Shown here piece after piece: positions 1-64,000 of a DNA stretch of 64,000 nucleotides (its first letter is position 1; each line of letters begins with the position of its first letter). The position numbers were made by a program, and so were the translations under genes. The notes beneath the pieces were generated by a model. That model did not search any database and was not told where the DNA came from. It was given only the letters and a program-made list of their open reading frames with translations. Source of the stretch: Strigamia acuminata (Eukaryota > Arthropoda > Chilopoda > Geophilomorpha > Linotaeniidae). The DNA is taken from positions 12,772,001 through 12,836,000 of the forward strand of contig OX442319.1 in NCBI GenBank assembly GCA_949358305.1, given 5' to 3'.

Positions 1-1
1 T

Positions 2-1348
2 CCGTGGTCGCGTGAGTTGATATACTACTTAACTGCTCAAATGCTGCCGGTCGATCCAGTCGAAGCTGCGCAAGTTCAAAAAAGCGCGCAAAATTTTGGT
101 ATGCATAAAGATATGTTGTGTCGTTTTCCACCCGTTCATATTAATGAAATTCGAAAAAGGCGTCAAATTTATCTCCCCTTGGAATTGCGCGAGCGATATT
201 TCCGCGCAATGCATTACCCACCGGTAGTGGGACACATGGGAAGAGAAAAAACCCTCCATCGTTTAAAGACGCGTGTGTATTGGCCCAACATGAGAGAAGA
301 TGTCCAAACATGGATCCAGGTTTGCGAGGCTTGTCAACGCGCGAAACCATTGAATCGCCTGCCTTATGGCAAAATGATAATGTCAAGAGCGCGCCACTTG
401 TTTTCCGCAATATATATTGATTACTATGGCAAAAAACCACGTTCAGTGGGCGGCCACTGCTACGCCTTTGTAATGGTCGACTCAGCGAGTCGTTGGTTAG
501 ACGTAAGACTAACAGAAGATTCGACTATCGCAACTTCAGTTGCGCAAATTCAGAAATTTACGAAACGCTGGGGTTTCCCCAAAATCATTATCAGCGACAA
601 TGCCCCCGCGTTCAGGTCACCTGAGTTTCGCAGCCAAATCCAGCAATTAGGCGCAGTAAATCGCTACACTGCAGCGTACCACCCCCAAGGCAACATTGCC
701 GAACGCCTGAACCAATCCTTAAAGAACTGCATTTTAGCTTACATAGACGACCACGACAGGTGGGATGTAAATATCGGCTATTTTGTTTTGGCAATTAATT
801 CGGCGTACCAAATTTCGTTAAAGTATTCTCCATTTAAGTTAGTTACAGGCCAAGAAGCCAGATTCCCTGGTGATATTGATAGTGACACAGATGACGGGGA
901 ACCTTTACCACCTTCTGAGGCTGAAAACCTTCATGAGCAAATGCGCACCATGCGAGAAAGGGCGATGAACAATTTGCGCGAATCCCAGATCCGCCACAAA
1001 AAATGGTTCGATTTAAAACGTCGCGCTCATGACTTTCGCCCTGGCGACTGGGTGACGTTGCGCAATCGGCAACCCTCTTCCGCCGACAGACAGTTTGCAG
1101 CAGGCTTACACCAGCGAACTGAGGGAGTCTATATCATTCACAAATTGGTGGGTCCCAACACTGTCATCTTAATGGACCAAAATGGCAGAAAAACACAACC
1201 ATACAACGTTGTTGAACTTCGCCATTGGCATTTTGCGCAAATTAATTTTCTAACCCTGAAAGATGTCGAAATCATCGACAAACATGTCGAAAATTATACT
1301 GCTAACACACTAGATATTTTCACTGCTTATTTTCTTTCTTTCAAATAA
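2..1348 (+). CDS. pol: Retrotransposon Pol, integrase C-terminal part (partial)
   Basis: This is the end of a Pol polyprotein. The frame is open from base 2 and the first in-frame ATG is internal, so the true start lies upstream. Visible in order are an HHCC zinc-binding integrase N-terminus (GHMGREKTLHRL, then VCEACQRAK), a DDE catalytic core (IDYYG, then SDNAPAF, then YHPQGNIAERLNQ with 34 residues between the second D and the E), and a basic C-terminal region containing FRPGDWVTLRN, as in Ty3/gypsy integrases. The integrase would cut and join element DNA into the host genome. The stop is TAA at 1346-1348, with no internal stop. It is clearly diverged from the integrase of the second element at 53-54 kb, so the two are different families. 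Confidence 0.9.
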   Translation, partial: PWSRELIYYLTAQMLPVDPVEAAQVQKSAQNFGMHKDMLCRFPPVHINEIRKRRQIYLPLELRERYFRAMHYPPVVGHMGREKTLHRLKTRVYWPNMREDVQTWIQVCEACQRAKPLNRLPYGKMIMSRARHLFSAIYIDYYGKKPRSVGGHCYAFVMVDSASRWLDVRLTEDSTIATSVAQIQKFTKRWGFPKIIISDNAPAFRSPEFRSQIQQLGAVNRYTAAYHPQGNIAERLNQSLKNCILAYIDDHDRWDVNIGYFVLAINSAYQISLKYSPFKLVTGQEARFPGDIDSDTDDGEPLPPSEAENLHEQMRTMRERAMNNLRESQIRHKKWFDLKRRAHDFRPGDWVTLRNRQPSSADRQFAAGLHQRTEGVYIIHKLVGPNTVILMDQNGRKTQPYNVVELRHWHFAQINFLTLKDVEIIDKHVENYTANTLDIFTAYFLSFK

Positions 1349-1365
1349 TTTTTCATTTTATTTTT

Positions 1366-1366
<1 letters not shown>

Positions 1367-1406
<40 letters not shown>
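1367..1406 (+). repeat. Homopolymer A40
   Basis: An uninterrupted run of 40 A begins 18 nt after the pol stop codon. It could be slippage, or a trace of an ancestral polyadenylated end that was captured between pol and the third ORF. Confidence 0.95.
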
Positions 1407-1408
<2 letters not shown>

Positions 1409-1987
1409 CAAAGTAATCCGGTGTAATTCCATCGTTACTTTAAAGAAAAATTTCATTTATGTTTTTGTGTTTCTTTATTCTTAAATATTTTATGTTTTAC
1501 GTTATTCGTTTTACGTTTCATATTTGTTCACTTCAAAATTGACTAAGTCCATTTCCAGTGAGGACAAAATTGCCCACTAGAGTGTGACACTTTTAATTGC
1601 ATTTTCAAAACACCACGTGTTTAGATTATTTATTTTCCCAATTTATTATTTCAACCTAGTTATATGTACCTATGAGTGTTTAGATTTGCATATGCTAAAC
1701 TTTCTCATTGAAGATCAATGTTAAATTTGACTATTTCTTCTAGAACATTCATTTACGATCTTTCGTTAACTTCCAATTCTTCACACTAGAGTTCGTCGTT
1801 CTATTAAAACAGTTACGACTATAATCTCCAACACCCACACTTCATACCCATGTGCTTTTATGACACCTGTGTGAGAAAATTCTCGAAGCGTTTGACACTT
1901 GTGCATTCTTCTCCTATGGATTAACTTCATGTGTTGACTTTCGTGTGTTGTGTTGTGTGCGCGTTCATAATTTGCGCAATTCTAATT

Positions 1988-2057
1988 GTAAGTAACGTTT
2001 GTGATATGTTCATTGTTTCAATTTGTGTATATAACCCCAATGATTGAAATCAATTAG
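1988..2057 (+). other. Candidate 70-nt intron in the leader of the third ORF
   Basis: A consensus donor, AATT/GTAAGT, is followed 70 nt later by TTAG/G, 26 nt before the ATG of the third ORF. The size suits a small insect intron. The pyrimidine tract before the acceptor is weak. The second element shows the same arrangement with an identical AATT/GTAAGT donor at 52836. Splicing is inferred, not shown. Confidence 0.4.
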
Positions 2058-2083
2058 GCACAATTACATCTGATTGAGACAAC

Positions 2084-4867
2084 ATGGCCGACAAACATGT
2101 GTGTCGTTGCAAGGAGGATTTTCCGGGCGAACCCTACCCGAAGAACTTTGCCGAACCGCCACTCCACGCAGTCGGGCCGCCCAAATTTCCGTGCTGGCAT
2201 CCGAACGACCCCCGTGAACACAGTTATCCGAACTTTGAGATATGCCCGGTTTGTTCCGGATACGGGTACGAACTGGTTGTTTCAGGCGTGGATAAAACTT
2301 GCCGAGCGTGTGACGGGCGGGGTGATCTTCGCCGCGGATTTCATCGCGTGTGGATGCGCCAGATTTATGGCTGGTGCCTCTTTCGTCGTGTCCAGGACAA
2401 AGTTTACCTAATCGGAGTAGAGTTTCCACAATTTCGGCCACCAAACGGGACACCAGCCATGGTGCAAAGATTCCGCGCCGGCCATTTCAAATATTGGCAT
2501 CGACTCCAGCGAGAGGCGCGACAAGCGAGGATCGTGCCCAGAAGTTGGATTTACCCGACAGCTGAGTTAATGCGCGTTACATTTGCGCAAGTGCCGAATT
2601 TGCTCGCCGACGAAATCGCCGGTTTGGACCCGATGGACCAGGAGCAGCGGGAAGTTGACGAGGCACAACCAACATTGCCCCAATTCTTCCACAGTTTCCC
2701 TGGGACCGATGCGAGTCTTCAAGAGCAGATCAGCATTGCATTAGAGTCGCTGGGAGACCTCGCCACTATCGACGACAACTCTGACACCGCACTGCCATAT
2801 TTTTATCAACGTAGGCCACCATGCTCGATAAATCGAAATCCTAATCGAGAGCAGCAACTCGCCATCAAGGTGCGCAACGCTTTGGCAACCTCATCGTCGG
2901 CGCTCCCGCACGATCCAACTCGCGACACGGAGACGGAACAATTCGTGCCCAGACCTTCGGCCGAGACGATTGCCAAGGCAGCCGAAAAGATGGCGACGCT
3001 CACCATTACCACCAAGGAGGACACCGAAAGTTTGTACTCTAATTCCACCGTGTCTAATGTTGAATTTTCGACTCCACCAACAGAAATGGCGCTACGACCA
3101 GTGCCACAACTGCAATTCATCCCTGAATCACCTGTGTTAGCGGACGATTCTGCGCAAGAAACATTGCGCAAAGAGAACATGGACGATTCTCAACAATCTA
3201 TCTCAGCCGCTAGACTTCCGGAATTCGATGTGCAATCCACCATGAGTGTGACCCCGTCGATTCTGGACATCACGAATGAAATTCGCGGTAGTGTTCCCAC
3301 CGCCAAAATAAGTGATGTGCGCAGACTGGAACGAAAGATGATTGACATTCGCGACATCAACATACCGTCTGCCAAAACTGACTTTTCTCGGCCACGCGGA
3401 CCGCCATTGAGCGCTAGACTGACACCAGCCGTAAACGCGCCGTCATCAGCGTCAACGCCGAGTTTACAAACTAACCCTGATATTGACAATTTAAATATTA
3501 ATTTATCTGCCGATCTTTTTCCAGCTTCGACCATCTCTGCTGCTTCGGCCGATGTATTCTCACAAACGTACACGATCTCACCAATTGCACCAGCAACTGA
3601 AGTTCCATCGTGTCAGCAGGCAAAACTTTCAAAAGTTCCAACTTTGCCGGTGACGCCGATTACTTATGCGCAATTTCCTGGGCGCAATGTAACTACGACA
3701 ACGACGTCCGGCGCCAACTTTAACATGTCAACCACCACGGCTGCCACCGCCAAGATTCCCGTAACCTCGACTAGCGTTTCGAGCACATCATCTTACCGGT
3801 CTCGACTCGATTGCGCAATTCCAAACATCGGAACTGGACTCTCATTCAAAAAAGTCGCTTCTCGTTGCGATTTGGCTTTCGATAAGTATGGAGTAACCCA
3901 AAAACCCGCCAACTCGTTCGAAGTCATTGAAGAATTTCTACGAAAATACGAGGTACAGATCTCCATTGAGGGACCCGGAGTGTCCCAAACTCGCTTCCAA
4001 ATTCCATGGAAGGCCTGGAATGCGCTTATTACCTTCATGATGGTGGAGGATTTCAGCATTTACCAGGGAGACTTCCGTATAACCCAGAAGGAGATGATGG
4101 ACAGGCGGCCCCACATCGCGCGCCAAGTTGCAAAACGAATGTCCGAATGTGGCACATACGATTCCGAGACAGCAATCGAGATGCTCGTGTGGATTTTGCA
4201 TCGAGAAATCTCCGTCCATCTTTACAAGATTCAGGATACCAGGGACTATCACAACATGATGGAGGAGAAGAGACGCCAAGAACGAGACGCGGAATTCGAA
4301 TTGGAAAAAACTCGAGTTGCAGAAGCCCACCGCAAAGCAGCCGAACGTGAAGCTCGTGAACAAGCAGAACAAGAGGAAGAAAAGAGACGGTCGGACGAAT
4401 TGCGCCTTCAAGAATTGCGCAATCTAATGACAGATTCAGGATTTTACCCGATGACCGCACCATCTATCCCACCGGCCCAAGGATCACAAATTTGGGATGA
4501 CACGCCTCCTCGCATCACCTTGGAACTGCTCCCCAGTTTGTTGCCACCAGCTGCGGTCGAGTGCAATTTCGCAAATGCCAATGGACCATGTCTCCAGTTT
4601 GGGATGTCTGCTGCATCGGTTCGCCAACTTTTTCAATCCCTCGCGTCTGCCGACCTCCGTATGAGACCAGAAGAGGCCAAACCCCTCCTCCATTCCCTGT
4701 ATCTCCGATACGGAGAACTCTTTTTAGATCACTGCAAAAATGAAATTAACAGGCAAGGTGCCACAAACTACCGGGACGCCATGAGAGTTGTGGTTAACGT
4801 AGCTCTCAACATGATAAAATCATTTCGGATGCCGGCCCCGTGTAGAACCTTGTCAGGTAATTCTTAA
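2084..4867 (+). CDS. Third ORF of first LTR element; DnaJ-type CxxCxGxG zinc motif and coiled coil
   Basis: This is an uninterrupted 927-codon ORF after pol, in the env position, but no signal peptide or transmembrane helix is evident, so it does not look like an envelope. The N-terminus has two CxxCxGxG motifs (CPVCSGYG at residues 54-61, CRACDGRG at 73-80), the pattern of a DnaJ zinc centre, plus further Cys at 7 and 9. A Ser/Thr/Pro-rich, probably disordered middle (about 200-600) follows. Next is a compact region around 610-715 and a strongly charged Glu/Arg/Lys-rich helix, probably a coiled coil, at about 720-780. A globular tail completes the protein. I do not recognise the family. A role as nucleic-acid or chaperone-binding accessory protein is speculation. 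The start is the first ATG after the candidate intron. TTGCGCAA palindromes lie inside the coding sequence. Confidence 0.8.
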   Translation: MADKHVCRCKEDFPGEPYPKNFAEPPLHAVGPPKFPCWHPNDPREHSYPNFEICPVCSGYGYELVVSGVDKTCRACDGRGDLRRGFHRVWMRQIYGWCLFRRVQDKVYLIGVEFPQFRPPNGTPAMVQRFRAGHFKYWHRLQREARQARIVPRSWIYPTAELMRVTFAQVPNLLADEIAGLDPMDQEQREVDEAQPTLPQFFHSFPGTDASLQEQISIALESLGDLATIDDNSDTALPYFYQRRPPCSINRNPNREQQLAIKVRNALATSSSALPHDPTRDTETEQFVPRPSAETIAKAAEKMATLTITTKEDTESLYSNSTVSNVEFSTPPTEMALRPVPQLQFIPESPVLADDSAQETLRKENMDDSQQSISAARLPEFDVQSTMSVTPSILDITNEIRGSVPTAKISDVRRLERKMIDIRDINIPSAKTDFSRPRGPPLSARLTPAVNAPSSASTPSLQTNPDIDNLNINLSADLFPASTISAASADVFSQTYTISPIAPATEVPSCQQAKLSKVPTLPVTPITYAQFPGRNVTTTTTSGANFNMSTTTAATAKIPVTSTSVSSTSSYRSRLDCAIPNIGTGLSFKKVASRCDLAFDKYGVTQKPANSFEVIEEFLRKYEVQISIEGPGVSQTRFQIPWKAWNALITFMMVEDFSIYQGDFRITQKEMMDRRPHIARQVAKRMSECGTYDSETAIEMLVWILHREISVHLYKIQDTRDYHNMMEEKRRQERDAEFELEKTRVAEAHRKAAEREAREQAEQEEEKRRSDELRLQELRNLMTDSGFYPMTAPSIPPAQGSQIWDDTPPRITLELLPSLLPPAAVECNFANANGPCLQFGMSAASVRQLFQSLASADLRMRPEEAKPLLHSLYLRYGELFLDHCKNEINRQGATNYRDAMRVVVNVALNMIKSFRMPAPCRTLSGNS

Positions 4868-6726
4868 TAAACAATAACAATTTCTTCAAATTAGATATTC
4901 TACGGTGACAACAACATCACTCGGAAGACCGTAGGACCACCTATTTTGCGCCACCATTCTCTTTGCGCAATTAAACCAACAAATCACCACCAACAGTGTC
5001 TTTCATTATTTCTGCTCATCAGACGATGTGAGAATACTTCCTTACAGCGCCCGTGTAAAATTTCTCATCTGAGTTACGGAACTGGTCTTATTCTCATCCT
5101 CACATATGAGCCGGAAATTAAAAGTATTTCATCTCAGCTATTCGTTCAAGTGCCCCGAGAACAACTCCTTATAGCGCCCGCCTAAAATTTCTCTACGGAG
5201 TTGCGGAACTGGTTTTGTTTCTCGCCACCATTACGGATGCGAATGAAGTATTTCATCATAAAAATTCATCTCACACGTCCTAGAGCATCAATTTCTTATA
5301 GCGCCCTCCTAAAATTTCTCTACGGAGTTGAGGAACTGATTTTGTGCTCTGGCCGTTGTGTTTGTGTTTCTCATCATCATCATTTTGTGTTAAGTGTTTT
5401 TCAACAAGTGTAATATTCCACAAACTGCTGGAAACATTTATTGCGCAAATTTATCTGATCTTCATCACCGCTGGATAAGTGCTCCAAAAGTGAAGTGTTA
5501 ATTTTATTATGTTTATTTTTAAATACTTTAGCATGAACAGTTAGCCGAACAATTACGAGACTTTTATTTGCTATAGTGTTTTCTCCATTATTATTATTTT
5601 CATTATTATAATTTTATTATATTGTGATATTTTTGAATTTAAATCCTGATTTATTCCAGAAATTATTCTGATTTTTAGAATTCCTCAAATTGAGATGATT
5701 AAATTTAATTTTAGTTTGTATTATTTGAATTACTGGAATGAGTCATGATAGTGATAATTATTTGTGATATTCATAATTGTGATATATTAGTGTGATTTTT
5801 CTAATTTAGTGTTTCTTCAATTTTCATCATACCTAATATTTCTAACTGTGATAATTTTCCTGTGGCAACCGGTCCGGTTGTGCATGAGGATACCTTAATC
5901 CCTATTTTTATTATTTCCCTTTAATGATTCCAAATAGTGTCATATTTATATTTTTTGTTTATCGCGCCAACATTGCGCAATTTTCATATTTCATGTTTAT
6001 TTCTCCTATCATTCCTTATATACCTACCTGATGTTAAGTCTACATACATGTATGGTATCCCTTACCTTGTTTTGTTTTGCGCATTCATTTGCGCCATGTT
6101 CCTAAAAAAAAAGGTATCCAATCCGAATAAAACCCCCTGTTGGTAAGATAAACTCTCTTGTGACATTCTTCATTTGTATTATTTTTCGTGTTTAAAATTT
6201 ATCCGCGTAGAAATTTATTGCTTCGTTTTACAAAGCAAATGGGTAAAATATTTTATTGTGATGACTTAAATTGAAAGTGTATAGCCTCGAGTCCGTCCTA
6301 ACCTAAAAAATTTAGTCCACGTCCCCCCTGTGAGTGTCGCGTGTTTAGTTAGTCTTGTCTTCGTCTATATCAAAATTGTTTAATCTTTATTCGATGAGTT
6401 TTATACGATTTATTTGAAAATGTTTGTTTATTATTATTCCTAACCTTATTGATTTATAATTTTCATTTACAAGTCGGTCGGTAGATTTATTCTCAAGCTT
6501 CCTGATGAGCTAATTTTTGTTATTATTATTTATCTGGTGACGACCCCAAATAGCCATAATCATCATATTTAATCAAGATCATATTTAGCCAAGAATTTAT
6601 ATTTAATCCAGAGTATGTTAATCTAGATACTTATTTTATATTTAACCAAGATTGTATTTATTGTTGTATTGTTTTGAGTGAGTCTCTCTCTCTTTGCCTT
6701 TATTTCAACAACTATAATAAAGGTTT
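4868..6726 (+). other. Noncoding 3' region of the first element
   Basis: About 1.9 kb separate the third ORF from the polypurine tract. Apart from the triplicated 127-bp repeat at its start the sequence is AT-rich, with TTGCGCAA at 4963, 5441 and 5973 and half-sites at 6077 and 6089. No coding sequence is supported. Confidence 0.6.
5041..5421 (+). repeat. Three tandem 127-bp units
   Basis: Units begin at 5041, 5168 and 5295 with CTTAYAGCGCCC, spaced exactly 127 bp apart. They share a core AAAATTTCTC, then GAGTTRMGGAACTG. Units two and three are closest, and the third may be incomplete. They lie just downstream of the third ORF, where some gypsy-group elements keep regulatory or insulator repeats. 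Confidence 0.85.
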
Positions 6727-6739
6727 AAGGGGAGGGGGA
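6727..6739 (+). promoter_or_regulatory. Polypurine tract
   Basis: AAGGGGAGGGGGA lies directly before TGTCACGGG. This is the usual plus-strand primer position at the edge of a 3' LTR. Confidence 0.8.
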
Positions 6740-7372
6740 TGTCACGGGCACGTCTACCCGCCTATTTTTATTTTAGAATAACCCGATCTTATTTCTTATA
6801 ATATTTTCTTGTTTCTCTCACTTGTGATGATTCATCTCACTTACTCATCTTCATTTAATGAATGCGCAATCTGGATGATGCGCATATCATTATTCTTAAC
6901 AATTGAACTCCTATTTTCACCTTTCCACCCCCTTCTCTAATTGATCTGACCAGTCACATGACTGAGTTTTCTTCTTTCCAATCATCCTAAGTTTAATCAC
7001 TTCTTCTTATGCTCTCTACTGGATAACACCATTCTCCTTTAGTAACATCTAGATTTAGTCCTCTATTATTTGCGCCTTCAACAAGCGCCACTACATCTAA
7101 CCCTATTGCGCTATTTTCTAAGCCGACATCTTTTATATTATCACTGCCCGATGATATCCCCTTTCCACTCTAGGTAATGTCATCGCGCTTTCATTCTTTT
7201 ACGCCTACAAACACCCGTCGTAAGCAAGGAACTGTCCAATATAAATTATGTTAGTCAAACGCGAGTATTAGGTTTCCTGAGTTTCTGGATGTCCACATTT
7301 GAAGGAAACAAGGTTTAGGGAAATCTACGAACTTTGCCCATTACTATTGCGCGAATTAGTTTTTGCGCGATA
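6740..7372 (+). repeat. Putative 3' LTR of the first element (right end uncertain)
   Basis: It starts TGTCACGGGCACG directly after the polypurine tract. The partner LTR is outside the window, so the end cannot be fixed. The last element-type motifs (TTGCGC at 7347 and 7363) give the estimate used here. A further array of 40-bp repeats begins about 40 bp later. Confidence 0.55.
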
Positions 7373-7410
7373 TTTGTTTAGAATTAATTATACCAACAGA
7401 ATTAATCGAG

Positions 7411-7606
7411 ACAAATGCATATTTATTTTATAGAATTTTATTTTTCTTTCATAAAAATGCATTTATTTCATAGAATTTTATTTTTCTTTCATAAAAATGC
7501 ATTTATTTCATAGAATTTTATTTTTCTTTCATAAAAATGCATTTATTTCATAGAATTTTATTTTTCTTTCATAAAAATGCATTTATTTCATTAAATTTTA
7601 TTTTAT
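7411..7606. repeat. 40-bp tandem repeat, about 4.5 copies
   Basis: The unit ATAAAAATGC ATTTATTTCA TAGAATTTTA TTTTTCTTTC recurs at 40-bp spacing (the TTTTTCTTTC block is at 7441, 7481, 7521 and 7561), with degenerate edges. Copies are nearly identical, which suggests recent expansion. Confidence 0.9.
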
Positions 7607-7703
7607 TTTGTGCATCACAATGCATAAAAGTGTATTTTCCCTCTTCAAAGTATTTTATGTCCTCATAAAAATATATATTTAGCTACAAAAATATATTTAG
7701 CAT

Positions 7704-7762
7704 TAAGACCTTGTGATTAAGCATTTTCATGGCCCATTTGTCTTAAATGTACAAGGTCTTAA
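7704..7762. repeat. 12-bp inverted repeat with 35-bp spacer
   Basis: TTAAGACCTTGT at 7704-7715 is mirrored by ACAAGGTCTTAA at 7751-7762. It may be the end structure of a small fold-back element or a chance hairpin. Confidence 0.6.
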
Positions 7763-9160
7763 CCGCCCTTACCCCTGGGATAAGGCTGTAGAAATAGAGC
7801 AACACCTGGTGGACAAAATTTACAAAATTTCAAGTACATACAACAGAAATTATTTATTTCCCCACTAGATGTCACTCCATTACATTAATCATTACTGAAG
7901 ACAACACAAAATTCAAAACTTAACTGATAGAACAAAAGAAAAATATTGATTGTATCACCAAAAAAATTATTAGAGTTAAAAAAAACCTGCATTAAATTGA
8001 TAAGTTGTTCTCTTTGACTTTGACTCTCTTCCTTTTGATCCTGATCTATAATATATATTGTACCGTATATATATTGGTTGGTTTGTTTATTTATGAAGCA
8101 GATTGACATCAACCTTCCCCTTCTTCCTTCTACTAAAAAAGAAATGGGATGATTAAGACCAAGCAAATTGGAATCAATTGCAAAAGCTTGAGCTCATTTT
8201 TATGTCTAAAATTGTGATAAGATCACAACTACTCGTAGCAGTCACTGGGAGTCTGGGACCTCAGACAAATTTTAATTTCCGGAGTTGATTAAAAGAGAAT
8301 TGGTGAATTACAAGTGGATGAATTTCAAGATAAAACAGAAATCGATTGAATAAATGAATAAAAAAATAATAAAAAAATTAAACGATGCTTTTTAATTATA
8401 ACAGGTATGATTGTGGACATGTGATGGAGTGTCAGACCTCCAAGACTCCCCCCTTGCACATCCTGCTCTGACTCCACTCACAGGTGTTTGGGGTACAAGT
8501 TCCTGTTGAACAGATGCAACACTGGATTTGTCATTAATTAATTGAATGTGATTTTCAAATGTTTGAAAACGAGCTAATTTCTTATTTCAAAGGATTAAAT
8601 GACAAATTAAATACGCGATTTTACCAAAATTGAGACGTCGATTCTCTAAGACACTCATTACGTCGGCGTAACCTCAAGAAAAATAAAAACATTAAAGTGA
8701 CACGCATATGAAATAGAAGTATAAAAAAAAGAATTAATTTCTTGTGTTTTGTTTAAGTTAGATTTATTAATTCATTAATTAATCCTTTGGTTTATTGTTT
8801 TTGTAATGTTTGGTTAGTGACTGCACACTTTGTGTGGTTTGATATAAATGTTTTAAATATGAGTTAAGACTGTTGGATGGTGTATAAAGGTCATGTGGCA
8901 CCCAGGTCTAACCTGGCAACCTGGTATATATTGTGTAACATCTGTTTGTATTATGAAAAAAAATTACAAACAGAAAATAAGCATATGTACACCTGGATTG
9001 TGGATGACCAAAGACAGCAGTTGCTGAATATTCAAACAGCTCTGAACAGAGTGTGCTTGTACTTGAACAATGTTGGAAGTTAGAACTAACTTATTGACCT
9101 TCCGACTTTGAAATTTGGGCACAAATTTTGAAGAGAATTTTTGTCGCCCAAAAAATGTAA
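7763..9160. other. Gene-less AT-rich stretch
   Basis: Only short ORFs without recognisable domains occur. CACCTG/CAGGTG hexamers lie at about 7803, 8481 and 8989. Nothing else can be supported. Confidence 0.5.
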
Positions 9161-9620
9161 TTTAGATGGATTTTTTTGAACTGTTGTTATGAAAGAATTC
9201 AATAAAAAAAGTAAATTTATATTGAATTTAATTTTATAAATTAAAAATGGCAGTTTTTAATTAAATTGCACCATTTTTCAATTAAAATGGCAATTTTTCC
9301 ATTAAATTTCATGATTTCTTCATTTTTAACAACTACCTATTATTAAAATTCATTAATTTACTAATTAAAAATGGCATTTTTATCCAATTTTATTTTCTGA
9401 ATGAATAATGGCAATTTTTATTAAATTTCATCATTTTATCAATTAAAAATAACAAAATTAATTAAATTTTATCATTTTATCCATTAAAAATAACAAAATT
9501 AATTAAATTTCATCATTTTATCAAACAAAAATGTCAATTATAATTTTATCAATTAAAAACAATTTTAATATACCACAACAAAATTTAACTTTAAAAATTA
9601 TACAAAATTAGTTACGTAAA
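9161..9620. repeat. Degenerate AT-rich cryptic repeats
   Basis: Imperfect copies of AATTAAAAATGGCAATTTTT and TTAAATTTCATCATTTTAT follow one another without a fixed period. Confidence 0.7.
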
Positions 9621-10734
9621 CCAACTTTTGCTATAATTTTTCCCCATCAGCACTGTCAATTACCAATAACACCTGCCAGCTGCTACTGATTAAGATATTC
9701 ACTTACTAAAACATCAAAACAGGTATTTTTCCCCCAAAAAAATAAAAATAAAAATAAAAAATAAAAAATAAAAAACTATACCATTTTAAGTTGAATCTCG
9801 TTTTGGCAGTGAGTTATGAAACTTTATTTAAATCACGATTGAATAATTCATTAAGGAGCGTTTAAGATCATACTTTCAATGAACTACTTTCGAGTTTGTA
9901 TTAAAAATCACAGTTCGTATCGCCGAGATCGCACGCTCGTTGAAATTACAAATAGTAGGATGAAAGAAAATCAGCCTAGATGAAGCGAAAAGGCCACGAC
10001 ACACGCCAGAACGATGAATAATCAAAGGAGTAGCATCTGCAACACGCTGACGGGTCACCAAACTAAAAAACAAGACACGCATAATGATTAATAATTACTA
10101 TGATAATTCCTCTAATCATTACATTGAAGTTATCAATTTTTTTTCAACATTTTTTTCCGTGTAAATCCTTGAAAATAGAAATTATTTTGCATTTTTCGAG
10201 ACGTGTTGTTTTATTTTTATGTTTTTTTTTCTGTATTTATGATGTGTTCATCTGAAATTAAAGAGGCAGTTTTGCCAAGGCTGCACCATTAATCCACGAA
10301 TGCATAACTTGAATGTTAAGATTGTATAGTCGTTCGTTTCGCACCTTGATCTGTCGTGATGTGGTTTTGCATCGCGGGCAGCGCGGACGAGAAATGTTGG
10401 AGTATAAAAAGGCTCATTTGTAATTTGTGTCGATTTCATGGAATTTGGAGTTCTCGTCGGCAGGTTTTGACTTGTTAATGTGATTTAATGGTTTTTGTTT
10501 GACATGATTTTTTTTATTTGGTTGCGTGGGGTTTGATTAGGGTCATTTAGCTGAAGCCGCGACCAATTAGATGTTTCGGAATGTCAAAGTGGAGGTTTTT
10601 GATGTGTGTTGTAGTGAAGTTTTTTTGCGGGAGTTTGGATTGAATTGAAAAATGAATAATTGGAGTTATTAAGGTGCGGGATTTATTTTAAAGTGCATTT
10701 GGGTCGTCTTTTCATATAAAATAGTAATCAGTGC
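9621..10734. other. Gene-less stretch with a possible TATA box at 10403
   Basis: Mostly unique AT-rich DNA with a slightly GC-richer block at 10240-10440. TATAAAAAGGC at 10403-10413 looks like a core promoter element, but no ORF or initiator follows convincingly. Confidence 0.4.
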
Positions 10735-10935
10735 GAAAATTGTATTCTGTAGGTGCAAAGCTGCAATTTTTGGGTGCAAAACTGCAATTTTTGAGTGCAA
10801 AACTGCAATTTTTGAGTGCAAAACTGCAATTTTTGAGTGCAAAATTGCAATTTTTGAGTGCAAAATTGCAATTTTTGAGTGGTAAACTTGAATTTTCGAC
10901 TGAAAAACTGCTATTTTGATTGCTAAATCGCACTT
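10735..10935. repeat. 21-bp tandem repeat, about 7 copies
   Basis: The unit is GTGCAAAACTGCAATTTTTGA, diverging at both ends. Since 21 is a multiple of 3 and the unit lacks stops in several frames, it creates false ORFs on both strands. Confidence 0.9.
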
Positions 10936-11119
10936 TTATGTGCAGAAATTTGATTACAAGATGCAAAATTGCATTCTAAGTAAAAAGTTGCATCTTTTAA
11001 ATGCAAAGTAGATTATGTTGTAATAACGAATTATAGAGCAATGTTTAGCGAGTCAAATTTTACTTTTTGAGGGAGAAATTCTACATTCTCGATGCAAAAT
11101 TAGATTTTCTGAATGCAAA

Positions 11120-11300
11120 TTTTAAATTTTTGATTGCAAAATTTGCACTTTTGAGTCTAAAATTGCACTTTTGAGTCTGAAATTGCACTTTTGAGTCTAA
11201 AATTGCACTTTTGAGTCTAAAATTGCACTTTTGCGTGCAAAACAACCCTTTTGATTGCGAAATCACGCTTTAGCGCGCAAAATCGCACTTTAATGCACGA
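11120..11300. repeat. 20-bp tandem repeat
   Basis: The unit AAAATTGCACTTTTGAGTCT repeats about 6 times, then decays. It resembles the neighbouring 21-bp array (both contain AAAATTGCA), so the two may share an origin. Confidence 0.85.
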
Positions 11301-12399
11301 AATTCTTGTTTCAACTAACAAATTATCACACAAGAAAAATCCACACCTCTAAACGTCGCAGCTCTCTCTTTCCTATTCCAACCCCAACCCAAATAAAAAT
11401 ATTCAATCCACTCTAATGACAAATTTATAAACGCGAATACAAAAACAACCACCAAACACAAACCAAAAAAAAAAAAAAAAAGAAAAAAAAAAATGCAAAT
11501 ATCGACGACAAAATCTTTATTTATATTCCACCAAATTCCTCGAATTTTCTCCACTCGATTAACGCACAAATTCCCAACCCGAATACGACACGCGTGAATT
11601 ATGGCCATTTCCACCATTCCCCCACACGTGACAGCTGGCACAGGTTGCTTTAACTTATGATTTACTTATTCATCAACAATCCCAGTTAGTGGCTACCTGA
11701 GACGCTTATCTCTTAAGGTCACGGCCGAATTTATGGTTTCATTTTTTCGCCATCCAAAAAAAAAAATATAAAAAAAAAATATAAAAAAAAAAATTTAAAA
11801 TTTTTTTCTCTCGCCAGATTGATGGAGGGCGATGTCCTGCGACGTTCCGGGGGGGTCAAGAGCATAGCGGAACCGTGGGGACGCGGGGAAAGGGTTAAGA
11901 CGACCCAGCCCATCGTCCAATTTGAGTCTCATTCATTTTGGAGGAGTGAGGCGAAGCGCGTGTCGAAATGGCACATTTTTGCGCAAAAAGGATTGAAAAG
12001 GTGGGGTGTTTTAACTGTTTATGTTGTAGGCCACCTGGGGACGATTTATTGCATGCAAATGTTTGGCCGAGGGTGCCCCCTAGGCGCCGTGAATCGACAA
12101 TAAGTCACGGCTGTCCTCGATAAGTTTTTGACGCGCGCGCCCAGGTGATCAGACCAAGTGGGATGATGATGATGACGTCTTTTGTTTTCTCCTCTTTTCA
12201 TGTTGTCATGTCGAGGGCGCCCTCTCGCATTCCAAATTTCGCACCCTAGGAGTCTCTCTCACTAGGATGCTGACGTGGCATATCTTGCGTTTTGATACAT
12301 CATAGGCGTCGACAGTTTTTCGCGCTGTTTTCACATAGATTTCGGAGGGGTGTTTAGAATTAGAAAACGTTTTTAAGGGTTTGGTGGAATTGCATTGGA
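11301..12399. other. Gene-less stretch with a GC-richer island (11.8-12.35 kb)
   Basis: Homopurine/homopyrimidine runs at 11466-11493 and 11756-11800 flank a complex island. The island carries TTGCGCAA at 11979, CACCTG near 12032, CAGGTG near 12143 and two CTCF-like cores (12071-12088 and 12215-12227). No exon is recognisable. Confidence 0.4.
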
Positions 12400-13835
12400 A
12401 AATAGATCCAGAGTAAATCAGGAACTGAATACAAACTAAATACAAACTAAATTAGGAATTAAATACAAACTAAATTAGGAATTAAATACAAACTAAATAC
12501 AAACTAAATTAGGAAATAAATACAAACTAAATACAAACTAAATTAGAAACTAAATACAAACTAAATGCAAACTAAATACAAACTAAATGCAAACTAAATA
12601 CAAACTAAATGCAAACTAAATACCAACTAAATGCAAACTAAATCCAGAGTAAATCAGGAACTAAATCCAGAGTAAATCAGGAACTAAATCCAGAGTAAAT
12701 CAGGAACTAAATACAAACTAAATCAAATCAAAAACTAAATACAAATTTAAATCAAATCAGGAACTAAATCCAAACTAAATCTGGAACTAAATACAAATTT
12801 AAATCAAATCAGGAACTAAATACAAACTAAATCTGGAACTAAATACAAATTTAAATCAAATCAGGAACTAAATACAAACTTAAATCAAATCAGGAACTAA
12901 ATCCAGAGTAAATCTGGAACTAAATACAAACTAAATCAAATCAGGAACTAAATCCAAACTAAATCAAATCAGGAACTAAATCCAAACTAAATCAAACCAG
13001 GAACTAAATCCAAACTAAATCAAATCAGGAACTAAATCCAAACTAAATCAAATCAGGAACTAAATCCAAACTAAATCAAATCAGGAACTAAATTTAGTTT
13101 ACTCTGGATTAATCCAGAGTAAATCTGGAACTAAATCCAAACTAAATCAAATCAGGAACTAAATCCAAACTAAATCAAATCAGGAACTAAATCCAAACTA
13201 AATCAAATCAGGAACTAAATCCAAACTAAATCAAATCAGGAACTAAATCCAAACTAAATCAAATCAGGAACTAAATTTAGTTTACTCTGGATTAATCCAG
13301 AGTAAATCTAGAACTAAATCCAAACTAAATCAAATCAGGAACTAAATCCAAACTAAATCAAATCAGGAACTAAATCCAAACTAAATCAAATCAGGAACTA
13401 AATCCAAACTAAATCAAATCAAAAAATAAATCGAAACTAAATCAAATCAGGAACTAAATCCAAACTAAATCAAATCAGAAAATAAATCCAAACTAAATCA
13501 AATAAGGAACTAAATTCAAATTAAATTAAGAACTAAATCAAAACTAAATTAAAAACTACCAGTGTATTCATACAAAATTCAAACTAAATGTAATAGAAAC
13601 CAAGTGTATTCACCAAGTGTATTCACTAAATCCAAACTAAATCAAATCAAAAAATAAATCGAAACTAAATCAAATCAGGAACTAAATCCAAACTAAATCA
13701 AATCAGAAAATAAATCCAAACTAAATCAAATAAGGAACTAAATTCAAATTAAATTAAGAACTAAATCAAAACTAAATTAAAAACTACCAGTGTATTCATA
13801 CAAAATTCAAACTAAATGTAATAGAAACCAAATTC
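12400..13835. repeat. 1.4-kb minisatellite built from AAACTAAATC-type units
   Basis: Variants of GGAACTAAATCCAAACTAAATCAAATC are repeated throughout. There is higher-order structure: a 26-bp perfect palindrome (TTTACTCTGGATT and its complement) recurs at 13098 and 13281, 183 bp apart. A block beginning near 13401 is duplicated 228 bp downstream. Confidence 0.9.
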
Positions 13836-13978
13836 AGTAGCTGCATTCAAAAACTAAAATATTTTGTGTTTTACTTCAATTTTAAACAAAAATGACATCA
13901 CTTCCTGTTTAAACCCATGTTAAAACTTAAAATACACTTAAACTAAAATTGTTATTTGAATTTTTGAATGCAGCTACT
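13836..13978. mobile_element. 143-bp MITE-like inverted-repeat element
   Basis: Perfect 18-bp terminal inverted repeats, AGTAGCTGCATTCAAAAA, enclose about 107 bp of noncoding DNA at the edge of the minisatellite. The flanking octamers CCAAATTC and CTAAATTA agree at 6 of 8 positions, compatible with an old hAT-type 8-bp duplication, but the flank is itself repetitive. Confidence 0.6.
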
Positions 13979-15689
13979 CTAAATTAGGAACCAAATTCAG
14001 ATTGAAATTCAAACTAAATAGCCGACATACATTAAAATATAAACTAAATATTCTATATACACTAAAATATAAACTAAATATTCTACATACAAGAACGCTA
14101 AAATAGCATAGAAACTAAATTCACATCACAATTCACACAAAATATAGACGGAAATAAATACACTCAAATTCAGATCAAACACAGGAAAAATTCTGATTAA
14201 AAACTTAAAAAAAATTTTTAAAAAATACACACAAAACATCCGAATTCAAAATATCGCCTCTTGCGAACTTGCCCTGCTCCGAATGAAGTTTTCACGCACA
14301 ATCACCCCAAATAACAAACGTGCACAACCAAAAAATTCGACAACAATCCAAAAATCCAAAACCCAAAAAAATCCTCGCAACCATTGAAATAATTAATTTT
14401 TGAACTTTAAAGAATAACAACTCTCCACCTAGCGCCAAAAAATTAAAACCACAAAATCTCGACCAAAAAACAATTTATTTCCACCGATATTTTTCTGCTT
14501 TACAACCCAAAAACTAAGTTATCGATTGAACCTTTTAACCCTTTGCTTCCTTGAGTTCGGGATGCCCCCTAGGGTGCGCGCCAGTCTGGTTCTTATCAGG
14601 TGCAATGATCTCACACGGGCGATTAATTGCTCTGGTGGACAGAGGTGGCATAAGTCACCAGTAAGCAGCGCATCTGTTGCGGGTGCAAAGTTTCTATCCG
14701 CCATTTTGAAATTTTTATTCACAATTTTTTAAATTAAATTTAAAATTTTTTTTTTACTTTTTTTTAAAGAAATGAACAATGGCGAGGGGTGGGTCATGTT
14801 TGATTTAATTATTTATTTATTTAATTTTTTTTTCTGGATTTCTTCTATTTGTTGTTTTGAACAAGTGGTGCGAGGTTGAGGAGCGAGGGGCGTCCATTAG
14901 TGCACACCTTGTTTTTCTGTGGGAATGAGGGTTATTCGAAGGGTCAAGGTTGGGGGTAAGTGAAATTTTTGCTTTTGACTCTACGTCCCCCCAGTTTCGT
15001 GATCTTTTCATTATATTTTTTTCTTCTTGTTGTTGTAATCTTGTTACGCGGGTAAATTACATCATAATTCAGCTTTTCCTGTCCCACTTCTCTTTTGCTC
15101 GGGAATGTAAATGCAGCTGCGGTAACAACGTCTCGGACTCTTGTCAATTTATTGGCTCGTTTTCAGTGGATGTGTTTAGATGTTGCAAATTTAAATTTTT
15201 TAAATTTTTAATTATATAACATCAACAAATAAATGATTTTATTTATGGCTTGTCCGATATCGAATACCAAAATACAGAAATTTAAGGAAAAGTTTAGCCA
15301 GGTGGCGCCCCCTATATTGAGTAAAAACCTGGCATAACCAGTCTAATTTTTACTGACCACAGGTCAACACGTGTTTCGTAACGATCGCCAAAAAACTGAG
15401 GTTTTTTTTCTTTCTTTTGCGGATTTTCCGATCGTTATTCGTCGATTTTTATTCTGTTCCTGATGTCGCAAGCTTCCATTTCGTTAATCGCTAAAAATAG
15501 CAAGTGATGTGTTTTGTACTTTGATGGTTCGATGGAATTTGGATGCAATTGGATTGTAGTCAGACACGAGGCAGTTGTTGTAGGAAATTTTGCATGAATG
15601 AATGTTAATTCGAGTGCGAGACACTCCAGCAAGGGTAAAAGTATTTTACCACAACGTCTTTGGCGACACGTGGTAAATCGATTTCAACA
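13979..15689. other. Gene-less stretch
   Basis: AT-rich DNA with complex islands at 14.52-14.71 and 14.85-15.13 kb. CTCF-like cores occur at 14561-14576 and 15304-15315, CAGGTG at about 15298, and a Pho/YY1-like GCCATTTTG at about 14700. No coding exon can be supported. Confidence 0.4.
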
Positions 15690-16159
15690 TGACCGGCTCT
15701 GACAGAGGCCTCCAACAGCTCAAAACTGCATTTCTACGCAAGGGTTCCTTCTTCCTATGAGTCAGTTTGTAAGTCAAACTCGAATCTCGAAACAAGCTCA
15801 GTTGGTTGCTTCGGAATCTCAACCTGTGCAATGGTCGGTCTCTCATTCCAAAAGCTCTCGTCCTAACTATTGAAACAGATGCATTCCTTACTGGATGGGG
15901 CGCTGTTGCAAATCCCACCAGTATAGGGGCCTTTGGTCCGGTATCTATCTTCATAAACGCAAATATTTTAGAATTAGTTGCAGCCTTTTACGGCCTAAAA
16001 GCTTTTGCCCAAGAAATTTCAAACTATCAAAATCAGAATTGATAATACCTCGGCCATCGCCGCCATTAACAACTTAGGAAGCCAATCACAGCTCATTTGC
16101 AGCAAACCCCGGATGCAACGTATCCGCGGCGTATCCGTAAGTGTGAACCAGGCTTAAGA
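15690..16159 (+). pseudogene. DIRS-type retrotransposon relic: RNase H region
   Basis: Broken frames on the + strand read RGLQQLKTAFLRKG, then LSWLLRNLNLCNGRSLI, then LTIETDAFLTGWGAV, then NILELVAAFYGLKAF. After a frameshift they continue RIDNTSAIAAINNLGS. This order (end of RT, TDA-x-GWGA RNase H motif, LEL-xA-x-GLKAF, DNT-AI-N) is typical of DIRS-group retrotransposons. Frameshifts and the MITE directly downstream show it is dead. Confidence 0.75.
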
Positions 16160-16303
16160 CAGGGGTCGGCAACCTGTGGCTCTTTCGATGTCAAGATCAA
16201 TACCATAATATTGTAACAAAAATGTTAGTGGCTCTTTAATAACTGGAAAATTTTGTAAATTGTAACTTTTGGCTCTTCCGTCTCAAAAGGTTGCCGACCC
16301 CTG
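16160..16303. mobile_element. 144-bp hAT-type MITE nested in the DIRS relic
   Basis: Perfect 15-bp terminal inverted repeats CAGGGGTCGGCAACC / GGTTGCCGACCCCTG carry the CAGGG...CCCTG ends typical of hAT elements. The flanking octamers GCTTAAGA and CCCTAAGA match at 6 of 8 positions, as expected for an aged 8-bp target duplication. There is no transposase. Confidence 0.85.
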
Positions 16304-17080
16304 CCCTAAGAGAATCGCACCTGCTAGTCCTGAACAAATCCGTCCAACTATGGTAGCCTCTTTGAGGCTGTCCTCGCCGAATTTCAAGACGGAGGACTTT
16401 CAACAGAAACTGTCAGATTATTGGGGAATTCCTGGAAACAATTTTCTAACAAAACTTTCGAGTCTGCATGGCAACGATGGCGTTCTTGGGCACAGTAGCA
16501 AGATCTGAATCTTTTTTGTCCATCTCCTACAAATTTCTTGGCCGTCTTAAACTCTTGCAGTTTATCTTATAATTCTATTTGCTGCCATCGTTCTTCTGTT
16601 TCTCAGACTATCTGCCTAAACGGATCCAAACCTTTAGGTTCTCATCCTCTCATTCGAAGAGTAATGAAATCTGTCCTCCTAAATACTGTAATCCCCTCAT
16701 AACAAAATACTCTCATATTTGGCACGTAGGCCCTGTTCTGCTTTATCTCAAGGGAATTTCATTGTCCCTTCCTTCACCCAAATTATTAGTTAATCTTAAA
16801 ACTGTGGGAATTCTAATTTTATGTTTAGCAGGAGATCAGTTGATATATGGTTCCTATCTTCTGAAATTGTCTTTTCCGACTCCTCCTGTATTATTAAAAC
16901 GATTTTATCCAACTGAGGAATCGATACTTCTGTTTTTAAAGCCCATTCTACTAGGGCTGCAGCAACTTCTTTTGCTTTTGCAAGAGGAGTTGGTCTTTCG
17001 CACATTTTGAAATTAGCAGATTGGTCATCTGCCAGTGTTTTTCCAACGATGAAATAAATCAACAGATGGAATATCAAATG
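16304..17080 (+). pseudogene. DIRS-type retrotransposon relic: tyrosine recombinase region
   Basis: Scattered frames give KTFESAWQRWRSWAQ, GSHPLIRRVMKSV, IWHVGPVLLYLKGIS and finally AHSTRAAATSFAFARGVGLS followed by HILKLADWSSASVF. The last block is the C-terminal HxxR segment of a DIRS-type tyrosine recombinase. The final catalytic Tyr region is lost, and many stops and frameshifts are present. Together with the RNase H remains upstream it makes one element of about 1.4 kb of surviving sequence. Confidence 0.75.
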
Positions 17081-17110
17081 ATTTCACTAACACTATTTTG
17101 AGTGACTACG

Positions 17111-17560
17111 AAATGCCATAAATAACATCATTTATTTGTTAATGTTATATAATTATAAAATTTGCTAAGGCATGAAGCAAATTACTATACTTTTGATGCA
17201 ACAACTTTATAAGCAGCTTTTACTACAACTGCTTTAAAATCAATTTTTGATGCATTTATTGCTTTATAAACAGCTTTTGCTGTTTAGACAAAAGCATTTT
17301 TAGACAAAAGCATTTGCTGCTTACAAGAGTTGCATTTGTTGCGTTTGCTGCTTATTCAACAACTTTTGCTGCCTTTGCTGCCTTTGGTGGCTTTAACTAG
17401 ATACCAATACTGATGTACTAGTAGTGGAAAATTGCTTTTAAAACTAATGGGTCAATTTTGCTCTGTAAAAAATTACTTTTGTCATTTATGTGCTTTAAAA
17501 GGAGCTTTTGCTGCTTTAAAAACGACTTTTTGCAGTTTTGCTGTTTGATTTCCACTAAAT
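17111..17560. repeat. Cryptic GCTTTTGCTGC-type repeats
   Basis: Loose repeats of GCTTTTGCTGCTTTAAAAA and GCATTTGCTGCTT without a fixed period. Confidence 0.65.
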
Positions 17561-19439
17561 TAAAATGGTGGGCATGAAATAAAGAAATCACGCCTGTTAC
17601 ATTTTTTGACAGTTCCTAGCAATCAAATGTTTTTTACCACCTCATTTTAAAACTCATTAAAAAGAAACATTTAATTCTTGCATTTTTTTTACTTATTTTT
17701 CTTATTAAAATGAGACTTGCCATGCTGATTTCAAAGCCGCAACCTCGACTTGTGGCTTTGATTTGCAAGTTTCAACAAAATTTAAAAACTTTAAAAAAAA
17801 AATTTAGAAATGTAATCCAGTGTGTGAATTAATTTCCTAGAATAACCCAACTGCAAAAAAATGTACAAATGGTTCCAATTGAATTAATTAACTACTTAAA
17901 ATGTTAAATAACTGTTTAGTAAAACAAATAAAAACTAAATTTACGATTTAATAATTTATCTCTACATGGGAATAAAAACGCAACAAAACAAATGAATAAA
18001 CTAATCAAAATTAATTGAAAAACTAAATTAAAAAACTAAATTAAGTTAAATTAATTTTCTCTCCAAAATTTGTATTATTTACGCAAAAAAATTTTTTAAA
18101 AAAAAATAAATTTTAAAAAAAAAGTTAAACTTAAAGTCGTGCAGTTTTCTAGGATGCAAATGTCTCTTTTTTTTTCTTCTTGTGTATTTAACTTCAGAGC
18201 ATCCGGATATTTCTCCCCTCTCAAACATGAGAAAAATAACAAAAATTGTTCTCATTTTTCATTTTAAAAAAAAATTTTAAAAAAAATTGCACAATATTCA
18301 TTTTTAAAGTCTTTTATTTAACTTGACATGATAGTCCGGCTTTTTCAACTTCAAGTGCACAGTAGCGCCACCACTTAACAATCTTAAACAAAATGGATGC
18401 CAGATTGTCAGCGTCAACTCTAAATACTCTTTGTTTTTCATTATAAAATGGTTAAATAATTCTGAAAACAAACTAATCATGTTAAAAATAAAATCCCCTA
18501 TCTGCTCATATAATTTTTTTTTGCATTTTATTGGGAAAAATTCACTGTGACTCTTATTTTATTAGAATTTAAATGTGGATTAAAAAATTGTAATGAATCG
18601 CGTTTCCAATGATTTAAAATGGACGCGTTTGAAAGACGCCGCGATACAGTATTCTCAGGGAACCTGGACCGTGACAAAATATTTTTCCAAAACCTTAAAA
18701 ATTTGAAAAATTAAAAAAAAAATTTCTAAAATTCTTAAAAATTATAAAAATTAAAAAAAAATTTCTAAAACCCTTAAAAATTGTAAAAATAAAAAATAAA
18801 ATAATTTTCTAAAAACCCTCAAAAATTTTAAAAGTAAAAACTCACACCTGTTTACTGCTAATTGAACGTATCAAATTGTGCAGTCGTTAGAAATGAAATA
18901 GATTAATTTTTCATGACATCATGCCGGATGATTACGGGGAAGGTTTTCCTACTTGACCAGGTGCAATTATTATTACCTGCACTCAGATGCCTTTTCGAAT
19001 GAAGCATCTGCTTTGATTCTTTTTTTCTTTTCTTTTTGTAACGTCTTTTTTTTTCTATTTTTTTTCGGTGAGACTGAGCAACCAGATTGTTAATTGGTTG
19101 GCGGCTCCCACTAAACAATGTTTCCGCGCTTTTTATTTAGAGCAGATCAAGTCCGGGTTGGGGAGGGTTAATAAAAAATAGTAGGAGGTTAGAAAAAGTC
19201 ATTAAAAGTGATGAAATTGATGCTAATGGGAGTTTCTTGTTGTTAATTTGTTTGTTTGTCATTTTTATTTTTTTTTTGGATTTATTTTATTTTATTTTTT
19301 TTGGTTTTTTTTGGATGTTTTAACGATTTAATTTTTTTTGTTATAGTTTATAATGTTTTATAATTTATTATTAAATGGGTTACATTTAATTACCGAAGGG
19401 ATGCAGTTGGTTTGAAAAATCAACTTTTTTGCAGCAAAA
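17561..19439. other. AT-rich gene-less stretch
   Basis: Mostly A/T-biased low-complexity DNA with poly-A/T runs. CACCTG is at about 18847 and CAGGTG at about 18958. No gene, RNA or mobile element is recognised. Confidence 0.5.
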
Positions 19440-20110
19440 ACATCAATATTTTTAAGTTTTAACTGGGCTATCTAAATCAACATTTCTAACTGTTTTGTGT
19501 TAAAAATCAACATTTCTAACTGTTCTAAATCAATAATCAACATTTCTTACGGTTTTGAATGCCAAAAATCAACATTTCTAACTGTTCTGAATCAATAATC
19601 AACATTTCTAACTGTTCTGAATCAATAATCAACATTTCTAACTGTTCTGAATCAATAATCAACATTTCTAACTGTTCTGAATCGATAATCAACATTTCTA
19701 ACTGTTCTGAATCAATAATCAACATTTCTAACTGTTCTGAATCAATAATCAACATTTCCAACGGTTTTCAGTGCCAAAAATCAACATTTCGAACTGTTCT
19801 GAATGAAAAATCAAGTTTTTAACTGTTTTGAGTGCCAAAAATCAACATTTCTAACTGTTATGAATGAAAAATCAACATTTCTAACTGTTATGAATGAAAA
19901 ATCAACATTTCTAACCGTTTGAGTGCCAAAAATAAACTTTTCTAAACATCCTGAGTAAAAAAAAATCAACATTTCTAAATTTTCTGAGCTAAAAAATCAA
20001 CATTTCTAAATTTTCTGAGCTAAAAAAATCAACATTTCTAAATTTTCTGAGCTAAAAAATCAACATTTCTAAATTTTCTGAGCTAAAAAATCAACATTTC
20101 TAAATTTTCT
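19440..20110. repeat. 30-bp tandem repeat array
   Basis: AATCAACATTTCTAACTGTTCTGAATCAAT is repeated head to tail about 7 times at 19560-19760. More diverged variants, ending in AAATTTTCTGAGCTAAAAAA copies, lie on both sides. The unit lacks stops in two frames and so makes false ORFs of decapeptide repeats. Confidence 0.92.
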
Positions 20111-21159
20111 GACCGAAACATCCAAAAAACAGTTTTCCTCAAAAAAAAGTTTTCCAAAAAAAAGAAAGAAAAAAACTGCACCAGACTCAAAACAACATTT
20201 TTCTGAATGAAGTGTCCAATTTTAATGAACTAACCTCGAAATCTAGCTCACCTCCTCCCCCAATCCCAATCCAACTAGTTTCTCCAACTCTAATTCCTCC
20301 CCATAAACCACATCTCCACCACTCACTTCCACCCGCCGTCTCATCTCTTTACCATTTTAATCTCTATATAAACCTGTCATCCACCATCCCTGCTCCAAAT
20401 CCAACTCCTCTCCATCACCCACAACCTCAACACATAAAACACAACCAAATCAACGCACCTCCGACCGCCCGCCAATTCCCAACTCCCAAAAAACAAAAAA
20501 ACAAAATCACAAAACCCAAAAACGACAAAAACAAAAATCCCACGTGACTCTCATTATTTGTCTCATCCACCCAAGAGCAACGACCCCGCGAGGAGACAAT
20601 TGCGGCGAGAGAGGACGTCGAGGGGGAATAACTCGAGCGTGGGGTAACAAAGGGTGTGTCGTAGGGTCCACCAACTGACCTCCTTTTCCCCTCCACCAAA
20701 CACCACTCGACGCACACTGGAATCTGCACTCGATCCAGGTCAAAGGTCGTTTTTATGGAGGCCTCCTTCAGTCTTCCTTCAGTCCTTCACCATCCCTCTT
20801 GTGATTGCCAGTCCCATCGACATCGACGACCCCCAATGTCAATTTCGCTCCCTCTCTCGTTGCGTTCCTCACCTGCTCCAGTTGAGGTCCTCGCTAACTT
20901 TTCCTCGCTCCTCTCCTCGACCTGATTGCAGATTATTGGCACGGAATGTCGTTTTGATCTGAACGAGGGCCGCGAATGTGCCCTCCGACCTGCTCACTCC
21001 CCCATCTTGTCGTGCAGCAACGTGATTAATGAGCTCATCGTTGAAGGGCCCCGCGTGCTCAGCAGGTGTCACGAGATGCCGCCCTGCAACAAATTTCATC
21101 TCGTTTCAACATTTTTTTGTTTTATTGCTTTTTTGGTGGGAAGTGGTGGGGAGGGAAGG
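20111..21159. other. Gene-less stretch with complex island (20.55-21.1 kb)
   Basis: C-rich low-complexity DNA (20.21-20.53 kb) precedes a CpG-richer island with CACCTG at about 20870 and CAGGTG at about 21063. No exon or domain is recognised. Confidence 0.4.
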
Positions 21160-21920
21160 GGGGGGGGAATCCGTGGAATATTCGGAAATATAAAATATTT
21201 TTTTTTTAGGGAGATTTTTTATGTTGGGGCCCCGGAATAATTTTTTTTTTTGGAAGAGATTTTTTGGGGAAAAAATATTTGGGAGTTTCTGAGATTATTT
21301 TTTTGTTGTGGAATGAGGGTAAGGGCACCACGGGGGCCCCAGAATGCGAAAAAATAAAAACGGTCGGGATGGGATTTTTATTTGTAAATTGTGTAAAAGA
21401 ATTTTTATTTTTGGAGGAAATTTTTCGTACGAGGCCCCAAAAATTTCTTTTTTTGAATGACATGCAGTGAAGGGCCCCAAGTCGCGGCGATGGCCCCAGA
21501 ATACTAAAAAAGAAAAAATATGTATAATAACATTTTAAAAAAATATTTTGGGCCCCAAAAATTACTTTTGTCTTATGAAAAGCTGCAGAAGAGCCCCACG
21601 GGGCCCCCAAAACACCAAAACAAATTTTAAAAATTAAATTTTCCAAAAAAAAAAAAAGAAAATTTAGAAAAAATTTTTCCCAAAGATTAAATTTTAGTTG
21701 TGAAATGCGAGAGAAAGGCCCCATGTCGCATCGGGGGCCCCAAAACACCAAAAAAATAATCTATCTTTTCTTAAATTCTCAAAAAAAAAATTCTGCCCCA
21801 AAATTTTTTCGTTACAAAATACTAAAAAAAGGGCCCCACGGGCCCCCCATAAAATTTTTCCAAAATAAATTAAATAAAAAAAAAATTTTCCCAGACAAAC
21901 TTTTTTCTCCGGGACCCCGT
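21160..21920. repeat. GGGGCCCC-punctuated repeats (locus 1)
   Basis: Palindromic GGGGCCCC / GGGCCCC blocks recur every 50-130 bp (for example near 21226, 21328, 21432, 21550, 21597, 21715 and 21833). They are separated by poly-A/T-rich filler with AAAACACCAAAA. The same kind of sequence recurs at 31.77-32.55 kb. Confidence 0.8.
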
Positions 21921-22779
21921 ACACTCGTTTTCTGCGCCTGCACGCATGCGCGAGAGAGATTCATTAATTCCTATTGCTTATTTTATTTCATTTCATTTTA
22001 TCGAGGGCTCGATGAATATTCCGTGCAGGTGTGGCCACAAGCGTTCGTCTGTCTCATTGTGTGGTGATGAGTGTGGTCCAGTTGTTCCCCCGCATCACTT
22101 TGTGTGTATATGTGGAGTATATACGCGACGTGTTCCATTGAATGCTAATTTCAGAGCCTCACCTCCTGAATCTACGACCATTGTTTCCTGTAGGGGGGTG
22201 CTCGCAGGGGTGTCGTGACGCTCTCACCTCCGACCTTTTTGCCTTGAATTCTGGCCCACTTCAGCCCGAGGCGTGCAGGTGGAGTTTGGAGCAGGCTAGG
22301 GGGTGGGGTGGGGCGGGGGAGGGGTCGCGGGGGTGGATAAATGGATGTTAAAAGTACAAGTAAAGAAATTGTATCGTGTTGAGTCATGGATGACATGCCA
22401 GTTGAAGTTTAATGGCTTTTCTAACTGTTTGCGAGGAAATTTGTTGGCAATTGTTTGTGCGGGGAGGAAAGAAGGAAGTCAGTCGCTTCTTGTGCATTAT
22501 TGCATTGGTTGATCAATGAATGGATTGGATGTGACAATGGGAGAAATTAGAATGAGAAGTCAATGGAACGGAGGTGTGAATTAAGTGTGTAGTGGGCAAA
22601 GGAATGTAAGTGCTGTGCTTGACAATAATGTTGGGAGATCAAGTTGGATGGGATTTTTGTAAATAAAAATGTTATTGTTGTTTTTGGGATTTTTTTTTAA
22701 TTTTTTTTTTTGGGAGATGTGATAATATTGTTTTGTATTGTTGTTTCAAAGTCGGAGTGGAGGAATAATAATAGTGTGA
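21921..22779. other. Complex gene-less island
   Basis: Unique, moderately GC-rich DNA (21.93-22.6 kb) with CAGGTG at about 22025 and 22277, then AT-rich DNA. No coding exon is supported. Confidence 0.4.
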
Positions 22780-23700
22780 AACAAGACACTTTGGAATAAC
22801 AATGATTGGCAACAACAAATGTGAAACAACAATGATTGGCAACGACAAAGTGGAACATGAATGATTGGCAACGACAAAGGTGAAACAACAATGATTGGCA
22901 ATGACAAAAGTTAAACAATGATTTCAAACAACAATGTAAAAGTAAGTTTTGTAAACGTTTTGTAAAAGTAAATTTTGTAAAAGTTTAGTAAAAGTAAAGT
23001 TTGTAAAAGTTTTGTAAAAGTAAATTTTGTAAAAGTTTTGTAAAAGTTTTGTAAAAGTAAATTTTGTAAAAGTTTTGTAAAAGTAAATTTTGTAAAAGTT
23101 TTATAAAAGTAAATTTTGTAAAAGTTTTGTAAAAGTAAATTTTGTAAAAGTTTTGTAAAAGTAAATTTTGTAAAAGTTTATTTTGTAAAAGTTTAGTAAA
23201 AGTAAATTTTGTAAAAGTTTTGTTAAATTAAGTTTTAAAACAATGCAAAATTAAAATTTTTAAGTTTGCATTGTTGGTTCAAAATTTTTGGCTTTACGTC
23301 GATGTTTCAAAATTTAGTTCACAAAATTTACTTTTACATTGTTTCAAAATTTTGTTTACAAAATTTAATTTTACAAACCTTACTTTTACATTGTTGTTTC
23401 AAAATTTGCTTTTTCATTCTTTTAAAATTTAATTTTTTAAACAATTAAAAACAAAATTTTGAAACAACAATGCAAACCAATAATAGTAAAACTAAATTTC
23501 ATAAACTAAATTTTGAACCAACAATGTAAAACCAAAAATTTTAAACCAACAATCTAAAACCAAAAATTTTAAACCAACAATGAAAAACCAAAAATTTTAA
23601 ACAAACAATGTAAAACCAAAAATTTTAAACCAACAATGTAAAACCAAAAATTTTAAACCAACAACACAAAACCAAAAATTTTAAAAAAAAACAAAAATTA
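22780..23700. repeat. Three adjacent local arrays
   Basis: In order: GAAACAACAATGATTGGCAACGACAAA (22.79-22.92 kb), GTAAAAGTAAATTTTGTAAAAGTTTT (22.94-23.22 kb), and AACCAACAATGTAAAACCAAAAATTTTA (23.51-23.69 kb). An AT-rich stretch containing inverse-sense ACAAAATTTACTTTTAC copies lies between the last two. Confidence 0.85.
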
Positions 23701-24655
23701 AAAATTTTGAAAAACCCATCAAACAAAACCGAACAAGAGCTAACTTTTTGGCATTAATCCTTCCACAAACACACTGCCGACTTAACCCATAATTCACACC
23801 GAACAAAACCTATTCTACCTCCCAAAACATCACTTTCTCCTACACCTCCTATTCCAACATCCACCTGACAAAAGATGAGCTCAACTCGCACACACACACC
23901 ACACTTTATAGATGAAAACAAACTTGCAATAAATCCTCCTTGATTTGCAACCACACTGAACAAATACGACACGTACAATTTGCTCTAAACCTTTATTACC
24001 AACCCAAACAACTAAAACAACACTCCCTGGCGCGTTAAAATGTCATCAACTACACCAACTAATTAGCATTTTCCCTGAAAATCAATAAATTTAAATCACA
24101 TCTAAAAATATTTTTTTCTCTCCGTAAAACACAAATAAATTGTGACGTCAAACGGCAAAAGCGAAACGCAAACTCGTCTCGAATTCCAGTCGCGTCGCCG
24201 TCCCGATGACGCGATCGGCCTTGACTCGGTTCGATCATTGCTTTAATTGCAAAGAAAAACCTGCGAACTTTTTGCAACCCAACGTGACTCCTCGTCACGG
24301 CGGGGTCAGCGATTTCAAAGGTTTTTTTTCTTCTTGTTTTTGGTTTTTTTGTTTTTGTTTGTTTCCACGATAGCGATGGATGGAGTAGCCACAAATTAGC
24401 GAGTTTGGGGAGAAAATTATTAACCGATTTCAAACCTAACGTGTCCTTGCTCTGAAAACATCTTTACCTCGACCCCACACGCGTCCATGGCGTCGTGCGC
24501 GCGCCTCCACCACCGGTTGCTGATAAATAACGAAAAACCCATCAAAAGAGAACCCGAATGACCCGTAAAAACAATACATTTTTTTTTAAAAAGTTTTAAA
24601 AAAGGTAAAATGGACGAAAGGAAAGTAAAAAAAACTATAAAAAGAAACAAAATAA
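23701..24655. other. Gene-less stretch
   Basis: Unique AT-rich DNA with a CpG-richer patch at 24.18-24.5 kb and CACCTG at about 23866. Nothing coding is recognised. Confidence 0.4.
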
Positions 24656-25250
24656 ATGTGGAAATCTCCAGAAAAATGTGCTGAAAACCCCAAAAAATGT
24701 CCTTAAAATTTTAAAAAACTACTGAAAATCCCAAAAAACTACAGAAAACCCTAGAAAACTACTGACAACCCTAGAAAACTACTGAAAACCCTAAAAAACT
24801 ACTGGAAATCCCAAAAAACTACTGAAATCCCAAAAAAGCTCCTGAAAATCCTAAATAAAACTACTGAAAAATCCCAAAAAAACTATAAAATCGACTAAAA
24901 AGTGCAAAAAAATACGAAAATCCAAAAAATACTACTGAATACCCAAAAAAACTACTAAAAACAACCCCAAAAAATTCTAAAAACCTCAAAAAACTATTGA
25001 AAACCAAAAAAAAACTTCATAAATCCTCAAAAAAAACCTCAGAAACCCCAAAAACTACTGAAAATTCTAAAAAACTACAGAAAAAAACCCAAAAAAACGA
25101 CTGAAAACCCCCGAAAAATGACTGAAAACCCCCAAAAAATTACTGAAAACCAAAATAAACTACAGAAAAAAACCTCAAAAAATACAGAAAAACCCAAAAA
25201 ACTTCTAAAAACCAAAAAAAAAAAACTCTAAACACTAAACCCCCCTTAAA
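24656..25250. repeat. Degenerate ACTACTGAAAACCCTAAAAA repeats
   Basis: Roughly 20-bp imperfect copies of CTACTGAAAACCC(T/C)AAAAAA follow one another and decay rightward into A/C-rich DNA. Confidence 0.8.
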
Positions 25251-26735
25251 TAAAACGAACCCCACAACACAACCAAAAAAAAACCAACCAAATCTCCCAC
25301 CCACCCACCAACCCCAACCCAAAAATTCAAAACCCCCGCCAAACCCATCGACCCACCTCCCCCCCACCCCACCCCACCACCAGCGAGTTCAAACACTTTT
25401 TAATCGATCATTGAGGGCGGTTGATCGTTGATCCTCAATGTGCATATGTGTATCTTAGATTACAAACGCCCTGCGTTGGCTGCACATCGTGGACCTGCAT
25501 ACAGATGAAGCACCTGTGTTGTACCTGCTCCTTGTTTTATGAGTTCCTTTTTTTATGGCCCTGCTCGGGGTGGCCAATCTCCTTGCATTTTTCTCTCTTT
25601 CTCTCTCTCCCATACGCATGTGCATATACTTGTACACAAACACATTCAACTTTGTCGTCTTTGCTCAGGGAGTTGACTGATGGACTCAAAGTCGTCAGGT
25701 CAACTCGAGTCTATTGCTCGTTTCGTGCACAGTCATCAAAGGGTTCATGTTTAACTAGGGTGTCAATTTCTACCCAGAAGGACCCCGGAGGTCCCTGGGG
25801 GGGTCTGCGTCGTGAAATTAGGGCCAGGGAGACGCGGGGGTCGGCAATTCGCACAAAAACGCACAAAAACACGGCCATTTCGAGCTCTATTTCTGGATTT
25901 CTCTCCCCACATGTCCAGCCTTGACCCCTGCGACCCAATCCGGGGTCAGGAGGAGGGTTTTTGGATTTTTAACTGTTTGTTTTCGGCTCTTGTGAAGACG
26001 ACACACCTGTTTACCTGAGCCTTTTGGCTGTACGACATGGCCGTTTCCATCGCGTTGCGTCACCCCCTCGCAGCGCATTCTTGGCGCTTTTTCTCTTTGT
26101 GTTTGTGCTCGGTTGGTGGCGCGCACTTGTTTTATTGGACGTGCATTAGAAATGCAGATGTGGAGTGTGACCTTTGGTCCATATGGTCGACAAGGTTTTT
26201 TTTTTGTTTTTTTTTCTGGCGCATGCGCGGTGGGAATGTGGAGTAAAAGTGGGACGAGTTTTGGTCGAATAATGTCGTGATTTGTGTCATCGTTAATTCG
26301 GTTGGTTTTAACGGCTGGTGATTGCGAGTTGTTTTTTTTTTTGTTTTTTTTTTTGGAGATGAGTGTGGGGGGAGGGGGGTGGTGAGGTGAGCGAAAGGTT
26401 GCCCGGATCTGGTGCATGGGAACGCTCGTGCGTTGAGGAATGTACGGCGCAGGTGAAGGGAATTTGACCCTTGTTTCGGAGCTCCCTGTTCATGATCAAC
26501 CAGGATCAGCGAGTGGTGTAGTTGTCAGGACTCAGGAGGATGTGTTGTTTGTGTGGGGAGGTGAAACGAATTGGGTTTTGTTTGGGTTTTTTTTTGGGGG
26601 GGGGTTTTTTTTGGTTTTGTTGGGGTTTTTGTTTGAGTGTGATTAAAAGTGAATTGGTGATGTGTTTGGTGGAGTAAAATGGATGTTGGGTGATAATGAT
26701 TGTGATAATAATTGATATTGGTTGATTTTTGTGGA
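25251..26735. other. Gene-less stretch with complex island (25.4-26.55 kb)
   Basis: An unusually long non-repetitive block for this window, with CACCTG at about 25511 and 26006, CAGGTG at about 26450 and a Pho/YY1-like GGCCATTT at about 25875. No conserved coding domain is seen. It may be regulatory. Confidence 0.4.
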
Positions 26736-27605
26736 ATGTGTGTAGAGTTTTGGAAGAATTTTTGTATGGAAGTGTTAATTTTTGGGGGATTTTTGCAAGT
26801 TTCGTGCAGTTTTTGCTTGGAAATGTCAGGTTTTGTGGAATTTTTGCATGGAAAATGTGTGATTTTGTGTGATTTTTACATGAAAATGTGTTCTTTTGTG
26901 CAATTTTTGTATGAAAATGTATAATTTTGTGCAATTTTTGCATGAAAGTATCGAGTTTTGGACGAAAATGTCAATTTTTGTGCAACTTTTGCATGAAAAT
27001 GAATAATTTTGTGTAATTTTTGCATGAAAACGAATAATTTTGTCCAATTTTTGCATGAGAATGAATAATTTTGTGCAATTTTTGCATGAGAATGAATAAT
27101 TTTGTGCAATTTTTGCATGTAAGTATCGAGTTTTGGAAGAAAATGTCAATTTTTGTGCAACTTTTGCATGAAAATGAATAATTTTGTTTAATTTTTGTAT
27201 GAAAATGAATAATTTTGTCCAATTTTTGCATGAGAATGAATAATTTTGTGCAATTTTTGCATGAGAATGAATAATTTTGTGCAATTTTTGCATGTAAGTA
27301 TCGAGTTTTGGAAAAAAATGTCAATTTTTGTGCAATTTTTGCTGGAAAATGAATAATTTTGTGTAATTTTTGCATGAAAACGAATAATTTTGTGCAATTT
27401 TTGCATGAAAGTATCAAGTTTTGCGCAATTTTTAGACGAAAATGTCAATTTTTGTACAATTTTTGCATGGAAAAAAAAAAATTTTGTGCAAATTTTGCAT
27501 AAAAATGTATAAATTTGCGCAACTTTTGCATGAAAATAAATAATTTTGTGCAACTTTTGCATGAAAACGAATAATTTCGTGCAATTTTTGCATGAAAATA
27601 TCAAG
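26736..27605. repeat. TTTTGTGCAATTTTTGCATGAAAATGAATAA array with 175-bp higher-order unit
   Basis: A basic unit of about 30 bp is repeated roughly 28 times. The variant TATCGAGTTTTGGA occurs at 26949, 27124 and 27299, spaced exactly 175 bp, so a multi-unit block was itself amplified. Confidence 0.9.
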
Positions 27606-28363
27606 TATTTAATGCCATTTTCTTCAACACAAAATTCTCACTCAAACTCCCACCAAACAACCACCGCACACAACAACAACAACTTAATTTCAATCGCAAA
27701 CATCGACTAATCGCATCGCGGAAAACACTAGCAGCTGCAACATCCCATTAGCAAACCAGATCAACGCTCGCAGCTGGTGTCGTCCGTTTTCCCCATTTCT
27801 TTCCACTCATTTTTTTTTTCCTACCAAACAAAAATCTCTTTTTTTTATCATTTGATAATTATACTTCTTCGAGATTTCCTTCCAGGTGATGCGAGTAAAC
27901 GCAGAATGCGCACGCTTCATCTGCTCCCAGATCGAAAAAAAGAAGAAAGGAGGAGGAGGAGGAAGGAAAAAAAGTTGAGTTTTTTCTCTCGTAGTTTATA
28001 GTTAAGTGTTTAGTATTCCAGAGTCGGTGTGCGGCACTTCGTGATGTTGCGCTTGAATTTCGCGCGTCCGGATGGGCTGTGTGTGTATGTGAGAACTGCG
28101 CAAGGGGGCTTTGGGATGCGAGTATTTTTCCCAGCCAATTAACGTGTCATGGGTCGAGGAGGGATGATGGAATTTGTGCTGATGCCGTTCCGAAGATTTC
28201 TCTGCGAGAATGAAACGAAAATGTGGTGCAATTGTGCGTGACAAATACGAACGAGTCATGTTTTTGTTGTTTTTTTGTTGTTGTTGTTTTTGTTGAGAAA
28301 ATACGAGAATCATATGGGAATGGAAGAAAATTTTGGGTTTTGGTTGAATAAGGCGAGTTTTGG
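27606..28363. other. Gene-less stretch
   Basis: Unique DNA, in part CpG-richer (28.02-28.25 kb), with CAGGTG at about 27884. No gene is recognised. Confidence 0.4.
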
Positions 28364-29085
28364 TTTCCGACGGGGAATTGGGATTTACTGGCGGCGCGAG
28401 GTCGGTCCATCGCCGCTTGGAACGACATCGATCGTCGGTGAAATCAAGAAGTTCAAAAATCGTTTTAATTTAATTTTTAAAAATCTAATAAAACGATGTA
28501 ATTTATCCAATTCTATTAAAATCGTTTCAAAAAGTTAAATAAATCTTACAAAAAGCATAAATTAGATTTTTTTTTAAAATCAAATTTTGTCTTTCGACGG
28601 GAAAGTTAAATTCACCGGCGGCGCAAGGTCGCTCCCTCGCCGCTTGTAAAAACACCAATCCTCGGTAAAAATAAAAAATGAAAAAATCGTCACTATTTAA
28701 TCAAATAAAAGGGCATAAACCATCCAATTCCATAAAAACCAAATAAGTCACATTAAAAGCATCAATTTTAATTCAATATCGAATTTTGTCTTTCGACGGG
28801 AAAGTTAAATTCACCGGCGGCGCAAGGTCGCTCCCTCGCCGCTTGTAAAAACACCAATCCTCGGTAAAAAAGAAAAATTAAAAAATCGTCACAATTTAAT
28901 CAAACACAACGGCATAAACCGTGAAAATCGTTTTAAATTATCAAATAAGTCACATTAAAAGCATCAATTTTAATTCAATATCAAATTTTGTCTTTCGACG
29001 GGAAAATTAAATTCACCGGCGGCGCAAGGTCGCTCCCTCGCCGCTTGTAAAAACACGAATCCTCGGTAAAAACAAAAACTTGAAA
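28364..29085. repeat. Four-copy array of about 200 bp with GC-rich cores
   Basis: The core TTTCGACGGGAAAGTTAAAT continues with TCACCGGCGGCGCAAGGTCG and CTCCCTCGCCGCTTGTAAAA. It occurs at 28592, 28791 and 28993, with a more diverged copy at 28364. AT-rich linkers separate the cores. The three right copies are nearly identical and the left one looks ancestral. Confidence 0.9.
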
Positions 29086-29799
29086 AAAAATCAACAAAAA
29101 CGACGTTCATCATAAAAAAGGTGATAAACAGATCACGTTATTCGTTCCGAGACCCCATTGTAAGCTTAATCTAATTTACAGGTAATGACTTTAATGACAT
29201 AGTGGAGGAATGTCGCTCTGCGCTCGATCCAATTCAGGTTGGAGTCATTAATTCGAGTTAGAAGTACAAAGCGGTGGATGCGTCGATTTGGCTGTGGCGT
29301 TCTGGCGTATGGCACCACCGGTCGTTTCGTTTTGTTTGTGTCGTTGGAGTCGTTTCATGTTGTTCTGTCCGTTCCGCGCGTTTATTTCCGACGTGTGTGG
29401 GCGTGGTGGGGGTGAAGGGAAGGCGGGCACGGCGAGGGAGACGCGTGCAAAGTGTAACGCGGGGGTCACTTAATGGTCGTTTGTGATGGCAAAAGAAGGA
29501 AGGGGGAGGAGGGGCGTGGGAATGACACCATTAAACGAAAAATGGCGTCCGTCTATCCCGAGGTGCAAATCATTGTCATTCAACTCTTTGACGTCATTTT
29601 TTCATTGTTTTCTTGTTTATTTTTATTTATTTTTTTTTTTTTTTATTTTTTTTTTTATTTTTTTATTTTTATTAATTTTTGGAGATTTAATTTGGTTGGT
29701 GTGATATTGTTGTGTTTGGGTTGTGTAAGGGTAGTGCAGGTGCGTTGATTTCAACACAAGTTGTGTTGAAATTGATGAAGATTTTTTTGTAATGTGAAA
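29086..29799. other. Gene-less island
   Basis: A complex block at 29.13-29.6 kb containing AAAATGGCG (Pho/YY1-like) at about 29548, then long T-rich runs and CAGGTG at about 29740. No exon is recognised. Confidence 0.4.
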
Positions 29800-30590
29800 A
29801 ATTGGAAGGAAAATTGGAAATTAGAAGAAGAAAGTGCAATTTAGAAGAAGGAATTTTAAAAGTTGAAAGGAAAAATAGAAAAGAAATTCAAAAATAAAAA
29901 AAAGAAATTCAAAAATGAAAAGAAAAATTCAAATCTTCAAAGAAAAATTCAAATCTTCAAAGAAAAATTCAAATCTTCAAAAAAAATTAAAAATTAAACA
30001 AAGAAATTCAAAAAACAAGCAAAAATTCAATAATTAAAAGAAAAATTAATTCATAAATTATAAACAAACTGATAAAGCCATTGTAAAATCAGAAAATCCA
30101 TTAAAATACTGGAAAAGCCACTGGAACATTAAAAAATCCATTGAAAAATTGAAAAATCCATTGAAAAATTGAAAAATCCATTGGAAAATTGAAAAATCCA
30201 TTTAAAAATTAAAAAATCTATTGTAAAATTGAAAAATGCATTGGAAAATTGAAAAATCCATTTAAAAATTGAAAAATCTATTGTAAAATTGAAAAATGCA
30301 TTGGAAAATTGAAAAATCCATTTAAAAATTGAAAAATCTATTGTAAAATTGAAAAATCCATTTAAAAATTGAAAAATCTATTGGAAAATTGAAAAATCCA
30401 TTGAAAAATAGAAAAATCCAATGGGAAATTGAAAAATCTAATAGGAAATTGAAAAATCTAATAGAAAATTAAAAAATCCATTAAAAAATCCATTAGAAAA
30501 CTGAAAAATCCATTAAAAAATTGAAAAATCTATTAAAAAATTGAAAAATCCATTAAAAAATTGAAAAATCCATTAAAAAAAATCCCACTT
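29800..30590. repeat. AAAAATCCATTGAAAAATTG array
   Basis: Units of about 20 bp repeat from about 30.09 to 30.58 kb, preceded by purine-rich AAAGAAAAATTCAAATCTTC copies at 29.9-30.0 kb. Confidence 0.9.
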
Positions 30591-31435
30591 CTATAAATCA
30601 CACATTTATACAAGAAACCCAAACAAACACCCAACATTTACACAACTTTTAAACCCCATAAACAAATCCAACTCATTTAAATAACATCAAAACCAAAAAA
30701 AAAAAAAAAAAAAATTCAAAAAGAAAAAAAAACAATTAAAAATTACATCACCCCACCAGGATATCCAAACAAAAATGCAAATTTACGACGGGGAAATCAA
30801 AACAAATCAAGGAACAAAAATAAAAAAATCAAACAAAGATGACGAAATCAATTTTCCAACAAAACCAACCCAAAAAACCCCAAAAAACAACATTTTTTCC
30901 TTCATTCATGAATGTTGTGAACCTGCGCGCCATTCACACATGCATTTCTCCCACTTCCATTGAGAAATTCAATTCCCTCCGACTTCTCAGGGTGTCAAAG
31001 GCGAAATAGTTGATTTGCCGGCCCATTGAACACATGGGAAAGTGTTTTTCATCCCTTTTTAAAAGTAAAACGGGCTAAATCACAGGACGGGGGAGGAAAT
31101 GCACATTGAGTCCGAGTTGCATGTGGCAAAAAGATGAATCAGTGTGCGCAAATTCCTCGGGTGATAACAATCAGGTGTCCTTGGTCGATAGGATCGAGTC
31201 ACCTGTAAAAGGAGTAAGAGATTTGCCATTATTTGCTCGATTAGCATACGGCGCATTCCTGTCTGATGTACTCGATGAACCGTGTCGCGGGGCATCGGCT
31301 TCCACGTGTCCTAATCACGTGGGCCACGGACAACTGACTCGGGCAGGTTTGCGACAATGTTTTCGTGTTTGTTGGACAGAACGGGAATGATGATCCAGGA
31401 TGTTCCGAGTTCAGATCTCGGCACGTGCCCCATTA
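30591..31435. other. Gene-less stretch with island (30.9-31.43 kb)
   Basis: A/C-rich DNA, then a complex block with CAGGTG at about 31171 and CACCTG at about 31201. No exon is recognised. Confidence 0.4.
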
Positions 31436-31765
31436 CAAAAAATGGAAAATAAACGAAACATGTACAAAAATGTACGCAAATAATATGAAAGTGTACAAAA
31501 ATGTACGAAAAATGTACGAAAATATATGAAAATGTACAAAAATATATAAAAATGTACAAAAATGTACGTAAATTATATGAAAAAGTACAAAAATGTACGT
31601 AAATTATATGAAAAAGTACAAAAAAAAGTACGAAAAATATACAAAAAAGTACGAAAAATGTACATAAATGTACAAAAAAAGTACGTAAATGTACAAAAAG
31701 GTACAAAAATGTACGAAAATGTACTAAATCTACGTAAATTATATGAAAATGTACAAAAAGGGTTT
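31436..31765. repeat. GTACAAAAATGTACGAAAA repeats
   Basis: Short imperfect units built on GTAC palindromes (TGTACAAAAA, TGTACGTAAATTATATGAAAA) are repeated many times. Confidence 0.88.
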
Positions 31766-32550
31766 GTAGAAGGGCCCCACACAACAAAAGGGCCCCCAAG
31801 TCCCCAAAAAAATATTTTTTTAAATTTCTAAAAAATAGATTATCTTTGGGCAAAAAAAACCAAAAGGCACCAAAAAAAAGTTAAGAGAAGGGCCCCACAG
31901 AGACTAATCACCATAAAACAAACAAGAAGGACCCCATGCAACAAAAGGGCCCCCAAGTCCCAAAAAAAATTACTTTTTAGAATTTTTAAAAAAATACTTC
32001 ATTTTTTGTGCAAAAAAAACCAAAGGGCCCCAAAAAGAGGTTAAGAGAAGGGCCCAACAGAGACGAATCACTATAAAACAAACAAGAAGAGCCCCATGCA
32101 ACAAAAGGGCCCCCAAGTCCCAAAAAAAATTACTTTTTAGAATTTTTAAAAAAATACTTCATTTTTTGTGCAAAAAAAACCAAAGGGCCCCAAAAAGAGG
32201 TTAAGAGAAGGGCCCAACAGAGACGAATCACTATAAAACAAACAAGAAGGGCTCCATGCAACAAAAGGGCCCCCAAGTCCCAAAAAAAATATATTTTTAA
32301 ATTTTTTTTTAAAAATACATCATTTTGGGCAAAAAAACCAAAGGGCACCAAAAAGAAGTCAAGGAAAGGGCCCCACAGAGACGAATCACCATTAAACAAA
32401 CAAGAAGGGCCCCATGCAACAAAAGGGCCCCCAAGTCCAAAAAAAAAATATTTTTTAAAAGTTTTAAAAAATAGATCATTTTTTGTGCAAAAAAAACCAA
32501 AAGGGCCTCAAAAAGAGGTTAAGAAAAGGGCCCCACAGAGACGAATCACC
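31766..32550. repeat. 160-bp tandem repeat with GGGCCCC blocks (locus 2)
   Basis: AACAAGAAGG-type starts occur at 31921, 32081, 32241 and 32399 (spacing 160, 160, 158). Each unit contains CCCCATGCAACAAAAGGGCC, a poly-A/T middle, and CAGAGACGAATCAC. It is clearly akin to the GGGGCCCC repeats at 21.2-21.9 kb. Confidence 0.92.
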
Positions 32551-33735
32551 ATAAAACAAACCGCATCACTCGAAAAAACACGAAAACGAAACGAAAACTC
32601 TCCGTTTCGTGCAAATCCTCGCGATACTTTCGCTTCCCCCGATGTGGAATAACGAGCCAACGTGCCCAGGTGTGAGTTCCAAGCAAATTAAACCCTTAAA
32701 CATTCCAAATACGAACACGAAGCGCGAATTTCAATGCAAATTCATCCATCTGCAGATTCGGCACCACTCACGAACTCCGACTCTTCCCCCCCCCCTTCCC
32801 CCCATAGACTTATTCAGTGGCAGAGTGCGCAGTGTCGGCCACCGAACTCCCACCCGAGTCGCGTGTGAAGGTTAATGAGGAGACAATGGGACGCGTAACG
32901 AGTGGCCCCACCTTTTTTATCTCTGAATTCGACCCCCGACCTCATCCGGTATTTGCAATCATCACTTAACCCTTTTTTTTTCGCGTTGGCGATGAGGATT
33001 TCGTGGCGGCCTGACGCGCTCGGTCGGCGAGATTTATCGCCGACTTTTCTCGGCGGTGGTTTGCTCCGGTCACGACCGACACGTTCGCGTTTGGCCGCGG
33101 GCCGGCGCTCGGAATAAATCTGCTTTGCAGAGCGTTATTTCCAATGTTTTGTGCCGAGTTTTTTTTTTTTTTTTTTTTTTTTAAGGGGAGAAAATATTTT
33201 TACTATCTCCTGCGGTTTTCCTTCTGCTTTTAACGCGCGGTCCGCTTTGCATAATGAAGAAGGTCGGAGGTGAAAGATCAGATCCCGGATATCGCCGTAA
33301 AAAGATGCGCGGCGCGAGCTTTTTTGGTTACGGCGAGGGATTGAAGTTGCTGCGCCATATTTCTCCGGGCCCAGCCTTGTTTCGTTTCTAACCTTTATTA
33401 GTCGCTCACTTATGTGAATATTTACATTTTTCTTTTTTTTTTTTTTTGGTTTTTTTTGGAATTTTAATTTTTTTTTTATTATTTATTTATTTTTTTGGTT
33501 TTTTTGAGTTTGGTTGATGTAGTCCAGTTCAGTTGAAGGTGAATTTGGAACGTTTGCGGAGGTGGTGTGTGGTTTATGGAGTTGTATGTGTGGTTTTTTG
33601 TTTTTATGAGGTTGTGAAAAAAGTGTCTGGACGGATTTTTTTTTTTTTTTTAAATTTTTTTTGGAGTGGTTTTTAGTGAAAAATAAAGTAAATTGTAAGG
33701 TGTTTTTTGGGTGATTTTGATGAAAAATGAAATAA
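32551..33735. other. Gene-less stretch with CpG-rich island (32.6-33.4 kb)
   Basis: A CpG-rich complex block with CAGGTG at about 32668 and several TTTATCGCCG/CGGCG motifs, followed by T-rich low-complexity DNA. No exon is supported. Confidence 0.4.
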
Positions 33736-34315
33736 AAGTTCAATTTTTTTGTATTTCCAAACCATTTTTCGTATTTTTTTCGTATTTCCAGACCATTTTT
33801 CGTATTTTTTTCGTATTTCCACACCATTTTTTCGTATTTCCAGATTAATTTTCGTATTTCTAGACTATTTTTCGTATTTTTTTCGTATTTTTGTCGTATT
33901 TCCAGACTTTTTTCATATTTTTTTCGTATTTCCAGCTTAATTTTCGTATTTCTAGACTATTTTTCGTATTTTTTTCGTATTTTTGTCGTATTTCCAGACC
34001 ATTTTTCATATTTTTTTCGTATTTCTAGACTATTTTTCGTATTTTCTTCGTATTTTCTTCGTATTTCCAGACCATTTTTCGTATTTTTTCGTATTTCCAG
34101 ACCATTTTTCGTATTTCAAGACCTTTTTTCGTATTTTTATCGTATTTCCAGACCATTTTTCGTATTTTTTTCGTATTTTTTTCGTATTTCCAGACCATTT
34201 TTCATATTTTTTTAGTATTTCCAGAATAATTTTCGTATTTCCAGACCATTTTTGGTATTTTTTCGTATTTCCAGACCATTCTTCGTATTTTTTTCGTACT
34301 TCCAGACCAACTTTG
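33736..34315. repeat. CGTATTTCCAGACCATTTTT array
   Basis: About 25 imperfect copies of TTTCGTATTTCCAGACCATT with TTTTTTCGTATTT inserts. It gives long false ORFs on both strands. Confidence 0.9.
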
Positions 34316-35189
34316 TTAAAAACCCAACCAAAACTCCACCTTTCTCGCATCCCCACACCACTTTCCACCCAAACCAACCAAAAACTCCATTTCCCAAACC
34401 CATTTCTAACCCCAATTTTCCGATTTCCAGCCTAATCCATATTCAATACATAATTTATCGTCACGAATTTCCAATTTGCATCACTCCAACCGCTCTCAAT
34501 CTCGTTTCCAACTTGACACAAACAATTTATGCATCTACATATACATTAATCACGGGTCAGATTCTGCAATTCATTCAGTTATTCATGTGTACATCATCCA
34601 GAGTCAATTTGTTTTTACAATTAAATTAATTGCCTGTTTCTTTTTTTTCCAAATGGAGTCCACACATTATAAATGTGTAGCGAATCTTTTCCGTCCTCAT
34701 CTGCATAACCTTGAATAAAAGCAATATCACACATGCACTCAACTTCCTCATGGCGATCAACCCTTGTTATAAACTCGTCTAAGTGCTGGCAAACTTGGGG
34801 ATGAAGTGTCTGTCCCCAGTTTCGAATCCTTGAACGTATAAAACAAGGATGTGCTCGACTAAATCAACTCGAGAAGCGAAAACTGGTTTTCTTTTCTCAT
34901 CTCACTCGGAGCACATTTTTGCAAGTTTTTCGTTAAATGTCTCAATGTCTCGGTGCGTGAAGAGCGAAGAGGATAAAATATTGTTGTAAACTGTATCGTA
35001 AAGTTGGGGATTTTTTTTTCCTGGTGCAATGCAGGTGGGCATGTTAAGGCGTTGTCTGCGACTTTTTATTTATGTGATACATTTTAAATGTCAGGTTTTG
35101 TTGTGGAGGGACAAATTTGTGTTTGGAAGCGGTTGTAATTCGAAAGGAAGCTTGAAATAAATAATATCAACCAAATAGAAGTAAACATT
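34316..35189. other. Gene-less stretch
   Basis: Mostly unique AT-rich DNA with CAGGTG at about 35030. Nothing coding is recognised. Confidence 0.45.
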
Positions 35190-35870
35190 TAAAAAAACGG
35201 CAAAAAAACATCCCAAAAAACACTAAAATGCATCAAAAAACACCAAAAACCCCCAAAAAACACCAAAATAAAAACCAAAAAAACACCAAAAATCACAAAA
35301 ATCACCCAAAAAAACCAAAGAACCATCTTAAAAAGCCCCAAAAAGCAAAAAATCACCAAAAAAAACACCAAAAAACACAAAAAACACCAAAAAGCACAAA
35401 AATCACCCAAAAAAACACCAAAAATCACAAAAATACCAAAAAACCATCTTAAAAAGCACCAAAAAGCACAAAAATCACCCAAAAAAACACAAAAAATCAC
35501 AAAAATCACCCAAAAAACACCAAAGAACCATCTTAAAAAGCACCAAAAAGCACAAAATCACCAAAAATAACACCAAATAACACCAAAAAACACCAAAAAG
35601 CACAAAAATCACCCAAAAAAACAAACATGATATAAGTAAAACTAAACCCCCCAAAAAAACACCACCGGAAAATTCAAAACACCCCAAAAAAAGGAAAAAA
35701 ATTAATTACACCAAAAGACTCAAAACACCAAAAATGGAACAAAAACATTCAAAACACCAAAAAATAGAACAGAAACATTCAAAACACCAAAAAATAGAAC
35801 AAAAACATTCAAAACACCAAAAAATAGAATAAAAACATTCAAAACACCAAACAAACCTAAAAACTAAAAC
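35190..35870. repeat. AAAACACCAAAAAGCACAAAAATCACCC array
   Basis: Nearly G-free A/C repeats, with AACCATCTTAAAAAGC recurring at about 35.32, 35.45 and 35.53 kb. A shorter array of AACATTCAAAACACCAAAAA follows at 35.73-35.85 kb. Confidence 0.88.
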
Positions 35871-37235
35871 CACAAAACACCCCCCCCCCCCAAAAAAAAA
35901 AAAACCTCAAAAAACCCCAAAAAAATCCAATTCCACTTCAAAATTAATTCCAAAACCTCACCAACCAAAAAAAAAAACCCAAAAAAAACCACCCATCAAA
36001 CCACAACACCAAAAAAACCAAAACCAAACCACCTTATCCAATTCCCAAAACCTTCAAACCACCAAACAATCCAAACTCCCACCCAAAACCCAACCCAACC
36101 CCTCCCAAGCCCCAAACCACAAAATCCCAATCATTCAAAATCCCATAATTTGAATCAACCAACCTTCCTTCCTTACCCCCCAATATAATGACAACCATTT
36201 ATTTTATTCCCAACTCGTGCTGGGGTTGGTGACAGGCAGCTGGGCGCGTGTCCCGCCGACAGCAGCCGCGTTTCCCGTCGCCTGCAGACCCATCCGAGCA
36301 AGGTCGTCACGTGCGTCAAAGTCGCAGCGCGCGTGGCCAGGAAACGAGGTCGCTCGCCTTGAGACAAAGTCGCGCACGCCGCCCCAATACCGTATACTCG
36401 CGACACCTGGGAGACCGACCTCGACTTTTCTCTCGCTCGCACGTGCCCGATTAACAGCCATCACCTGTCCCTCGTCCCACGTCCCCCCCGATCAATTTCG
36501 TTATTTCGTCATCAATTTTTTTCGAGAAAAAAATTTTTCTTTCAATTTATTTCGCAACAATTTGCACTTCAGCTGCGCCGGGAACGAGAGAAGGAGAAAG
36601 CGGGTCTGCAGGTCGATATGGCTGAGGAGCTCCGTGCGCCTTTTCGCGCACAATGAGAGGAAGAGGCGCTCAGGCGGCAAAAACGAGACGCAGACCTCCT
36701 TCTCCCCGAACGCGGAAACTCCACTTTCCATTTCACTTTTCTTCGACGTTTATTTTTTTTATTATTTAAAAAAAAATTTTTTTTTTTATTTTTTTTTTAT
36801 TTTTTTAAATTAATTTATTTTAGTTGTCCCATTTTCGTGCGACCGGTTCTCGGATGACATAATTGGACGCGAAATGATTACACAGATTGGGATCTCTGGC
36901 GTCGCATTCTGGATTTGCGCGCGCTGCGTAAAATGGCGGCCGTTAAGTGACCCTGTTTCTGATTTGTCTATGGGCGGCGGACGCAATACAGAAAGGGAAA
37001 TGTGGCTCCACTCAACGGAACGCTGAGCACAATGCTTTTCTTTGCCAAAGAAGGTCATCTCGTTCACGCTACGATCCCATAAAGCTCTCTCTCTTTCTAT
37101 CCTTCTCTCGCTCTCCCACGATCGACACTTTGCCGTTACACGACCCCACCCTCTCCCCCGCAATGACCACACCGGTGAGTCATACAAACCCAATACCAAA
37201 AGGAAAATAAAATCAAAAAATATTTAAATTAATTT
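35871..37235. other. Gene-less stretch with CpG-rich island (36.2-37.2 kb)
   Basis: A/C-rich filler precedes the most CpG-rich block upstream of the knirps-like gene. It has CACCTG at about 36407 and 36463, a consensus Pho/YY1 site AAAATGGCGGCC near 36930 and a CT-rich GAGA-type tract at 37083-37120. It is about 2.5-3.5 kb upstream of the promoter, so an enhancer, Polycomb element or alternative promoter is possible. No exon is proven. Confidence 0.4.
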
Positions 37236-37670
37236 TTTTTTCAAGTTGAAAGGGGTTTGGGGGGTGGTCACTGAGTGGTCACTGAGTGGTCACTCTGGTT
37301 GGTCTGTGGAAAAAAAAATTTATTTTTAAGAAAAAATTTTAAATTTAAAAAAAAAAAATTTTTTTTCCTGAAGGGGAATTGGTCACTCACTGGTCAGCAG
37401 AAAAAAATTGACCACACTAAATTTGATTTTGAAAAATACAAGACAAAAAAGATGACCACAATCCGGTAATTTAAATTATATAAAAAAAAAAATTTTTCAA
37501 TGAAGTGGGGGTGGGGTTGGGGGTGTTGGTCAAAATGGTCAGTGGTTGGTCAGAAAAAATTGACCACAATAATTTTTAATACAAAAAAAAATTAAATAAA
37601 ACAAATTTTTTTTTTTAGTGAAATTGGTCACTTACTGGTCAGTTAAAAAAAAAATATTTCAAAACTTTGA
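37236..37670. repeat. TGGTCA-rich cryptic repeats
   Basis: TGGTCACTGAGTGGTCACT and TTGGTCA/TGACCA words are clustered among poly-A/T runs. Confidence 0.7.
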
Positions 37671-38095
37671 AAAAAAAACCCCTGGGGGGGTGTCGAAAAG
37701 TCGGGTGACCAGTTCCGGGTGCCACCAGGTGTTGTGCAGAAACAGAGCAAAGGAGTAATGCGATGGGGGGGTGTTGGGTGGAAGGGGGGGTGAAGGAAAG
37801 GCGATGGGGCGGGGAGAATTTTTATTTGCCCCCCGCGGCCACTTCTCGAGGATGCGCCGCCGCGTCTCTTGGCTGAAGGCGGGGTCTATGGGTAAGGAAC
37901 GTGCGCCGTCGCCCGCGGCTACGACGTGAGCGTCCCAGTGGCGGTGCGCGCGCCGACCTCATTGGGCCGCGAGACACGGGCGCGAGTGGAACGCCGTGAG
38001 ACACGCGCCCCAAAGATGTGCAAGCGAAAAGCGATCCAGTACCGCCCACGCAGCCTTGGATACTCGGGCACAAGGACCCTTTAAAGACGCTCCAA
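37671..38095. other. GC-rich gene-less island
   Basis: Complex CpG-rich DNA with CAGGTG at about 37727. No exon is recognised. Confidence 0.4.
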
Positions 38096-38350
38096 ATTCG
38101 GCAAAAAAAAAATTTTTTTCCGTTTCCGTTTCCGTTTTCGTTTTCGTTTTCGTTTTAAGAGGTAAGACGAGTTTTGTTTTACATTTCACATTTAAAAACC
38201 GAAAAAAAAATTTTTTTTTTTCCGTTTTCGTTTCCGTTTTCGTTTTCGTTTCCGTTTTAAGAAGTAAGACGAGTTTTGTTTTACATTTCACATTTAAAAA
38301 ACCAAAAAAAAAAAAAAAAAATTTTGTTTCCGTTTTCGTTTCCGTTTTTG
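38096..38350. repeat. Tandem repeat of about 102 bp, 2.5 copies
   Basis: Blocks of CGTTTTCGTTTCCGTTTT, then TAAGACGAGTTTTGTTTTAC and ATTTCACATTTAAAAA, recur with GACGAGTTTT at 38166 and 38268. A third partial copy follows. Confidence 0.88.
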
Positions 38351-38865
38351 GTCGGGATATTTTTAGATGTGTTTTCGCGTCCCCCTTTTCGCCCGATGAC
38401 CCCCTCGCTCGACCCTCGTAAAGGGTTCGCGAGTCTGAGGCCAGGTGGCATCGGGCAAAGCTGGCAAAAGGTAAAAAAGTCCTTGAAGGTGGGACAGGAA
38501 GTGGACTCGGTATTTCGTCTTTTGTGGCAATTAAGTGTTGTTGTAATGAGGTGAGCGCGAATCTCGAGGGAACGCATCAGCACATCCTGTGTTGGCCAAG
38601 CCGAGTGACCTTCTTGTTCCTTGACTCGTTCACAATGGGGCCGCTAAGACATAACGCGAGTTATCCTTTCACCTGATGAGTGGCGACCCTGTTCCCATGG
38701 CAACACTTTCATCCTAGAAATATTTTTTGTTTCTAGAAAATCGTCTCGCTGGGATTTACACACACACACTCGCGTACCACGACGTCGTTGACGGGACCGC
38801 CCCACCATGCATCACGCGGTAAGCTAACAAATTGTGTCCAGGGTCAGGGGGTTCTTATTATGCTC
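38351..38865. other. Gene-less island
   Basis: A complex block with CAGGTG at about 38442 and CACCTG at about 38671. No exon is supported. Confidence 0.4.
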
Positions 38866-39430
38866 GTAATTAGTGCACAAATGTGTATAAATGTGTAAAA
38901 CAATGTGTAAAACGTGTGAGAATGTGCGTAATAGTTTCAACAACGTGTGAGAATGTTCGTAAAAGCTTCAATAACGTGTAAAAAATGCTTAAAAGCTGCA
39001 AAAATGAGTAAAAAAGTGCATGAAAGCTGCAAAAATGTGTAAAAATATGCATAAAACATGCAAAACAATTTTAAAACGGGCGTAAAACATGAAACAACGT
39101 GTAAAAACGTGCATAAAGTTGCATAAAACGTGTAGAAATGTACATAAAGTTGCATAAAACGTGTAAAAACGAGCATAAAGTTACACAAAACGTGTAAAAA
39201 CGTGCATAAATTTGCACAAAACGTGTAAAAACGTGCATAAAGTTGCAAAAACTTGTAAAAACGTGCGAAAAACATGCAAAACGGTCTCAAAACGTGCATA
39301 AAACACGAAAAAACTAATAAAACCATGCACAAACATGCAAAAAAACTAATAAAACCATGCACAAACTTCCAAAAACCTGAAAAACCGTGCAGAAAACGCA
39401 GCAAAACTCTCCCAAAACCATCAAAAAACG
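38866..39430. repeat. AAAACGTGTAAAAACGTGCATAAAGTTGC array
   Basis: Imperfect units of 20-35 bp rich in ACGTG repeat for about 0.55 kb, ending about 290 bp upstream of the knirps TATA box. Confidence 0.9.
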
Positions 39431-40026
39431 GTTGATACATTCGTGTTCAATTATTAATCCCCTCCCCTGGATCCCTCGTGTATAGCATATCTCCACACAC
39501 TTGTTCCTCGAGCGTGTGGTCACGCTTTGCTTGCAGACTCTGCTTTACTTTACTGGAACCAGATTGCGCGAAAGTGAGGGACATTCATTAGTTCGAGCAG
39601 TCCGAAATGCTTCACTTTTTCTCTCATTGTTTACGTTTTCAAACCATTTTATTTCTCCTCTCTTTCCTCTTCCCACCCGATTGGCGCAAAATCGATTGAC
39701 GTCCGACACCCCCGCTATAAAAGAAGTGGGTCAACGACACCATAAGAAAGAGAGACCCACAATCGGTATCCCCACCCCCTTCTGTTGGGTGACCCATTTG
39801 AATTGAACAGATGGATAGCGCTTTGGTCATTTGTTTAAGAGAGAGCGCGAGAGGTGCGAGCGGGAAACGAGAGAGCGAGAGAGAGAGAAAAAACTCGTCG
39901 GGACCCGTAAGAAATGACCTGGTTGAAACGCTCGAGTGGACGCTTGATTGGCACGCGCAAACACGGCCTTCGCACGCGTCTTGTTGTGCTCTCACACCTG
40001 AAACTCGATTTCTGGTCTTTGTGCAG
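39431..40026 (+). promoter_or_regulatory. Promoter and 5' leader of the knirps-like gene
   Basis: TATAAAAG lies at 39716-39723, putting the start site near 39745. The leader has a GAGA-rich tract (39838-39895). Two readings of the start exist. An in-frame ATG at 39811 would add 72 residues with no splicing, or 32 residues if a candidate 120-nt intron (donor CCC/GTAAGA at 39907, acceptor TTTGTGCAG at 40026) is removed. Both keep the frame. The family's usual start [11 protein letters not shown] is at 40027 and is the one chosen. Confidence 0.65.
39716..39723 (+). promoter_or_regulatory. TATA box
   Basis: TATAAAAG in a complex, non-repetitive context, about 310 bp upstream of the conserved start codon. 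Confidence 0.65.
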
Positions 40027-40104
40027 ATGAATCAACTTTGCAAGGTGTGCGGGGAACCTGCTGCAGGATTTCACTTTGGCGCCTTCACCTGCGAAGGATG
40101 CAAG
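40027..40104 (+). CDS. kni: knirps-like coding exon 1 (first zinc finger)
   Basis: It encodes [20 protein letters not shown] plus TCEGCK and ends exactly after the Lys codon at a consensus donor AAG/GTAAGA (phase 0). This splits the P-box after CK, the usual place for an intron in this family. Confidence 0.93.
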
Positions 40105-43100
40105 GTAAGATGACGATGACGTGGTTTTGGTTTTTTTTTTTGGTTTTGTTTTTTTTTTTGGTTTTTTTTTTTGGTTTTTCAATTTATTCCGGCTGTTTAG
40201 GCGGGTTATTTGTGGGGAAAATTGACACCTTGATAGGAATTAGAGCATTTTCGTAGAAATTGAGTCATTTTTGAGGTTTTTTTTTTATTTTTTTTTAGGT
40301 TTGTTGGTGCAATTAATTTTTTGGTGCGGAAAGTTTTTGTTTTTGGAAAATTAAATTAAGTTTTGTGGGATTAATTAAATTAAGGTGTTTTTGTCGAAAT
40401 TGAGTAATTTCTGTGAGTTTGAATGGAATTTTCTTGAAATTTTTTATTTTTTTAAAATTTTTTTGAGGTTTTTTTTTAGTTTTCTTGAGTTTTTTTTAGT
40501 TTTCTTGAGTTTTTTAAAAGTTTTCTTAAGTTTTCTTGAGTTTTCTTGAGTTTTCTTGAGTTTTCTTGGTTTTCTTTTGGTTTTCTTTTGGTTTTCTTGA
40601 GTTTTTTAAAAGTTTTCTTGAGTTTTCTTGAATTTTCTTGAGTTTTCTTGGTTTTTTTTTTGGTTTTCTTGAGTTTTCTTGAGTTTTTTAAAAGTTTTCT
40701 TAAGTTTTCTTGAGTTTTCTTGAGTTTTCTTGGTTTTCTTTTGGTTTTCTTTTGGTTTTCTTGAGTTTTTTAAAAGTTTTCTTGAGTTTTTTAAAAGTTT
40801 TCTTGAGTTTTCTTGGTTTTCTTTTGGTTTTCTTGAGTTTTCTTGAGTTTTTAAAAACTTTTAAATTTTTTTTGATTTAATTTTTGATTTTTTTAGGTTC
40901 ATTAGTGCAAATAATTTTTTTGTGCGTAAAGTTTTCACTTTTAAAATCGAAAAATTTAATTTTATTGAATTAATTAAATTAAATAATTTTTTTTTTTATA
41001 ATTGAGGGTAGAAAAAAAAGTTGAGGTTAAGGTGAGGGATGGGGAAGGGCAGTGACTCTATTTTGGAGGAAAAAAATATTTACCAAGCAGAAAAAAAAGA
41101 AGAAAAAAAAAAAGTAAAGTGGGGCTCCTCACGCTCTAGTTTATCCCCTACTCCTCCTTTCTTGTTCATGTCCTACATTTCAATACAAAGATATTTGTTT
41201 CCATACTAACCCAATTTGATAATAATTTCTTTTTTTCTTCTAATTTTTTCTTTGCAGGCAGAAATCTCATTCGTTTGATTTCTTATTCTTTCTTTTCATG
41301 TTTTACTTTTTATTTTTTATTTTTTAATTTTTTAATTTTTTTTAATTTTTTTTAAAATTTTACTTTATTTTATTTTTTATTTTATTTTTATTTTTGTTTA
41401 AATTAGTCATTTTTTGGTCGTACATACAACAATTTATCCTCACTGTCTGAATGCAAGAATAACGGAAGGTGCATCATCAACAAGAAGAACCGGACATCCT
41501 GTAAAAGTTGCAGACTTCGGAAATGTCTGTTGGTCGGAATGTCCAAGAGCGGTGAGTTGACAACTTTTCCCACTTTTGACTTTTTGTTTACTTTAGTGCA
41601 AGAAAACAACCACAAAAAACACTAACAGGCTAAAGAAAACGCCATAAAACCTTATCATGATAAAAAAAAACATAACTAAAACCAGTAAAGAAAATAAAAA
41701 AAAACCAAATCATTACAAAACACATAAAACATCATCACTAAAAAACGACAAAAAACGCCAAAAACCAAAACCTAAAAAAAAAAACGAATAATCACAAAAA
41801 CCAAAACCCAAAAAAATCGAATAATCACAAAAACCAAAACCCAAAAAAATCGAATAATCACAAAAACCAAAACCCAAAAAAATCGAATAATCACAAAAAC
41901 CAAAACCCAAAAAACAGAATAATCACAAAAATCAAAAAAAATCAAAACCAGAAAAAATAATATGGATACAACAAAAAACACCAAAAAACAAAACAAAACA
42001 CCACAAAACAAAAACACCACAAAACCCAAATAATAAAAAAACTACAAAAAAACACAAAATATCAAAAAACCACAAACACCAAAAATCCAAAATAATAAAA
42101 ACTGCAAAAAACCAAAACACCAAAAAACACAAAACACCAAAAGACTCGCACCATCAAAAAATCCAAAATAATAAAAACTGCAAAAAACCAAAACACCAAA
42201 AATCACAAAACACCAAAAAAACACAAAAAACCAAATCCACCTCCCCCAAAAACAAAAACAAAAAAAAAAAAAAAAAAAAAACAACCAAATCAACCTCACC
42301 AAAAAACACCAAAAACAAAACCCACCTCCCCCCAAACCAAAAAAAAACAAAAAAACTAAACCAATTCCACACACAACTCGCTCGCCAAGCTCCAATTCAA
42401 CCCCCACCACCACCACCAAACCCATTCCAACCGTCACAATTAACAGTAGTCGCGCTCCAAGCAATTCCTGTTCACAACTCCCAAAATTAATCACCAAAAA
42501 AAAAAAATAAAAAAACTCAAACCCTCCAATTTTCTCACACACAGGCTCCAGATACGGGCGCCGCTCCAACTGGTTCAAAATCCACTGCCTCCTCCAGGAC
42601 CAAGCCGCCCTCAACGCCGCCTCTCACCACCCCCTCGACTCCCCGACCCTCAACGGCTACTCCGCCATGCCCACGACCAAACTCGGCTACGAGAGCGGCA
42701 GCAGCGACGACCACCGCTCTTGCCAGAACGACACCCCGTTCAAAGAGGAGCGCAGCGTCAGCCCCGACTCGCACGACTCCTCCTGCGACGAAATGCGCGC
42801 CACGAGCAACGGCACCGGCAGCCTCCTCTCCCCCTTCGGAGCGTCTCCTAGTCCGCCCGCCTACCTCCGGAGGGAGCCCGTGCCCACCATGAGCAGCGCC
42901 GGCGCCGTCAACGCCTCGTCGCCCGCCTTCCTCGTGCACCACCAGCTGCCCATCAGTCCCATCTCGCCGCTCTCGCCGCTCCACCCGCAGACCAAGTTCG
43001 TCTTCACCCCGTCGGGGGCGTGCTACGTGAACAGTGCCGGACTAGCGTTCCCGACAAACACCCCCAAGATGAGCCCTTACCACCCCCGCATACCCTCGTA

Positions 43101-43389
43101 TCTGACGATAGGCGGCGTCGAGTTGTATCCGAAAAACGCGCCCAAAATCGTCGAGTTGCAGGAGGGAAGTGCGAACGATCAGGAGGATCCGATCGATTTG
43201 TCGGTGCGGGGCAACGGGAGTCGGACGTCGACGGCTGCGACGACGGACGAGGACGACGATAGTGTCGGGGAGAGGTGTCCGAAGAGGGGGGAGAGCGATG
43301 TTTCGGAGGATGAGGAGTTGGAGGATTCGGAGGGGGAATGTGGACGGAATAAGGCGCCGGAGATTCCGCTGGACTTGAGCACCAAATGA
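40027..43389 (+). CDS. kni: knirps-family orphan nuclear receptor (three coding exons, 355 aa)
   Basis: A zinc-finger transcriptional repressor of the NR0A (knirps/knirps-related/eagle) group. Joining 40027-40104, 41407-41551 and 42545-43389 gives an unbroken 355-aa frame with GT/AG introns (1302 and 993 nt) in phases 0 and 1. Residues 5-25 and 42-61 carry the eight zinc-binding Cys (C5, C8, C22, C25; C42, C48, C58, C61), with a P-box EGCKSFFGR at 23-31. The knirps-box [18 protein letters not shown] follows at 75-92. As in the family there is no ligand-binding domain. The rest is Ser/Pro-rich, with an acidic stretch (about 308-345) between two CtBP-type motifs, PIDLSVR (290-296) and C-terminal PLDLSTK (349-355). 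In insects these proteins pattern the embryo and trachea or nervous system. Which paralogue this is cannot be settled, and the symbol marks the family. Confidence 0.95.
40105..41406 (+). other. Intron 1 of the knirps-like gene
   Basis: 1302 nt, GTAAGA...TTAG. T-rich on the coding strand. Much of 40430-40860 is an array of GTTTTCTTGAGTTTTCTTGA and GTTTTCTTTTG units, with TTTTTTAAAAGTTTTCTT interspersed. No nested gene is seen. Confidence 0.85.
40430..40860. repeat. GTTTTCTTGA repeat array inside intron 1
   Basis: 10-11-bp units with a higher-order pattern: the AGTTTTTTAAAAGTTTTCTT variant recurs every 60-110 bp. Confidence 0.88.
41407..41551 (+). CDS. kni: knirps-like coding exon 2 (second zinc finger)
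   Basis: It encodes [20 protein letters not shown] through [15 protein letters not shown] and ends one base into a Gly codon at donor GCG/GTGAGT (phase 1). All four Cys of the second finger are present. Confidence 0.93.
41552..42544 (+). other. Intron 2 of the knirps-like gene
   Basis: 993 nt, GTGAGT...CACACAG. A/C-rich on the coding strand, with a 33-bp tandem array at 41770-41925 and long CCAAAACACCAAAAA low-complexity DNA. No coding content. Confidence 0.85.
41770..41925. repeat. 33-bp tandem repeat in intron 2
   Basis: CGAATAATCACAAAAACCAA followed by AACCCAAAAAAAT is repeated about 4.5 times with almost no divergence. Confidence 0.9.
42545..43389 (+). CDS. kni: knirps-like coding exon 3 (knirps box to C-terminus)
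   Basis: It starts after a TTTTCTCACACACAG acceptor, completes the Gly codon, and encodes the knirps box, the Ser/Pro-rich middle ([11 protein letters not shown]), and both PxDLS motifs. It ends at TGA 43387-43389. Codon use is strongly GC-rich against the AT-rich surroundings. Confidence 0.93.
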
Positions 43390-44649
43390 GACGTGGACGG
43401 GACTCGCTCGTGTGCCGTTGTGGGAACGAGGCCAGTGCTATAAAGTATATAATTAATTTCACCTCTTTTTGATGGCCAGTATTTTTTTTTTGTTTTGTTT
43501 TTAAGTTGTTGTGTGTCATCACATCACACGTATTTTTTTTTTTATCTTTATCCGTTGTGTGAATTTGTGGCGTAATTTTTTTTTTTTTGCACTTTTGCAC
43601 CTTGGAAAATAATGCGGGCCAAAAAGTAATTGCAAATTAAAGATGGCCGGCACATCTTTTTTCACTTTTATTGTGTTGTTGTTGTTGTTGTTTTTTTTTT
43701 TTAAAAGAAAAATTCAGATGAAGTGGGCATTTTTTTTCTTCTCATTATTTTCAGATATTAATTTAAGTGATTTAAAAGTTTGTAATCTAATTTTTAGTTT
43801 ATATAAAGAAAGAAAAAAAAAATTATTATTTTATTTTTTTTATTTTTATAAAAATTATTTTTTTAGTTTTTTTTTTTTATTTAATTTTTTTAATTTTTTT
43901 TTTATTTAGGACGAGAAAAAAGAATTTATTAAAAATAATCTAAATAAATTATTTTTCCATCTCTAGTATTTTTAAAAAAAGGAAAAAAATATTTTTTTTT
44001 TTATTAAAATAATTTAAATAAATTATTTTTCTCATAAAAATAATAATTTTTGATTTTTATAAAAATTATTTCTATGAAGAATTTATTTTTTAGGGCAAGA
44101 AAGAAATTTCCACCATTTTTCTATTCTACTTATTTTTAAAATCAAATAACTTTTTTATTTTATAAAAAATTTTATAAAAAAAAAATAAAAAAAAAATAGA
44201 AAGTTGATAATGAGAAAGAGAAAAAGAAAGGTGAAAGATGACCTCGATTCAGTGGCGCGTCAACTTTTATGAGCTCCACATGACGGCACACAAAAGAACA
44301 CTGAAGCCAAACGGGGAAAGTCGATCACTAAAACTCACTTTCGATTCAATCAAACACACCCCCCATACAACGAACAAAAAAAATCTAATCATACCATATA
44401 CGTCACACAATTTCATCATTCCAAACAAAATTTCACACCAATCCCGCAAAACAATAGAAAATCCAGCACAAAACCTCAATTAAGGAAGAACAACACCGAC
44501 CACTTCTAATTAGAATGACACAAACAGGACAAAAACAACCGGTCTCAAACTCTCAATCCAACACCAGGTGGCTAATCCCCGTAACCCGTTAACCCCACCA
44601 ACAAAAATGCAAATACCGAAGAATAGAACACGACCGGTTGACGAAAAAT
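43390..44649 (+). other. 3' UTR of the knirps-like gene and AT-rich downstream DNA
   Basis: The most likely poly(A) signal is ATTAAA at 43636-43641, giving a 3' UTR of about 270 nt. Beyond it lie about 600 bp of extremely A/T-rich DNA, then ordinary AT-rich sequence with CAGGTG near 44563. No gene is recognised. Confidence 0.55.
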
Positions 44650-45008
44650 CTACAGGACTTCCCATCTAGCTTAAATCAATTGCTAGACTGTGATGCGATT
44701 CTGTCTTGTGATCGTGGCGCTATCCGGCCGAAACGGCACGCAATGACGTCATTTTGCGGGCAAATGGCGGACAACTGACATCGCCCACTTACATTTCTAC
44801 CGGACATTATAAAGTGGTAACATTTGGAAAAATACAACAATATTATATGTTCAAATTCATAATTTTTGCCAAAAATGTAAATGCGAGATGTCAGTTGTGC
44901 GCCATTTGCCCGCAAAAAATTTCAACATTGCGACAACAGATGGCACCTACTTCACATTTGCACCGACAACTTAGATTCCAAAAAAATGGCGGATGGAAAG
45001 TCCTGTAG
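44650..45008. mobile_element. 359-bp fold-back element with nested inverted repeats
   Basis: Outer ends are CTACAGGACTT (44650-44660) and AAGTCCTGTAG (44998-45008). An inner pair is formed by GCGGGCAAATGGCG(G)ACAAC and what follows (44756-44784), matched by its near-perfect inverse at 44883-44913, with about 100 bp of AT-rich DNA between. There is no coding capacity. It fits a MITE or fold-back element of unknown superfamily. Confidence 0.7.
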
Positions 45009-46675
45009 TTGGTCGTTCTAGGCGAAACAAATTTTTTCGAAAGTGATGACTTTTAACGAAACTAATTACCTACGGAAGCGCGAAAGAGACAGCCGGTTTA
45101 CGGCACGGCTCAGCCGCGTAACAACATCTCCATTGCCCCGACGACAAAATACAATACTAAACCTAACGCTAAGTGTATCGCCACCGCAACAAACTGTGCC
45201 ACTTGAGTCAATTAGCGATAGAATTGCATTGAGAGCAAATCCAATCACGAATGTCGTCACGCAGCTTCCATATTTTCCCCTTAGTAACGGTTGCCCAAGT
45301 GACGAAACAATAAACACTTCAGCCATCTTGTTCAGCAGCTTTTCTCCGCCTCGAGATGTTGGAGTGAGGCTAATTCCGCCTTCCAGTAGACATTAGTAGC
45401 GCCCCCAACCCCTCAGATCTGGACCTACAGTGGACCGTCACGTCATTTCTCTATCAACTCCGTCAGACTAAACATTTGCGCACGTATTGCCAGGTTTCTG
45501 GCAGTTCACGTCTCCAATTGGTGCGTAATAAGTTTGTCACGGACTCGCGGCCATAATTCCACACCAGCGGCCGCCATTTATCATATCAGCAAATCGCCAA
45601 ATTATGGGTTCCATGACGAACCAGTTTTTTTCCACGAATACATTAATCCAAATTAGTAATTCTCCCACTTTCGCCACCAGAGGATACCCAAAAAAAAAAA
45701 AAAAATTATTTTTTTGTATCCGTGAAAATCCCTCCTCCCCCTCCGCTCGAAAAATTCTTCTTTCCCCGTAAAAGTTATTTGACCTTTCGTCACTCGAACC
45801 TCCTTTTCCCACACCCCGTCTCCCGAGTGGTATTTCAAGTTCCACCGGGTATAAATTAAATCTAAAAAAAAAAAAAAAAAAAAATTAAAATCCGTGTGTA
45901 AGACGTGACGTGTTACGCATCGGGACGCGTCTTGTCACCGGTTGTTTGGGAAAAAATGGGGTCGAGTGAAGATGAGCTCATAACTCGATTAGCGCGCGGG
46001 CACGGACGAGATGCCGCGGTTTGATGGATGAGGATGAAGCCGGTTGGCCACCCTCGCCTTCCCGTTCCTCTTAGAAAGTATTCAAAGCGAAACAAGGCAA
46101 GGAAAACAAAAGCGGAGAAATATGGCACAATCGTACGAGCATGGAAATGGAACCGTTCCAAGATTGTGTTGTCTGACGAAACACATCCTCGGCATCCTCT
46201 TTATTCTCGGCCGTTCGAGAAGTGGAGCAATTTCTTCAGTTATTTATTTGTTTGTTTATTTTTTTTTATTTTTATTTTTTTTTGGGGTCAGGTCGATTTG
46301 GTTTCGCAGTTTTTGGCGGTTGGAGCGTCGTCTGGCGGACGGGAGTGGAGTGAGAACGAAAAGTGAAAGTTGATTGTTACAAAATGATGTTTTTATTTAT
46401 TTTTTTCAATTAGTTAAGTCGTAATGTGTTTGGAGGAGGAGGGATAAGGAAATTGTTTTTTAATGATTGTTGGGAATGTTGTTGAGTTAGCGTGGTTTGT
46501 GTTTGTGTCGGGTTTTGGTTTTAGCGGGCTCGTTTAAAATGGCGTCGACCAGGTGCTGAGTATTGGCGGAAGCAATTAAATGTGAGTAATCACTGGAGAT
46601 TAGATATGGAATTTAGAAAATATAAGGATTTGTAGTGCGTTTGGATTTATACAAGATTCATGAAGATTTATAAAG
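45009..46675. other. Gene-less stretch
   Basis: A moderately complex, CpG-containing block (45.04-46.4 kb) with short ORFs that show no domain. GCGGCCGCCATTT (Pho/YY1-like) lies near 45570, AAAATGGCGTCG near 46536 and CAGGTG near 46553. No gene is supported. Confidence 0.4.
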
Positions 46676-47010
46676 GATTTGCTGGATTTTTGAAAGATTT
46701 TTGAAGATTTAAAATGGATTTTTGAAGATTTACACTGAATTTCTGGGATTTATAATGGATTTTTGAAGATTTACAATGGATTTCTGGGATTTACAATGGA
46801 TTTTTAAAGATTTACAATGGATTTCTGGGATTTACAATGGATTTTTGAAGATTTACAATGGATTTCTGGGATTTACAATGGATTTTTGAAGATTTACAAT
46901 GGATTTTTGAAGATTTACAATGGATTTCTGAGATTTACAAAGAATTTCTTGAATTTGCAATGGATTTCCTGGATTTTACAATGGATTTGTTGGATTTACA
47001 ATTACAAAAA
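46676..47010. repeat. TTTCTGGGATTTACAATGGATTTTTGAAGATTTACAATGGA array
   Basis: Two alternating units of about 20 bp (TGGATTTCTGGGATTTACAA and TGGATTTTTGAAGATTTACAA) repeat about 16 times. Confidence 0.9.
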
Positions 47011-47167
47011 TATTCCTTTTCTGAATTTTCTAAGATTTGAGTGGATTTACCGTATGTGCATTTATACGGTGCATTTATAGGTACAAAATAAAACCTATAG
47101 AAATGCCAAATAAAAATTGCTGAACCAACATAAACCTAATTTCATCATCAAATACAATAAAATAATA

Positions 47168-47462
47168 CGGTGGAGCCTCAATTATCCGAACTAATTGGGG
47201 ACATGGGTGTTCATAAAACAGAATTGTTCGGATAATCGAACATTACGGTAAGTTTATACACATACCGTACTGCATATGAAAATAAAAAGTTGTTAAAATA
47301 TAGCTAGAAAGCATTAAAACCGACCAAAAATGGATAAAAACCGTCAAAAAAACATTAAAAATCGATTAAAAAACCGATAATAATTGGTAAAAAATCGCTT
47401 TACTGCTGTTCGGATAACCGATCGTTCCTATAACCGCTGTTCCGATAATCGAGGCTCTACTG
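47168..47462. mobile_element. 295-bp pogo/Tc1-type MITE
   Basis: The ends CGGTGGAGCCTCAATTATCC and the inverse of CAGTAGAGCCTCGATTATCG form inverted repeats of about 24 bp, flanked on both sides by TA (47166-47167 and 47463-47464). The CAGTRGAGCCTCGATTATCC terminus is typical of pogo/Tigger-like elements. There is no transposase. Confidence 0.85.
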
Positions 47463-47464
47463 TA

Positions 47465-47965
47465 AGTTAAAAACTACTCAAATATAAAATGTTCAGAAGT
47501 TTCGTTCAGGAATGCCATCTAGTGTCTAAAATAATAATCATCTAACTTTTAGGCTTTCTTTTGCCATCTATCGGCGGTTTATTCGTACTGCAATGCTAAA
47601 CTCAGTAATGTTGAGTTGTTTACCACCAGAGAGAGACACTAGCCTATGACACGTACCACCAAGGAATTTCAGTTTTCAATGTTTTTGCCGTTTTTGACTT
47701 TGAGGTCGAAATTGACGTACATTTTTGTGTTTGTCGCAAGGGACCCGAAAAATCAATTCGTTATTGTGGTATAGTGTTTATCTAATTGTTTGTGAAGGTT
47801 GCCACTAGAGGGCGAAAGGAGTGTGATGTCATTACACCGAGTCATGTTAAGTCATGATTGAAGTGACTTATCAAATAGTGGAATTAAATTATCATTTCAG
47901 TGATGTAAATTACATCATTTCCTGTGGCTGGTAAAACATTTCAGCCACATCAGCCAATGGCTTGC
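47465..47965. other. Gene-less stretch with CTCF-like sites
   Basis: GCCACTAGAGGGCG at 47801-47814 is close to the CTCF consensus, and ATGCCATCTAGTGTC at 47512-47526 matches it in the other orientation. Nothing coding is seen. Confidence 0.4.
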
Positions 47966-48160
47966 ATGAATTGTTGATAATTCGTTATAACAAGGGTTTG
48001 TGGATATAACAGTGTACACAAAAACTTATTTGTTATAACGAATAATTCGTTATATTCAAATGGTGGTCCATGGCAGGCCAACCAACTGATTTTTAATAAT
48101 TTGTTATATTGATAATTCGTTATAATTCGATTCGTTATAAAGAGTTTCGACTGTATTTTC
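47966..48160. mobile_element. Truncated second pogo-type MITE
   Basis: Repeated ATTCGTTATAACG / CGTTATAACGAATAATTCG words lead to a right end GTTATAAAGAGTTTCGACTG followed by TA. This resembles the CAGTCGAAACTC...TTATAACG ends of pogo-like MITEs. No matching left end was found. Confidence 0.55.
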
Positions 48161-48417
48161 TTTAAACATCATAACAAACAATAAAAAAGATAATAGATTA
48201 AAAAATTCAGAAAAAAATTTTCATGATATTTCTTTGTTTACTCACAACTTTTGAATTCAATCTCAATTATTATTGTCATACTCTTTCCAGAAATACCGAA
48301 TTGGTTAAATTTAATCATAAACATGAAATAAGTATAGACTAGAATCATTTTCATACATTTTTGGAAAAACCTTTTTTGGCTTTGGGTCAAAAATGACCCG
48401 GGTTGGGTGAGTAAGGG

Positions 48418-48940
48418 ATTTTTTTTAGGTTGGTACTGCTATTTATAATTTGGCATTCATAATTTAGCATTCATAGCGCTTATAGAACAACCACTTTATA
48501 ATTATAATTTATCCAATTAATTTATACAACATTTTCTAAGTTTAGCATTTGCATTTGAATATAATGTTTATTAATAAAAAGATTAATTTATCGATAAATT
48601 TTTAACTTATTTCAAATCTATCGTGATAATAAATGAAGAGTATACGTGTAAATATTAAAATAAATTTATTATTTGGCGATAAATTTCTACGAATTTTCAA
48701 ACCGTGCTAAAGTTGTATCTTTTACATCTCCTTTCTTCACATTTCTTATTTTTTCCAGCAAACTAATTGAAATTAGAATTTTTTATTTTTTTTTATTTTT
48801 TATAAAAAATTCTTATTATAAAAGATAATTTCATATTTATAAAATAAATAAACAAAAATAAATAAATAAATTCTTTTAATGATGTGACGTTTTTGCAATT
48901 AAGACTGATTGAAACGAAACACTTGTGCATGATACAAAAA
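48418..48940. repeat. Dispersed repeat, copy A
   Basis: From TTTTTTTTAGGTTGGTACTG through AACAACCACTTTATAAT and GAGTATACGTGTAAATATTA to GATGTGACGT and AAGACTGATTGAAAC it is homologous, in the same orientation, to 61.82-62.56 kb (copy B). Its middle is homologous to 63.88-64.0 kb (copy C). Family unknown, no coding capacity. Confidence 0.8.
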
Positions 48941-49010
48941 TATTACAAAATTCATATTTTCACCCAAACCAAAATTATAAACTCAACATCAAAATACCAA
49001 ATTAATAAGA

Positions 49011-49014
49011 AGTA
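49011..49014. repeat. Target-site duplication AGTA (left)
   Basis: AGTA directly before the left LTR equals AGTA at 61492-61495 directly after the right LTR. Confidence 0.85.
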
Positions 49015-49299
49015 TGCGGCGATCCGGGTTTTTACTTATTAAATTATATAAATTTAATAAGCAATCGTCGGTGAGATGCCGTACAGGACTTCTACTCTGT
49101 GGCCAAATGGTTGTCTAGGGGAATGATTTTACACAGAGTAAAGGAAAAATTAGATTGTTTTAATCGTTTTAAATACACCCGAATATAATGCGAAATAATA
49201 AGTGTAATGACTGGGTCGATCTGGTTTCTCTTCGTACTTGGACACTCACAGTTGACCGTTGGCTCCAAAATGGCGTCGATGGCGTCGTGTGAGCGCGGG

Positions 49300-49513
49300 A
49301 TTTTAGCGGAGTAAACTCGACGCTAAAATACTTTGCTAAAATATACTAAAAATCCTCGCGGAGCAAGCTCAACACGAGAATACGTCTTGCACACAGCGAT
49401 TTGATTATTACGGAGCAAGCTCGACGTAACAATCCGTCTTAACACAATTCGCCTTGTGGAGTTAAACTCGACACAAAGCCTTCAAACTAACAGAGTAAAC
49501 TCGATGTTAGTTT
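49300..49513 (-). promoter_or_regulatory. Array of five covarying hairpins in the LTR
   Basis: Hairpins lie at 49300-49329, 49352-49381, 49403-49434, 49451-49479 and 49484-49513. On the + strand each has a stem of 8-10 bp, then GAG, a loop TAAA/CAAG/TTAAA, CTC, a two-base bulge GA (AA once), then the complementary arm. The inner part is conserved and the stems differ completely (for example ATTTTAGCG and AAACTAACA), yet pairing is kept. The four imperfect pairs in these stems are all C-A on + and therefore G-U on the - strand, the element's sense strand. This supports an RNA structure. The function is unknown. Confidence 0.85.
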
Positions 49514-49925
49514 CACACACAGAAATGGCTTAAATTACTCGTAGTAATTCAAGCTAGAAAGTTGCTATTCCGTACAGTGGGTACAGACCAGCGATGAAAC
49601 TCAATTCGTCCAAGAATCACAGATCACACTTTGCAGTTTTGGCAGAAGTTTGACACGGTTGTGAACAGTTTGGAGGTGGAATCAAGAGTGCGGGAAGAGT
49701 GGGCCAAAACCGTTTGGCTCACTTCTAAATCTGCTCAGAAAAGCTGCGCAGATGACGAGTTGCATGAAGATCACACACGGCCGCCTTCGGGTCGTGTGCA
49801 ACAATCGAGCCGGGCACGCGCGAGGGGAAGGGATGCTCCGCCCAGGCACACGCCTAGCAGCATCATCAAAGCAATGCACGCTGCAGCGCGATTGGTTGAC
49901 GCTGTTGCTGGGCCAAAACTTGCTG

Positions 49926-49961
49926 CAAAACACAATATTATTTGGGTAATATTGTGTCTTG
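49926..49961 (-). promoter_or_regulatory. 15-bp stem-loop next to the LTR TATA-like box
   Basis: The + strand arms ACACAATATTA and TAATATTGTGT around TTTGGG pair perfectly and extend to 15 bp, with one C-A that is G-U on the - strand. A TATAAAA lies at 49968-49962 on the - strand, so the hairpin would overlap the transcription start or the very 5' end of the RNA. Confidence 0.7.
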
Positions 49962-50092
49962 TTTTATATTTTATTAATGTATGTTTTATTTCAATTTACA
50001 TTGAAACAAAACATATAAGTTTGTTGAATATGTTTATAAGACAATTTGGAAATATGGTGCGCACTCAAATAGGAATATTTGAGGTCACCACA

Positions 50093-50107
50093 CTTCCCCC
50101 CCCTTTT
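50093..50107 (-). promoter_or_regulatory. Polypurine tract of the complete element
   Basis: On the - strand AAAAGGGGGGGGAAG runs directly into the TGTGG start of the 3' LTR. Confidence 0.88.
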
Positions 50108-50266
50108 AAGAAAGAATCTTATTCTTTTCCAAAAAGAGACAGGTAAGTATAGGAATAAATACACAAGGTTTCAAAGTAAAATGGAACAGGATATATATTT
50201 ATTCTTTTTTATTACAATATAAAAATAAAAAAGGAATCATTTTTAATAAACGGGCGTGTTCCCTAA

Positions 50267-52750
50267 TTATTTCGGCAACATGTCCGTCGAATGATCGTTT
50301 GGATCTTTGTGCTCGGTGACGGTGCACAAAGGTCGGCCGGCGTTTGGTCCTGACCGGAAGCCAGGGTTGATGTGGAGCCACACTTGCTTGATGCGGTCCA
50401 CACCATCCCTTCGTCCAAAACCCATCTCGAAGTACTCCTGCGGGTCTTGAGGCGTAATTCGAGCGAACACCAGGCGTTGATGCAGGATCCACGGCTGCTG
50501 TTCCTTGATGTGGTTTTCCAGCCACGCGAGGACTCGGTTGCATAAATCCTCGCTGTTCTGGAGAATCGTTTTCGTTGCGCTCGTTATGTAGCAAAAGGCG
50601 TATAATGAGCGCAAACGTTGATAGGCGGTGAGGTGGGTGGCCATACTCGATCCCCTATCTCTTGGCGGCGAATCCTTTGGAGGAGGCGGCGGTGGCGGCG
50701 ACTTCTTGCAGATCGAGAGGGATCTGGATCTGCGTAAAGCCGGGGTGCGCGTCTTTGGTCTGGCACCGCAGGCCACAGGCACGACGAACTCGCGATCGTC
50801 GCTGTCGAGCCATTCCATCGGAGACGAGATGTTGCAACTCGGTGCCTCGGTCGCACGGGAAACACTCGACGTTGCCGTGATGGCAGCGTGGAGTGGAGCT
50901 GCGGATGACGGTGGTGCGCCAGCGGGACGGGCGGTGGCTCGTTCTGCTGTGCGTCGCTGCTTCAGCGCAGCCCATTCCTGCCGTAGTCGAATGGCGGATC
51001 CAGCCGGAGTTTCGCCAGTCGCCTCGGCTTGTTGCGTCAATTCGGCGAGCATCGTTGGAGGATCGGGGCGAACTGACTCCCAATCGTCCAGCAAGGCTCG
51101 TGGAAGCCCTAGCGGCACGGTCCACAATCGAGTGGCGGCGGCCAGAGCAATCTGTGGGTCGGGAAAGACTCCTTGGAACAGGATTCGAAGAAGTCCCTCC
51201 GACAACTTCCTGTTCATCTTCTGCAGCGTCCGTTGCAGTTGCTTGTCGGACTTGCACGACGTAAGCTCTCGCGCAAGCCATTGCCATTCCTTCTCACCTT
51301 CGCGGATCTGAGCGAGTTGGTATTCGTCCAGATGCGCGAGGTACATCGTTTGGGCTGTCTCGGGAAACGATGAGAATCGCCTCCAGAGATCAGCGCACTC
51401 CTGTGCGGGAAATGGTTCGTGAGAGACGTATCCCTCAAAACGGATGACCGATGTCACTTGTGGCACGGGCACCGATGGATCTGGTCGCATGTCGCTGGTG
51501 ACTGGACGGCAAGCGAACGGCAAAGAGGTGTTAACGTCTCCCTGACCGGCTTGCAATGCGGCGATGCGTTGATCTTCCTTCGCTATCTCGTCCGACCAGT
51601 CAATCCGGCCGGAGGAGGAAGCGGTAAGCTGTGAAGCGTTGGATCGTTCTTCACGCGACGAGAGTGAACTCCTCGTGGAAGATTGACGCGATTGCACTCG
51701 AGGTCGGCTTCGGGATGTGGGTCTCGATACGGACTTCGAATGTCTTTTCGGCGGCGTCGGCTCGCGTCGGTGATGTGAGCGATGACGAGCCTTCTGGAGT
51801 GGAGGTAACCCTCCAATGGCGCCTTCCCCCGACGACTGTGTTGGGGAGGAGCGACGGCCACTGTAGGGCGACCTCGATGATCGTGACCTCGACGTGGAGC
51901 GCGGTGGCACCACGTGGATGGTGGAAGCGACCTGTACCCGGGGCTCAGGCTCTGGATACGGGTTCGGCACGAAATCTGCATGGAAACATCCGCCCATGGC
52001 TAGTTGATGCATCTCCGACTGGCATGTCGGCACCCAACGTTTCTTTCCGTCCGTTGTTACACGGAAAGATTCGTTGTAGAGGCGTACAACCTCGGCCTTG
52101 GTTTGATCCAAGCGTTGGAAAATGTCCTCCAAAATCTGTCGACGCTCCCACGCAGGAGCGTTGAAGTAACGGCGATGGTCTCGCGTTTCTTGTGCGATCA
52201 CTGTGAAGGCGAAGTCGAGCAACACGTTTCGCAGTGGTCCGAAGGTGTCGCGCTTCATTGCCCACTCGAGGGCGTCGCGATGACCGAATCCATCGATTAA
52301 ATAGGCGATCCGAAACTTCGTTCCCCATCGCTTGTTTAAGGCCTTGGAGAATTTGTGTCGGGCCGCCCAAAACGTCAGTCGTCCTTTCGACTTTATGATT
52401 TCTGGCGGCAATGCGTGTCGCCAGACACCAGGAGCGGTCGGAACATCGGGGTGTAGTTCGAGATGCGTCTCCCGAAGCTGGATAATCCGGTCGTGTCTCT
52501 GTGCACGAGTTTCGCCGTTTGGATCGGCGAATAGGCCTCCTCGAAGTCGGGGCTGAGACGGCGTGACTGGCAAACGGGCAGCAGCGTCGGCTAGAGCGGC
52601 TTGAGCTTCAGCGGACGCTTCGGCGGACTCTTCGGTGACATCCACGGATGCATTCGAAGTGTTTGCGGAACCAAGCAGCGTCGAATTTGTTTCTAATTCG
52701 AGGCTGTTGGCGCCGGCTTCGCTTCCTTCTTTCGGTTCCTCTCCTTCCAT
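50267..52750 (-). CDS. Third ORF of the complete element, 827 aa, RS-rich middle
   Basis: An intact ORF between pol and the 3' LTR. I do not recognise the family. Residues 1-60 are acidic and low-complexity. Residues 105-265 look globular (many Trp/Arg/Phe, for example KGRLTFWAARHKF). Residues 284-370 are rich in Ser-Arg dipeptides (STSRSRSSRSP, SRPTSRSRPRVQSRQSS), resembling the RS domains of splicing factors. Residues about 420-610 look helical, followed by a Pro-rich link (KKSPPPPPPPKDSPP) and a final globular part from about 715. No signal peptide or transmembrane segment is seen, so it is not a typical envelope. A role in RNA binding, splicing or export is inference. The start is the first ATG after a candidate 78-nt intron. 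An AATAAA for the - strand lies at 50203-50198. Confidence 0.85.
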   Translation of the reverse strand: MEGEEPKEGSEAGANSLELETNSTLLGSANTSNASVDVTEESAEASAEAQAALADAAARLPVTPSQPRLRGGLFADPNGETRAQRHDRIIQLRETHLELHPDVPTAPGVWRHALPPEIIKSKGRLTFWAARHKFSKALNKRWGTKFRIAYLIDGFGHRDALEWAMKRDTFGPLRNVLLDFAFTVIAQETRDHRRYFNAPAWERRQILEDIFQRLDQTKAEVVRLYNESFRVTTDGKKRWVPTCQSEMHQLAMGGCFHADFVPNPYPEPEPRVQVASTIHVVPPRSTSRSRSSRSPYSGRRSSPTQSSGEGAIGGLPPLQKARHRSHHRREPTPPKRHSKSVSRPTSRSRPRVQSRQSSTRSSLSSREERSNASQLTASSSGRIDWSDEIAKEDQRIAALQAGQGDVNTSLPFACRPVTSDMRPDPSVPVPQVTSVIRFEGYVSHEPFPAQECADLWRRFSSFPETAQTMYLAHLDEYQLAQIREGEKEWQWLARELTSCKSDKQLQRTLQKMNRKLSEGLLRILFQGVFPDPQIALAAATRLWTVPLGLPRALLDDWESVRPDPPTMLAELTQQAEATGETPAGSAIRLRQEWAALKQRRTAERATARPAGAPPSSAAPLHAAITATSSVSRATEAPSCNISSPMEWLDSDDREFVVPVACGARPKTRTPALRRSRSLSICKKSPPPPPPPKDSPPRDRGSSMATHLTAYQRLRSLYAFCYITSATKTILQNSEDLCNRVLAWLENHIKEQQPWILHQRLVFARITPQDPQEYFEMGFGRRDGVDRIKQVWLHINPGFRSGPNAGRPLCTVTEHKDPNDHSTDMLPK

Positions 52751-52758
52751 TTGAACGA

Positions 52759-52836
52759 CTAATCCAAATGGAAAAGAAAAACGAAAATTAATTTATTAGT
52801 TTTTCCTTGGAAAATTCCAAAGAAAAAACTACTTAC
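52759..52836 (-). other. Candidate 78-nt intron upstream of the third ORF
   Basis: On the - strand AATT/GTAAGT (donor at 52836) is followed by a branch-like CTAAT, a pyrimidine-rich stretch and TTTGGATTAG/T (acceptor at 52759), 8 nt before the ATG. It looks like a small insect intron and suggests a separate message for the third ORF. The first element has the same donor and spacing at 1988-2057. Confidence 0.55.
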
Positions 52837-52960
52837 AATTGAAGAATCCCGTTGAAATAATCCAGTTGTTTCGCTTTTGGTTTTTTGGGGATGAGCACTT
52901 AGCACACGTGTGAGATCGAAGTGAACTCAGACGCGAAGTGATCAGTTCAAATACCGGAAG

Positions 52961-55900
52961 TTACGTTTGGGTAACGTCGCTGTTAGTGACGTCATCCAAT
53001 CTTACTGTTTGATTGGTTTGAGTATGGCTTGAGGAGTTGCTCCTTACGTCATACGGCTGATCCCTGGATCTCGAGGTTAGCGAGGGGAGAAGACACATGT
53101 TGTTTTTTCCTCTCGGTTTACGAGTCCGAAGATTATATCTCTTTGTCGGCGAGGGATTTATTGTATTTAAATCGCCGTCTTCATTGTCATCGGAGACTGA
53201 GTCAGATGAGTCTTTTATTTCAGATGTTTTTTGTTTCTTTTCTAAAAACACCTTTTTATTTATTTTTTTAGCAATTTCAAGCTTTTTGAAACTGTCACGA
53301 AGTTCAACGTCGTTATTCACGAGGTCTGACTCCATTTGTGGTTTGGATGAATTATCGACAGGTATTTTCTTTAATTCATCGTCATCTAACGTATTAATTA
53401 TATTTTCAGTCTTTTGACCGACTTCTTCGCCTTCTAACCATACTTCCTGGTCGAAACTCGGGAAATACGGAGTTAATTCAGACGAATGGACAGCTGGAAA
53501 TATTTCGTTATTTTCTAGCTTTCTCAATTCTACTGAACCTCCCTGTAATACTTTGGTTATTACATAAGGTCCTGTTCTTTTATCAGCGATGCCAGCTGCA
53601 ATGCCGCGGGCAGCGCTCGACAAAACATGAGAATCTCTCCAAACTAAATCGTTTAATTTAAAATTGGAGAACTTCTCACCTTCTTTTTTAAGATTAACTC
53701 GTCTACGCAAATCTAACACGTGCGACATCATGTGCTGATATGTTTCGGCGATAACGGCTTCTAATTTTTGCACGTATAAATGTGGGTTTTTTGGATCTAC
53801 GACCAAAATTCCTTCAGGTATTCTTGGATCCCAAGGTACTCTGAGTTCGCGAAAAAAGTTAAGAAATGCGGGAGAGAAGTCTCTTCCTCTCGTCACCGTA
53901 GTTCTCAAACTAAATGCAAATTCACGCAAATATTCGTCCCATTTGGAATGAACAGATGAATAAATTGCAACCAAATATTTGATGTCACGGTTAACCCTTT
54001 CAACCGGGTTAGCTTGTGGGTGATACGTTGAAGTTGGTGTTGGAACCATCTTGAACTTTTCACAAAATTTTTTAAAGACTTGGGCACGAAATTGCGGGCC
54101 GTTGTCAGAAATAATTTTACGAGGGAATCCCATGCTCATGGAAAGGTGATAAATGCAATTTGCTACTTTTCCAGCAGTGGGGTTACACATTGGATATAAT
54201 TCTGGCCAATGAGTTGCCACATCAAGTATGACTAAAATATGTGTGTTGTTTTTGCGCGTCCGAGGTTTTGGGCCGGTCAAATCAACACTTAGACAGTCAA
54301 ATGGGCTGTAAGGACCCATTTGCGCTGCTTCAATTTGTCCTTTCGTTCGAGGTTTGCAAGCTTGACAACGCTCACAATGTCGAATGAATCTCGTAATGTC
54401 CGATTTCATGCCTTTCCAGGTATAAATTCGGCGTGCTCGATAAAGAGTCCTTGCAATTCCTGGGTGGCCAGAAAGTGGGTGGCCATGCATCAGCCAAATA
54501 ATTTTATACTTCAATGTCTGAGGTACAAAAACTTTGAGTGCTCTCCCATCCTCCCCCAATTCATCAGACATTGTGGGATGAAATTGCATTAATAAGTCAT
54601 CTTCAATTAAGAAGGTGGTTGCGTGTTTTCTATATTGTTTCCTCTGGAGTCGCGTTGTGACGTCAGGCGGAAATTGATTACAATTTAAAAAATTACGCAT
54701 CAATTGGCAAACTTTATCTTCTTTTTGGGCCTTGATTATGTCTTCCCTTGTGGGAGGTTCACAATCAAGACGTTCTACAATTTTGGCGACAAATGCTTTT
54801 ATTAAAACATTTGACGAAGGAACTTGGAATTTCCTTGAAATTTGCGCTCTTATGACGTCATCTGATTCCTCAGAGGAGTCATAAATTTTAGTCCAATAGT
54901 TGACGAATTCATGATCTTCCTTTTCCTCTAATGTGGAGACAGGAAGCTCATGGAATTTTCCCATTTTCCATTTTCGTTGTGGTGATGGACAGTAAGATAA
55001 TAATTCGTCATTATCTCCATCATCTTCAGGATTTTCTGGTTTATCAATCGGTGATCTGGATAAAGCATCCGCTAAAACATTTAGTGGACCTTTAATATAT
55101 TGTATTTCGAAAGAGTAGCGCATTAGCTCCATTTGCCAACGCGCTAACCTTCCAGCAGGTTCGTCCAACTGCATCAACCATTTTAATGCTTGATGGTCAG
55201 TCCTTACTATGAATGTTGTAAATTCCAAATAATGTCGAAATTTACGTAATGCCCAGATTACCGCTAGGCACTCCAATTCTGTGGCGCTGTAATTTATCTC
55301 AGCAGGTTGTAAACTTCTGCTGGCATAAACACAAGGCACTTCGATATTTTGATCATCGATTTCTCTCATTTGCATAAGCGCGGCGCCTAGTCCTTTTCTG
55401 CTGGCGTCGGTATGCACAATAAATGGTTCTGTCAAATCAGGCATGGCCATTGTTTCTGCATTCGTTAAAGCATCTTTTATTTGATCAAAAGCTTCTTGAT
55501 GAATTTCTGACCAAATAAATTCCACATCCTTTTTGAGTAAAGGACGTAGAGGTTCTGTCATTACTGCCAGATTTTTAAGTAATCGGTGAAAAAAGTTCAC
55601 CATTCCCAAAAACCTTTGCAACTCTTTCAAATTTGAAGGAGCTGGCATTTCTTTAATGGCGGCGACTTTTTTAGGGTCGACACTAACTCCTTGAACACTT
55701 AACTTGTAACCAAGAAAAGTTAATTCTTTTCTGCCAAATTTCGATTTTTCTGGATGAACATGAAGATTTGCATTTTCAAGTTTACTCAGAATTTCTTCCA
55801 GATGAATCATGTGTTCTTCAAAATTTTTAGATATAATGATTATATCATCGAGGTATGCCCATGCAAATTTTCGATAGGCGTCCCCCAAAATTTTTTCTAT

Positions 55901-57436
55901 TAACTTCTGGAAAGTTGACGACGCATTTACGAGACCAAAGGGCATGACTCGAAATTGTAGTCGACCCAAAGGGCTCCAAAATGCAGTTTTAGCACGGTCG
56001 TTCGGATGAACCTCTATCTGCCAATAGCCTTTTGACAAATCTATTGTTGTGACCCATTCAAACCTTCCGAGTTCTCGCAAGATTTCCTCAATGCTGGGCA
56101 TTTGAGGAGGGTCGTATAATGTATGTGCATTGAGTGGTCTAAAATCAATGCAGAGTCTTGGATCACAATCCGGACGCATCACTAGAACTATTCGCATCCC
56201 ATAGTCTCCAGTGGCTTGTTCAACGTACCCATTATCCAACATATCTTGACAGATTTGACGGATAATTTCACGTTTCTGTGGATTTACGCTTTTAAACGGA
56301 ACTCTAATCGGAACTTTAGTGTCCAGTTTAATTTCATGCCTAACGAGGTGTGTTCTACCTGGTCGGCGTGATAAAATCTTTTCATGTTTCTTTAATACTT
56401 TTTCAAGCATTAAATTATTTTCCATTGACAAATTAGCATCGCTAACAAGTCTTTGTACTATATTTTCTTCATCGGCAACTTTAGCTTGACATGCAGTGGC
56501 GGAACCAGCTTTCATGTGATTTGCTTTAATAAAGTCGCGTTTCATGATTTCTTCGGGTGGATCAAGAAACTCTTGATAACGATCAAGAATCGCTTGAGGA
56601 ACAAAAGGTAAATCTTCTTTCAAAGACTTGACAAAATTCCAAGACATGGTCTTAGGATTTGGTTGAATATTGAGTCGATTCATGAAATCACATCCTAATA
56701 AAATAATAGGATATTTATTTCTTAAAATTATGAATGGATGACTTAACATCCCGTGTGTCCATGCAAAAGAAAGTAGGAGAGTCCCTTCAGGGACTACATC
56801 TTCTGAAGCAGTCGTAACTCTCACATCTGGTCCTATTGGTCGAATTTCATCTTCCAGTTTCAGCGAAATTACTACGGAGTAGGCCATGAAGCTTCGATTA
56901 GCTCCAGAGTCTAACATCCCTGTTATCATACCGTTTGCCGTCTGCAATCGAATCGTCGGCAAATCATTGCTGTTTGGTATGTCCGCGTACTTGCATTTAA
57001 AACGTCGCGGTGGCTTAATTTCTATTGGCGGATCCAATGGTAATTCGTCCAATAAATCATTAGTGACTAGCGTTGTAGCCATTAATTTTTCAATGCATTC
57101 ATCAAGACCAGGTAAATCAATTTTACCTGACCTTTCAACAATTTCAGGTGTGGGCCTAGCTTTTCCATCTAGTAAAGTAACAGCATCTTTTATTTTAGAT
57201 TCCCAATCAACTTTTATTTGTTGAACTTTTTCTTTAAAAAATTCTTCAGTGATGTTTTCATTTTGCAGCACAAGCCTTAAACTGGAAACATCAATTTTTG
57301 GAAATACTAAATTATTTTCTAATTCTAATTTAATCTGGGTATTTAAAAATTCATCTAAAATCTGAGATGGTGTTAGTTCATTTTCCGAGGCGGTAGGCGT
57401 CGCATCCACTAGACCGTCTGGATGCGCGCTTACAAG
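52961..57436 (-). CDS. pol: Retrotransposon Pol: protease, RT, RNase H, integrase
   Basis: The frame has no ATG near its start (the first codon of the long ORF at 57409 is GTG). It is open back to the slippery site at 57442-57436, so it is read by -1 frameshift from gag, about 1,491 codons. Numbered from that GTG codon: aspartic protease LDSGANRSF (catalytic D about 167); reverse transcriptase with LSKGYWQIEV, FRVMPFGLVNA and YLDD (about 519-522); RNase H starting VHTDASRKGLGA and ending NVLADALSR; integrase HHCC (HGHPLSGH, CERCQAC) near 974-1015; DDE core SVDLTG, SDNGPQF, YHPQANPVERVNR. A charged tail follows the C-terminal DNA-binding region. This is the Ty3/gypsy order. No stops interrupt it and all catalytic residues are present. 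Confidence 0.96.
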   Translation of the reverse strand, partial: LVSAHPDGLVDATPTASENELTPSQILDEFLNTQIKLELENNLVFPKIDVSSLRLVLQNENITEEFFKEKVQQIKVDWESKIKDAVTLLDGKARPTPEIVERSGKIDLPGLDECIEKLMATTLVTNDLLDELPLDPPIEIKPPRRFKCKYADIPNSNDLPTIRLQTANGMITGMLDSGANRSFMAYSVVISLKLEDEIRPIGPDVRVTTASEDVVPEGTLLLSFAWTHGMLSHPFIILRNKYPIILLGCDFMNRLNIQPNPKTMSWNFVKSLKEDLPFVPQAILDRYQEFLDPPEEIMKRDFIKANHMKAGSATACQAKVADEENIVQRLVSDANLSMENNLMLEKVLKKHEKILSRRPGRTHLVRHEIKLDTKVPIRVPFKSVNPQKREIIRQICQDMLDNGYVEQATGDYGMRIVLVMRPDCDPRLCIDFRPLNAHTLYDPPQMPSIEEILRELGRFEWVTTIDLSKGYWQIEVHPNDRAKTAFWSPLGRLQFRVMPFGLVNASSTFQKLIEKILGDAYRKFAWAYLDDIIIISKNFEEHMIHLEEILSKLENANLHVHPEKSKFGRKELTFLGYKLSVQGVSVDPKKVAAIKEMPAPSNLKELQRFLGMVNFFHRLLKNLAVMTEPLRPLLKKDVEFIWSEIHQEAFDQIKDALTNAETMAMPDLTEPFIVHTDASRKGLGAALMQMREIDDQNIEVPCVYASRSLQPAEINYSATELECLAVIWALRKFRHYLEFTTFIVRTDHQALKWLMQLDEPAGRLARWQMELMRYSFEIQYIKGPLNVLADALSRSPIDKPENPEDDGDNDELLSYCPSPQRKWKMGKFHELPVSTLEEKEDHEFVNYWTKIYDSSEESDDVIRAQISRKFQVPSSNVLIKAFVAKIVERLDCEPPTREDIIKAQKEDKVCQLMRNFLNCNQFPPDVTTRLQRKQYRKHATTFLIEDDLLMQFHPTMSDELGEDGRALKVFVPQTLKYKIIWLMHGHPLSGHPGIARTLYRARRIYTWKGMKSDITRFIRHCERCQACKPRTKGQIEAAQMGPYSPFDCLSVDLTGPKPRTRKNNTHILVILDVATHWPELYPMCNPTAGKVANCIYHLSMSMGFPRKIISDNGPQFRAQVFKKFCEKFKMVPTPTSTYHPQANPVERVNRDIKYLVAIYSSVHSKWDEYLREFAFSLRTTVTRGRDFSPAFLNFFRELRVPWDPRIPEGILVVDPKNPHLYVQKLEAVIAETYQHMMSHVLDLRRRVNLKKEGEKFSNFKLNDLVWRDSHVLSSAARGIAAGIADKRTGPYVITKVLQGGSVELRKLENNEIFPAVHSSELTPYFPSFDQEVWLEGEEVGQKTENIINTLDDDELKKIPVDNSSKPQMESDLVNNDVELRDSFKKLEIAKKINKKVFLEKKQKTSEIKDSSDSVSDDNEDGDLNTINPSPTKRYNLRTRKPRGKNNMCLLPSLTSRSRDQPYDVRSNSSSHTQTNQTVRLDDVTNSDVTQT

Positions 57437-57442
57437 TTTTTT
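57397..57442 (-). promoter_or_regulatory. -1 ribosomal frameshift signal between gag and pol
   Basis: On the - strand the last gag codons are CTA AAA AAC TTG TAA, containing A AAA AAC in the correct phase. After a 6-nt spacer a stem forms: GCGCGCATCC (57429-57420) with GGATGCG and CGC (57407-57401, 57399-57397) around one bulged A and a 12-nt loop. The -1 frame is open from the heptamer into pol. This is the textbook layout of a retroviral-type frameshift site. Confidence 0.9.
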
Positions 57443-60321
57443 AGAAGCTCGCCGATTGATTTCATCGATTTTTCGAACTCCTCAATGATCTTGTCTTTGC
57501 TCGATTTCCTATCAGGACATTCTTTAGCCCAATGTCCCAATTTTTTACAAATATTACACGGGTCAGTAGCAGGCGATTTCGCGACTTTTGGCGAAGGCGA
57601 ACTTGAACGTTTGGCTTCGTCCTTTTTAGGGGTCGGCGACTTCGATCTACTGAGCGCGTCTGTCTTTGGTGAACCAAAAGTAACGTTTTTAGGCGCCATC
57701 TTTGGTCCAAATTTTCGAGCTACTGCGTTATTACGGGCTAATAAAGCAGCTGCAGCCTCGCTTTCTGGTTCCGAGTCAGATTTCTCTGGTTCAGAAGCAG
57801 TTTCCATTTCAGTCACTTCGGCTAAGTGAGCTTTAGGGGTTGGATGTGGATTTTTCCCATCCGATCCCTTTTTAGATTCCTTAGCAGTCTCTGCCAAAAA
57901 ATCTCCTCGTTTTGGGGGTTGCAAAAGAGGGGTGTTAGCAAAACGTGTGTCTTTTGCTAATTCCTTTCTCCGTTGCTGTCGCTTAGCGTACGCAACTTTT
58001 TCATCAGCTGGTAGATAAGCTTTATAATTTTCGTCAATCCTTATTTGATTGGCTCGCATAAATTTGGCTAATTCAGCGAAACCACCCGGATAAGGTGCTC
58101 GTACTGAAAGTAGAACATTTTTTGAATAATCTGTCAATCCACGTCGGAATTGACGATCAATGGCTGCATCTCCCATTGTATAAGGGAGAGTGACCAATAA
58201 ATCCTCAGTCCTTCTTAAATAAGAGCGAAGACTTTCGCCTTTATTTTGAGAAAGATTATCCCACATTTGTAGTAAGTCTTCACTTGACTCCCCATATTCA
58301 GTCATGAATTCCTCTACAAAGTGATTCCAGTTTTGAAATTGTTTAGAATAAAACCATTTCTCAGCTCGATCTATAAGAGCTTTTGGTACTACTCTTTTCA
58401 AAGCAGTGTGACATGCAATGCCATTCAACCTTGAAATTCGTAACACTTCATCTAAAAGAGTGGATCCAGCTTCCCATTCTCCATCGAATAAAGCGGGTTT
58501 GATGTGATCCCATCTAATAGTTCTTTCATCAACTAGATCGTGAGTCCAGTTGTTGGCAGTATATTGTGCAATTTTTTGTCGTAATGCAATATCAGCATTA
58601 TCGGCAGTAGCGTCAGATCGATCGGAAGATCGACGATCAGCTAATAATCGATCAATTTCTTCAGCAGTGTAATAATGTGTATTACGCCGAGAAGAATGGC
58701 CTCGATGTCGACGTCGATGAGATCGATGTCGATTATCGCGTTCTTGTTGCGCATTCACATCAGAATCCGACCTTGAATCAGATTGTGAATTTGAAGGCGT
58801 GTTAAAATGTGGTGTTTCAGGTGGGTCGGGTGGGTCGCCGTCATCGTCGGGCGGTCGACGTCCACCTCCAGGTGGTCCATCTCCATGTCCATCTGGATTT
58901 CCTCCATCTGGTGGATTTCTTCTATACTGACCCCCACCTGGCGGGCTTTCATGTCCGTCCGGCGGTTCGCGTGTTGGATTGGTGTCTCGTCGACTTCTTT
59001 TTGACGAGTCTTGCTGTTGAGTCAGTGGTATCGTTCGAGTAACATGAATACCAGTTTCATGCCGTCTATTTCGATCGTCTACTATCCCCAACAGTCGGTC
59101 ACTGTTGTGAAAAATAGGGTTTCGATTACCAGGGAGCGGATTGCGATCAGCTCTCCGTTCCTCAGAATCTGAAGGACGTTTTCTTTTTGAGCGATGGCGA
59201 CGACGCGAACGTTGGTCGTCATCACTCGATAATCCAGATTGGCTACTTAACTCTGAAACAACAGAAATTGTTATTGTTTCGGGAGTCAAAATAGGGACAG
59301 TTGGCGCAGCCATTTCTGGTTGCACCAATTGGTCAGTATAATTTCTTGCTTGCAAACGGTCTTTCATTTCTGCAAGCTCTTCTTGAGCGCGTAACAAATC
59401 AGCTCGGAGAATTTCATTCTCGTTTATTTGATTTTGCGATTCTGGTTGTAATCGCTTAGCAGGGCCGCTAGACTTGACTTGTCCGCTCGTACTGGGTTGA
59501 TCCAGCGAGTGGAAAATCTCGTCTTCACGCTTAGCTATTTTGCTTTCGCGAGTACGCTGTGTTTTAGCACGTGTGTCTAATTCAGCAGCATATCTCACTA
59601 GTTGATTATGATTGCGTTGGTAGTGGTCTGCCAAATCAATCAATTCTTTATTTTTCTGCTCCAGCTTACTTTTGGTAAGCTCGAGCTGTCTTCGCGCCTC
59701 TTGGTGTGAGCGAATTGAAAGTTCATTTCTAGTATTCATTTTAGAAAGATCTTCCACTTCACCTTTTAATCTGTATTCTCTAGCTTTTTGGGCTAGAAAT
59801 TCCTCATTTTGTCGATTGAGTTCCATGTGTTGAAGCTCAACCTCCGCTTTTTGTTGTTGAAGCTCAGCTTCTTTTCGTTCCATTTCAAATTGTAAATTTG
59901 AAACGGCTCGGTCAGTGTGAAGTCGTATCATGGCGCGATGAATCTCTTCGACCGTCATGTCGTCCGTTATTTGGGCGCCATCTTGGCGTGCTTGATTTCT
60001 CAAAGCATCCAACATGGTCATGCGAGGAGGTGATTCGTGAGACGATTCACTTTCCATTTCACGTAACGTATTTTCCACTTCCTCCAGTGGAAGTGGCGGG
60101 AGTTCTTGGTCGTTAGAACTCGCACTTGAAGCGCTTAATGCTCTAGCAACTTCATTTTCAGCATCCTTAAGTTGTTTCGGATCTGGAACTGGTGTTATTT
60201 CTTCAGAAATAATTTTCTCCATAAGCATTTCAGGCTCGAGAGCCGGCAAAACCGTCGCTGCTCGTTTCTGAGTGCTTGGTCGACCTCTTTGTCGTTTTAC
60301 AATTTGCATTGGCGTCGCCAT
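57430..60321 (-). CDS. gag: Retrotransposon Gag, 963 aa
   Basis: Structural protein of the particle, starting at ATG 60321, about 74 nt after the primer site. In order: an N-terminal region with a long coiled coil (about 128-270, rich in Glu/Gln/Lys), a disordered Ser/Arg- and Pro/Gly/Asp-rich middle (about 360-570), a capsid-like helical domain (about 580-770: WDNLSQNKGESLRSYLRRTE, then RQFRRGLTDY) matching retrotransposon gag proteins, and a CCHC zinc knuckle CNICKKLGHWAKEC at 922-935 that should bind the genomic RNA. It is about twice as long as most Ty3/gypsy Gags because of the N-terminal coiled coil and linker. It stops at TAA 57432-57430, just after the slippery heptamer. Confidence 0.95.
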   Translation of the reverse strand: MATPMQIVKRQRGRPSTQKRAATVLPALEPEMLMEKIISEEITPVPDPKQLKDAENEVARALSASSASSNDQELPPLPLEEVENTLREMESESSHESPPRMTMLDALRNQARQDGAQITDDMTVEEIHRAMIRLHTDRAVSNLQFEMERKEAELQQQKAEVELQHMELNRQNEEFLAQKAREYRLKGEVEDLSKMNTRNELSIRSHQEARRQLELTKSKLEQKNKELIDLADHYQRNHNQLVRYAAELDTRAKTQRTRESKIAKREDEIFHSLDQPSTSGQVKSSGPAKRLQPESQNQINENEILRADLLRAQEELAEMKDRLQARNYTDQLVQPEMAAPTVPILTPETITISVVSELSSQSGLSSDDDQRSRRRHRSKRKRPSDSEERRADRNPLPGNRNPIFHNSDRLLGIVDDRNRRHETGIHVTRTIPLTQQQDSSKRSRRDTNPTREPPDGHESPPGGGQYRRNPPDGGNPDGHGDGPPGGGRRPPDDDGDPPDPPETPHFNTPSNSQSDSRSDSDVNAQQERDNRHRSHRRRHRGHSSRRNTHYYTAEEIDRLLADRRSSDRSDATADNADIALRQKIAQYTANNWTHDLVDERTIRWDHIKPALFDGEWEAGSTLLDEVLRISRLNGIACHTALKRVVPKALIDRAEKWFYSKQFQNWNHFVEEFMTEYGESSEDLLQMWDNLSQNKGESLRSYLRRTEDLLVTLPYTMGDAAIDRQFRRGLTDYSKNVLLSVRAPYPGGFAELAKFMRANQIRIDENYKAYLPADEKVAYAKRQQRRKELAKDTRFANTPLLQPPKRGDFLAETAKESKKGSDGKNPHPTPKAHLAEVTEMETASEPEKSDSEPESEAAAALLARNNAVARKFGPKMAPKNVTFGSPKTDALSRSKSPTPKKDEAKRSSSPSPKVAKSPATDPCNICKKLGHWAKECPDRKSSKDKIIEEFEKSMKSIGELLKNL

Positions 60322-60394
60322 TTTGTCAAATTGAAAAAGAACAATGGAAATAAAGGATTTTTTCGCAAAAATCGGATTTTAATAATCAAAACAA

Positions 60395-60411
60395 TCCCGG
60401 ACGGGCCCCCA
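60395..60411 (-). promoter_or_regulatory. Primer-binding site, tRNA-Pro type
   Basis: On the - strand TGGGGGCCCGTCCGGGA starts 2 nt after the 5' LTR. It differs at one base from the classical tRNA-Pro primer site (T at position 8), so a proline tRNA with that acceptor-stem base would match fully. Confidence 0.8.
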
Positions 60412-60413
60412 AG

Positions 60414-61491
60414 TGCGGCGATCCGGGTTTTTACTTATTAAATTATATAAATTTAATAAGCAATCGTCGGTGAGATGCCGTACAGGACTTCTACTCTGTG
60501 GCCAAATGGTTGTCTAGGGGAATGATTTTACACAGAGTAAAGGAAAAATTAGATTGTTTTAATCGTTTTAAATACACCCGAATATAATGCGAAATAATAA
60601 GTGTAATGACTGGGTCGATCTGGTTTCTCTTCGTACTTGGACACTCACAGTTGACCGTTGGCTCCAAAATGGCGTCGATGGCGTCGTGTGAGCGCGGGAT
60701 TTTAGCGGAGTAAACTCGACGCTAAAATACTTTGCTAAAATATACTAAAAATCCTCGCGGAGCAAGCTCAACACGAGAATACGTCTTGCACACAGCGATT
60801 TGATTATTACGGAGCAAGCTCGACGTAACAATCCGTCTTAACACAATTCGCCTTGTGGAGTTAAACTCGACACAAAGCCTTCAAACTAACAGAGTAAACT
60901 CGATGTTAGTTTCACACACAGAAATGGCTTAAATTACTCGTAGTAATTCAAGCTAGAAAGTTGCTATTCCGTACAGTGGGTACAGACCAGCGATGAAACT
61001 CAATTCGTCCAAGAATCACAGATCACACTTTGCAGTTTTGGCAGAAGTTTGACACGGTTGTGAACAGTTTGGAGGTGGAATCAAGAGTGCGGGAAGAGTG
61101 GGCCAAAACCGTTTGGCTCACTTCTAAATCTGCTCAGAAAAGCTGCGCAGATGACGAGTTGCATGAAGATCACACACGGCCGCCTTCGGGTCGTGTGCAA
61201 CAATCGAGCCGGGCACGCGCGAGGGGAAGGGATGCTCCGCCCAGGCACACGCCTAGCAGCATCATCAAAGCAATGCACGCTGCAGCGCGATTGGTTGACG
61301 CTGTTGCTGGGCCAAAACTTGCTGCAAAACACAATATTATTTGGGTAATATTGTGTCTTGTTTTATATTTTATTAATGTATGTTTTATTTCAATTTACAT
61401 TGAAACAAAACATATAAGTTTGTTGAATATGTTTATAAGACAATTTGGAAATATGGTGCGCACTCAAATAGGAATATTTGAGGTCACCACA
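60414..61491 (-). repeat. 5' LTR of the complete element, 1,078 bp
   Basis: Identical to 49015-50092. Here it serves as promoter and first part of the leader. The hairpin array lies at 60699-60912 and the TATA-like box near 61367-61361, both on the - strand, so the array would be transcribed in the 5' leader. Confidence 0.95.
60699..60912 (-). promoter_or_regulatory. Hairpin array, 5' LTR copy
   Basis: Exact copy of 49300-49513, shifted by 11,399. In the 5' LTR it lies between the TATA-like box and the primer site. Confidence 0.85.
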
Positions 61492-61495
61492 AGTA
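61492..61495. repeat. Target-site duplication AGTA (right)
   Basis: Matches 49011-49014. Confidence 0.85.
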
Positions 61496-61800
61496 GAACC
61501 ATCTTTCTTTAAAATTACTTCAAACATCCTGTTTGGGATCGATTCTATCAACTTTAGAAGAAAGTTGTTTAGATTTTTTTTCGAGCTTTCGTCAGTGCTA
61601 GCCAAGTTCATCTGTGGTCCTGCACTGATGGTCTTTGGCATAAATTATAGGAACTAATTGTCCCAAAACATTCTCCACTGGGTGTAAGTCTGGACTTTTC
61701 GATGGCCAGTCCATTAAAATAATTTCTCATGATTAAACGAGGATTTTGTAACTTTTGAGACATGGATTAATGCATTGTCTTGAAATTCTTCCCCTTTAAT
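61496..61800 (-). pseudogene. Tc1/mariner-like transposase, C-terminal fragment, interrupted by the gypsy element
   Basis: On the - strand DWPSKSPDLHPVENVLGQLV matches the last catalytic block of Tc1-like transposases (SPDLNPIENLW type, Glu present). After stops and a frameshift, KLIESIPNRMFEVILKKDGS matches the family's C-terminal helix. Just before it MFWSAIKGEEF resembles the family's VWGAI segment. The frame reaches the LTR boundary within a few codons of its expected end, and a stop codon follows on the far side at about 49003. Internal stops and frameshifts show it was dead or is decaying. Confidence 0.8.
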
Positions 61801-61821
61801 AGCTGACCAGAACATAAATTT

Positions 61822-62560
61822 TTTTTAGGTTAGTACTGCTAGGGTTAATGTTAAATTCTGTATTTAGCATTCACTTTGCGCTTATAAAACAACCACTTTA
61901 TAATTTATCCAATTAGTTTATATCACATTTTCTAAGTTTAGAATTTGGGTTTGAATATAAAGTTTATAAATGAAAAAATAAATTTATCGACAAATTTGAA
62001 ACTTATTTCAAATCTATCATGAAAAGAAGAGTATACGTGTAAATATTAAAATTAATTTATTATTATTATTTTCTAATCGTGCTGTGAAAATCGGGTGATT
62101 TCACATATAATTTAAATTGTTGTTTTGATTTTCCATTTTTTATGTATTAATTAGAAGTTGTGAATTTTCCATTAATATTTTCTTATTTCCTATTTTTGAG
62201 TGTGTTGACTTGTTTCACATGTAACCAAAGTCTTTCCCCTTCGTTATTCCTATAATTGGTGGGGTTTTTCCCTAACTTGTGGGCACCATTTCATTGGTGC
62301 GCTGAATGAGTCACATATTCCTTTACCCCTTTTTCTTTTGTTTTAAATAGAATAAACTACTTTTTGCTTCTCAAGATGTGTGGTTGTGTTATTTCTTTGC
62401 TCTATACGCCATCTTTAATTTTCATCAATCTTATCAAATTTTTTTAGAAATTATAATTTTATATGAATAAAATAAATAAACAAAAATAAATAAATAAATT
62501 TTTTTAACGATGTGACGTTCGTTAAGACTGATTGAAATACAACAGTTGTGCATATTTGGA
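61822..62560. repeat. Dispersed repeat, copy B
   Basis: Homologous to copy A (48418-48940) over TTTTTTTAGGTTAGTACTGC to GAGTATACGTGTAAATATTA, and again from AATAAATAAACAAAAATAAA to AAGACTGATTGAAAT. Between these halves it carries about 360 bp (62.09-62.45 kb) absent from copy A. That insert begins TGTGAAAATCGGG and contains AATAAA, so it could be an unrelated insertion such as a solo LTR. I could not define its ends. Confidence 0.7.
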
Positions 62561-62683
62561 AATACGTCAGCCAAATTATTATTCAAAATTAAAATTTTTG
62601 GCAAGAAATACTCTTTTTGCTAATAAATGGAAATTTTATTTTTCTAAAAATAACATTTTGTTGACAACAAATGACGTCAAAAA

Positions 62684-62890
62684 TGACCAAAAAATCAACG
62701 TTTTTGACCAAAAAATCAACGTTTTTGACCAAAAAATCAACGTTTTTGACCAAAAAATCAACGTTTTTGACCAAAAAATCAACGTTTATGACCAAAAAAT
62801 CAACGTTTTTGACCAAAAAATCAACGTTTTTGACCAAAAAATCAACATTTTTGACCAAAAAATCAACGTTTTTGGACCAAAACAATCAAC
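62684..62890. repeat. 21-bp tandem repeat, about 9 copies
   Basis: CGTTTTTGACCAAAAAATCAA is repeated almost perfectly, with single changes in two copies. Open frames on both strands are by-products of the 21-bp period. Confidence 0.95.
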
Positions 62891-63566
62891 TTTTTTGAAA
62901 GCAAGTTCAGAGCAAACAACGAAATTTCAAAATGAAATACAAAACAAGTTTGTATTTACAGTATCACCGGTATGCCTTCCAACTTAATGATAAAACCAAT
63001 TTATTTGTTTCCTTTTTTTCTCATTTATCATATTTGCTTAGTTTAAAATATTACATTTGAATTGCATATTTGAGAAAGTATAGTAAGTATAGGCGTGCAG
63101 ATCCAAAAAGACAACAAACCCAAAAAGACAACAGCGCCATCGTGTGGCGGAAACACGTCAACTAAGAAGTTGCCCTACTTCCTCTTTTACTATTATGCTA
63201 ATACCGTATACAGTATACCGTAAACAGTAAATACAATCTTTCCATCATATTTACTTAACTTTCCAGTAAAGTAAATATAAAATTTCAAGAAGTGTTTCGT
63301 ATCATAAAAACAGAGTGTATTTCTTTTGCAGAAAGTATGAAATATTTTTTTTCTTTATTTATTCAATTAAAGGAGTTGCGACATTAAAAATACAACAGGA
63401 CTTTCTATGATGTAGTTTTATACGTAGTTTATACGTAGTTTATACGTAGGTTTTTGGGAACCCGGCGTTTAATCTAGATTATTCAAGGCCGGTATCTAAA
63501 TTATAATATCAAAAAACTGAAAAAGTATTACCGGTAATTATTAATTTTTTTAAAATTAATATTTTA
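62891..63566. other. Gene-less stretch
   Basis: AT-rich, with CAGCGCCATCGTGTGG (CTCF-like) near 63132, short GTATAC-rich words at 63.2 kb and a threefold TTTATACGTAG at 63418-63449. No gene is recognised. Confidence 0.4.
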
Positions 63567-63621
63567 ATTAATTAATTTCAAATATTAATTTTAAAAAAAT
63601 TAATATTTGAAATTAATTAAT
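63567..63621. repeat. 55-bp palindrome, 26-bp perfect arms
   Basis: The arm ATTAATTAATTTCAAATATT continuing AATTTT is perfectly mirrored around AAA. The arms contain a single C/G pair. A TATATAAAAAGG motif follows about 10 bp later. Confidence 0.92.
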
Positions 63622-63879
63622 GGAAAATTATATAAAAAGGCCTCTGGGTTTCTTTAAAAACGTTGTTATGCTCTGTTAAAGGCGAAATGTCAGGAAAACT
63701 TAGGCATCATAAGGCGATTTGCGTTTAGGGACAAGTACTTTGTTGAATAGGAAAAATTTTTTCCTATTAATTTTTTTTTTGCTAAAATTTTGTGACTTTG
63801 TTTATGCGATAATAAACTAAATCTCAAGTGAAATTTGTAGTGATTGATCATTTATTTAATTAAATATTCAACTTGGAAC

Positions 63880-64000
63880 GTAGTAAATGTTAAATTCTGT
63901 ATTTAGCATTCACTTTCTGGTTATAAAACAACCACTTTATAATTTATCCAATTAGTTTATATCACATTTTCTAAGTTTAGAATTTGGGTTTGAATATAGT
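63880..64000. repeat. Dispersed repeat, copy C (cut by window end)
   Basis: From AATGTTAAATTCTGTATTTA to TTTGGGTTTGAATATA it is nearly identical to part of copy B, including AACAACCACTTTATAATTTA. Confidence 0.85.

Follow-up and report, generated by a model that had tools for sequence, protein, structure and literature searches.

A tandem array of bulged hairpins with a fixed, TAR-resembling core in the LTRs of Ty3/Gypsy retrotransposons of Strigamia acuminata

The window, by which we mean the entire 64,000-nucleotide stretch of Strigamia acuminata DNA analysed here, contains an LTR retrotransposon of the Ty3/Gypsy type, whose sense strand is the minus strand of the window and which comprises two LTRs, Gag and Pol ORFs and a third ORF. 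Sequence comparison together with inspection of the ends defined a 3' LTR of 1078 bases with the form TG...CA (49015..50092, minus strand), and a pairwise match identified the 5' LTR (60414..61491, minus strand), which agrees with it at 1078 of 1078 bases; AGTA, the target duplication, lies at the outer side of both. The minus strand between them encodes Gag (57430..60321, 963 aa), which carries a CCHC knuckle, Pol (52961..57409, 1482 aa), with RT, RNase H and integrase in that order, and the third ORF (ORF3; 50267..52750, 827 aa), which has an arginine/serine-rich middle. Arginine-rich stretches are present in Gag and ORF3, the two candidate ligands considered below, and absent in Pol. Adjoining the 5' LTR is the probable primer-binding stretch CTTGGGGGCCCGTCCGGGAT (60394..60413, minus strand), which may be of the tRNA-Pro type; a near-identical stretch follows the LTR at another locus (L080). 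The presence of gag, the domain order in pol, the TG...CA ends, the target duplication and the primer-binding stretch place the element in Ty3/Gypsy, and it is a young LTR retrotransposon. On searching the genome (237.5 Mb, 157 contigs) with the 214-base hairpin array described below, the top score over the full 214 bases was obtained at 25 places, inclusive of the two in the window, among 40 scored of 257 candidates. This implies that the window family multiplied very recently.

ORF3 gave no protein match at E<=0.001 (7992 candidates scored), no Pfam family even at E<=10 and no PDB chain at E<=1, and its single-sequence structure model (mean pLDDT 39.5, pTM 0.24) was uninformative and was not used. 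Nevertheless, pieces of ORF3 are recognizable in two related elements (L090 and L093, see below), which indicates that it belongs to the clade as a gene and did not arise as an ORF by chance. Outside the element the window also contains long tandem arrays rich in A/T, whose units measure about 10 to 60 bases (12414-13833, 26831-27599, 33743-34309 and 40429-40862).

An initial annotation of this DNA had described five hairpins in the 3' LTR, and these are indeed found on the minus strand, with an identical set in the 5' LTR (60699..60912, minus strand). Read in the sense orientation, hairpin 1 (49484..49513, LTR 580-609) combines a 9-bp lower stem with a UC bulge and the top GAG-UUUA-CUC, and shows the strongest covariation; hairpin 2 (49451..49479, LTR 614-642) has an 8-bp stem with one G-U pair, a UC bulge and GAG-UUUAA-CUC; hairpin 3 (49403..49434, LTR 659-690) a 10-bp stem with one G-U pair, a UC bulge and GAG-CUUG-CUC; hairpin 4 (49352..49381, LTR 712-741) a 9-bp stem with two G-U pairs, a UU bulge and GAG-CUUG-CUC; and hairpin 5 (49300..49329, LTR 764-793), whose stem is exchanged in relatives for one with two compensated pairs, a 9-bp stem, a UC bulge and GAG-UUUA-CUC. 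As had been stated, the lower stems (8-10 bp) are all unlike one another and each pairs with itself, and every one of the four imperfect stem pairs in the window copy reads G-U in the sense strand. The two-nucleotide 5' bulge and the GAG-loop-CUC top, with loops of 4 or 5 bases in the window, also stand, but the bulge is not fixed as UC: it is U followed by a pyrimidine, with UC in four of the window hairpins and UU in one. Similarly, the count of five per LTR holds for the window copy, but some relatives have seven (10 of 55 loci: L014-L020, L022, L023 and L035).

A search of the whole window for the core form, defined as GAG-N3-6-CTC with a two-nucleotide 5' bulge and at least 7 paired bases below it, recovered 10 instances on the minus strand, all within the two LTRs and none elsewhere in the window, as against 0 on the plus strand. 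Dinucleotide shuffling of the LTR produced 2 core-form hairpins in total over 5000 shuffles, compared with 5 in the real LTR. When any 3-bp top was allowed above the two-nucleotide 5' bulge there was no minus-strand excess (65 on the minus strand, 10 of them in the LTRs, versus 71 on the plus strand), which argues that the core, not the general shape, is special. In folds of the window LTR all five hairpins appear in both the minimum-energy and the centroid structures of the sense strand, whereas the antisense fold keeps at most two; likewise, the alignment fold of 35 distinct LTRs holds five hairpins in sense (energy -246.6) and three in antisense (-219.1). As shuffling of the folded array yields z-scores that are alike for the two strands (-3.35 sense, -3.40 antisense), fold energy alone names no strand. 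An Rfam scan of the LTR (E<=10) returned 12 matches, all under the gathering score, with neither TAR nor 7SK among them.

The array has a structured neighbour in the form of an 11-bp hairpin without the core (49528..49554, minus strand, LTR 539-565), which shows compensated variants in diverged copies, suggesting that the structured RNA region may exceed the five hairpins. For one of the two further hairpins of the LTR that had earlier been credited with the same bias, it bears that remark out, with 38 G-U and 0 A-C cells in sense. The sense alignment fold holds several hairpins in this part of the LTR (window 49528-49961), for example, besides the one at 539-565, those at LTR 132-167, 340-364 and 501-529. 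Another hairpin, of the form GAGTG...CCCACTC (window LTR 368-396), recurs in L036, L066 and L080, at about 560-760 of each; the families that share it are LTR families with no overall sequence match. The most diverged part of the LTR is 841-930 (window 49163-49252), which separates the array from the poly(A) signal and where identity is 66-73% against about 90% or more elsewhere, with the exception of 1021-1050 and 571-600.

The probable poly(A) signal in question is an ATTAAA (49159..49164, minus strand, LTR 929-934), which is preserved in 36 of 36 aligned copies. Since it is downstream of the array, the latter should precede the poly(A) site and is thus likely to lie in the 3' end of full transcripts. 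A weak candidate for a promoter element is TATAAA (49963..49968, minus strand, LTR 125-130), found in 32 of the 36 copies about 400 bases or more upstream of the array. If it were the promoter, the array would fall in R and hence occur at both RNA ends.

To obtain related copies we used the pattern TCGAGYTTRCTC plus the following G, which matches the genome 546 times, whereas its reversed control matches 15 times (each variant at a given place being counted). From 100 places listed, 40 pattern loci were fetched, and another 20 arrays were collected by similarity to a diverged copy without any core filter; matches over the full-length LTR had identities of 76-100%. We also fetched 15 near copies that were not identical, of which 7 were aligned, the rest being partner LTRs or near-duplicates. 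The resulting 36-row alignment took in 28 of the 40 pattern loci; left out were one locus that matches the core pattern without forming a hairpin (L025), six of other families (L029, L030, L033, L036, L042, L048), a near-duplicate (L041) and four partial loci (L049, L050, L058, L064). Together with the 20 similarity-fetched arrays these rows make 56, or, after removal of duplicates, 52 distinct arrays with 260 hairpins (the window, 6 near copies, 25 pattern loci and 20 similarity loci). A wider pattern was rejected, having 100 matches against 417 for its reversed control, and the loci fetched with it (L068-L078, L084) were without the core hairpin and were set aside.

Across the 260 hairpins the core follows the consensus R-U-Y-GAG-YUUR-CUC. 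A purine precedes the bulge in all 260 (A 73, G 187), the first bulge base is T in 259 and C in 1, and the second is a pyrimidine in 254 (C 153, T 101, A 4, G 2). Above the bulge, pair 1 is G-C in 253, pair 2 A-T in 259 and pair 3 G-C in 254, and the 780 core pairs include no Watson-Crick exchange, neither A-U for G-C nor C-G. The loop-closing pair, on the other hand, is T-A in 107, C-G in 152 and T-G in 1. If the top stem served structure only, it should show the exchanges seen in the closing pair and the lower stem. Because one hairpin per pattern locus was chosen by its core, the 20 unfiltered arrays are the fairer sample, and their 100 hairpins have the purine in 100, the U in 100, pair 1 in 95, pair 2 in 99 and pair 3 in 97. 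In terms of changes per column, the second bulge base is the fastest-changing class (6.60), followed by linkers (2.59), stems (1.21) and the loop-closing pair (0.70), with the core at the lower extreme (pair 1 0.60, pair 3 0.40, first bulge base 0.20, pair 2 0.10). The YUUR loop and its closing pair are also well kept, and position -2 is always a pyrimidine.

These rates bear on one explanation of the array, namely that the hairpins are alike through recent tandem duplication or through chance. Their spacings (52, 52 and 80) and the duplications of two hairpins at a time show that the units did arise by duplication. However, duplication or chance alone is refuted by the shuffle counts given above and by the 0.10-0.60 changes per column at the core pairs as against 2.59 in linkers, and we assign it a negligible probability.

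Compensation in related copies had been named in advance as a test of the hairpins, and the stems do change in matching pairs. Over the 52 arrays, same-branch double changes number 16 at 64 pairs (one of 65 was left out, its column being mostly gap), compared with a null mean of 2.22 and a maximum of 8 in 2000 simulations on a tree built from the hairpin array itself; 14 of the 16 lead from one Watson-Crick pair to another and 2 to non-pairs. For example, hairpin 5 occurs as ATTTTAGCG/CGCTAAAAT and as ATTTTGGCA/TGCCAAAAT, hairpin 1 swaps C-G with T-A and A-T with G-C, and the loop-closing pair swaps T-A with C-G. Part of the covariation in hairpin 1 may be exchange between neighbouring hairpins, given that both forms are present in arrays of seven. 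R-scape-like tests of column pairs gave weaker results than the branch test: of the 9 doubly variable structure pairs in the 36-row set 3 reached E<0.05, as did 2 non-structure pairs, and in the 52-row set 1 of 16 such structure pairs did so and no other of 7260 pairs. Stem mutation without compensation, which the initial annotation held would count against its reading, is confined to scattered decay, in that 27 of 91 one-sided changes lead to A-C or another non-pair.

The one-sided changes also distinguish the strands. Among the pair cells of the 52 arrays 3103 are Watson-Crick, 194 G-U, 19 A-C and 12 other, and the one-sided changes end in G-U in 46 cases, in Watson-Crick pairs in 18, in A-C in 16 and in other combinations in 11. 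The 46:16 ratio of G-U to A-C has p = 1.8e-4 if the changes are taken as independent; if each distinct pair type is counted once, the ratio becomes 28:13 (p = 0.03), and 12:5 (p = 0.14) in the 36-row set. This excess is relevant to the proposal that the hairpins are DNA-level palindromes, that is to say protein sites, cruciforms or products of hairpin-templated quasi-palindrome correction, without selection on RNA. Templated correction does make double changes in one step, just as observed on single branches. However, such DNA-level processes should be strand-symmetric and predict equality of G-U and A-C, correction should erase the asymmetric bulge, yet the bulge is kept, and a DNA site would keep its sequence and not its pairing. 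We accordingly consider a DNA-level origin highly improbable. The paired stem changes and the G-U bias instead support the original suggestion of selection on the sense RNA, and selection on the hairpins at the RNA level is nearly demonstrated.

The same core occurs on unrelated stems in other LTR families of this genome. LTRs of the L029 type and L036 have no BLAST match to the window LTR, and the matches between L029 and the window are confined to A/T-rich simple sequence. Among nine stretches flanking such LTRs two match window proteins: L093, which has an L029-type LTR on either side, contains Gag pieces with 33-36% and an ORF3 piece with 29% identity to those of the window element, with a basic stretch at the matching place in its Gag, and L090 has an ORF3 piece with 30% identity. 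Furthermore, L080, which is of the L029 type, shares with the window family both the primer-binding stretch and the stretch after the poly(A) signal; L080, L081 and L036 have AATAAA at the matching place, followed by the shared CCCTAGACA. In the L029 type the central hairpin has the core in 21 of 28 cases and retains a long lower stem without GAG/CUC in 7 of 28 (core in 13 and loss of GAG/CUC in 7 of the 20 similarity-fetched ones). The two hairpins flanking it carry a core of related form but differ in the bulge (50 were counted, with 7 distinct stems), and there is no G-U among their 56 stem cells. Two cores on another stem type are present in each of L036, L066 and L067, and of these either one folds or both do; in L065 both cores are damaged; and L083 has two, one with the loop CGUG, which is outside all search patterns. 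At L079 (C1:46130350-46132350) a window-family LTR end with at least 3 core hairpins precedes an L029-type LTR by a few hundred bases; this locus is a nest or a fusion of two element families.

The initial annotation had likened the hairpins to bulged TAR-type elements as an analogy only; their fixed and free positions turn out to agree with published TAR-Tat requirements. TAR is described as having an essential U23, which forms a triple with A27-U38, any base at position 24, a deletable U25, a UU bulge in HIV-2, and flanking G-C pairs of which the reversal of either abolishes Tat binding (PMC11885821). The hairpins resemble HIV-1 and HIV-2 TAR in a bulge with U first and a free second base and in their location in an LTR, HIV-2 TAR also in the two-base length of the bulge, and TAR generally in the purine before the bulge and the order G-C, A-U, G-C above it. 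At the level of sequence the elements of the triple are present (bulge U 259/260, A-U 259/260), as are the non-exchangeable flanking G-C pairs (253 and 254 of 260, with no C-G). The arginine sandwich, defined in PMC6189040 by a pyrimidine cap from the bulge that takes part in a triple and by a base nucleotide preceding the bulge, finds its counterparts in the U (259/260), the A-U pair (259/260) and the purine (260/260). The same source gives the bulge of 7SK stem-loop 1 as U40U41 with U40:A43-U66, which is similar in its UU, in the triple of the first U with an A-U pair and in the single pair between that pair and the bulge; 7SK differs in being a host RNA, one stem of which carries four bulges, whereas the element repeats one motif per hairpin.

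Differences from TAR are that the element hairpins form five to seven tandem copies, have a pyrimidine at the place of G21, nearly restrict the second bulge base to pyrimidines where TAR tolerates any base, and belong to an element with no known Tat, in a host that is not a mammal. As their loops, YUUR or close variants of 4-5 bases, lack the cyclin T1-binding hexaloop, we do not file them as TAR, though on this evidence they would appear to work like it. In other systems, PMC10309623 mentions Rev multimerisation on structured RNA and describes Cer1 CERV of C. elegans as an extra protein of a Gypsy/Ty3 element required for export of its genomic RNA. The element likewise has an extra Gypsy-type protein, but the architecture of the RRE is unlike its array. 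Excerpts of PMC3601003 link conservation in long R regions of retroviruses and retrotransposons to stem-loops and describe no repeated array with a fixed core. Our search of the literature, itself incomplete and drawing partly on such excerpts, found no description of a tandem array of this kind; its absence from print is not thereby established.

We propose, with about even confidence, that the array is a row of TAR-type RNA sites in the sense transcript, selected as RNA and bound by an arginine-rich protein of the element; whereas the hairpins, their strand bias, the compensation, the fixed core and its presence in further LTR families are observed, the base triple, the contact with arginine, the identity of the ligand and its role are inferred. 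The second pair above the bulge would be joined by the first bulge U in a U.A-U triple, the two flanking G-C pairs would offer guanines for arginines to grip with the purine as a platform below, and the lower stem, needing only to pair, would be free to drift as long as changes were compensated. The five to seven copies might then be bound together by an arginine-rich segment, most probably one in Gag or ORF3 of the element itself, cooperative binding being favoured by the tandem arrangement. The bound array could mark the RNA for packaging or nuclear export, either of which seems likelier than Tat-like control of transcription, since the array appears to be far from any candidate start and Cer1 CERV provides a precedent for export. 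Counting against recognition by arginines are the 7 of 28 L029-type central hairpins without GAG/CUC, the flanking hairpins with a different bulge, the near-absence of purines at the second bulge base and the pyrimidine in place of G21. It should also be noted that arginine-rich stretches are common in Gag and in SR-like proteins.

The identity of the reader admits two further proposals. The sense-RNA hairpins might bind a host protein, such as the normal user of 7SK-type arginine-sandwich RNA, with the element mimicking a host RNA. That the core equals the motif described for 7SK (PMC6189040) and is present in more than one LTR family of this host would suit this, but the families that share the core also share Gag and ORF3 relatives where matches were seen (2 of 9 stretches), so that an element-encoded ligand fits equally, and we regard a host reader as rather unlikely. 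Less probable again is that the RNA structure is recognised by its shape or loop without an arginine-rich segment, through a nucleocapsid zinc knuckle, a translation factor or RNA dimerisation. The conserved YUUR loop and closing pair, together with the CCHC knuckle of Gag, are consistent with this, but conservation is strictest in the bulge and in the pairs above it. We also rejected as unlikely dimerisation through UCGA, UU bulges being common (101/260).

Recognition of bulged hairpins by arginines is known from lentiviral TAR and from host 7SK (PMC6189040, PMC11885821). Taken together with the other LTR families, our preferred interpretation, namely arginine-mediated recognition by a protein of the element, raises the possibility, to which we give slightly less than an even chance, that a Ty3/Gypsy clade evolved, independently of lentiviruses, a TAR-type hairpin and multiplied it to five to seven copies, read by an element-encoded arginine-rich protein, in several LTR families with completely different stems. 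If true, this would represent convergence on one RNA-recognition solution outside lentiviruses and a retrotransposon counterpart of Tat/TAR or Rev/RRE. It would further provide dozens of naturally occurring variants in a simple experimental system, and would point to a function for the otherwise uncharacterised third ORF.
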